Source: a virus. Taken from it: a stretch of DNA of 30,821 nucleotides. Each line of letters opens with the position of its first letter. The stretch's first letter is position 1. Below the pieces are notes generated by a model. The model searched no databases. It worked only from the letters and a program-made list of their open reading frames with translations, and was not told the origin of the DNA. The position numbers and the translations under genes were made by a program. Of this stretch, positions 1 to 30,821 are shown piece after piece. The DNA is taken from positions 1 through 30,821 of IMG/VR virus record IMGVR_UViG_3300039098_000033; one strand, given 5' to 3'.

Positions 1-54
1 CAGAAATATTACAATGAAGGGGTATCAAAATGAGATTGAAAAGGGAGGATAAAA

Positions 55-420
55 ATGGCAAAATTAAGAATTTCAAGTCAAAGTATTAACAAATATAAAA
101 AAGAACTTGAGAACATCTTTGAAGAAGTAATTGGGAAACAAAGAGAAATTCTTGACATTCAAATAGAACGTGTGGCCTTCATGATGGCACAATGTGATCA
201 TTTAGAAAAAATGATACAGGAAGAAGGCTCAATTGAATTATTTGTTAATGGGACACAAGAAATGCTAAGAGAACATCCAGCATCAAAAGCATATACTTCA
301 ACAACTAAATCATTACTTAGTTATTTAGAAAAAATGAAACCATTGATTCCTGAAGAAAATAAAAAATCAAAGATGGATGAATTCTTATCAAAACGTAATA
401 ATGTACAACGCATAAAGTAG
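55..420 (+). CDS. terS: Terminase small subunit, P27 family
   Basis: This 121-aa protein probably recognises the packaging site and recruits the large terminase to phage DNA. The C-terminal half carries the P27-family pattern: an NG pair at about residue 66, then EHPASKAY, then a helix with a Leu/Met-rich end (LLSYLEKMKPLIP). The N-terminal half is helical and charged, as expected for the DNA-binding and oligomerising part. The ATG is preceded by AAGGGAGGAT at good spacing. The gene lies directly upstream of the large terminase, whose Shine-Dalgarno overlaps this stop codon, so the two are probably translationally coupled. The family call rests on motif recognition and gene order. Confidence 0.85.
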   Translation: MAKLRISSQSINKYKKELENIFEEVIGKQREILDIQIERVAFMMAQCDHLEKMIQEEGSIELFVNGTQEMLREHPASKAYTSTTKSLLSYLEKMKPLIPEENKKSKMDEFLSKRNNVQRIK

Positions 421-432
421 GTGAATCGGAAT

Positions 433-2190
433 ATGAATTACATTAGAGAATATTGGAATGAAATAAAATCAAATAAAACATTAGTGTCAATTGAAGTGAA
501 TCAGCAAATGGAATTCTTAATAGATGATTTAAATAATCCGAAAACGTTTGAATATGAGAATGAACTTGGTGAATTAATTATTGAAGAATATATTTTTGAT
601 GAAGAACGTGCTAATATGCCAATTGATTTTATTGAAACATTTTGCAAACATTCCAAAGCGCCTTGGACTGGCAAACCAATAATATTAGAAATATGGCAAA
701 AAGCAAGAATACAAGCGGCGTATGGTTTTATAGATAAAAACACTGGATTTAGGCAATATACAGAAGTACTCACAGTTGTTGCAAGAAAAAACGGTAAAAC
801 AACTGAGGGCGCTGGAATTGGATTAAATGGCATGGTTGCAGATGATGAAGGTGGAGCAGAAGTTTATTCGGTAGCAACTAAAAAAGATATTGCGCGAAAG
901 TCATTTGGTGAAGCTTGTAATATGGTTAGTCAATCTGAAGACTTAAGAGAAATAATAAATAAGAGGAAATCAGATTTATATCATAATAGTTCGTTTAGCG
1001 AATTTAAACCGCTCGCATCAGATGCTGATACTTTGGATGGATTAAATGGTAGCACAATCTTAGCGGATGAAATTCATGCCTGGAAAACTAGAGATTTATA
1101 CGATGTTTTGATACAATCGTTCGGAGCTAGAAATCAACCGATGATGTGGATAATGTCAACACTCGGTTTTACAAGAGAATCAATTGCAGATGAAATGCTT
1201 GATTATGCTCAGAATGTATTAAATGGTACATATCCAAGAGATTTTAAAAAGTTATTTTTTATATACAAATTAGATGAACGAGATGAATGGACTAATCCAA
1301 AAATGTGGATTAAAGCTAATCCGGGATTGGGAACGATTAAGAAATTCAAATATTTGTACGACATAGTTGAGAGCGCAAAATTGAAACCAAATTTATTACC
1401 AACTGTATTAACAAAAGATTTCAATATAATTGAAACTGTTGCGGGATCATGGTTAAGTTTTGAAATAATTATTAATAAAACAACATTTGATATTGAAATG
1501 TTTAGAAATTTTTATTGTGTTAGCGGGGTAGATCTGTCGGCGGTTGGTGATTTAACATGTGCGTCTTTTTTATTTATTCATCCTGATAAATTTAAAATGA
1601 AACCAAAAGTGGATATGGACACTGGCGATATAATTGAAGGCGAATTTGAAAAGGTGTATTATAAATTTTTACATCAACAATATTTTATACCGGAAGAAAT
1701 TATGAATAAAAAAGTTAAAGAAGATCAAGTACCATATGACACTTGGAAAAAGCAGGGATGGGTTATTGCTATACCAGGATCACGTGTTGACTCAAAGCAT
1801 GTAACCCAATGGTTTGTGAAAATGTATACTAAATATAATATACGGCCACTTTGGAATGGATATGATCCTTGGGGAACTAATAGTTGGGTACCTGAAATGG
1901 AAGAATATGGATTTGAAATGGAAATCGTTGTTCAAGGAGCTAAAACAATGAGTAAACCAGCAAAAGATATGGCCGCTGATTTATCAGATAATATGTTAAA
2001 TTATAATAATAATCCAATATTCAAATGGTGCCTTACGAATACCAGCATGAAATCAGACGAAAATAATAATATCAGGCCTATCAAAAAAAATAAACAGAAA
2101 CTTAGAATTGATGGAACTGTATCAGCAATTAATGTATATGTAACCTTGGATAGGCATTATCAAGACTATATTAATATGATTGAACAATAG
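433..2190 (+). CDS. terL: Terminase large subunit (ATPase/nuclease)
   Basis: This is the packaging motor, which pumps DNA into the prohead and cuts concatemers. The 585-aa length is usual for the Terminase_1 family. The Walker A-like motif ARKNGKTT lies near residues 117-124 and the Walker B motif TILADEIHAW near 208-217, with DE as catalytic pair. A C-terminal RNase H-like nuclease begins near SGVDLSAVGD and continues through NGYDPWG to a final IDGTVSAINVY helix. A GTG at 421 in the same frame overlaps the small-terminase stop, but AGGTGA at 419-424 is correctly spaced for the ATG at 433, so that start is preferred. A hairpin terminator follows the gene. Confidence 0.95.
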   Translation: MNYIREYWNEIKSNKTLVSIEVNQQMEFLIDDLNNPKTFEYENELGELIIEEYIFDEERANMPIDFIETFCKHSKAPWTGKPIILEIWQKARIQAAYGFIDKNTGFRQYTEVLTVVARKNGKTTEGAGIGLNGMVADDEGGAEVYSVATKKDIARKSFGEACNMVSQSEDLREIINKRKSDLYHNSSFSEFKPLASDADTLDGLNGSTILADEIHAWKTRDLYDVLIQSFGARNQPMMWIMSTLGFTRESIADEMLDYAQNVLNGTYPRDFKKLFFIYKLDERDEWTNPKMWIKANPGLGTIKKFKYLYDIVESAKLKPNLLPTVLTKDFNIIETVAGSWLSFEIIINKTTFDIEMFRNFYCVSGVDLSAVGDLTCASFLFIHPDKFKMKPKVDMDTGDIIEGEFEKVYYKFLHQQYFIPEEIMNKKVKEDQVPYDTWKKQGWVIAIPGSRVDSKHVTQWFVKMYTKYNIRPLWNGYDPWGTNSWVPEMEEYGFEMEIVVQGAKTMSKPAKDMAADLSDNMLNYNNNPIFKWCLTNTSMKSDENNNIRPIKKNKQKLRIDGTVSAINVYVTLDRHYQDYINMIEQ

Positions 2191-2203
2191 AATTTGCAGT
2201 ATT

Positions 2204-2243
2204 AACATCTTTTATGATATAATTAAATAAAAGATGTTTTTTT
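2204..2243 (+). terminator. Intrinsic terminator after terL
   Basis: An 11-bp perfect stem (AACATCTTTTA at 2204-2214 with TAAAAGATGTT at 2228-2238) is followed by a run of seven T residues. It lies between terL and the portal gene, inside the late transcription unit, so it is probably a partial terminator that lowers portal and downstream transcription, or a hairpin affecting mRNA stability. The 13-nt loop also holds a TATAAT-like string, so a promoter in this gap cannot be excluded. Confidence 0.75.
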
Positions 2244-2252
2244 ATTTAGGAG

Positions 2253-3500
2253 GTGATTAAAATAGCTAAAAAAGGAATATTCAAAAAAATATTTAGTAGC
2301 TTTACTGACAATGTAGGAAAAGCATTTACTAGATTTAGATTAATGAATAGTTATTCTCCTATATTTAGCACTTTTGGAAATAACGCATATAAATCAAGTG
2401 TCACCAGGTCGGCAATTAATGCAATAGCACAAAATGCTGCTAAGATAAAACCTAAAATAATTGGAAGAGACAAAGATGGAAATATAATTTCAATTAAAAA
2501 GTATGAATATATATTACAAAAACGTCCGAATCAATTCATGAGCGCATATGATTTCAATTTAAAACTAATTACACAATTGATGAATAAAAATAATGCTTTT
2601 GCATTAATTGAACACATTAATGGAAAATTGAATTTAATACCAGTTAATTATTCAACGGCGGAAGCATTAGAATATGAAAATTTATTATTTTTAAGATTTA
2701 GGTTAAGTGGTGGTGATACATTAACAGCACCTTATCAAGATTGTATTCATTTAAGACGGCATTTTTATGATGATGATTTATATGGAGAATCAAATGATGC
2801 AATTTTACCAACGCTCGAAGTAATAAATACGATGGACGAAGGTTTGACGAATGCAGTAAAATCATCAGCAAGTTTGAGAGGAATACTTAAATTTGAAAAC
2901 GCCATGTTGAAGGGTGACGATCTTGAATCGAGTAGAAAACGATTTGTTGATTCATTCCTTACAGCTGGAAATAACGGTGGGATTGGTGCTTTAGACGGAA
3001 AAGCCGAATTCAAAGAACTTAAAAATGAACCTCAATTTATAAATCCGGTTCAAGCAAAAGTGATAAAAGAAAGAATATATGATTATTATCACGTTAGCGA
3101 AGCAATCATACAATCGAAATACAAAGAGGATGAGTGGAATGCGTTTTATGAATCAACAATTGAACCGTTGGCAATTCAAATGTCACTTGAATATACTGAA
3201 AAAATTCTTACCGATCGTGAAAAAGAGCTAGGGCAAGAAATAATGTTTGAAGCTAATAGATTACAATATGCTAGTAATAAAACAAAAATAAATTTAGTTA
3301 AGACTTTAATGCCGCTTGGATTATTAACAATGAATGAATCGAGAGAAGTATTTAATATGACGCCTATTGCCGGTGAAGAAGGCAACAAGAGGTTGATTAG
3401 TTTAAATTATGTTGATGCTAGCAAACAAAATCAATACCAAGTTGGTGATGAAGAAGAAGATGATGATTTAGAAGGAGGTGATGATGAAGAAGATGAATAA
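2253..3500 (+). CDS. Portal protein, HK97 family
   Basis: The portal is the dodecameric ring at the head vertex through which DNA passes. The protein has the usual order for this family: RSAINAIAQNAAKIKPKI near the N-terminus, an IHLRRH/DDDLYGES segment in the middle, then YYHVSEAIIQSKYKEDEWNAFYESTI and the C-terminal helices. It ends in an unusually acidic tail of Asp/Glu runs that overlaps the protease start region. The start is odd. AGGAGGTGAT at 2249-2258 would serve a start near 2262, where the sequence reads ATA and not ATG. The GTG at 2253 used here lies inside the Shine-Dalgarno itself. The first in-frame ATG (2343) would remove about 30 residues normally present. Confidence 0.92.
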   Translation: MIKIAKKGIFKKIFSSFTDNVGKAFTRFRLMNSYSPIFSTFGNNAYKSSVTRSAINAIAQNAAKIKPKIIGRDKDGNIISIKKYEYILQKRPNQFMSAYDFNLKLITQLMNKNNAFALIEHINGKLNLIPVNYSTAEALEYENLLFLRFRLSGGDTLTAPYQDCIHLRRHFYDDDLYGESNDAILPTLEVINTMDEGLTNAVKSSASLRGILKFENAMLKGDDLESSRKRFVDSFLTAGNNGGIGALDGKAEFKELKNEPQFINPVQAKVIKERIYDYYHVSEAIIQSKYKEDEWNAFYESTIEPLAIQMSLEYTEKILTDREKELGQEIMFEANRLQYASNKTKINLVKTLMPLGLLTMNESREVFNMTPIAGEEGNKRLISLNYVDASKQNQYQVGDEEEDDDLEGGDDEEDE

Positions 3501-4143
3501 ACTTGATATGAAAAAATCTCAAGATAAAAAAGTTGAGAAAAGGATTTATAATATACCTATTACTGAGATTCGTCAATTAAAAGATGATGATGATAATGAA
3601 TATAGTCAAATTGAAGGATTTGCGGTTATGTATAATAAGAATTCGGATATTCTGAAAGACTATTGGGGTGATTCCTTTGTTGAAAGATTTGCAATTGGAG
3701 CATTTAAAGATTCTCTAGCTGAAAGAAATCAAAAAGCGCTTTGGAATCATGAGTGGTCAAAACCTCTTGGATCAGTCAAATCAGGTACGCTTGGATTAAT
3801 GGATGGATCAGATGGGCTTAGATATTTAATTGATATTCCTAACAATTCGTGGGGACATGATGCAGCAGAATCAATCGGACGTGGAGATACTGACGGAACT
3901 TCATTCGGATTTAGAGCGATAGAAGATATGTGGGAAATCACTGAAATTGATGGAGAAGATATTTACATGAGGACTGTTTTAAGAGCAGAATTATATGAAG
4001 TGAGTCCTTGTACTTATCCAGCATATCCAGATAGTACAAGTGAAGCAAGATCAATTAAATGTAGAGATCATATTAAAAAAAATGATGAAGAAAAAAGACG
4101 GAGATTGTCAATGGCAATCGAAACTATGATTGGAGGAATTTAA
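3484..4143 (+). CDS. Prohead protease, HK97 type (peptidase U35)
   Basis: This maturation protease cleaves the N-terminal scaffold-like domain from the capsid protein in the prohead. The predicted catalytic His (about 89) is in LWNHEWSKPLGS and the catalytic Ser (about 140) in GTSFGFRA, both in the standard contexts of the family. Length is 219 aa. Several in-frame starts exist (GTG 3478, ATG 3481, 3484, 3493); AAGGAGGTG at 3472-3480 fits the ATG at 3484 best. The start lies inside the end of the portal gene, whose acidic tail codons double as this ribosome binding site. The capsid gene follows with no gap. Confidence 0.92.
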   Translation: MKKMNKLDMKKSQDKKVEKRIYNIPITEIRQLKDDDDNEYSQIEGFAVMYNKNSDILKDYWGDSFVERFAIGAFKDSLAERNQKALWNHEWSKPLGSVKSGTLGLMDGSDGLRYLIDIPNNSWGHDAAESIGRGDTDGTSFGFRAIEDMWEITEIDGEDIYMRTVLRAELYEVSPCTYPAYPDSTSEARSIKCRDHIKKNDEEKRRRLSMAIETMIGGI

Positions 4144-5418
4144 ATGAATTTAGAAGCAATTATTGCAAGACTTAAAGAAATTAGAACATTATTAATGGGT
4201 GAAGAAGAAGTTGATAATATTGATGAGCTTGAAACTGAAATGAGGGATTTAAATACTCAAAAAGAAAAGATTGAAAAAAGACACAAGATGGCTGATGATT
4301 TAAATAAAGATCCATCACTTGCAGAAAAAAGAGGGAAGATATTTGCCACTAAATCTCAAGAAGATATTGATCTTAAAATTGATGAGAGATCAAACAAAAT
4401 TATTATTGCAGAAAAAAGAGAACAACGTGGTAAAGATCTTAAAGGTGTACTTGGTGGAACTGCTGGTGATAGATCAGGAGTTAAATTGAGAATGTTAGCA
4501 CTTGAAACTGATGAAGAAAGAGCAGTTGTTGTTGGCAATTCAAACGTTGTGCTTCCTGCTGCATTCAGCGATAATATCAACGATACATTTAACCAGGTAT
4601 CAACTTTAATTGATAGAGTTAAAGTTATGCCGCTAATGGGCGGAGAATCTTATCAAGTACCATATGTTGTTGATTATGGAACTGGTGGAGAATCAACATT
4701 AACTGCTGATTCAGTTACCGTTGAAACTAAATTTGATTTTGCAACTATTATAAAATCATTAATAACTGCTTATCAAACGTGGCCACGAGAAATCACTAAA
4801 TTAGCAAATGCGCCATATGATACATTTGTGTCAAACGGTACAACAAAAGCATTAAGGAAAAGAATGAATAGACAAGTTATGTTTGGAGATGGAACGGCTA
4901 ATAATTTTACTGGAATTTTTAATATTGGTGCAACAATGAAAGCGTTAGATACTGCAAACGACATTGAATTAAGTGCAATTGATGATACTACTCTTGATCA
5001 AATTGTATTCAATTATGGTGGAGATGAAGAAGTTGAAGATATGGCCGTATTATTATTAAATAAATTAACATTGCAAGAATTTGCAGAAGTTAGAACAACT
5101 GATGGTGTGCCATTTTACAACATAACTTTAAAAGGTAATACTGGTACTATTTCTAAAATGGGTGGAGGATTATCAATTGAGTTTTTGATTAATTCACCAA
5201 TTCCAAGTTTAGCAGCTGCTAAAATTTCAAAATCAACTTATTTTGCAGCATATGGATCATTATCAGCTTACGAAATGGCAATATTTTCAGATGCTGAAGT
5301 ATTAAGATCAGAAGATTTTTTATTCAAATCAAGACAAATTGCTTATAATGCTGAAGTATACGCGGGTGGTAATGTTACTAAGAAAGATGGTTTCTTAAGA
5401 CTTATCACACCAGCTTAG
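4144..5418 (+). CDS. Major capsid protein, HK97 fold
   Basis: This 424-aa protein forms the icosahedral shell. Residues 1-60 or so are a charged coiled coil, followed by more charged sequence to about 105; this is the delta domain that acts as internal scaffold and is expected to be removed by the upstream protease. The mature part begins around VKLRMLALETDEERA and shows the family run PAAFSDNINDTFNQVS, then MPLMGGESYQVP, then MFGDGTANNFTGIFN. The ATG follows ATTGGAGGAATTTAA and abuts the protease stop. Its codon use is rich and regular, as expected for a highly expressed gene. Confidence 0.93.
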   Translation: MNLEAIIARLKEIRTLLMGEEEVDNIDELETEMRDLNTQKEKIEKRHKMADDLNKDPSLAEKRGKIFATKSQEDIDLKIDERSNKIIIAEKREQRGKDLKGVLGGTAGDRSGVKLRMLALETDEERAVVVGNSNVVLPAAFSDNINDTFNQVSTLIDRVKVMPLMGGESYQVPYVVDYGTGGESTLTADSVTVETKFDFATIIKSLITAYQTWPREITKLANAPYDTFVSNGTTKALRKRMNRQVMFGDGTANNFTGIFNIGATMKALDTANDIELSAIDDTTLDQIVFNYGGDEEVEDMAVLLLNKLTLQEFAEVRTTDGVPFYNITLKGNTGTISKMGGGLSIEFLINSPIPSLAAAKISKSTYFAAYGSLSAYEMAIFSDAEVLRSEDFLFKSRQIAYNAEVYAGGNVTKKDGFLRLITPA

Positions 5419-5428
5419 GAGGTAATTC

Positions 5429-6031
5429 ATGAATGTTGGTAAAAGATGGAATCAAAATCAAAAGTTAAAAACGGATGGAGTGCTTGAAACTGTAAGAGGT
5501 TTCATCTCTCGTCTAATATATTTAGCTGTTGCATTAGGCACGACAGATGCTGTGCATGATGCAGTAACTGACACGGGGGAGGAAGTAATTGTAACAGAAG
5601 ATATTACCAATCCCGATGTGAGTAGAGTGGTTACTGCAACAGCTGGTGGTACTGGTGGTGATATTGGAGCAATTCAAATTACAATAAATGGTGTAAATGA
5701 TGCTGATGAAATTATTTCAGAAGAGTTACCAGCATTTACTGTTGATACTCCTGGTACTGTTACTGGATCAAAAGCATTTAAAAAAGTTACATCAGTTGTT
5801 ATTCCAGCTCATGATGGAACTGGTGCAACTACTGCAATTGGTATTGGAGATGTATTAGGAATACCATTTAAATTAGATCATAATACAATTTTAAAAACTT
5901 ATTTAGATAATGTTCTTGAGGGAAATGAACCAACTATTACAACATCAAATACAGTATTGGAATCAAATACTATTGATCTTAATTCTGCATTAGACGGAAG
6001 TAAGATTGATGTGTATCTAATAGTTTCATAA
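5429..6031 (+). CDS. Putative capsid-associated structural protein
   Basis: The family of this 200-aa protein was not recognised. From about residue 30 it is rich in Thr, Val, Ile, Gly and Asp, a beta-sandwich-like composition typical of virion decoration or head proteins, and it has no signal peptide or membrane segment. It starts 10 bp after the capsid stop with an AGGAGG site (5417-5422) and is followed by a strong terminator, so it shares the highly expressed capsid transcript. That position favours a capsid decoration or head-stabilising protein, but this is inference from context. Confidence 0.6.
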   Translation: MNVGKRWNQNQKLKTDGVLETVRGFISRLIYLAVALGTTDAVHDAVTDTGEEVIVTEDITNPDVSRVVTATAGGTGGDIGAIQITINGVNDADEIISEELPAFTVDTPGTVTGSKAFKKVTSVVIPAHDGTGATTAIGIGDVLGIPFKLDHNTILKTYLDNVLEGNEPTITTSNTVLESNTIDLNSALDGSKIDVYLIVS

Positions 6032-6037
6032 AAATTT

Positions 6038-6069
6038 AATACCCGGTAAATTTATACCGGGTATTTTTT
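6038..6069 (+). terminator. Intrinsic terminator after capsid pair
   Basis: A perfect 11-bp stem (AATACCCGGTA at 6038-6048 with TACCGGGTATT at 6055-6065) with a 6-nt loop is followed by a T tract. The CCCGG core is the most GC-rich stem in the structural region, so this should be an efficient terminator that separates the abundant capsid transcript from the less needed genes downstream. Confidence 0.9.
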
Positions 6070-6086
6070 AAAAAGAGAGGTGAATG

Positions 6087-6368
6087 ATGGATGGGTTAGT
6101 AAATAGAAGAGCAAGTTTAACTGCTGAAACACCACTTGAAATAACATTTGATGGAGTTCAAAATATTAAATTGAGTCTTATCACTGCTGCAGCAATTGTA
6201 GCGTATAAAGTAAATGATGAAATTACAATAATTACTGATGTTGCTAGTAATATTTTAAATACAAATATTGGATGGGATCAAATTGATATTTATAAGACGT
6301 TTGGGATTAATAGTTTATGGGTAATATCAGATATCAATTGCGATATTCAATGGGAGCTTAGAAAGTAG
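6087..6368 (+). CDS. Hypothetical protein in head module
   Basis: A 93-aa protein of unknown family. It shows alternating hydrophobic and polar residues suggesting a small beta-rich domain, with no Cys cluster and no membrane segment. The ATG at 6087 is preferred over the adjacent ATG at 6084 because GAGAGG ends at 6080. It is followed 8 bp later by the large putative fibre gene. Position between capsid and connector genes suggests a virion or assembly role, but nothing in the sequence proves it. Confidence 0.6.
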   Translation: MDGLVNRRASLTAETPLEITFDGVQNIKLSLITAAAIVAYKVNDEITIITDVASNILNTNIGWDQIDIYKTFGINSLWVISDINCDIQWELRK

Positions 6369-6376
6369 GTGATCAA

Positions 6377-7696
6377 ATGTCTAATTCAGCCGGAAGTATA
6401 AATAATAAACCTATACCAAAAATAAGTGCTGCTGGCGGTAGAGTTGTAAAAGAAAATGATATTGTTATGAATTGGGCTGATGAAATTTGGCTTGAAAGAT
6501 ATGGCGTATCACTTATAAATGGAAAACCACAAGGAACTGTATTCGGTGCAGATATGGTTATATCCCAGGAAAAAGCGCAAATATCCGGCAAATGGGATAT
6601 GGGGCTTAATTTAAGAGCACCTTTACCAACTATTGTTGGCACTGGATATATGAAGATTAAAGAAAATGAAAGTACATTTGAAATTGGGACCGGCATAGAT
6701 GCAGATGGTGGATTTAAAATCATATCAAAAACACGCGTTAGATATGAACCGGGCGCACCTATATTTGCAAAATTTACCGCTGCATTTCCAAAATTAGAAG
6801 ATTCAAATGGCGATTATACATGCGGAATGGGACTTGGTGATTATTCAGAAGGTTGGTATCTAGCGCAAAGGCGTAGAAATGATGTTTTAGAATACGGTTT
6901 CATATTATTAAGAGGCGGAATTGAAGAATGGTTTGATTACAACGGAGAATTACCGGAAAATATGAACAATTTGATAATATACCGCTTAGAAGCCGGATAT
7001 TTAGGCGTCGCCCCAACAAATTTTTATTGGAGAGATACAGTTAATGAAGTATTTAAAAGATTTCATAGACAAACTTACGCTCAAAGAGTTACTTCAGTAA
7101 AAAAACCTGATTTACCAGTATCATCTTTTGTTAGAAATGAAGGTAACACAACAAATATAACATTATTAAATGGTAGTTTTGAAGCTGGTACAATCAACGG
7201 TGGGACAACAATAGATCCTAATGCTAGAATAGAAACTTATGAACGTTCATTTGTTGCAACAAGTGGAACCAATCAAACTATATTTTCGTTCAAGAATCCA
7301 TTAACTGTTGATATGTACGATTTTTTTGATATTAATGAAATCCCTACAACTAGAGAATTTAATAATTCAATTAATAGTCAATTGTTGCAGATATCGTTTG
7401 AAGGGATTGGGGCTAATAAATTAGTTGATATAAATTTATATGCCATTCCTATTGATGATATTATAAGCGGGACTTATACACCGGTTCATCTTGGTTTTTC
7501 TGTATTATCTGTAAGTGATGATGCAATAGTAGATTTTACAAATGCTAGAAAATTAAGTAGTTTTGTTTTAAATTTTCCAAAAAATATTAGTTTTTTAGAT
7601 TTGTTACAACCAGGTGAAGCTGCAATTTTTGTATATTCGACAACATCAACTAATTTTGATTTTAAAGCTTTTATGAAATTTCAAGATTTGTTTTAA
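6377..7696 (+). CDS. Putative head fibre/decoration structural protein
   Basis: A 439-aa protein in the head module. Residues about 95-230 have a layout I associate with beta-rich phage structural proteins: TRVRYEPGAPIFAKFTA, then GMGLGDYSEGWYLAQRR, then YNGELPENMNNL, and a terminal FYWRDTVNEVFKRFHR. The C-terminal 200 residues are a separate beta-rich region. There is no signal peptide. The size and composition fit a surface-exposed fibre or decoration protein, and its place between capsid and connectors points to the head and not the tail. The role is inferred; it could instead be a minor internal or neck protein. AGGTGAT precedes the ATG. Confidence 0.55.
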   Translation: MSNSAGSINNKPIPKISAAGGRVVKENDIVMNWADEIWLERYGVSLINGKPQGTVFGADMVISQEKAQISGKWDMGLNLRAPLPTIVGTGYMKIKENESTFEIGTGIDADGGFKIISKTRVRYEPGAPIFAKFTAAFPKLEDSNGDYTCGMGLGDYSEGWYLAQRRRNDVLEYGFILLRGGIEEWFDYNGELPENMNNLIIYRLEAGYLGVAPTNFYWRDTVNEVFKRFHRQTYAQRVTSVKKPDLPVSSFVRNEGNTTNITLLNGSFEAGTINGGTTIDPNARIETYERSFVATSGTNQTIFSFKNPLTVDMYDFFDINEIPTTREFNNSINSQLLQISFEGIGANKLVDINLYAIPIDDIISGTYTPVHLGFSVLSVSDDAIVDFTNARKLSSFVLNFPKNISFLDLLQPGEAAIFVYSTTSTNFDFKAFMKFQDLF

Positions 7697-7704
7697 GGAG
7701 TGAT

Positions 7705-7854
7705 ATGATGTGCGAACATGAGAATAATAGAATTATAAAAACAACTGGAACTCATTTCACGAAACAATGTTTAACTTGTGGTCATAAATGGAAAGAAGAA
7801 AAAGTTATTAAAATAGAAAAGAAATCTTTAATTAAAAAATTGTTTGGAGGTTAA
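7705..7854 (+). CDS. Small zinc-ribbon-like protein (49 aa)
   Basis: This short gene fills the gap between the putative fibre gene and the first connector gene. It encodes 49 aa from ATG 7705, or 48 from ATG 7708, which is better spaced from AAGGAG at 7695-7700. The sequence has a Cys-x-His pair at the start (MCEHEN) and a CLTCGHKW motif in the middle, together likely binding one zinc ion, followed by a lysine-rich tail. Its ending TTTGGAGGTTAA supplies the ribosome binding site of the next gene, which supports real translation. Function is unknown. Confidence 0.7.
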   Translation: MMCEHENNRIIKTTGTHFTKQCLTCGHKWKEEKVIKIEKKSLIKKLFGG

Positions 7855-7856
7855 AT

Positions 7857-8159
7857 ATGGCTATGTTAGAAGATGCAAAACAAAGACTTAGAATAACAAT
7901 TAATGCATTTGATGATGAAATTCAAGATTTAATTGATGCTGGCGTAGCCGATTTAGTTCAAGGTGGAGTGCTTAAATCTATAATGGATGCATGGGTTGCC
8001 GCACCGGATAATGATAAATTATTAAAACGTGCAGTAATGATATATGTAAAAAATCATTTTGGATGGGATAATCCAGATTTTGACAAACTTGATATGTCAT
8101 ATAAAACATTGAAAGGTGAAATTACATTATCAGATAAATATATAAAAGAGGTGATTTAA
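7857..8159 (+). CDS. Head-tail connector (adaptor), gp6-like
   Basis: This 100-aa protein matches the layout of the gp6-like head-tail connector family: an opening helix EDAKQRLRI, then FDDEIQDLIDAGVADLV, then a helix LLKRAVMIYVKNHFGW and a closing YKTLKGEITLSDKY segment. Such proteins form the ring beneath the portal. It is followed immediately by the next neck gene, with AGAGGTGATTTAA at its end supplying that ribosome binding site. Confidence 0.85.
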   Translation: MAMLEDAKQRLRITINAFDDEIQDLIDAGVADLVQGGVLKSIMDAWVAAPDNDKLLKRAVMIYVKNHFGWDNPDFDKLDMSYKTLKGEITLSDKYIKEVI

Positions 8160-8459
8160 TTGTTATCGAGAGACGTTATAACTTTAATTAAAATCACAAC
8201 TTCAGTTAATAACATTGGTGATTCAGTTGAAACAGAAACGCCGTTTGATGTATTTGCTGATAAATTAAAAGTAAATCAAACGGAAATATATCAAGCAATG
8301 GCTCATGGAATTAAACCAGTTAATAAATTCAAAATTCGATTTGCTGAATATGATAATCAAGAAAGATTTAAATATAAAAATAAGCAATATACTATTATTA
8401 GAGTGTATAATCCTGATGATGAATTTATAGAAATAACTGGACAAAGCGTGGTGAATTAA
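8160..8459 (+). CDS. Head closure/head-tail joining protein
   Basis: A 99-aa neck protein of the head-closure type that seals the connector after packaging. It starts with TTG, directly after GAGGTGATTTAA. The pattern is that of the family: an opening strand around ITLIKITTS, a central AxKLKVNQTEIYQAMAHG segment, then a closing KYKNKQYTIIRVYNP hairpin. Gene order (connector, closure, gp10-like, tail terminator) supports the assignment more strongly than the sequence alone. Confidence 0.75.
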   Translation: MLSRDVITLIKITTSVNNIGDSVETETPFDVFADKLKVNQTEIYQAMAHGIKPVNKFKIRFAEYDNQERFKYKNKQYTIIRVYNPDDEFIEITGQSVVN

Positions 8460-8930
8460 ATGGGGATGCCTAAATCAGTAGTGAAAATTAAAAAAGATGG
8501 TATTGAATATGTATCGTCTGTTAATAAAATTGAATATACAATGTTAGAGCTTGAAAGAGCAGCGCTTAGAGATAGTGGGAAACTACTTAAAAAACGTACT
8601 AAGGCAAAAATTCCAAAAGTTACTGGCAATACTAGAAAAACCGTAGCAACTTGGGTAAGAAAACCTTGGAAAAATAGAGCGGCTCATTTGCAAATTGGAG
8701 TATATAATTTTAAAACTGCTGCTAAAAAGCATCTTGAATATTCAGGATATTATTTTCATATTTTAGAATTTGGTTCACGATTAGTCAAAGCACTTAGACC
8801 GTTAACATCAACTGCAAAAGAAAGTATTCAAGATGTTAGGAAAATACAAGCTCAATATTTATCTTATGTTGATAATGAACAAAAAGCATTGAGCGTGATA
8901 AATGAAGATGAGGAGGTGGATGATAGTTAA
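8460..8930 (+). CDS. HK97 gp10-like neck/tail-completion protein
   Basis: A 156-aa basic protein matching the HK97 gp10 family found between head closure and tail terminator. Visible landmarks are the helix ALRDSGKLLKKRTKAKIPKVTG, the strand RAAHLQIGVYNFK, and YYFHILEFGSR followed by LRPLTSTAKES, the last being typical of this family. It overlaps the next gene by one base (TAATG), so translation is probably coupled. Confidence 0.82.
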   Translation: MGMPKSVVKIKKDGIEYVSSVNKIEYTMLELERAALRDSGKLLKKRTKAKIPKVTGNTRKTVATWVRKPWKNRAAHLQIGVYNFKTAAKKHLEYSGYYFHILEFGSRLVKALRPLTSTAKESIQDVRKIQAQYLSYVDNEQKALSVINEDEEVDDS

Positions 8931-9325
8931 TGTTTATAGTTAATAATATTATAGAAATGAGAAAAGCATATACAGCTGATTTAAAAACTATTATTGATAG
9001 AGTATTTTACGAAGATTCTCCACCAGATGGAACTATTTATCCTTTTATTGTGTACGAATTAATCGATTCAACGCCAGACGGAGCAAATACCGAAATATTT
9101 GATTTATATATTAATGGATGGGATCAATCATCAGATACAACAATATTGGAAACATTAATGTTTAATATTAATAATTTAATAGATAAAAAGACTTATGTAA
9201 TAGATGAAACAACTCTCTCATTTAGAGCAGAGTTAAATAAAAAACTGAATATCAAAGATGTGGACGTTACATTAAAACGTAGGGAATATAGATATACAGT
9301 TAATAGCATTCAAAGGAGGACATAA
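8930..9325 (+). CDS. Tail terminator/completion protein
   Basis: A 131-aa protein in the position where siphoviruses encode the tail terminator, the ring that caps the tail tube so it can join the head. It shows the usual order: an N-terminal helix, then YPFIVYELIDSTPDG, a strand IFDLYINGWDQSSDT, a helix ETLMFNINNLID, and a C-terminal KRREYRYTVN strand. Its start shares a base with the gp10-like stop, and its last codons, AAAGGAGGACA, form the ribosome binding site of the major tail protein. Confidence 0.75.
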   Translation: MFIVNNIIEMRKAYTADLKTIIDRVFYEDSPPDGTIYPFIVYELIDSTPDGANTEIFDLYINGWDQSSDTTILETLMFNINNLIDKKTYVIDETTLSFRAELNKKLNIKDVDVTLKRREYRYTVNSIQRRT

Positions 9326-9326
9326 A

Positions 9327-9830
9327 ATGAGTGATTATATTTTAGGTTATGGCATATTTTCAATTGGTGGTATTGACATCGCACTCACAAGAGGTGGCGG
9401 TCAATTCACGGTTGAAAGAGTTTATAAAGAAGTTGTTGCTGATGGAGATTATGGCCCGGTGAAGGGTAGAGTTAGAAAAGACGGATCAAGAGCAAAACTT
9501 GTTATTAGATCGTTAAGTATAATATCAACTAATTTAGAAAAAATGTACCCAGCTATATCAGTTGATTCAACAACTGTGCCTGGTACTGCAACTGTTACCG
9601 GAAAAGCTGATATTGAAGAAGTTGATTTTAATGCGGTAAAATTTACCGGCGTTACTAAAGAAGGCAAATCAATTATAATTGATTTGACGGATGCAATTAA
9701 TCTTGAAAATTTGGATTGGCCATTACTTGATAAAGATGAAGTTGTTGCAGAATTAACATATACTGCTGCATACGATCCAGCAACAAGAAATGTTGAACCA
9801 TGGAAAATTGATTTTGTAGATGCAGCGTAA
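9327..9830 (+). CDS. Major tail tube protein
   Basis: A 167-aa protein that builds the tail tube. It has an opening strand DYILGYGIFSIGGIDIALTRGGG and a two-layer beta pattern, including the conserved family segment FTVERVYKEVVADGDYGPVKGR and the late segment VAELTYTAAYDPA. It is led by a strong AAAGGAGGACATAAA site and followed by a terminator, as is usual for this highly expressed protein. The short length suggests a plain tube protein without an added Ig-like domain. Confidence 0.87.
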   Translation: MSDYILGYGIFSIGGIDIALTRGGGQFTVERVYKEVVADGDYGPVKGRVRKDGSRAKLVIRSLSIISTNLEKMYPAISVDSTTVPGTATVTGKADIEEVDFNAVKFTGVTKEGKSIIIDLTDAINLENLDWPLLDKDEVVAELTYTAAYDPATRNVEPWKIDFVDAA

Positions 9831-9835
9831 AATTA

Positions 9836-9861
9836 AATAGGACCTTAAAGGTCCTATTTTT
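9836..9861 (+). terminator. Intrinsic terminator after major tail protein
   Basis: A nine-bp stem (AATAGGACC at 9836-9844, GGTCCTATT at 9850-9858) with a TTAAA loop runs into a T tract. It lies between the highly expressed tail tube gene and the low-abundance chaperone and tape measure genes, so it probably gives graded expression of the tail module. Confidence 0.88.
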
Positions 9862-9882
9862 AAAAATTAGATTGGAGATAAT

Positions 9883-10209
9883 ATGAAAAAATTAAAAATG
9901 AGAGAAGTGATATGGAATGATGTTTATACTGCTGCTGAAATATTAAAACCCTTGAAAGCTAATTTAAACGGAGTAGATATTGAAAATGATAATGCAGTAG
10001 TTTCAGGAATTATGATTTTTAAAAATATGATTGCTGAAATTGGAGATGCAAAAAAAGAAATGGATGAATTTCTAGGATCGTTATTTGATATTACTGGAGA
10101 AGAATTTAATAAATTACCATTAATGATTGCGGCTAATTGTATAAAGCAATTTAAAAAGCAGGAAGGATTTGAAGATTTTTTCGATTTAGTCAAGGATTCG
10201 ATGAAATAG
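9883..10209 (+). CDS. Tail assembly chaperone, short form (gpG-like)
   Basis: A 108-aa protein ending at a TAG. It begins with the pattern KKLKMREVIWNDVYTAAEILKPL and ends EGFEDFFDLVKDSMK. Proteins in this place coat the tape measure during tail assembly and are made in excess over the longer frameshifted form. The last dozen codons contain the slippery heptamer and hairpin described separately. It lies directly between the major tail protein and the tape measure, as in lambda (G/T) and many Gram-positive siphoviruses. The sequence itself is not strongly conserved, so the call rests on order and the frameshift signal. Confidence 0.85.
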   Translation: MKKLKMREVIWNDVYTAAEILKPLKANLNGVDIENDNAVVSGIMIFKNMIAEIGDAKKEMDEFLGSLFDITGEEFNKLPLMIAANCIKQFKKQEGFEDFFDLVKDSMK

Positions 10210-10502
10210 AAGTTCTTGACTTATTGTTATCGCGATATAATAATATTGAATTTATAAAAGGTATGAAATTTATAACAGCTTATAATCTTATAAAAAAAGC
10301 AAGAATTGAAAAAGAAAAAAGTAAGCTATGGGAAATATGGTTAATTAATTTTGCAAGCATGACTAAAGACACATATGAATCATTTGATGATTTTTATAAA
10401 AGAATAACAAATCCTTATATATGTACCAAAACTGATGCTGATATTATAGCGGAAGTTGAGGAAATCAGAAAGAAGGTGAGAGAACGAGATGGAAATATTT
10501 AA
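9883..10502 (+). CDS. Tail assembly chaperone, -1 frameshift product (gpGT-like)
   Basis: The second chaperone frame is open from 10173 to 10502 but has no good start of its own; the only candidate is a TTG at 10224 with no Shine-Dalgarno. Slipping back one base at TTTTTTC (10176-10182) joins the frames into a 206-aa fusion running FEDFF, RFSQGFDEIEVLDLLL, then the helical T part ending ERDGNI. The T part binds the tape measure in known systems. Its end overlaps the tape measure start by 14 bases. A programmed frameshift at this place is conserved across siphoviruses, so the fusion is very likely real. Confidence 0.85.
10176..10220 (+). promoter_or_regulatory. Programmed -1 ribosomal frameshift signal
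   Basis: The heptamer T TTT TTC (10176-10182) is in the correct register for simultaneous slippage. After a 6-nt spacer comes an 8-bp stem, GTCAAGGA (10189-10196) with TTCTTGAC (10213-10220), containing one G-T pair. Its 16-nt loop holds the zero-frame TAG. The slip site, spacer and stimulatory hairpin match a standard -1 frameshift element. Confidence 0.85.
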
Positions 10503-12096
10503 GTTAGTAGGGAATATATTTGTTGATAATGAAAAAGCTAATAAAAGCATCAGAGATACTGATAAAAAAGGTTTATCACTTAGTAAAACATTCGGTAAAA
10601 TCGGGAAAGGTGCAAAGGTTGCTGGCAAATTCATCGGTGGCGCCGCAGTAGTAGGCACTACTGCTATGATTGCACTTGCTAAAAAAACCGGTGATGCTGC
10701 TGACAGAATACTTGATTTATCATCTATTACCGGTATGAGTACTGATGAAATTCAGAAGTGGGAAAAAGTCGCAACAGTAGCAGGAGTATCGATGGATTCA
10801 ATAACTGATGTCAGTCAAAAGTTAACTAAGCAAATGGATATATTGGCAAGTGGCAGTGGTAAAGCATCAGAAGCAGCAGAGACTCTTGGATTGTCATATG
10901 ATGATTTATCAAAAATGAACGCTGATGAACGCATGAATGCAGTAACTGCTGCGCTTCAAGGTGTTAGCGATAAGACTGAGAGAGCTAAATTGGGTACAGA
11001 TTTGCTTGGTGGTGAGTTTAAAAAGTTAGCACCAATTCTTGATGTAGGCGCCGATAAACTCAAGAATGTGAAAGATAACGCTAATATAATTAGTGAAGAA
11101 GATTTAAATCAAGCGAATGAATTTAGGATAAAAATGGATCAAATGAAAGAAAAAGCAATTGAATTTGGTATGGGTATTGCAATAAAAGTAATGCCATATT
11201 TAAACAAATTTTTTGATTGGATTGGTAATAATATGCCATTAATTGAGAAGATATTTAATAATGTGTTTACAGCAATTGGAAAATCGATTGATTTTGTTAT
11301 ACCAATTATAAATACTTATCTAGTACCAGCTATAAAAAATATATTTAATTGGGTCATGGATAATATGCCACTATTTCAGGAAATTTGGGAAACTGTATTT
11401 GACGGAATAAAAAAGGCAATTGAGATAGTTTTGCATATTTGGAATGAACTTTGGTGGCCAGCACTTAAAGCAATATTCAACTGGATAAATGAAAATTGGC
11501 CCTTGTTTGAGAAAATATTTAAAATAACATTTGATGCGATCAAGATTGCAATTGATATTGGTATTGATACAATAAAATTTCTTTGGGATTTATTAATTGA
11601 TATTTACACTTATGTCAAAGGCACATTTCAAAATATAGGACAATTGTTTAAAGATGCATTTGCTGGAATAACTGATTTTATTGATGGAATTATTGAGAAA
11701 ATAGATAACTTCATTGGGAAAGTTAAAGATGCAGTTGATGCATTTAAAAGTTTTATATCAGGAGAAAAAGATTTTTCAAACTCACAACGTGCCGGAAATC
11801 GTGAAAAAACTACACATGAAAGAAGTAGGCCAGGGCTTGCTGCTGGTGGCGAAATACTAACACCAGGTGAAGTAAAAGTTGGAGAAAGTGGACCTGAAAT
11901 ATTGTCATTACCTGAAGGTGCTAGAGTTACACCATTAAGCAAAAGAAATGATAAAAAAACAATTGAACAAAAAGTAGAAATTAAAAACGAATTTAATATA
12001 TCAGAGCTAGTAGTTAGAGAAGAAACAGATATTGAAAAGATTGCTCGCGAACTATTCAATATGCAAAAAGAAGATGAAAGGGGATATGCTTTATGA
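10489..12096 (+). CDS. Tail tape measure protein
   Basis: This 535-aa protein sets the tail length. It has a Gly/Ala-rich hydrophobic segment near residues 35-65, a TP901-like region with ITGMSTDEIQKWEKVA and TLGLSYDDLSKMNADER, then LLGGEFKKLAPIL, three Trp-containing 44-aa repeats at about 242-373, and a C-terminal region with AAGGEILTPGEVKVGESGPE, a Gly/Pro segment common near the end of tape measures. At about 0.15 nm per residue of helix, the expected tail is near 80 nm, short for a siphovirus. It ends in ATGA, overlapping the Dit start. Confidence 0.92.
   Translation: MEIFKLVGNIFVDNEKANKSIRDTDKKGLSLSKTFGKIGKGAKVAGKFIGGAAVVGTTAMIALAKKTGDAADRILDLSSITGMSTDEIQKWEKVATVAGVSMDSITDVSQKLTKQMDILASGSGKASEAAETLGLSYDDLSKMNADERMNAVTAALQGVSDKTERAKLGTDLLGGEFKKLAPILDVGADKLKNVKDNANIISEEDLNQANEFRIKMDQMKEKAIEFGMGIAIKVMPYLNKFFDWIGNNMPLIEKIFNNVFTAIGKSIDFVIPIINTYLVPAIKNIFNWVMDNMPLFQEIWETVFDGIKKAIEIVLHIWNELWWPALKAIFNWINENWPLFEKIFKITFDAIKIAIDIGIDTIKFLWDLLIDIYTYVKGTFQNIGQLFKDAFAGITDFIDGIIEKIDNFIGKVKDAVDAFKSFISGEKDFSNSQRAGNREKTTHERSRPGLAAGGEILTPGEVKVGESGPEILSLPEGARVTPLSKRNDKKTIEQKVEIKNEFNISELVVREETDIEKIARELFNMQKEDERGYAL
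11212..11607 (+). repeat. Three 132-bp (44-aa) repeats in tape measure
   Basis: Units start at 11212, 11344 and 11476, with equal 132-bp spacing. Each opens with F-(N/D)-W-(I/V), then NNMPL, DNMPL or ENWPL, an F/I-x-x-I(F/W) step, then a helix with an A-I (or S-I) pair and a long hydrophobic run. Unit sequences have diverged at DNA level, so this is an old duplication. Such units would lengthen the tail in steps. Confidence 0.85.
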
Positions 12097-12884
12097 TCTA
12101 TATCACAAAAGATGAAACTATAAATTTTGAAGATTATGGTTATATATTAAAAACAATATCATATCCCGAACTTCCATCAATTAGAAATTCAAAAGAAAGT
12201 GTAATTGGAAAAGATGGACAATATATATTTAAAGATGGTTTAAATAATAAAACATTATCTGTATTATTAACACAAATTGATTCATCAAGTTTATTAATGA
12301 GACGAGGTAATGCAAGAGTAATTAAACAAATTTTATTGAAATCAGGCAAATTAATATTAGATTATGAACAAAATATATTTCATAATGCTAATGTATTAGC
12401 AGGCGCTAATATTAAATTTAATGCCAGTTATGATGAATTAACTATTGCATTTGATATTGAGCCAGTTGCATATTCTGTAATTGATAAAGATGTAACTTGG
12501 GAAACTTTAGATGTTCCCTGGGCTAGTATAGACTTACCGTGGGAAGCAATTGGTGGTGGATTTGAATTTGAATTATCAACACCTGGGGATATTATCGTTA
12601 ATAACTATGGAAATTATATTGCTAAATCAATAATTAAAATTATTACTAATGGAGATATTGAATTAACAAAAGGAACGGAAAGCTTTAATTTAACTGGAGC
12701 TGGAACCTATTATATTGATACGAAAAATCACATTGTGTACGATGAAAATAATTTAAATAAAATAGCAAATATGAATAATGATGGTATTTTTTTAAAATTA
12801 GATCCAGGAGCAAATGCAATTAATGTGAGCGGAAGTTTTACAACTGCAAGTATAGAATTTTTTAATAAGGATGCTTATGTATAA
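12093..12884 (+). CDS. Distal tail protein (Dit)
   Basis: A 263-aa protein of the Sipho_tail type that forms the hub between tail tube and tip. The N-terminal domain contains SIRNSKESVIGKDGQYIF and the strand-rich segment KTLSVLLTQID, as in Dit proteins, with IAFDIEPVAY near the end of that domain. The second half is a beta-sandwich-like domain around the linker TPGDIIVNNYGNY. It starts inside the tape measure stop (ATGA) and is followed by Tal, the normal order at the tail tip. Confidence 0.88.
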   Translation: MIYITKDETINFEDYGYILKTISYPELPSIRNSKESVIGKDGQYIFKDGLNNKTLSVLLTQIDSSSLLMRRGNARVIKQILLKSGKLILDYEQNIFHNANVLAGANIKFNASYDELTIAFDIEPVAYSVIDKDVTWETLDVPWASIDLPWEAIGGGFEFELSTPGDIIVNNYGNYIAKSIIKIITNGDIELTKGTESFNLTGAGTYYIDTKNHIVYDENNLNKIANMNNDGIFLKLDPGANAINVSGSFTTASIEFFNKDAYV

Positions 12885-12899
12885 TAGAGAGGTGATATT

Positions 12900-14606
12900 A
12901 TGAATTATCCTGAAATTTTTAATAATTTAGGTGATAGATTAGCAATATTAAATAATATCACTTCAAATAAATTGAAAAGAAGAATAAATGGCAAGTTCAT
13001 ATTTGATTTTAAATGTTATGAACAAAGATTTAAAACTGAATATTTAACATTAGATAATTTTATAAAAACAAAAGATCAATTATTTAAAATTGTTTATATT
13101 GATGGAAATCATGATTCAACTGGTAAGATGGTATATGATATCAAATGTGAACATGTAATATATGAGTTAATAAAAGATAGTGTTGATAGTTATACTCAAA
13201 CTGGTACACCAACTGAAATTTTAACAAATCTATTGAATGGAACGGATTTCACAGTTGGGACAATTGATTTTACTAATCCAATTGTTTTTGCAGTAAATCG
13301 AAATGCTAATAAATTAAATATATTGATAAGTTTAGCAAATTCGCTTGGTGGCGAATTGGATTTTTCAAATAATGGATATACAATTGATATCTTAAACAGC
13401 GTTGGTCAAGATAATAATTATCGAGTTGAGATTAATAAAAATTTAAAATCAATTAATAAAATAGTTGAAAATAGAGGCGAATTAAAAGCGACTTATAAAT
13501 TTAAAATTCTTAACATTTTTAAATCAAATGAATTAATAGAAAAAGGATTAGAAGATTTAGAAAAAGTCAATATTGGTGATATAATATACTTAAGAGATAA
13601 TCTTTTAAATATTGATACAACTCAATCAGTTTATGAAATTTCAGAAGATGTGATAAAAAATAAAATGATTGATATTGTAACTGGTAATAATTTTGATTTA
13701 ATATCCGATGCAATTTCTTTTTTGCAAGAAACTGCAATAAAGCAAACTGATATCATCTATGGAATTAAAATCAATAGCGATGTCGGAATGGAAGTTGAAA
13801 GAGCTGATAAAAAAGCTAGAAGTATATTTAACGCTGATGAATTTAAAATGCAAACAGGAGACGGGGCAGGCAATTATATTGATGCGGTATATTTTAACCC
13901 ATCAACAGGTAAATATTATTTTGATGGAACATTAGCTGCTAATATTGTAGAAGCTAATAATATTAGTGTATCTCAACTATCTGCTATAAGTGCAAATTTA
14001 GGAACTGTTACAGCAGGAACAATTATTGGCGCTTTGATAAAAACTGCGGTGTCTGGAGAAAGATTAGAAATTAATAGTAATAATCTAAACACTTATAATT
14101 CTTTAAATCAAAAGCATGGTATCCAAATAGAAAGAGGTAAATATTTTGGCGCTTTAGATTTTTATGATTTAGGAAATTTAAAATGTACAGTAGAATTACA
14201 AGGAGATAATTCATTATTATTACGTTCTTTTGATGAAAGGGTTGGTATAGTTGCTGAAAAAGATTTGACAGTAACATCTACATCTGAAGCTATTGCATTA
14301 TATGCATTAAATGGACTTATTGATTTACAAAGTGATGATGTAAGAATAAAAGGTGTGTCAATAAATCAATTCAAATCATTAGCTGGGAATGGTATTGATA
14401 TAACAAATTCAGCATCAGGAGCAACTATTATAATTGATCCGTCTGAAACTGCTGGAGATGGACTAAAAGAAGATGGTTCTGAAAACTTTGCAGTAGATGC
14501 CACGGTTGCAAGAACAGAAGGACAAGCTATTCAATTTCAATATTTTAGTGATCATCTTGAAGTTAGATTGGGAACAGGAAGTTGGAAAGTAATTAATTAT
14601 GATTAA
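12900..14606 (+). CDS. Tail-associated protein (Tal), endopeptidase-tail family
   Basis: A 568-aa protein of the prophage endopeptidase tail family, forming the tail tip. The N-terminal 380 residues hold the conserved hub fold, with segments LTLDNFIKTKDQLFKIVYID and YDIKCEHVIYEL. Residues from about 300 contain a DADEFKMQ-like linker with a beta-rich helix of short repeats. No peptidase catalytic motif is seen, so despite the family name it is probably a structural hub and baseplate protein. GAGAGGTGATATT precedes the ATG. Confidence 0.8.
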   Translation: MNYPEIFNNLGDRLAILNNITSNKLKRRINGKFIFDFKCYEQRFKTEYLTLDNFIKTKDQLFKIVYIDGNHDSTGKMVYDIKCEHVIYELIKDSVDSYTQTGTPTEILTNLLNGTDFTVGTIDFTNPIVFAVNRNANKLNILISLANSLGGELDFSNNGYTIDILNSVGQDNNYRVEINKNLKSINKIVENRGELKATYKFKILNIFKSNELIEKGLEDLEKVNIGDIIYLRDNLLNIDTTQSVYEISEDVIKNKMIDIVTGNNFDLISDAISFLQETAIKQTDIIYGIKINSDVGMEVERADKKARSIFNADEFKMQTGDGAGNYIDAVYFNPSTGKYYFDGTLAANIVEANNISVSQLSAISANLGTVTAGTIIGALIKTAVSGERLEINSNNLNTYNSLNQKHGIQIERGKYFGALDFYDLGNLKCTVELQGDNSLLLRSFDERVGIVAEKDLTVTSTSEAIALYALNGLIDLQSDDVRIKGVSINQFKSLAGNGIDITNSASGATIIIDPSETAGDGLKEDGSENFAVDATVARTEGQAIQFQYFSDHLEVRLGTGSWKVINYD

Positions 14607-14618
14607 GGGAGGTATAAA

Positions 14619-16574
14619 ATGGCAGTTTTAAATCCAATTAATGGATCAGAAAAAGTAAAAGATAGTTTTCAAAAAATAGAAAACGATGATAGTGCAATAA
14701 ATACAGAAACTGAAAATAATGCAGCACAAATACAAGCTTTAGTATTAGGAGCCTCAAACGCAACTATAGGAGCCTATCCAATTGCGATATCTGGGATTAA
14801 TACGTATACAGGTACATTTGCAACACTAACGTATTTCGTTGGTCTGCTTATTAACATGCAAGGAGTAACTGCTAATACTGGCGCTGCAACGGTTAATCTT
14901 AATGGATTAGGTGCAAAAGATATTAAAATCAGATTGCAAGATGGTACTTTAAGAGCGGCATCCCCTAATGAATTGCATGATGAAATACAAATAATTTATG
15001 ATGGAACTCAATTTATAGTTGTTGATATGGGCGCAAAAGAGTCAGAAAGAAAAATTGATAATTCTTATTCATTAGATTTAATAAAAGCCTATGGAGAAAC
15101 TAAAATTGCTGATGATGGACAAGATGTGAGTTTATTCACCGCTACTGGCGGAATATTAAGTCAAGATACTGTTAATGTAAAAATAGGAAGTGGAAGTATT
15201 AGAATTACCGAAGCGACAGCTGGAACTTCGTATAATCATGCATCTAAGAATAATATCTCATTAGATTTTTTAAAATTTAATAATGGAGAAATAAGCGATG
15301 AGGATGATTACATTAGTTTTATTTTGTATGTGTCTAATATTAATGCTGTAAACCAAGCGCAGGTTATATTTAGCCAAGATGCAATTTACTCTGACTTAAA
15401 CATAAAGTATAAGCTAATATTAAGTAGTGGGTTGGTAAGCGGTTGGAATTATTTAAAAATTAAAAAGTCGACGTTTGCTAATGCAGGTACAGGTGCATGG
15501 GATAATATACAAAGTATGAAACTTTTGTGGAAATCGAATGCAGGGTTTCTAGGTGAATATATTTCATTCCAATTAGTACAATTAGTCAAAAACGCAAATG
15601 ATATACCTAATCCATTAGCAAGTCAAGGATGGAATATAAATGTTGGTGAATGGTTTATTGGAAAAGAATTTGATAAACTTAAATTAAAATTATTATCTGG
15701 AATAGCAGGTAATACCGATTCTTTAATAAAACAAGAATTATATAATAACTTCAAATCTACTTTAACTGTTGCAAGTGGTGGAAGTAATGATGCTGGTTAT
15801 TTGGTTTGGCATATAGATAGTATCAATGCTATTTGGGGTGAAATTAATAACAATGAATTAAGATTGACATTATATCAAGCTGGTGTAGTAACACAATTTA
15901 CGGATAGCTTACCTATAAATACAGATGAAAAAGTTACTCTTATTCTTGAAAAGAATGGTTATAATGTTATTTTGAAAGGATATACAAACAATGATTTATC
16001 TACTATTAAAATTATAAAAACTATAACTACATTAAATGCTAGTGGAGCATTAAGTATTGGTTCTAGACATACCGGATTAGCTATAGACTATAATTCAGTA
16101 TCAATTACAGAAATAGCACATGCACATCATTCAGATATTGCAGAAGTGGCTAAGAGTTTAACTGAACGAGCTAATTTATTTGGGCATGCAATAGCTACTC
16201 TATCATTGCCAGATAATGTAGCAACAAATTTAAAAATAGACACAATAGATAGTGGAAATGGTTCTATATATATGAAATCTGATAATGAAACTGCTGTAAT
16301 TACAGAAGCGGGTATATATCTAGTTGAAACAAATTATATAATTGGAACTACAACACCACTCTTTATAAGTATGAAAATCAATGGTGTATCAACAAAAGAA
16401 AAAAAAAGAGATGCCACATTAGCATATTCTGACTATTTTACGGCACAATTAAAATTAAAAGCTAATGATGAATTACAAATAATATATAAACAATCTAGTG
16501 GTGGAGCAGTTAATTTGTATGGTACTAGCAGTTTTTCTACAATTAAACATTTATCTATTACGAGAATAAGTTAG
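14619..16574 (+). CDS. Tail fibre/receptor-binding protein
   Basis: A 651-aa protein after Tal. The first 60 residues are helical and probably attach to the tail tip. Residues about 60-140 resemble tail fibre shaft domains: NGLGAKDIKIRLQDG, then DEIQIIYDGTQFIVVD. The middle third is a likely carbohydrate-binding beta-sandwich. The last 120 residues, starting ATLSLPDNVATN, have the pattern of a C1q/TNF-like jelly roll, often the receptor-binding head of trimeric fibres. Host specificity therefore most likely lies here. An AAGGGAGGTATAAA site precedes the ATG. Confidence 0.78.
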   Translation: MAVLNPINGSEKVKDSFQKIENDDSAINTETENNAAQIQALVLGASNATIGAYPIAISGINTYTGTFATLTYFVGLLINMQGVTANTGAATVNLNGLGAKDIKIRLQDGTLRAASPNELHDEIQIIYDGTQFIVVDMGAKESERKIDNSYSLDLIKAYGETKIADDGQDVSLFTATGGILSQDTVNVKIGSGSIRITEATAGTSYNHASKNNISLDFLKFNNGEISDEDDYISFILYVSNINAVNQAQVIFSQDAIYSDLNIKYKLILSSGLVSGWNYLKIKKSTFANAGTGAWDNIQSMKLLWKSNAGFLGEYISFQLVQLVKNANDIPNPLASQGWNINVGEWFIGKEFDKLKLKLLSGIAGNTDSLIKQELYNNFKSTLTVASGGSNDAGYLVWHIDSINAIWGEINNNELRLTLYQAGVVTQFTDSLPINTDEKVTLILEKNGYNVILKGYTNNDLSTIKIIKTITTLNASGALSIGSRHTGLAIDYNSVSITEIAHAHHSDIAEVAKSLTERANLFGHAIATLSLPDNVATNLKIDTIDSGNGSIYMKSDNETAVITEAGIYLVETNYIIGTTTPLFISMKINGVSTKEKKRDATLAYSDYFTAQLKLKANDELQIIYKQSSGGAVNLYGTSSFSTIKHLSITRIS

Positions 16575-16584
16575 GGGGGTAAAA

Positions 16585-17424
16585 GTGATATTGAAAAAAG
16601 GATCAAGCGGCAAACAAGTTGAATCAATGCAACTTCAACTTAAAGTAAAAGAATATGATATTGATATTGATGGCAGATTTGGACCAGGTACCAAAGCAGC
16701 ACTTAAATGTTTTCAAGCTGATAACAAACTTAAGGTTGATGGAATTTATGGGCCGAATTCACAAAAGAAAATGCAATCAGCAAAAGGAATGAAATTTCAA
16801 TCATATTGGTTAGACCGTCAAACTCAAATTATAAAAATGAGAAGAACAATAACAACTGCTAATTTAATTAATGTAAAATCAATGACTGTTAAAAGACTTC
16901 TCAAAACTATCAAACAAAAACCAGTATTATTAATAAATGGCGGACTATTCGATATGAAAACCGGTGCAGATTTAAATAAAGCAATTGACGAATATAAAGA
17001 AATAGGTGCTGGATATTACTCTAAACGAGGATTGAGAATAAAATATGATAGATCAATTGATTTTGGAAAATATAAAAACGACCGTGATTTTTTAGGAGGA
17101 TCACCAGCACTACTAATTGATGGGAAAAGATTAAATGAATTTCCTGATCTGGACCATGAATTTATATATTCGAAGCATCCGAGAATTGGAGTTGGTGCAA
17201 ATGAAAAATTTATATATATAGTTGTAGTAAATGGACGTAGCAGAATTAGAAGATGGTATGGTGCCACATTGCGACAATTCACAAATATATTTATTAAATT
17301 AGAATGTGATGATGCAATAAATCTTGATGGTGGTGGATCAATAACAGTAATAACAAAAGTTGGGAAATTCTTAAAAATTGGATATCGTAAAGTTGCAAAT
17401 ATGATAGCATTTTACCAGGACTAA
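16585..17424 (+). CDS. Peptidoglycan-binding/phosphodiester glycosidase protein
   Basis: A 279-aa two-domain protein. Residues 1-68 are a PG_binding_1-type module (SSGKQVESMQLQLK, then DGRFGPGTKAALKCFQ and VDGIYGPNSQKKM). Residues about 75-279 match the phosphodiester glycosidase (NAGPA-like, DUF2233) family: NGGLFD at 118-123, PRIGVGANEKF, VVVNGRSR, and the signature NLDGGGS at 246-252. Family members cleave sugar-phosphate diesters, so the substrate here may be a wall glycopolymer; that is inference. It starts with GTG after TTAGGGGGGT. It sits between the receptor-binding protein and the holin, so it could be an endolysin accessory or a virion-borne wall enzyme. Confidence 0.85.
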   Translation: MILKKGSSGKQVESMQLQLKVKEYDIDIDGRFGPGTKAALKCFQADNKLKVDGIYGPNSQKKMQSAKGMKFQSYWLDRQTQIIKMRRTITTANLINVKSMTVKRLLKTIKQKPVLLINGGLFDMKTGADLNKAIDEYKEIGAGYYSKRGLRIKYDRSIDFGKYKNDRDFLGGSPALLIDGKRLNEFPDLDHEFIYSKHPRIGVGANEKFIYIVVVNGRSRIRRWYGATLRQFTNIFIKLECDDAINLDGGGSITVITKVGKFLKIGYRKVANMIAFYQD

Positions 17425-17440
17425 GATTGAGAGGCGGTCC

Positions 17441-17608
17441 ATGAAAGATGATGAAAAATATATATGTATCAATAATGGGAATCGTAAGTGTCTAAAATAT
17501 GAAAAAGGAATGTTTATATTAGAAATAATAAAAGTCATTCTTACACCTAGAATGATACTTGCGATAGGGTTTGTCATAACGATGGTTATGAGTGCGAAAG
17601 GTGGATAA
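17441..17608 (+). CDS. Small one-pass membrane protein in lysis cassette
   Basis: A 55-aa protein preceded by GAGAGGCGGTCC. The N-terminal 24 residues are charged and contain two Cys (YICINNGNRKCL). A hydrophobic stretch of about 25 residues follows, with a central Pro-Arg pair at about 37 and a strongly hydrophobic end LAIGFVITMVM. It lies directly before the holin with the stop one base from the holin ATG. A holin partner, antiholin or pinholin-like role is possible from context, but no family was recognised. Confidence 0.65.
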   Translation: MKDDEKYICINNGNRKCLKYEKGMFILEIIKVILTPRMILAIGFVITMVMSAKGG

Positions 17609-17609
17609 T

Positions 17610-18044
17610 ATGAAAGAGACAGGTTTTGTGGGAATATTAACAGGAGTAATAGCGTATATAATAGGTAGAATGACATTAGTTACTATTGTATTATTTTTAT
17701 TTATGGGAATTGATTTTATTACTGGATTCTTAGGATCAAGAGCAGCAGATGAAAAATATGATGCTAAGAAAGCGGAAAAAGGTGTTTACAAAAAAATGGG
17801 ATATCTTATATTTTGGATAGTAGCGGTATTAGTTGAATTAGTATTAAAAGAGCAAGGCGCATCGATTGGAATCGCAATGAATATGCCACTTGTGACAATA
17901 GTAGTAACGTTCTGGCTATTAGGAACTGAAGGATTAAGCATTGTGAATAATCTTCACAAAATGGGCGTAAAAGTCCCTAAATGGTTTAAATCATACTTTG
18001 AAAAAATGAAACAAATTAAAGAAGATGATGAGAATGTTAATTAA
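17610..18044 (+). CDS. Holin, Phage_holin_4_1-like
   Basis: A 144-aa membrane protein that probably makes the pore for lysis. Hydrophobic segments lie near residues 5-20, 22-41, 63-80 and 91-106, with the family feature FMGIDFITGFLGSRAA in the second segment followed by a charged loop, and LGTEGLSIVNNLHKMG near the C-terminus. An in-frame GTG at 17592 lies inside the previous gene; AAGGTGG at 17599-17604 favours the ATG at 17610. It overlaps the M15 peptidase start. Confidence 0.87.
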   Translation: MKETGFVGILTGVIAYIIGRMTLVTIVLFLFMGIDFITGFLGSRAADEKYDAKKAEKGVYKKMGYLIFWIVAVLVELVLKEQGASIGIAMNMPLVTIVVTFWLLGTEGLSIVNNLHKMGVKVPKWFKSYFEKMKQIKEDDENVN

Positions 18045-18495
18045 TTTAAATGATCCAGTATCTCCATTCAGTCCTCATTTCAAATGGGGAGAGATTTTGC
18101 AAAATAACCTAATAGCAAAAGGATATGAAGGAAGAAACTTCAATATAATTGAAAATCCTGAAATTATGTATTATGCAATTATAGGATCAATTATGCTAGA
18201 AGAATATAGAACAGAATTAGGTTATCCAATTAACGGAGAAAGTGGCCATCGACCTGAAATATATAACGATGTTATATTAATTGATCATGGATATAAATCA
18301 ACTAGGACGTCAGATCATAAATATATTAATTCTTTCGCATTTGATTCAGATGTAAAAGTTACTAATATAAATATTAGTAAATGGAAAAATATTTGTATTA
18401 AATATGGATTTAATTGGTCAATCGGATTATATACTTGGGGAATGCATCTTGGATTTAGAGTAGGAAAAGACAATAGAATGTGGGATAATAGATAA
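18025..18495 (+). CDS. Endolysin, M15-type zinc peptidase
   Basis: A 156-aa D-Ala-D-Ala-type carboxypeptidase/endopeptidase. The expected zinc ligands are visible: H98 in TSDHKYINSFAFDSD, Asp at about 107 in the same stretch, and H141 in GMHLGFR. The family pattern SGHRPEIYN (72-80) is also present. The spacing H98-to-Asp is two residues longer than the common SxHxxGxAxD form. The protein would cut peptidoglycan peptides. It overlaps the holin by 20 bases and has several in-frame ATGs (18025, 18028, 18034) without a clear Shine-Dalgarno. It ends the late block. Confidence 0.8.
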   Translation: MMRMLINLNDPVSPFSPHFKWGEILQNNLIAKGYEGRNFNIIENPEIMYYAIIGSIMLEEYRTELGYPINGESGHRPEIYNDVILIDHGYKSTRTSDHKYINSFAFDSDVKVTNINISKWKNICIKYGFNWSIGLYTWGMHLGFRVGKDNRMWDNR

Positions 18496-18501
18496 GAATT
18501 A

Positions 18502-18537
18502 AAATAAATCATTTTAACAGAGGTGATTTATTTTTTT
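18502..18537 (+). terminator. Intrinsic terminator ending the late block
   Basis: A 10-bp stem (AAATAAATCA at 18502-18511, TGATTTATTT at 18524-18533) with a 12-nt loop leads into a T run. It follows the last lysis gene and precedes the regulator promoter, so it separates late from early transcription. Confidence 0.85.
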
Positions 18538-18544
18538 ATTTCTA

Positions 18545-18576
18545 TTGACATACAATATGACGAGTGATAATATAAT
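18545..18576 (+). promoter_or_regulatory. Promoter P1 for the XRE regulator
   Basis: A perfect TTGACA -35 lies at 18545-18550. The -10 is either TAATAT at 18568-18573 (17-bp spacer) or TATAAT at 18571-18576 (20-bp spacer). It points toward the XRE gene about 80 bp downstream. The spacer holds a TGACGAGT unit at the same offset as in the second promoter, suggesting autoregulation. Confidence 0.8.
18546..18565 (+). promoter_or_regulatory. Possible operator repeat in promoter P1
   Basis: Two TGAC-starting octamers lie 12 bp apart: TGACATAC (18546-18553) and TGACGAGT (18558-18565). The second closely matches TGACAAGT in the early promoter and sits at the same offset from the -35 box. This is the likely binding site of the Cro-like protein; no binding data exist. 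Confidence 0.55.
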
Positions 18577-18653
18577 ATATAATAATAGAGAGAATAAATA
18601 TTTAAAGCATAAATATTGTGATAAAATTTATTAATCACTAGAGAGGAGAAAAT

Positions 18654-18866
18654 ATGATAACATTAAGCGAAAGTAAAAAATGGAATGAACGCATAAAATT
18701 TAACAGAATTAACAACAGAAAGAGTCAGCAGCAATTAGCAAACGATATCGGAGTTAGTTTAAGAACAATACAAAGATGGGAAAAGGGAGAGACTAAACCA
18801 TATCCGAAAATCAAAGAAAAGATAGCAGCAATATTAAATTTAACTGTAGAAGATATATTCAATTAA
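18654..18866 (+). CDS. Cro-like XRE-family regulator
   Basis: A 70-aa helix-turn-helix protein of the XRE (Cro/CI) class. The HTH covers about residues 24-47: SQQQLANDIGVSLRTIQRWEKG, with QQ at the start of helix 2 and RTIQRW in the recognition helix. It lacks a C-terminal dimerisation or cleavage domain, so it is Cro-sized and not CI-sized. GAGAGGAG precedes the ATG. It has its own promoter and terminator, and the repeats in both flanking promoters suggest it controls itself and the early operon. No separate CI-type repressor was seen. Confidence 0.9.
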   Translation: MITLSESKKWNERIKFNRINNRKSQQQLANDIGVSLRTIQRWEKGETKPYPKIKEKIAAILNLTVEDIFN

Positions 18867-18873
18867 GAAACAG

Positions 18874-18901
18874 ACCTATTAAAAAAATAATAGGTTTTTT
18901 T
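18874..18901 (+). terminator. Intrinsic terminator after the XRE gene
   Basis: An 8-bp stem (ACCTATTA at 18874-18881, TAATAGGT at 18888-18895) with an all-A loop is followed by a T run. It closes the single-gene regulator transcript just upstream of the early promoter. Confidence 0.9.
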
Positions 18902-18911
18902 ATTTATTTAC

Positions 18912-18940
18912 TTGACACGTTATATGACAAGTAGTATAAT
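18912..18940 (+). promoter_or_regulatory. Early promoter P2 (consensus sigma-A type)
   Basis: TTGACA (18912-18917), a 17-bp spacer and TATAAT (18935-18940) form a perfect consensus promoter, the best in the window. Transcription would start near 18947, just before the Shine-Dalgarno AAAGGAG of the first early gene. This is probably the main entry for the early operon. Confidence 0.93.
18913..18932 (+). promoter_or_regulatory. Possible operator repeat in early promoter
   Basis: TGACACGT (18913-18920) and TGACAAGT (18925-18932) form a direct repeat with a 12-bp period inside the promoter. ATATGAC at 18922 has the same offset from the -35 box as in P1. A repressor bound here would block the -35 to -10 region. 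The likely ligand is the XRE protein. Confidence 0.6.
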
Positions 18941-18964
18941 AAAGACATACTAAAGGAGATTAAT

Positions 18965-19285
18965 ATGACTAAATGGACAAGTAGATTCGACATACAGACA
19001 ATAGAAAAAAATGAGTTTACAAATTCAAGCTATAAATATTTTAATATAGCAGTGACGTCTAAGTCGTTTGACAAAGCTGAATTAATAGCTCAAGATTTTA
19101 TAGACTATATACAACAAGCGCTAGAATTAAAAATATCTATTGGAGATGTTGAAAGTGATAGATTTGAATATCGCGGGAAATATGAAGCTAACGCAATGAT
19201 TTATATAAGTTGCGAATTTGGAGAAGCTCAAGATGTTGAAAAAGAAATAAAAAGAATTTATAAGGAAGCTAAAAAACTATTTTAA
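18965..19285 (+). CDS. Hypothetical early protein (first gene of early operon)
   Basis: A 106-aa protein, soluble and with no recognised family. It has two alpha-beta halves, with a helix of FDKAELIAQDFIDYIQQALELK near the middle and a C-terminal helix VEKEIKRIYKEAKKLF. It is transcribed first from the strongest promoter of the window. Genes at this position in phages often interfere with host functions or block host defences, but no specific role can be assigned. Confidence 0.8.
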   Translation: MTKWTSRFDIQTIEKNEFTNSSYKYFNIAVTSKSFDKAELIAQDFIDYIQQALELKISIGDVESDRFEYRGKYEANAMIYISCEFGEAQDVEKEIKRIYKEAKKLF

Positions 19286-19298
19286 AGGAGCTGATTTA

Positions 19299-19535
19299 AT
19301 GATAAATCTAAAAAAACTTAAAAATGCAGTTCACCATCATTATATGCTTAAAGTTGAAATAGGTAAAAGAATTGTATATGTAACACCTTTAACAGTCGGT
19401 ATTAAGTTTTACGATCTTCAAGTATATAAGGAGAGTGGTTCTTTGCGATATGGGAAATGGGGACATGTGAGCGAATGGGAGATACATGTATTATCTGTTA
19501 TGGATATTTTAAAAATTGAATGTGAAAGAAGATAA
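19299..19535 (+). CDS. Hypothetical early protein
   Basis: A 78-aa basic protein with a HHHYM run near residues 12-16 and a beta-strand pattern (VEIGKRIVYVTPLTVGIKFYDL). No family recognised. It is preceded by AAAGGAGCTGATTTA and closely spaced to its neighbours, so it is part of the early operon. Confidence 0.7.
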   Translation: MINLKKLKNAVHHHYMLKVEIGKRIVYVTPLTVGIKFYDLQVYKESGSLRYGKWGHVSEWEIHVLSVMDILKIECERR

Positions 19536-19544
19536 GGAGGAAAA

Positions 19545-19886
19545 ATGAACACATTATATTTATCGAGTGATAGAGGCGGAATTAAGGTGGGGGATAGCAA
19601 CTTTGAAACGTTAATACGAAATGGCTATGGCGATGGTAAAACCACATTGATTATAAAGACAAAAAAAGAATTTACTGGTGAAAACAATCTTAAATATTGG
19701 GGCGTTTTAAAAGGTAGCTTCTATGTTTTTAGAGGTGATTGTGATGAATTGGAATGGGGTGATATGCCTAGAGCAAAACTTACGGGTTATTTTCATGTAT
19801 ATTATTCAGGAAAGGTAGTTACAATGGTGGCTAATGGAGAGTACACTTTAAAAAATATGAGAATTGGAAGCAACTTGGATATTTAA
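19545..19886 (+). CDS. Hypothetical early protein
   Basis: A 113-aa protein, mostly beta-rich, with two Trp-containing strands (NLKYWGVLKGSFYVF and ELEWGDMPRAKLTGYFHVYY). No family recognised and no membrane segment. AAGGAGGAAAA precedes the ATG. Confidence 0.72.
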   Translation: MNTLYLSSDRGGIKVGDSNFETLIRNGYGDGKTTLIIKTKKEFTGENNLKYWGVLKGSFYVFRGDCDELEWGDMPRAKLTGYFHVYYSGKVVTMVANGEYTLKNMRIGSNLDI

Positions 19887-19944
19887 AGAATATTAAAAGC
19901 CTTTTAAATAGGGCATTACATATAATATTAAAGAGGAGGATTAA

Positions 19945-20223
19945 ATGAAAAGAAAAAATAACATTTCAGTTTACGAAATTACAAGATCTTATGTAGGTTC
20001 AAAAGAAGAAGGAGTTTGGTATAATGATAATTATGAATTAATTTGTTCAGAGAAGATTGATAAAAGAAAAAAAATAAAAACAGCAATTAAACTCAAAGAC
20101 AGACTCCAGGAGGAATACAATATCAAACATGGATATGGCGATATATATTCTGAAGCGGGCGGAACGCAATATGAAACTTTTTTAGAGAAAATAATTGGAG
20201 AGAATGAAACTAAAGAACAATAA
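19945..20223 (+). CDS. Hypothetical early protein
   Basis: A 92-aa charged protein with an aromatic, beta-type start (ISVYEITRSYVGSKEEGVWY) and a central lysine-rich helix (KTAIKLKDRLQEEYN), ending with a GGTQYETF segment. No family could be named with confidence. GAGGAGGATTAA precedes the ATG. Confidence 0.72.
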   Translation: MKRKNNISVYEITRSYVGSKEEGVWYNDNYELICSEKIDKRKKIKTAIKLKDRLQEEYNIKHGYGDIYSEAGGTQYETFLEKIIGENETKEQ

Positions 20224-20270
20224 TATTACAAATAAAGAAGATATTAAAAATAAAAAGGAAGGAGTAAAAA

Positions 20271-20432
20271 GTGAAATATAAAGCTATAGCTATGAATCCA
20301 ATTCCGCATAAATCATTAAAATATGAAATATGCAGTATATGCGGTAGAAAATGGAATGTAAGTAACATTGAAAAAAATAGATACAGTTCTTATATATGCC
20401 CTTATTGTGATAGTAAACTTAAAAAATGGTGA
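20271..20432 (+). CDS. Small zinc-ribbon protein (53 aa)
   Basis: A short gene starting with GTG after GGAAGGAGTAAAAA, encoding 53 aa. It contains two Cys pairs, CSICGRKW and CPYCDSKL, about 18 residues apart, the arrangement of a zinc ribbon binding one zinc ion. Function unknown; such phage proteins often bind nucleic acid or host transcription proteins. It ends just before the AcrIIA9-like gene, and the long in-frame extension of that neighbour upstream overlaps it, so the later ATG is chosen there. Confidence 0.75.
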   Translation: MKYKAIAMNPIPHKSLKYEICSICGRKWNVSNIEKNRYSSYICPYCDSKLKKW

Positions 20433-20458
20433 TAAATTTAAAATTATGGAGGTATAAA

Positions 20459-20788
20459 ATGTTAAATAAAGCAATTGAAAAAATAAAAGAAGAAATAAAA
20501 GAAGCAATGAAAAATAGTAAGAATTATGGATATGTAAGATATGTAGGGGAATACATTTTACAAAATCTAAACGAAAGCAATTCAGAAAATATACTTAAAG
20601 AAGGTAAAACGATAATCGGAAGTTTAAAACATATGGAAAATGTGGCCAAGAAACAAAAAATAGGAAATGTTGCAGTATTAACGCCAGAAGAAGGACTTGA
20701 AGCAGTAATGGAATATTATGAAATAAAAGATTTAAATAAAGATGGTGAAAATAAAAAAATTGAGATAAATATTGAGGATCTATTTTAA
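20459..20788 (+). CDS. AcrIIA9/PcfK-family protein (possible Cas9 inhibitor)
   Basis: A 109-aa protein whose core matches the PcfK-like family that includes the Cas9 inhibitor AcrIIA9: a helix YVRYVGEYILQNL, then ILKEGKTIIGSLKHMENVAK, then KIGNVAVLTPEEGLEAVMEYY near the end. These are the landmark segments I know for that family. Many members are plasmid or phage proteins not tested as anti-CRISPRs, so the activity is inference. ATG 20459 is chosen because GGAGG at 20448-20452 is 6 nt upstream. It lies directly before a PcfJ-like gene, a pairing also known from conjugative plasmid pCF10. Confidence 0.75.
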   Translation: MLNKAIEKIKEEIKEAMKNSKNYGYVRYVGEYILQNLNESNSENILKEGKTIIGSLKHMENVAKKQKIGNVAVLTPEEGLEAVMEYYEIKDLNKDGENKKIEINIEDLF

Positions 20789-20802
20789 AGGAAGGAGTTA
20801 AT

Positions 20803-22404
20803 TTGAATAAAGTTGATAAAATAAGAGAATTTAACAATGCTGGAGTTATTGAACCAAAAAAACTATTAGAACATTTCAAACACATTAAAAGTAAAAGATT
20901 TATTAAAAAAATAAAAGAATATGCAAATGAGAATATATTTATTGATCATCGGTATTTATTCATAAAAAAAGAAAAGAAAAATATATACGCAAAATGTTCT
21001 CACTGTGGACATGTTAAAACAATTGATAAAGTTCCAAAACAAAGAAGTGTTGAATACTGCGAAAAATGTAATTCAAAATTATATGTTAGAAATATAAAAT
21101 ACGGAAACTTTGCAGATTGGTCTTATTTAGAATATATACACTTTGATCAATCCAGCTTAGACAAAAATATTTTGATAGCATATCAATTTGGAATTAAAAG
21201 GAATATAGACGGAAATGAGAAAGATATAAATAGTGTTGGAATAAGAGATGAAATTAGCATAACGGGATATTATTATTTTGATTTATATTCAAAAAGTAGA
21301 GTTATTGAAAACTGTGCATGGAGCCATGGAGTGGATATGAAACAATCAGTATTTATAATAAATGCAGCTAGAAGTTATATGTGGGGTTATTCTTTAGAAT
21401 CGCTAGAAGAAGTAATTGAAAAAACGGATTTAAAATATTCTGAATATGAAACGTTTTTAGCAAAAAGAGGACAGAATATAATAAAATATTTAGATACATA
21501 TTGTAAACATCCTCAAATTGAATATATGATGAAAAGTGGATTCGAAAGATTAATAACCGGATACATTGAAGGGCAAAGCACATATCGCACGATAAATTGG
21601 AGAAGCAAGACATTAAAAGGAATGTTAAAATTAAACAAAAATGAAATAGAATTATATAAAAAGGAATATTACAATTCTAACAAGAATGAATTTACTAATC
21701 AATTTGCTAATTTAAAAATAATTCAAATTTTAAAAACTAAAAAATGGATAAACGAAGAAGATATTAAAGCTGCTAACGAATTAAAAATATTTTGCAGAAC
21801 AATGGATGAAGTGGATGAAACATTGAGAATTGATAGACCAAGTAGAATTTTAAAATATCTAAAAAGACAATTAGAAGATACTAACAATTATTTAAATCTT
21901 AGAGAGGTGTATTTAGATTTTTACGATTTGATAAAAGATATGAAAATTTTGGAAATGGCAATAAATAAAAAAACGCTTTATTATAAAGATTTAAAAAGAC
22001 ATCATATGAACATATCAAAACAAATTAAGATAAAAGTAAATTTAGAATATGATAAAGAAATAGAAGGGAGGCTATCAAAATTAAATAAATATGAATTTGA
22101 AAATGAAAAATTTATATTATCACCGGCCAAAAGTACAGAGCAATTAATATTAGAAGGTAAAATATTAAAACATTGTGTCGGAGGTTATGGAGAAAGGTAT
22201 AAAAATGGTAAAACGAATATATTTTTATTAAGAGAAAAACAAAATATTTACGAACCATTTTTCACAATCGAGATAGATATTGGATTTAAAAAGATAATTC
22301 AATGTCATGGAAAAAGCAATATTACTATGGAAAGTGATAAAGAAGTTGAAATATTTTTAGAGAATTTTAAAAAACAACTATTAAATAAGAAAGAGAAGGT
22401 GTAA
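20803..22404 (+). CDS. PcfJ-like protein with zinc ribbon
   Basis: A 533-aa protein starting with TTG after AAAGGAAGGAGTTAAT. An N-terminal zinc ribbon has Cys at about 65, 68, 86 and 89 (CSHCGH and CEKC). The C-terminal 110 residues match the PcfJ-like domain: LEGKILKHCVGGYGERY (H457-C458), GKTNIFLLRE, EPFFTIEID, and IQCHGKSN. The middle is long, charged and helical. PcfJ is a plasmid protein of unknown molecular function; in phages it is common in the early region. Adjacency to the PcfK-like gene suggests they act together. Confidence 0.82.
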   Translation: MNKVDKIREFNNAGVIEPKKLLEHFKHIKSKRFIKKIKEYANENIFIDHRYLFIKKEKKNIYAKCSHCGHVKTIDKVPKQRSVEYCEKCNSKLYVRNIKYGNFADWSYLEYIHFDQSSLDKNILIAYQFGIKRNIDGNEKDINSVGIRDEISITGYYYFDLYSKSRVIENCAWSHGVDMKQSVFIINAARSYMWGYSLESLEEVIEKTDLKYSEYETFLAKRGQNIIKYLDTYCKHPQIEYMMKSGFERLITGYIEGQSTYRTINWRSKTLKGMLKLNKNEIELYKKEYYNSNKNEFTNQFANLKIIQILKTKKWINEEDIKAANELKIFCRTMDEVDETLRIDRPSRILKYLKRQLEDTNNYLNLREVYLDFYDLIKDMKILEMAINKKTLYYKDLKRHHMNISKQIKIKVNLEYDKEIEGRLSKLNKYEFENEKFILSPAKSTEQLILEGKILKHCVGGYGERYKNGKTNIFLLREKQNIYEPFFTIEIDIGFKKIIQCHGKSNITMESDKEVEIFLENFKKQLLNKKEKV

Positions 22405-22405
22405 G

Positions 22406-23332
22406 ATGAATAAAGAAATAGAAAATATCAGGAATGGAAATGTAATAGCAACTGAAATAAATTTTATAAAAAAACAAACTAATAAATTATTATTACAAAG
22501 TTCTATTGAAATAGGCAAAAAATTAAAAGAAGCAAAAGAAATAGTGGGCCATGGAAATTGGTCGGACTGGTTAGATCATTATGTGAATTATAGTCAAAGA
22601 ACAGCATCAAATTTAATTAAAATTTATGAAGAATATGATGTTAATATCATTGGAAAAGAAGAGAAACCAAATTGGCAAGCGCTTGCCAATTTGGGCTATA
22701 CACAAGCAGTTGCAATGCTTAAACTTGATTTTGAAAACCGCGAAAATTTTATAGAAGAAAATAATATAGAGATTATGTCGACTAGAGAATTAGAAACTGC
22801 TATAAAAGAGAAGAATGATATCTTAAAAGAGAAGAAGATATTAGACGAAAAAGTAGAATCAATGATTGAAGAAAAAACAAAAAACGATACAACTATTAAT
22901 GAACTTAAAAAGAAAAATAAAGAATTAGAAAAGACAATTAAAGAGATGGAAGAAATCGAAAAGAAAATAGAAGAAACTACATCAGGTGGGGATATGGATT
23001 TAGATGAACTCGAAAAAATGGAAAAAGATTTAAAAAAAGCAAAAGAGAAAATAAAAAAACTACAAAGCGAAGCGAAAATAAAACCAAAAGAAGTAGAAGT
23101 TATTAAAGAAGTGGAAGTAATTCCTGAAGAAGTAAAAATTGAAATAGAGAAACTAAAAAATAAAATTAAAGCTTCAGAAAATGCAATAAAATATAAAGCT
23201 AATTTCGAAGTAATTAAAAATTTATTCAATGAATTGATTTCAATACTAGAAGAAATGAAAACATATGATAAAAATGAATATGAAAAATATAAAGGAGTAA
23301 CTAATAAATTATTAGATATGCTAAAATTATAA
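22406..23332 (+). CDS. DUF3102 protein with long coiled coil
   Basis: A 308-aa protein. Residues 8-70 match DUF3102: NVIATEINFIKKQTNKLLLQ, IEIGKKLKEAKEIVGHGNW and WLDHYVNYSQRTASNLIKIY, a region resembling a DNA-binding helical domain. PNWQALANLGYTQAVAML follows. Residues about 120-290 form a Lys/Glu-rich coiled coil. Function of DUF3102 proteins is unknown; they occur in phages and mobile elements, often with replication or partition genes. The start overlaps the PcfJ stop region by spacing of one base, so the genes are coupled. A 28-bp perfect palindrome lies inside it. Confidence 0.8.
   Translation: MNKEIENIRNGNVIATEINFIKKQTNKLLLQSSIEIGKKLKEAKEIVGHGNWSDWLDHYVNYSQRTASNLIKIYEEYDVNIIGKEEKPNWQALANLGYTQAVAMLKLDFENRENFIEENNIEIMSTRELETAIKEKNDILKEKKILDEKVESMIEEKTKNDTTINELKKKNKELEKTIKEMEEIEKKIEETTSGGDMDLDELEKMEKDLKKAKEKIKKLQSEAKIKPKEVEVIKEVEVIPEEVKIEIEKLKNKIKASENAIKYKANFEVIKNLFNELISILEEMKTYDKNEYEKYKGVTNKLLDMLKL
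22667..22694. repeat. Perfect 28-bp palindrome inside the DUF3102 gene
   Basis: The 14-bp arm CCAAATTGGCAAGC is followed directly by its exact reverse complement, centred at 22680/22681. No loop and no T tract follow, so it is not a terminator. It encodes part of the PNWQALANLGY stretch, which is typical of the protein family, so protein constraint explains some but not obviously all of the symmetry. It may be a dimeric protein binding site. Confidence 0.9.
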
Positions 23333-23351
23333 AAAATAAGAAAGGATCATT

Positions 23352-23564
23352 ATGATAAAAAAAGAATATTATATCGAAGTTGAAAACAGAAAATTTAGAA
23401 TTGGAGATAGAGTGGTGATACAAGTTTTTGAAACTGAAACCGATACCAAAAAATATCAAGGCGAAATAATAGAATTGAATAAATATTATATGAAATTAAA
23501 AAATAATAAAAAAGAAATATATCACAAAGAAGTATTTGCAATAGAATATTTAGAATCAATCTAA
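23352..23564 (+). CDS. Hypothetical protein, small SH3-like
   Basis: A 70-aa protein made of alternating strands: FRIGDRVVIQVFET, YQGEIIELNKYYMKLK and a closing EVFAIEYLESI. The GDRV start followed by a GEI strand resembles small SH3-like barrels, but no named family was recognised. AGAAAGGATCATT precedes the ATG. Confidence 0.65.
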   Translation: MIKKEYYIEVENRKFRIGDRVVIQVFETETDTKKYQGEIIELNKYYMKLKNNKKEIYHKEVFAIEYLESI

Positions 23565-23583
23565 AAAAATGATGGGAGGAAAT

Positions 23584-24171
23584 ATGATTTATAGTTGCAT
23601 TGAAGGTAAAAACGATAAATTAATAAAAGGTGTAGCCAAGTTGTATTTTAAAGAAAAAGATAAAATAATAGATTTAACTTATGGAAGAGGTAATTTTTGG
23701 AATTTAATAGATACTAGTATTTATGATTTTTATAGTAATGATATAAAAAAAGGATTAGCAAATTATCAGGAAGATATGCGATGTACTACATGGCCGGATA
23801 AATTCTTTAATATTGTTATTATAGATCCACCGTATACTGTAAGACAAGGAAGATATGAAATGAATGATAGATACGGTTTAGATAAAATAGAAAATGTACA
23901 ACAAATTTATGATTTATATCAACGAGGGATTTTAGAAGCAAGAAGAATATTGAAAAAGGGGGGATTGTTATTAATAAAAACTCAAAACATGACACACGGC
24001 GGGAAAGCTTATTGGATTGCCGATGATATAAAATCACATTGTAAAATTAATCAACTAGGATTAATAGAAGAATTTGTTTTAAAAAATAACCAGGTAGTTA
24101 AAAAATATAAACAAAAAACAGCTAGAAAAAATCATAGTTATTTATTAATATTTAAAAAGAAGGGATGGTAA
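23584..24171 (+). CDS. DNA-methyltransferase-like protein (DPPY motif)
   Basis: A 195-aa class I SAM-dependent methyltransferase-like protein. Motif I IIDLTYGRGNFW (about 28-39) would bind SAM; motif IV is DPPY at 81-84, typical of DNA amino-methyltransferases acting on adenine N6 or cytosine N4. GGLLLIKTQN follows near the C-terminal half. There is no room for a separate target recognition domain beyond about 60 residues, so specificity is unknown. The long in-frame start at 23569 includes GGGAGG as codons; this is the Shine-Dalgarno, so ATG 23584 is used. No restriction enzyme is nearby, so it is probably an orphan that could protect phage DNA. Confidence 0.75.
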   Translation: MIYSCIEGKNDKLIKGVAKLYFKEKDKIIDLTYGRGNFWNLIDTSIYDFYSNDIKKGLANYQEDMRCTTWPDKFFNIVIIDPPYTVRQGRYEMNDRYGLDKIENVQQIYDLYQRGILEARRILKKGGLLLIKTQNMTHGGKAYWIADDIKSHCKINQLGLIEEFVLKNNQVVKKYKQKTARKNHSYLLIFKKKGW

Positions 24172-24172
24172 A

Positions 24173-24481
24173 ATGACAATAGGACAGCAATTGGGTATAT
24201 TACCATATATACTAATAGGAAGTTTACCACTTATAATAAAAATATTCTTTTTTCCTGATATATGGTATAGGAAAATAGAATGGTTTGAAACTATAATACA
24301 CGGAATAGGTTATAGTGTTTTAAGTTATTTATTGTTTGGAATTATAATATTATTATATCAATGGATATCAATATATATCGTTATAATAGTAATATTATCA
24401 ATATATGTATTATATAAAAATAGTGAAAAAATCATTGATGAAGCAAAAAGAAATTATATAACATATTGGTTAAATAAATAA
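24173..24481 (+). CDS. Small membrane protein, three predicted helices
   Basis: A 102-aa protein with hydrophobic segments at about 7-27, 42-60 and 62-82, separated by a WYRKIEWFE loop, and a charged C-terminus. No family recognised. Starts one base after the methyltransferase stop, so probably translated with it. Confidence 0.7.
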   Translation: MTIGQQLGILPYILIGSLPLIIKIFFFPDIWYRKIEWFETIIHGIGYSVLSYLLFGIIILLYQWISIYIVIIVILSIYVLYKNSEKIIDEAKRNYITYWLNK

Positions 24482-24497
24482 AAGAAAGGATATTAAA

Positions 24498-24875
24498 ATG
24501 AGAGAAATAAAGCCGATACCCAAACCAGCTAAAAGACAGAAGAAAAAACCGAAACCAATCAAAGTTAATTATAAAACAAAACGTAATCCATCTATAATGG
24601 AAGAACTATATCCACATGAAGAAGGGATGATTGCACATGAAATATATCATGGCAGAAAAAACAGAACTATATGTTGTGAATTGGGACTTTGGGTGTGGCT
24701 TTGGGAATATACAGATGGTCAAAAGAAAAATGATTTAGGAATGATAGAGGATCATAAAGAAGCACATAAGTGTACAGAATTTCATGAGCTGCTTAAACAG
24801 CAGGGTCAAAGAAGATATGAAGAGTTATTTAGTCATGAGAAATTTATGGAAGCAATAAAAAGAAATTATTTATAA
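24498..24875 (+). CDS. HNH/NinG-like phage protein, divergent
   Basis: A 125-aa protein with a basic N-terminal tail and then IAHEIYHGRKNRTICCELGLWVWL and LLKQQGQRRYEELFSHEKFMEAIKRNYL. These two segments match a common phage family of small HNH-type or recombination nucleases, where they read like HEIFxGxxNRxxSxxYGL and LKQxxQxxFEExYGHEKFMEIFxxNYL. The usual Cys pairs and H-x-x-H of that family are not clearly present, so catalytic ability is doubtful. Position in the early region supports a DNA-processing role. Confidence 0.5.
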   Translation: MREIKPIPKPAKRQKKKPKPIKVNYKTKRNPSIMEELYPHEEGMIAHEIYHGRKNRTICCELGLWVWLWEYTDGQKKNDLGMIEDHKEAHKCTEFHELLKQQGQRRYEELFSHEKFMEAIKRNYL

Positions 24876-24894
24876 AAAAAATAAAAAAGAGAGG

Positions 24895-25140
24895 GTGATT
24901 ATTATTAGGAAAGCCATTAGGAATATTACTTCAGAAGAAACGTGTGATAAAAATATTAGAAGCAAGAAAATGAAAATATTAAGACTTGAAGGTGAAATGA
25001 ATATTGCTATTGATATTATTAATGAGTTATTAATAAGAAAAAGACAAATTACTAATAATTCGCAATTCACTTTTTTAGATAATTTTGACGCAAGAAAACA
25101 TTATAAAGAAATTGATTTTAATAAACATGCTAAAAGTTAA
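24895..25140 (+). CDS. Hypothetical protein with unusual start
   Basis: An 81-aa reading frame, helical and charged, with no recognised family. GAGAGGGTGATT at about 24889-24900 is a good Shine-Dalgarno, yet the only nearby conventional start is the GTG at 24895 inside it; the correctly spaced codon at 24901 or 24904 is ATT. The first ATG, at 24970, has no ribosome binding site. The window therefore suggests a non-standard ATT start or a short, poorly expressed protein. Confidence 0.5.
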   Translation: MIIIRKAIRNITSEETCDKNIRSKKMKILRLEGEMNIAIDIINELLIRKRQITNNSQFTFLDNFDARKHYKEIDFNKHAKS

Positions 25141-25215
25141 ACAAATTATTCAAATAAAAGATATTAAATACAATTAAAAAACTAGATTACGATTATTATA
25201 AGGAAAGAGGTTGAT

Positions 25216-25377
25216 ATGGAAAAAATCAAATTAATATTAAAACAATTATTTTGCAAACATAAACCAATCAAAAAATATTTAGATCCACGATATGGATATT
25301 GCACTTTTGGAGCTGCTTATTTTATTGAATGTGAAAAATGCGGAAAACGATTAGGAAAAGGAATAGATAGATATTAG
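25216..25377 (+). CDS. Small zinc-binding protein (53 aa)
   Basis: A short gene preceded by GGAAAGAGGTTGAT. It encodes 53 aa with CKHKP near residue 13, a Cys at about 29 in YGYCTFGA and a C-terminal CEKCGKRLGKG. This is like many small phage zinc-ribbon proteins. Function unknown. The ATG and stop were read directly from the sequence. Confidence 0.7.
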   Translation: MEKIKLILKQLFCKHKPIKKYLDPRYGYCTFGAAYFIECEKCGKRLGKGIDRY

Positions 25378-25396
25378 AAAGCTAAAAAGTAAACAT

Positions 25397-25457
25397 AAAA
25401 AAAACCATCACCGAGACCAATCGATAAACAGTTTTAGTACTTAAATTAATTAAGCTT
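25397..25457 (-). ncRNA. Possible minus-strand small RNA (anti-repeat-like)
   Basis: On the minus strand a promoter is plausible: TTGCTT (plus 25487-25492), a 17-bp spacer and TAAAAT (plus 25464-25469) with an extended TG. Transcription would start near 25457 and run through AAGTACTAAAAC, the complement of GTTTTAGTACTT, to a U run at 25397-25404. The RNA, about 61 nt, would end in a weak GU-containing stem. Anti-repeats of type II CRISPR tracrRNAs also end in ACTAAAAC. It is a hypothesis; a 10-mer like this can occur by chance in AT-rich DNA, and no nexus hairpin is clear. Confidence 0.2.
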
Positions 25458-25490
25458 TATCTTATTTTATCACAATTACAAAGAAAAAGC

Positions 25491-25512
25491 AAAGCCTTAA
25501 ATAGAAGGCTTT
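25491..25512. repeat. Hairpin in candidate origin
   Basis: AAAGCCTT (25491-25498) pairs with AAGGCTTT (25505-25512) across a 6-nt AAATAG loop. On the plus strand it is followed by only four T residues and then CCCCC, so a terminator is possible but poor. Because it lies near the rep gene it could be the nicking hairpin of a rolling-circle origin. Confidence 0.6.
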
Positions 25513-25547
25513 TCCCCCTTGGTAAAGGTATTAATTAAAGGACCATA

Positions 25548-25576
25548 ATAGAATATAAATAGAATAGAAATAGAAT
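25548..25576 (+). repeat. Three iterons, 11-bp period, upstream of rep
   Basis: ATAGAAT occurs at 25548-25554, 25559-25565 and 25570-25576, each separated by a 4-bp AT-rich spacer, giving an 11-bp period near one helical turn. They lie just upstream of the rep ribosome binding site, so a bound Rep protein could both mark the origin and repress its own gene. The short motif in an AT-rich genome lowers confidence, but the exact phasing is notable. Confidence 0.65.
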
Positions 25577-25590
25577 AGAAAGAGGTATGT

Positions 25591-26316
25591 ATGCCATATA
25601 TAAAAAAAATAATAATAGCAGGTAGAACAAAAGAAATAATAAAAATATATAGTAGTAGATACGGAAAAAGAGGAATAACAAGAGGGAAGAATATAAATGC
25701 AACACCAGAAGAAGTTAGAAGAGTTAATCAGAGAAATGCAGAAACGAAATTAAGACACTTGCTAAATACTAATTTTGGTAAAAATGATATTCATATGGTA
25801 TTGACATATAAAAAAAAGGAAAGACCAGATCCGGAGCAAGGAAAGAAAAATCTTAAAAATTTTATAAGAAGAATAAAAAGAGTTTATGATAAGAAAGGAA
25901 TAGAATTTAAATATATTACAGTAACAGAATATAAAACTGCAGCTATACATCATCATTTAATTGTCACAGGAATAGATGTAAGATTAATACAAGATAAATG
26001 GCCTTTTGGAAAAGTGAGACCAACATATATGGATGATACAGGAGAATATAGTAAACTCGCTAATTATTTAATTAAAGAAACCTCTAAAACATTTAATAGT
26101 GAAGAGAAGATATTTAGTAGAAGATATGGCCGCAGTAGAAATTTAAAACAGCCTAAAATAATTACTAGAATTGTAAAATCTAAAACTTTTAGGGAAGATC
26201 CAAAACCGGAAAAAGGATATTATATAGAAAAAGATAGTATCAGAAATGGAGTGCATGAAGTGACAGGAAGAGTATATCAATTTTATCGAATGATTAAGAT
26301 TGATCGGTGTTGGTAA
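25591..26316 (+). CDS. HUH-type rolling-circle replication initiator (Rep)
   Basis: A 241-aa protein with the three motifs of HUH nickases: motif I HMVLTY (68-73), motif II IHHHLIV with metal-binding His 120 and 122, and motif III NYLIKE with catalytic Tyr 159 and Lys 162. It would nick one origin strand, stay covalently bound through Tyr, and prime rolling-circle replication using host proteins. Only one catalytic Tyr is evident. No helicase domain is fused. Upstream iterons and the gene-free region suggest its origin. ATG 25591 follows AGAGGT. It is the only recognised replication protein in the window, unusual for a tailed phage of this size. Confidence 0.85.
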   Translation: MPYIKKIIIAGRTKEIIKIYSSRYGKRGITRGKNINATPEEVRRVNQRNAETKLRHLLNTNFGKNDIHMVLTYKKKERPDPEQGKKNLKNFIRRIKRVYDKKGIEFKYITVTEYKTAAIHHHLIVTGIDVRLIQDKWPFGKVRPTYMDDTGEYSKLANYLIKETSKTFNSEEKIFSRRYGRSRNLKQPKIITRIVKSKTFREDPKPEKGYYIEKDSIRNGVHEVTGRVYQFYRMIKIDRCW

Positions 26317-26354
26317 TAAATCAATAATAGACAAGGTGGTGGATAATCATAAAA

Positions 26355-26510
26355 ATGAGATTACAAAAAGAAGTTATTATAAGGGATAGAGAACGAAAAG
26401 TATTAATAGTAGAAAAAGCAATTAAATTCGAAATTGACAACGACAATGATAAAAAATATTTAAAATTATTAGAAGAACGTCTTGATGATCTTAATATAAC
26501 CAGGAGGTAA
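26355..26510 (+). CDS. Hypothetical small charged helical protein (51 aa)
   Basis: A 51-aa protein, almost entirely helical and charged (KFEIDNDNDKKYLKLLEERL). AAGGTGGTGGAT at 26333-26344 is better spaced for an ATA at 26349, in frame and two codons upstream of the ATG, than for the ATG itself. Its last codons, ACCAGGAGGTAA, are the next ribosome binding site. Function unknown. Confidence 0.55.
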   Translation: MRLQKEVIIRDRERKVLIVEKAIKFEIDNDNDKKYLKLLEERLDDLNITRR

Positions 26511-26512
26511 AA

Positions 26513-26827
26513 ATGAGAAGAAAAATAAATATAACAATAATCATAATAATTTCAGTAATGTCATTAGGAATAATATTATATCAATTTAATTTAAATAATG
26601 ATAATTCAATATTAAGATCAGAAAACGAATTGCTGAAACGTGAAGATGTTAAATTACAAGAAGTAATAATAAAATATCAGGAAAAAGAAAGAATGTTAAA
26701 CGAAGTAATAATTGAACAGGATCAAATATTAGAACTTCAAAATGAAATCAATGCAAAATTAAATGAGAATAATAGGCTATTAGAAGCAAATATAAGATTG
26801 CTCGAAAACAAATTACAAAGAAGGTGA
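26513..26827 (+). CDS. Membrane-anchored coiled-coil protein
   Basis: A 104-aa protein with an N-terminal transmembrane segment (about residues 5-24, INITIIIIISVMSLGIILYQF) and a long heptad-like coiled coil over residues 30-104 with Leu/Ile at regular positions. It would be anchored with the coil on one side of the membrane. AGGAGGTAAAA precedes the ATG, and it ends with TGA. No family recognised. Confidence 0.7.
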   Translation: MRRKINITIIIIISVMSLGIILYQFNLNNDNSILRSENELLKREDVKLQEVIIKYQEKERMLNEVIIEQDQILELQNEINAKLNENNRLLEANIRLLENKLQRR

Positions 26828-26833
26828 AATATA

Positions 26834-27211
26834 ATGGATAAAATTAAAGTGTATAAGATTAATGAATGCGACTGGATAGCTAGTAAAGATACTCTTAAAA
26901 ATACTTGTAAATGGTATAATGAAGAAATGGAAGAAGCTGATTATGATGAAGTTGAAGAATGCAACTTAGAAAAAAATGGAATGTGGTTTAATAAAAGTGT
27001 AACTAAAGATGATATTAAGAGATTAGGTGATGATGATGAAATTTTTAGTATTGAATTTGTTAATGGGATGTCAAAAAAAGTAACATCAATTGGAAATTTA
27101 ATGCGCAATGATGATGATGGAGAGATTTATAAATTCACATCATTTAAAGAAGTTTTATCAAATTATGGAAAATTTGAAGAACCATTTATAATAGCAACAA
27201 CCGAATGGTAA
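26834..27211 (+). CDS. Hypothetical phage protein
   Basis: A 125-aa acidic protein beginning MDKIKVYKINECDWIASKD. The opening VYKINECDWIA followed by a Tyr/Trp-containing helix resembles a common but uncharacterised phage family. An internal EDADYDEVEE-like acidic patch and the ending EEPFIIATTEW are visible. AAGGTGAAATATA precedes the ATG. Confidence 0.72.
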   Translation: MDKIKVYKINECDWIASKDTLKNTCKWYNEEMEEADYDEVEECNLEKNGMWFNKSVTKDDIKRLGDDDEIFSIEFVNGMSKKVTSIGNLMRNDDDGEIYKFTSFKEVLSNYGKFEEPFIIATTEW

Positions 27212-27249
27212 AATATTTTATTTAATAAATATAAAAAGGAGTGCGAGCG

Positions 27250-27441
27250 ATGAATAAATATCTTATAAAACAATTTGGATACAAACGAAAAATTCTTAAT
27301 ATACAACACGGCGGAGGTTTTGTTAAAATAGAACATGCAGAAAGCGGAATAATAGTTACTAAATGTAATAAATATCAAGAAATAGCTTTAGGTGAGGCGA
27401 AAGATGAAATCAAACAATTGGTTGGAATATGGGAAAAATAA
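27250..27441 (+). CDS. Hypothetical protein
   Basis: A 63-aa basic protein with HGGGF near residue 21 and a CNKYQE motif. The in-frame GTG at 27241 lies directly in AAAAGGAGTG, so ATG 27250 is preferred. No family recognised. Confidence 0.65.
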   Translation: MNKYLIKQFGYKRKILNIQHGGGFVKIEHAESGIIVTKCNKYQEIALGEAKDEIKQLVGIWEK

Positions 27442-27454
27442 AAAGGAGTGAGTA

Positions 27455-27640
27455 ATGAATAAATATAAAATATGTGGAATTGTAGATAAAGGAAAATTAA
27501 ATAATAACAATTTAATAACAGCAGCATGTAATATGCATGTTGCAGAATTAGATGATCTATACCAAGCAGCAAGAATTGCGGTACCTTGCAAGAATGGCAA
27601 ACCAATATCATTAATAGCAGAATTAAGAAAAGGGAATTAG
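27455..27640 (+). CDS. Hypothetical protein
   Basis: A 61-aa protein with two Cys and an NNNNL run, preceded by AAAGGAGTGAGTA. No family recognised. Confidence 0.65.
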   Translation: MNKYKICGIVDKGKLNNNNLITAACNMHVAELDDLYQAARIAVPCKNGKPISLIAELRKGN

Positions 27641-27648
27641 TGATATTG

Positions 27649-27843
27649 ATGAATAAAGAACAATTAAAAGAACAGGCGCAAATAGAGATTGAAAAATTTA
27701 CAATTAATTTACAAGGAGCAACAGCTAAGGAATCTATTTTAGGATATAATTTAGTTCAATCACACAAAATCAAAGAAGTTGATAAAATACTAGATGAATT
27801 CAAAATAGAGATGATCATCAAAAGAGAGAAAGGACATAAATAA
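27649..27843 (+). CDS. Hypothetical helical protein
   Basis: A 64-aa charged helical protein starting MNKEQLKEQAQIEIEKFT. The long in-frame start at 27586 overlaps the previous gene and is rejected in favour of ATG 27649. It shares its stop with the next ATG (TAATG). Confidence 0.65.
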   Translation: MNKEQLKEQAQIEIEKFTINLQGATAKESILGYNLVQSHKIKEVDKILDEFKIEMIIKREKGHK

Positions 27844-27935
27844 TGGAAATATTTATGCGGGTTTGCACAACTATTGTAATATTGGAAGTGATGATGATAT
27901 TTATAATTGGGATATCAATAAGAATTAGGGGGTAA
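27843..27935 (+). CDS. Micro-membrane protein (30 aa)
   Basis: A 30-aa protein with a single hydrophobic helix (TTIVILEVMMIFIIGISI) bounded by an Arg/Cys start and an RIRG end. Its ATG overlaps the previous stop (TAATG), and its final codons AATTAGGGGGTAA supply the next ribosome binding site. This arrangement supports translation, but the length makes it only a moderate call. Confidence 0.5.
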   Translation: MEIFMRVCTTIVILEVMMIFIIGISIRIRG

Positions 27936-27937
27936 AA

Positions 27938-28336
27938 ATGAAAATTATAGCAAAAGAAATATACGCATTAAGAAGATTAAAAGTTGGAGATAAGGTTAAT
28001 ATTGAAAACTTTAAAAAAATAAATCCTTTCACATTGCTTGAAATGGGTTTAAGAGATAAATACGGATCTGATTATCCGACTGATATGTTAAAGAATGATT
28101 TTGAAAAAATCGGAAATGGAATATGGGAAGAGGATGAAATAGAACGTGAAGATGGATATTATTTGATAACTATAGAAGGAACGATTGTTAGAAATTATTT
28201 TGAATTTTATAAGTTTGAAAAAGATTATTTTAAGAATAAATGTGTTTTATTATTTAAAAAGTTGGAATGCGCAAAAGAATATCGGGAAAAGTTAATTGAG
28301 TTTAATGAAAAATATAAAAAAAAGATGATGAAATAA
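27938..28336 (+). CDS. Hypothetical protein
   Basis: A 132-aa protein, alpha-beta, with a KVGDKVNIENFK segment near the start and a C-terminal helical, lysine-rich tail (LIEFNEKYKKKMMK). No family recognised. TTAGGGGGTAAAA precedes the ATG. Confidence 0.72.
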   Translation: MKIIAKEIYALRRLKVGDKVNIENFKKINPFTLLEMGLRDKYGSDYPTDMLKNDFEKIGNGIWEEDEIEREDGYYLITIEGTIVRNYFEFYKFEKDYFKNKCVLLFKKLECAKEYREKLIEFNEKYKKKMMK

Positions 28337-28382
28337 TATTGTTTATTAGAATATGCATATTAATAAAAATTAGGGGGTAATA

Positions 28383-28667
28383 ATGAAAAAGAATAAAACA
28401 ATTTACATTTTAGGAAAAATAACAGGTGATCCAAATTATAAAGAGAAATTTGCTAAAGCGGAGAAAATATTGACTAAAAAAGGATTCACAGTAATGAATC
28501 CTGCCATTCTACCTGGTGGATTCGAGTATGAAGAATATATGAAAATTTGTTTTTCGATGCTTGATGTATGTGAATATGCACATCCTCTACCTGATTGGAA
28601 GAATAGTCCAGGAGCGACTAGAGAAAGAAATCGTGCGATTAAAAAGAAAAAAATGTTTATATATTAA
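28383..28667 (+). CDS. DUF4406 protein (deoxyribosyltransferase-like fold)
   Basis: A 94-aa protein matching DUF4406: IYILGKITGDPNYKEKFAKAE, VMNPAILPGG, YMKICFSMLDVCEYA and LPDWKNSPGATRERNRAIKK. The fold resembles nucleoside 2-deoxyribosyltransferases, and the LPDW-x-x-SxGA segment is the usual landmark. Common in phages; activity unproven, with nucleotide salvage or nucleotide sensing possible. ATTAGGGGGTAATA precedes the ATG. Confidence 0.82.
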   Translation: MKKNKTIYILGKITGDPNYKEKFAKAEKILTKKGFTVMNPAILPGGFEYEEYMKICFSMLDVCEYAHPLPDWKNSPGATRERNRAIKKKKMFIY

Positions 28668-28683
28668 AAATGGAGGGTGAAAT

Positions 28684-29067
28684 ATGGCAACGAATAAATA
28701 TCCGATATATAAAATAATTAAAATGAAGAAAATAGTAACAGATGAAGGCGATTTTGCAATGACGATATATAAAGAGAAATGCGGTAAGTCATTCGAAATC
28801 AAATTTAGTCAACAAACATGCATTGTATATGGAAAATCATTTGAATTTAAAAGTGCTGATAATATTGAAGTTTTTAAAATGGTTGATAATAAATTTGTAC
28901 ATGATCCTTATAATAAAATAAATTCATCATTTATTCAAGAAATTCAAAAACGTAAATTCAATTTTGCATTTACAACAAATTATATAAAGCTTAAATATTA
29001 TATTAATGAATGCATCGATGGAGTATTAAGCGAAACTGAAGATAATGATATCGGTATTAGAAAATAA
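28684..29067 (+). CDS. Hypothetical protein
   Basis: A 127-aa protein with a beta-rich first half (FEIKFSQQTCIVYGKSFEFK) and a helical second half. No family recognised. AATGGAGGGTGAAAT precedes the ATG. Confidence 0.7.
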   Translation: MATNKYPIYKIIKMKKIVTDEGDFAMTIYKEKCGKSFEIKFSQQTCIVYGKSFEFKSADNIEVFKMVDNKFVHDPYNKINSSFIQEIQKRKFNFAFTTNYIKLKYYINECIDGVLSETEDNDIGIRK

Positions 29068-29079
29068 AGGAATGATATT

Positions 29080-29226
29080 ATGATAAGAATAATAATAAAA
29101 ATAATTTTAAGCATAGTATTCTTGAATATCGCAATTGAAAGCGGTAAAAAAATTGGATGTAATTCCGATATAATAATTAATTATATTACATTTGCATTTA
29201 TATTAGGAATAATTTGGTATTTATAA
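29080..29226 (+). CDS. Small two-helix membrane protein (48 aa)
   Basis: A 48-aa protein with a hydrophobic N-terminus (IRIIIKIILSIVFLNIAI) and a second helix (IIINYITFAFILGIIWYL), joined by a short polar loop with one Cys. Read directly from the sequence; AAAGGAATGATATT is a modest ribosome site. Function unknown. Confidence 0.6.
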   Translation: MIRIIIKIILSIVFLNIAIESGKKIGCNSDIIINYITFAFILGIIWYL

Positions 29227-29270
29227 AAGAAATAAGTTAATAACAATATTATATGGTTTAAATTACATTC

Positions 29271-29375
29271 TAATACAAATAGGGTAAAAATTAATAAAAA
29301 TAGAAATAATACAAAAAAATGTATAAATAGGCATAAATGTATAGAAATAGATTTAAGCAATAATAATAATACAAA
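29271..29375 (+). repeat. TAATACAAA repeats in the gap before HNH
   Basis: TAATACAAA occurs at 29271-29279, 29307-29315 and 29367-29375, with spacings of 36 and 60 bp (multiples of 12). AAATGTATA occurs twice (29317-29325, 29335-29343), 18 bp apart. They lie in the 213-bp gene-free region 29227-29439. They could be binding sites for a terminase or regulator; no other feature is clear there except a weak promoter-like TTGGAA/TATTAA pair near its right end. Confidence 0.5.
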
Positions 29376-29439
29376 AATAGTATTAAAGTATTGGAATTAC
29401 TGTTTTAGAATTGATATTAATAAAAAAGAGAGGTGATAA

Positions 29440-29763
29440 ATGGCAAAATCATGGGCGAAAAAGTTTTATCATTCAATAGGGTGGGAAAAAGTAAGAAAAT
29501 TATGTCTTATTAGAGATCATTATTTATGTCAAGAATGTGGAGAAGCAGCATATATAGTTCATCATATTATTGAATTAAATCCTGAAAATATTAAAGATCC
29601 AAATATAACATTAAATTTAGACAATTTGAAATGCGTATGCAAAGCATGTCATGATGAAATTCATAGTGTGTGTCAAAGTAAATCGACTATTGATAATATC
29701 AAATTTGATGAGAATGGTGATATAATAGAAATAAGAAAACCGGAGAATTTGAGGAAGGAGTAA
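29440..29763 (+). CDS. HNH endonuclease (packaging-associated type)
   Basis: A 107-aa HNH nuclease. Zinc-binding Cys at 30 and 33 (CQEC) and 67 and 70 (CKAC) frame the site; catalytic HH at 41-42 (IVHHIIEL), Asn 62 (NLDNL) and CHDEIH near 70-75 complete it. HNH proteins next to terminase genes work with the large terminase in cos-site cutting and packaging in HK97-like phages. On a circular or concatemeric molecule it lies about 1.1 kb upstream of the small terminase. GAGAGGTGATAA precedes the ATG. Confidence 0.92.
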   Translation: MAKSWAKKFYHSIGWEKVRKLCLIRDHYLCQECGEAAYIVHHIIELNPENIKDPNITLNLDNLKCVCKACHDEIHSVCQSKSTIDNIKFDENGDIIEIRKPENLRKE

Positions 29764-29765
29764 TT

Positions 29766-29996
29766 ATGGGTGATAGAATATTTAAAACATTAAAAACAAT
29801 TGAACATTACGATATATTTCATGAAGTTAAAAAAAGATTAGATGCTGATGTGGAAATCGGCGAAACAATTGCTAATAATATAACAATTCCAATGGATGAA
29901 TCATCTGTTGCGGAAGATTATGCAAATGGATTATTAGATAAGAATGAATATATTAATCTTATGATTAATAAAGGATATATAGTAGAGGTGATTTAA
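29766..29996 (+). CDS. Hypothetical protein
   Basis: A 76-aa acidic protein with an ANNITIPMDESSVAEDYANG stretch and a C-terminal hydrophobic end. It overlaps the next gene by one base (TAATG). No family recognised. Confidence 0.68.
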   Translation: MGDRIFKTLKTIEHYDIFHEVKKRLDADVEIGETIANNITIPMDESSVAEDYANGLLDKNEYINLMINKGYIVEVI

Positions 29997-30262
29997 TGAA
30001 AACGAATATAAAATTAGAGTTAAATATGAATACTAGAAGAATGACAAAAATTATAGATATGTTTATTAAACATGCCGAATCATTTTCAAATGATTTAAAA
30101 GAAATGGACGAGAAAGGTTGCCCGGAATGTGGATCATATGATTATAGAATTGAAGATGAAATTAATCGCGATAATAAAGATTTTGAGGGTGTAATATGTT
30201 TGGAATGTGGTCATAGATACGTAAGGCTAGATGGTAAGACTGAATTGTTAAACAGAAAATAA
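29996..30262 (+). CDS. Zinc-ribbon protein
   Basis: An 88-aa protein with a C-terminal zinc ribbon formed by CPECGSYDYR and CLECGHRYVR, about 25 residues apart. The first half is helical and contains RRMTKIIDMFIKH. Preceded by AGAGGTGATTTA. Probably a nucleic acid or protein-binding accessory protein; function unknown. Confidence 0.75.
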   Translation: MKTNIKLELNMNTRRMTKIIDMFIKHAESFSNDLKEMDEKGCPECGSYDYRIEDEINRDNKDFEGVICLECGHRYVRLDGKTELLNRK

Positions 30263-30280
30263 TATAAAGGATGGTGTAAA

Positions 30281-30601
30281 ATGTTTATAGAAATTAAAGG
30301 TAAAGGTCATGTGAATGTGGATAATGTTGTTATGATTAATAAGTCGATTGAAAAAAACAAATATGTAGTGATATTAACTCATGGCGGTAAAATTACAGTA
30401 AGTAAAACTGTAAGAGATAATATTATTAAAGGGTATGATTGGAAGAAAGCTAATCCGCGTTTGATGAGAGATGATTATGAAATGAATATTATACCAAAGG
30501 ACAGTTTAAAAATGAATGTTAGTGATAAGTTTGTTATTGAACATAATAGTGAAAAAGAACAGAAGATTAAAGAACCGAAGGATGATGAGCTGAATGATTA
30601 A
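30281..30601 (+). CDS. Hypothetical protein
   Basis: A 106-aa protein with a beta-rich first half (FIEIKGKGHVNVDNVVMIN, KYVVILTHGGKITVS) and a charged C-terminal tail rich in Lys/Glu/Asp. No family recognised. AAAGGATGGTGTAAA precedes the ATG, and it overlaps the last gene by eight bases. Confidence 0.7.
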   Translation: MFIEIKGKGHVNVDNVVMINKSIEKNKYVVILTHGGKITVSKTVRDNIIKGYDWKKANPRLMRDDYEMNIIPKDSLKMNVSDKFVIEHNSEKEQKIKEPKDDELND

Positions 30602-30800
30602 AAATAAAAAACTTAAAAGAAGCACATTAATGAGATATTCTAAAAAACAATTAGTAAATGGTTATATGATATTGCAACATAATGTCGAAGCATTAAACGA
30701 AAATTTTGAAATACAATATCAGAATTGTATGAATATAGTTGACGATATGAAATTATTAAATAAAACATTTAATAATAAGAACAAGAAAAGTAACAAATAA
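30594..30800 (+). CDS. Hypothetical helical protein, last gene
   Basis: A 68-aa lysine-rich helical protein with an asparagine/lysine-rich end. It overlaps the preceding gene by eight bases and ends about 20 bases before the end of the window. It might be a small packaging-region protein; no family recognised. Confidence 0.65.
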   Translation: MIKNKKLKRSTLMRYSKKQLVNGYMILQHNVEALNENFEIQYQNCMNIVDDMKLLNKTFNNKNKKSNK

Positions 30801-30805
30801 TATAA

Positions 30806-30819
30806 ATAGGCCCCCCTAT
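30806..30819. other. Candidate cos site: GC-rich dyad at right end
   Basis: ATAGG-CCCC-CCTAT is a 14-bp dyad; its GGCCCCCC core is the longest pure G/C run I see in this very AT-rich sequence. It lies at the extreme right end, downstream of the HNH gene, so on a circle directly before the small terminase, where cos sites occur. GC-rich overhangs are common in cos phages of low-GC hosts. Cut positions cannot be read from sequence. Confidence 0.5.
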
Positions 30820-30821
30820 AT

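Follow-up and report, generated by a model that had tools for sequence, protein, structure and literature searches.

A predicted HUH initiator with a putative upstream origin as the sole recognizable replication gene of an HK97-type siphovirus genome

How might a tailed double-stranded DNA phage copy its genome when the only replication gene that can be recognized in it encodes a predicted rolling-circle initiator? Most laboratory-studied phages of this kind bring a helicase loader or more. The question is raised by the rep gene of the viral record analyzed here (the window), which is a whole contig of 30,821 bp. The original prediction placed the ORF at positions 25378–26316, and a protein with HUH motifs I–III that ends at 26316 is indeed present. 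Translation of this stretch, however, revealed ~10 in-frame stop codons before position 25591, which is the real start. The rep gene occupies 25591–26316 on the plus strand and encodes a protein of 241 amino acids, and the 213 bases from 25378 to 25590 are non-coding and likely contain the origin. Upstream of rep, on the same strand, lie genes for a PcfJ-like protein (20803–22404; PF14284, E = 4e-25) and a DUF3102 protein (22406–23332; PF11300, E = 1.3e-45), which together span 20803–23332 and are recurrent neighbors of rep and of each other in relatives. A PcfJ-like gene was found near rep in 12 of 57 and 4 of 22 related loci, and the complete trio recurs in loci L089, L009, L042, and L067.

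A profile search against HUH Rep families, as the original prediction had proposed, placed Rep in the PF23343 / PHROG 3584 family. The Pfam scan matched PF23343 (REP_ORF2-G2P) with an E-value of 1.8e-13 and a score of 51 bits, the cut-off being 27.8, and the PHROGs search matched phrog_3584, named "replication initiation protein," over residues 1–239 (E = 2.1e-59). The PF23343 profile was also found in 62 of 63 Rep homologs, and PF01446 (Rep_1), PF01719 (Rep_2), and PF05840 (Phage_GPA) were unmatched by Rep in Pfam searches up to E = 1. Motif I reads HMVLTY (residues 68–73), motif II IHHHLIV (119–125), and motif III YLIK (159–162). Among 83 deduplicated homologs, Tyr159, the catalytic tyrosine proposed earlier, was invariant, as was H122 (83/83 each), while H120 and K162 were conserved in 82 and 80 sequences, respectively; H120, H122, Y159, and K162 are therefore our candidates for the catalytic residues. 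Residue 163 is Glu in the window (YLIKE), Glu in 21 of the 83 homologs and Tyr in 34, and with Glu at this position the window's Rep is a single-tyrosine enzyme. An AlphaFold2 model of Rep (pLDDT 94.1, pTM 0.90) displays the central β-sheet of the HUH fold and gave Foldseek matches in a viral library down to E = 3e-28, with siphovirus replication proteins first and microvirus initiators next. The best matches of the model in the PDB were SIRV1 ORF119 (a viral Rep protein), the nuclease (origin-binding) domain of AAV Rep, and geminivirus Rep, all of them weak (E ≥ 6.7e-3), and sequence searches of the PDB using Rep, as a single sequence or as profiles, returned no significant match. Taken as a whole, these computations indicate that Rep is an HUH endonuclease of the PF23343 / PHROG 3584 family.

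The surrounding genome is that of an HK97-type siphovirus (Caudoviricetes). Genes for the terminase large subunit, portal, prohead protease, HK97-type capsid, and tape measure were found, no sheath gene was recognized, and the order is TerS-TerL-portal-protease-MCP, followed further on by Rep and then HNH. All three packaging genes are on the plus strand: a probable terminase small subunit (TerS; 55–420; phrog_1066, phrog_2343, and its position before TerL), the large subunit (TerL; 421–2190; phrog_9, E = 1e-133), which is the proposed consumer of concatemers, and the HNH endonuclease of the HK97-type cos packaging module (29440–29763; PHROG HNH / terminase small subunit matches). Outside the tail region almost every ORF was scanned against PHROGs and Pfam, which yielded head, tail, and lysis genes, a Cro/CI-like regulator, PcfJ, DUF3102, a DNA methyltransferase, DUF4406, and HNH. 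In agreement with the original prediction, no polymerase, helicase, loader, SSB, or recombinase was recognized in the 30.8-kb record, leaving rep as its sole recognizable replication gene, and searches of the whole record for DnaB (DnaB_C), SSB, IstB/DnaC, and PolA gave no match. No integrase was recognizable among the window's ORFs, yet a Cro/CI-like regulator is encoded at 18654–18866. GC skew was considered as a sign of unidirectional replication and rises steadily along the whole genome, yet it is uninformative because almost every gene is on the same strand. We consider it very likely, with a probability of roughly 0.87, that Rep initiates rolling-circle replication of the phage from an origin that closely precedes rep.

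A tblastn search of Rep against 50,697 phage records gave 17 matches, indicating that the protein is rare among deposited phages; among them are siphophages isolated from Butyrivibrio, Latilactobacillus, and Terrisporobacter, whose copies of the gene carry a replication-protein annotation. The cultured siphophages Arawn, Idris, Terrisporobacter TPDSL_ph2, and the Latilactobacillus TMW phages have this one-gene layout too, whether or not an SSB is also encoded, which speaks against its being exceptional. Matches to DnaB, a loader, or PolA were absent from all 26 Rep-bearing phage, plasmid, or viral records (the window and 25 others, some of them fragments, with Arawn, the Latilactobacillus and Terrisporobacter phages, and the Paraclostridium phage-plasmid in the set), and an SSB was found in 13 of the 26, the window not among them. 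Rep also occurs in a sheathed phage, Dulem virus 34. When 84,980 genomes of bacteria and archaea were scanned once with only two short patterns, 57 Rep loci emerged, nearly all in Clostridia and many in Lachnospiraceae. Tailed-phage head genes lay within the fetched stretch at 30 of these 57 loci, a lower bound since other terminase types are missed, such as the different terminase family of L008. L008 (697–14942), the closest phage relative, encodes ParA, ParB, and a serine integrase. At 12243, in opposite orientation, it has another origin-like motif, which is weaker (19.5 bits).

Among 72,556 records there was one plasmid match to Rep, L090 (NZ_CP124276.1), the 33.9-kb Paraclostridium sordellii plasmid unnamed3. 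It is itself a complete HK97-type phage-plasmid and carries ParM, a LexA-like repressor, a Rep of the same family, and a weak origin-like site. A plasmid source for the module was rejected, the sole plasmid match being a phage-plasmid. The description of the module as plasmid-like was also imprecise: the plasmid Rep families PF01446 and PF01719 were unmatched, and searches by sequence and by structure point first to tailed phages and next to initiators of Microviridae; the latter being the nearest kin outside tailed phages, "microvirus-like" is the better term.

The main rival to a rolling-circle account of phage replication is that Rep and its origin maintain the genome as a plasmid (phage-plasmid) or in an early circular form, whereas lytic synthesis depends on an unrecognized initiator, theta replication driven by the host, and subsequent recombination. 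The ParM gene of the P. sordellii plasmid beside its full siphovirus module, the ParA and ParB genes of L008, and the window's want of a recognizable integrase are all consistent with such a state, and a theta initiator could be hidden among the small orphan ORFs. Nevertheless, the window contains no recognizable second initiator, helicase, or recombinase, and the related records contain no recognizable DnaB, loader, or PolA; many Rep-bearing relatives reside in bacterial contigs or possess integrases, which would make a plasmid replicon needless; and Arawn and Idris grow lytically with no other replication initiator annotated. We therefore regard the plasmid-like account as unlikely.

Rolling-circle origins are commonly located upstream of rep (PMC5703833). 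In the upstream regions of the relatives a recurrent pattern was spotted and then refined into a matrix of 28 nt with the sequence CACTTGATAAAAGTATTAACTTACCGAC or close to it, which mostly lies 36–80 nt before the rep start codon and whose most constant letters are CTTG...TATTA...GAC. In 75 of the 86 relatives the motif upstream of rep exceeded the 99% shuffle threshold. The remaining 11, including TPDSL_ph2 and the Paraclostridium phage-plasmid, fell below the threshold of this gapless matrix, some of them showing by eye a motif shifted by an indel; the site of Dulem virus 34 is weak. Since the first matrix had been trained on the same loci, a held-out matrix was built only from loci whose Rep is <43% identical to that of the window. 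It scored the window site at 25516–25543 (plus strand; CCCTTGGTAAAGGTATTAATTAAAGGAC), which begins 75 nt before the rep start codon, at 27.8 bits, and the runner-up in the genome, both strands considered, reached 8.2 bits. A single outstanding site, upstream of rep, was likewise present in each of Arawn, the two Latilactobacillus phages, and L089, although their sites may be within the held-out training set. The motif is kept in intergenic DNA even beside Reps of ~30% identity (L005 and L006). A scan of all IMG/VR contigs for a 20-base core, in which Rep was not required, returned 20 stretches, every one of them 42–77 nt upstream of rep and on the same strand, some in contigs that had been recognized before as Rep loci.

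A hairpin with an 8-bp stem and a 6-nt loop precedes the window's motif at 25491–25512 (plus strand), 5 nt before the CTTG nick core. Hairpins of varying sequence precede the motif in most loci, 59% having z < -1.5 compared with 26% of control stretches. The motif core of the relatives, CTTG^ATA, is the same as in the annotated origin of phiX174, whose record places the origin at the base right after CTTG, and CTTGATA is also contained in pC194 and is the published Rep_1 nick sequence (PMC10378824). The window has G in place of A directly after the nick core (CTTG^G), a position at which other relatives vary too. These sequence features suggest that a double-strand origin is likely at 25491–25543, consisting of the hairpin followed by CTTG^GTAAAGGTATTAATTAAAGGAC. 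By analogy with the phiX174 origin, the nick is predicted to fall after G25521 (CTTG^GTAA). The hairpin is probably part of the origin but could alternatively end upstream transcription. Between the motif and the rep start are three 11-bp direct repeats of AATAGAATAGA (25547–25581, plus strand), identified by Tandem Repeats Finder and spaced by about one helical turn; their conservation was not seen in relatives, and they are possible Rep-binding or regulatory iterons. A mini-hairpin presenting the G of CTTG in its loop (CCTT-GGTA-AAGG in the window) was considered and set aside: a 4-bp stem could be formed at 15 of 48 distinct sites versus 7.3 expected from swapped arms, a merely suggestive excess given that the sites are not independent.

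Could the 28-nt element instead be a regulatory site, such as a repressor operator or the rep promoter, that is never nicked? Its distance from the rep start codon, mostly 36–80 nt, is what would be expected of an operator, and the hairpin may be an upstream terminator. On the other hand, the element is not palindromic, its constant letters resemble the nick regions of phiX174 and pC194, and its core was never found without rep in the IMG/VR scan. A purely regulatory role thus seems improbable, slightly more so than the plasmid-like state.

A further explanation is that the contig is a fragment and that a full replisome is encoded in missing sequence. Consistent with a fragment, the contig has no terminal repeat and its record gives no completeness estimate, but its length and gene order match those of the complete circular genome of Arawn (31,118 bp), itself devoid of a replisome, so that a missing replisome is very unlikely. 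The contig end also adjoins a C6 run (30811–30816) in the gap separating the HNH gene from the TerS gene, the expected place for cos ends. Arawn and TPDSL_ph2 have C runs in the corresponding gap (HNH to TerS/TerL) as well, and this gap is possibly the cos region. Least probable is that Rep is a relaxase nicking an origin of transfer for conjugal mobilization of the phage genome, as a weak similarity to a Pfam relaxase (E = 6.2e-5, just under cut-off) and the nearby PcfJ-like protein, named from a conjugative plasmid, might hint, for Rep scores far better against the replication-initiator profiles of PF23343 and PHROG, only 3 of 63 homologs show the relaxase match, the conserved site resembles replication nick sites, and no other transfer genes were recognized in the window.

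Under rolling-circle initiation by Rep, which offers the simplest account, the genome would circularize and Rep would bind the origin (the hairpin at 25491–25512 plus the nick region at 25516–25543), expose CTTG^GTAA, and nick after G25521, whereupon Y159 would become joined to the 5′ end. The 3′ end would then be extended by host helicase, SSB, and DNA polymerase III, and continued rolling would generate head-to-tail concatemers to be cut and packaged by HNH, TerS, and TerL. Computation establishes the family, motifs, and fold of Rep and the presence, uniqueness, and conservation of the origin-like site. We infer the use of host enzymes, the chemistry and position of the nick (from the protein family and the sequence), and the concatemer step (from established terminase biology). 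The earlier suggestion that rolling-circle concatemers would suit the terminase is a sensible one, as an HUH initiator is here combined with an HK97-type (HNH-TerS-TerL) siphovirus.

The phages that bear Rep are diverse: HK97-type phages with and without an SSB, a phage with a different terminase family, a sheathed phage, and a phage-plasmid. Tentatively, and at somewhat less than even odds, the HUH protein and its hairpin/CTTG origin may constitute a compact, self-sufficient replicon that has been exchanged between tailed phages of Clostridia and lactobacilli with no other relationship to one another. Rolling circle would in that case be the whole replication program, delivering concatemers straight to the terminase with no theta phase, phage helicase, or recombinase. 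In a large and poorly explored group of phages from gut and rumen, a single nickase of 240 residues plus an origin of ~50 bp seems to suffice. The predicted origin offers an exact nick position for testing and a sequence handle by which rolling-circle tailed phages may be recognized in metagenomes, and rep with its origin is a candidate small replicon for Clostridia, which are hard to engineer. The initiator family is already annotated in relatives, whereas the conserved origin appears to be undescribed as far as a limited literature search goes: no description of it in tailed phages was found, and the paper on Arawn and Idris does not mention replication.

Among known systems, gpA of the P2-type myoviruses is likewise an HUH initiator in a tailed dsDNA phage, but it is larger and has two catalytic tyrosines, and the window's Rep does not match PF05840. 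HUH Reps are listed for some Myoviridae in a survey that names this family, and not siphoviruses, among the dsDNA viruses using them (PMC6668415). The pC194/Rep_1 plasmids share the nick core CTTGATA with the window's relatives, and such origins are commonly upstream of rep, but PF01446 is not matched by the window's Rep. Initiators of Microviridae (Dulem virus 77, gokushovirus VP4, and phiX174 gpA) are the nearest kin outside tailed phages in both sequence and fold, and phiX174 shares the CTTG^ATA-type nick core with the window's relatives. Microviridae, however, make single-stranded circles for packaging, whereas the window is a dsDNA genome with a terminase, and motif III of the phiX174 type has a second tyrosine where the window has Glu at 163 and 34 of 83 homologs have Tyr. 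The replication proteins of PHROG 3584 and PF23343 are matched by the window's Rep at full length in PHROG and with all HUH motifs, but these family names are silent on an associated origin and on the tailed-phage context. Closest to the window are the Butyrivibrio phages Arawn and Idris (Arawnvirus), whose gp43, a "replication initiation protein," is 38–40% identical to the window's Rep. Unlike the window, which has no recognizable SSB, Arawn encodes two SSB homologs and a reverse transcriptase. Both phages are, like the window, siphoviruses of ~31 kb with the same module order and no annotated helicase or polymerase, and Arawn shares the upstream motif, which lies at 27,552–27,579 of NC_048848, scores 39.7 bits, and is unique in its genome.
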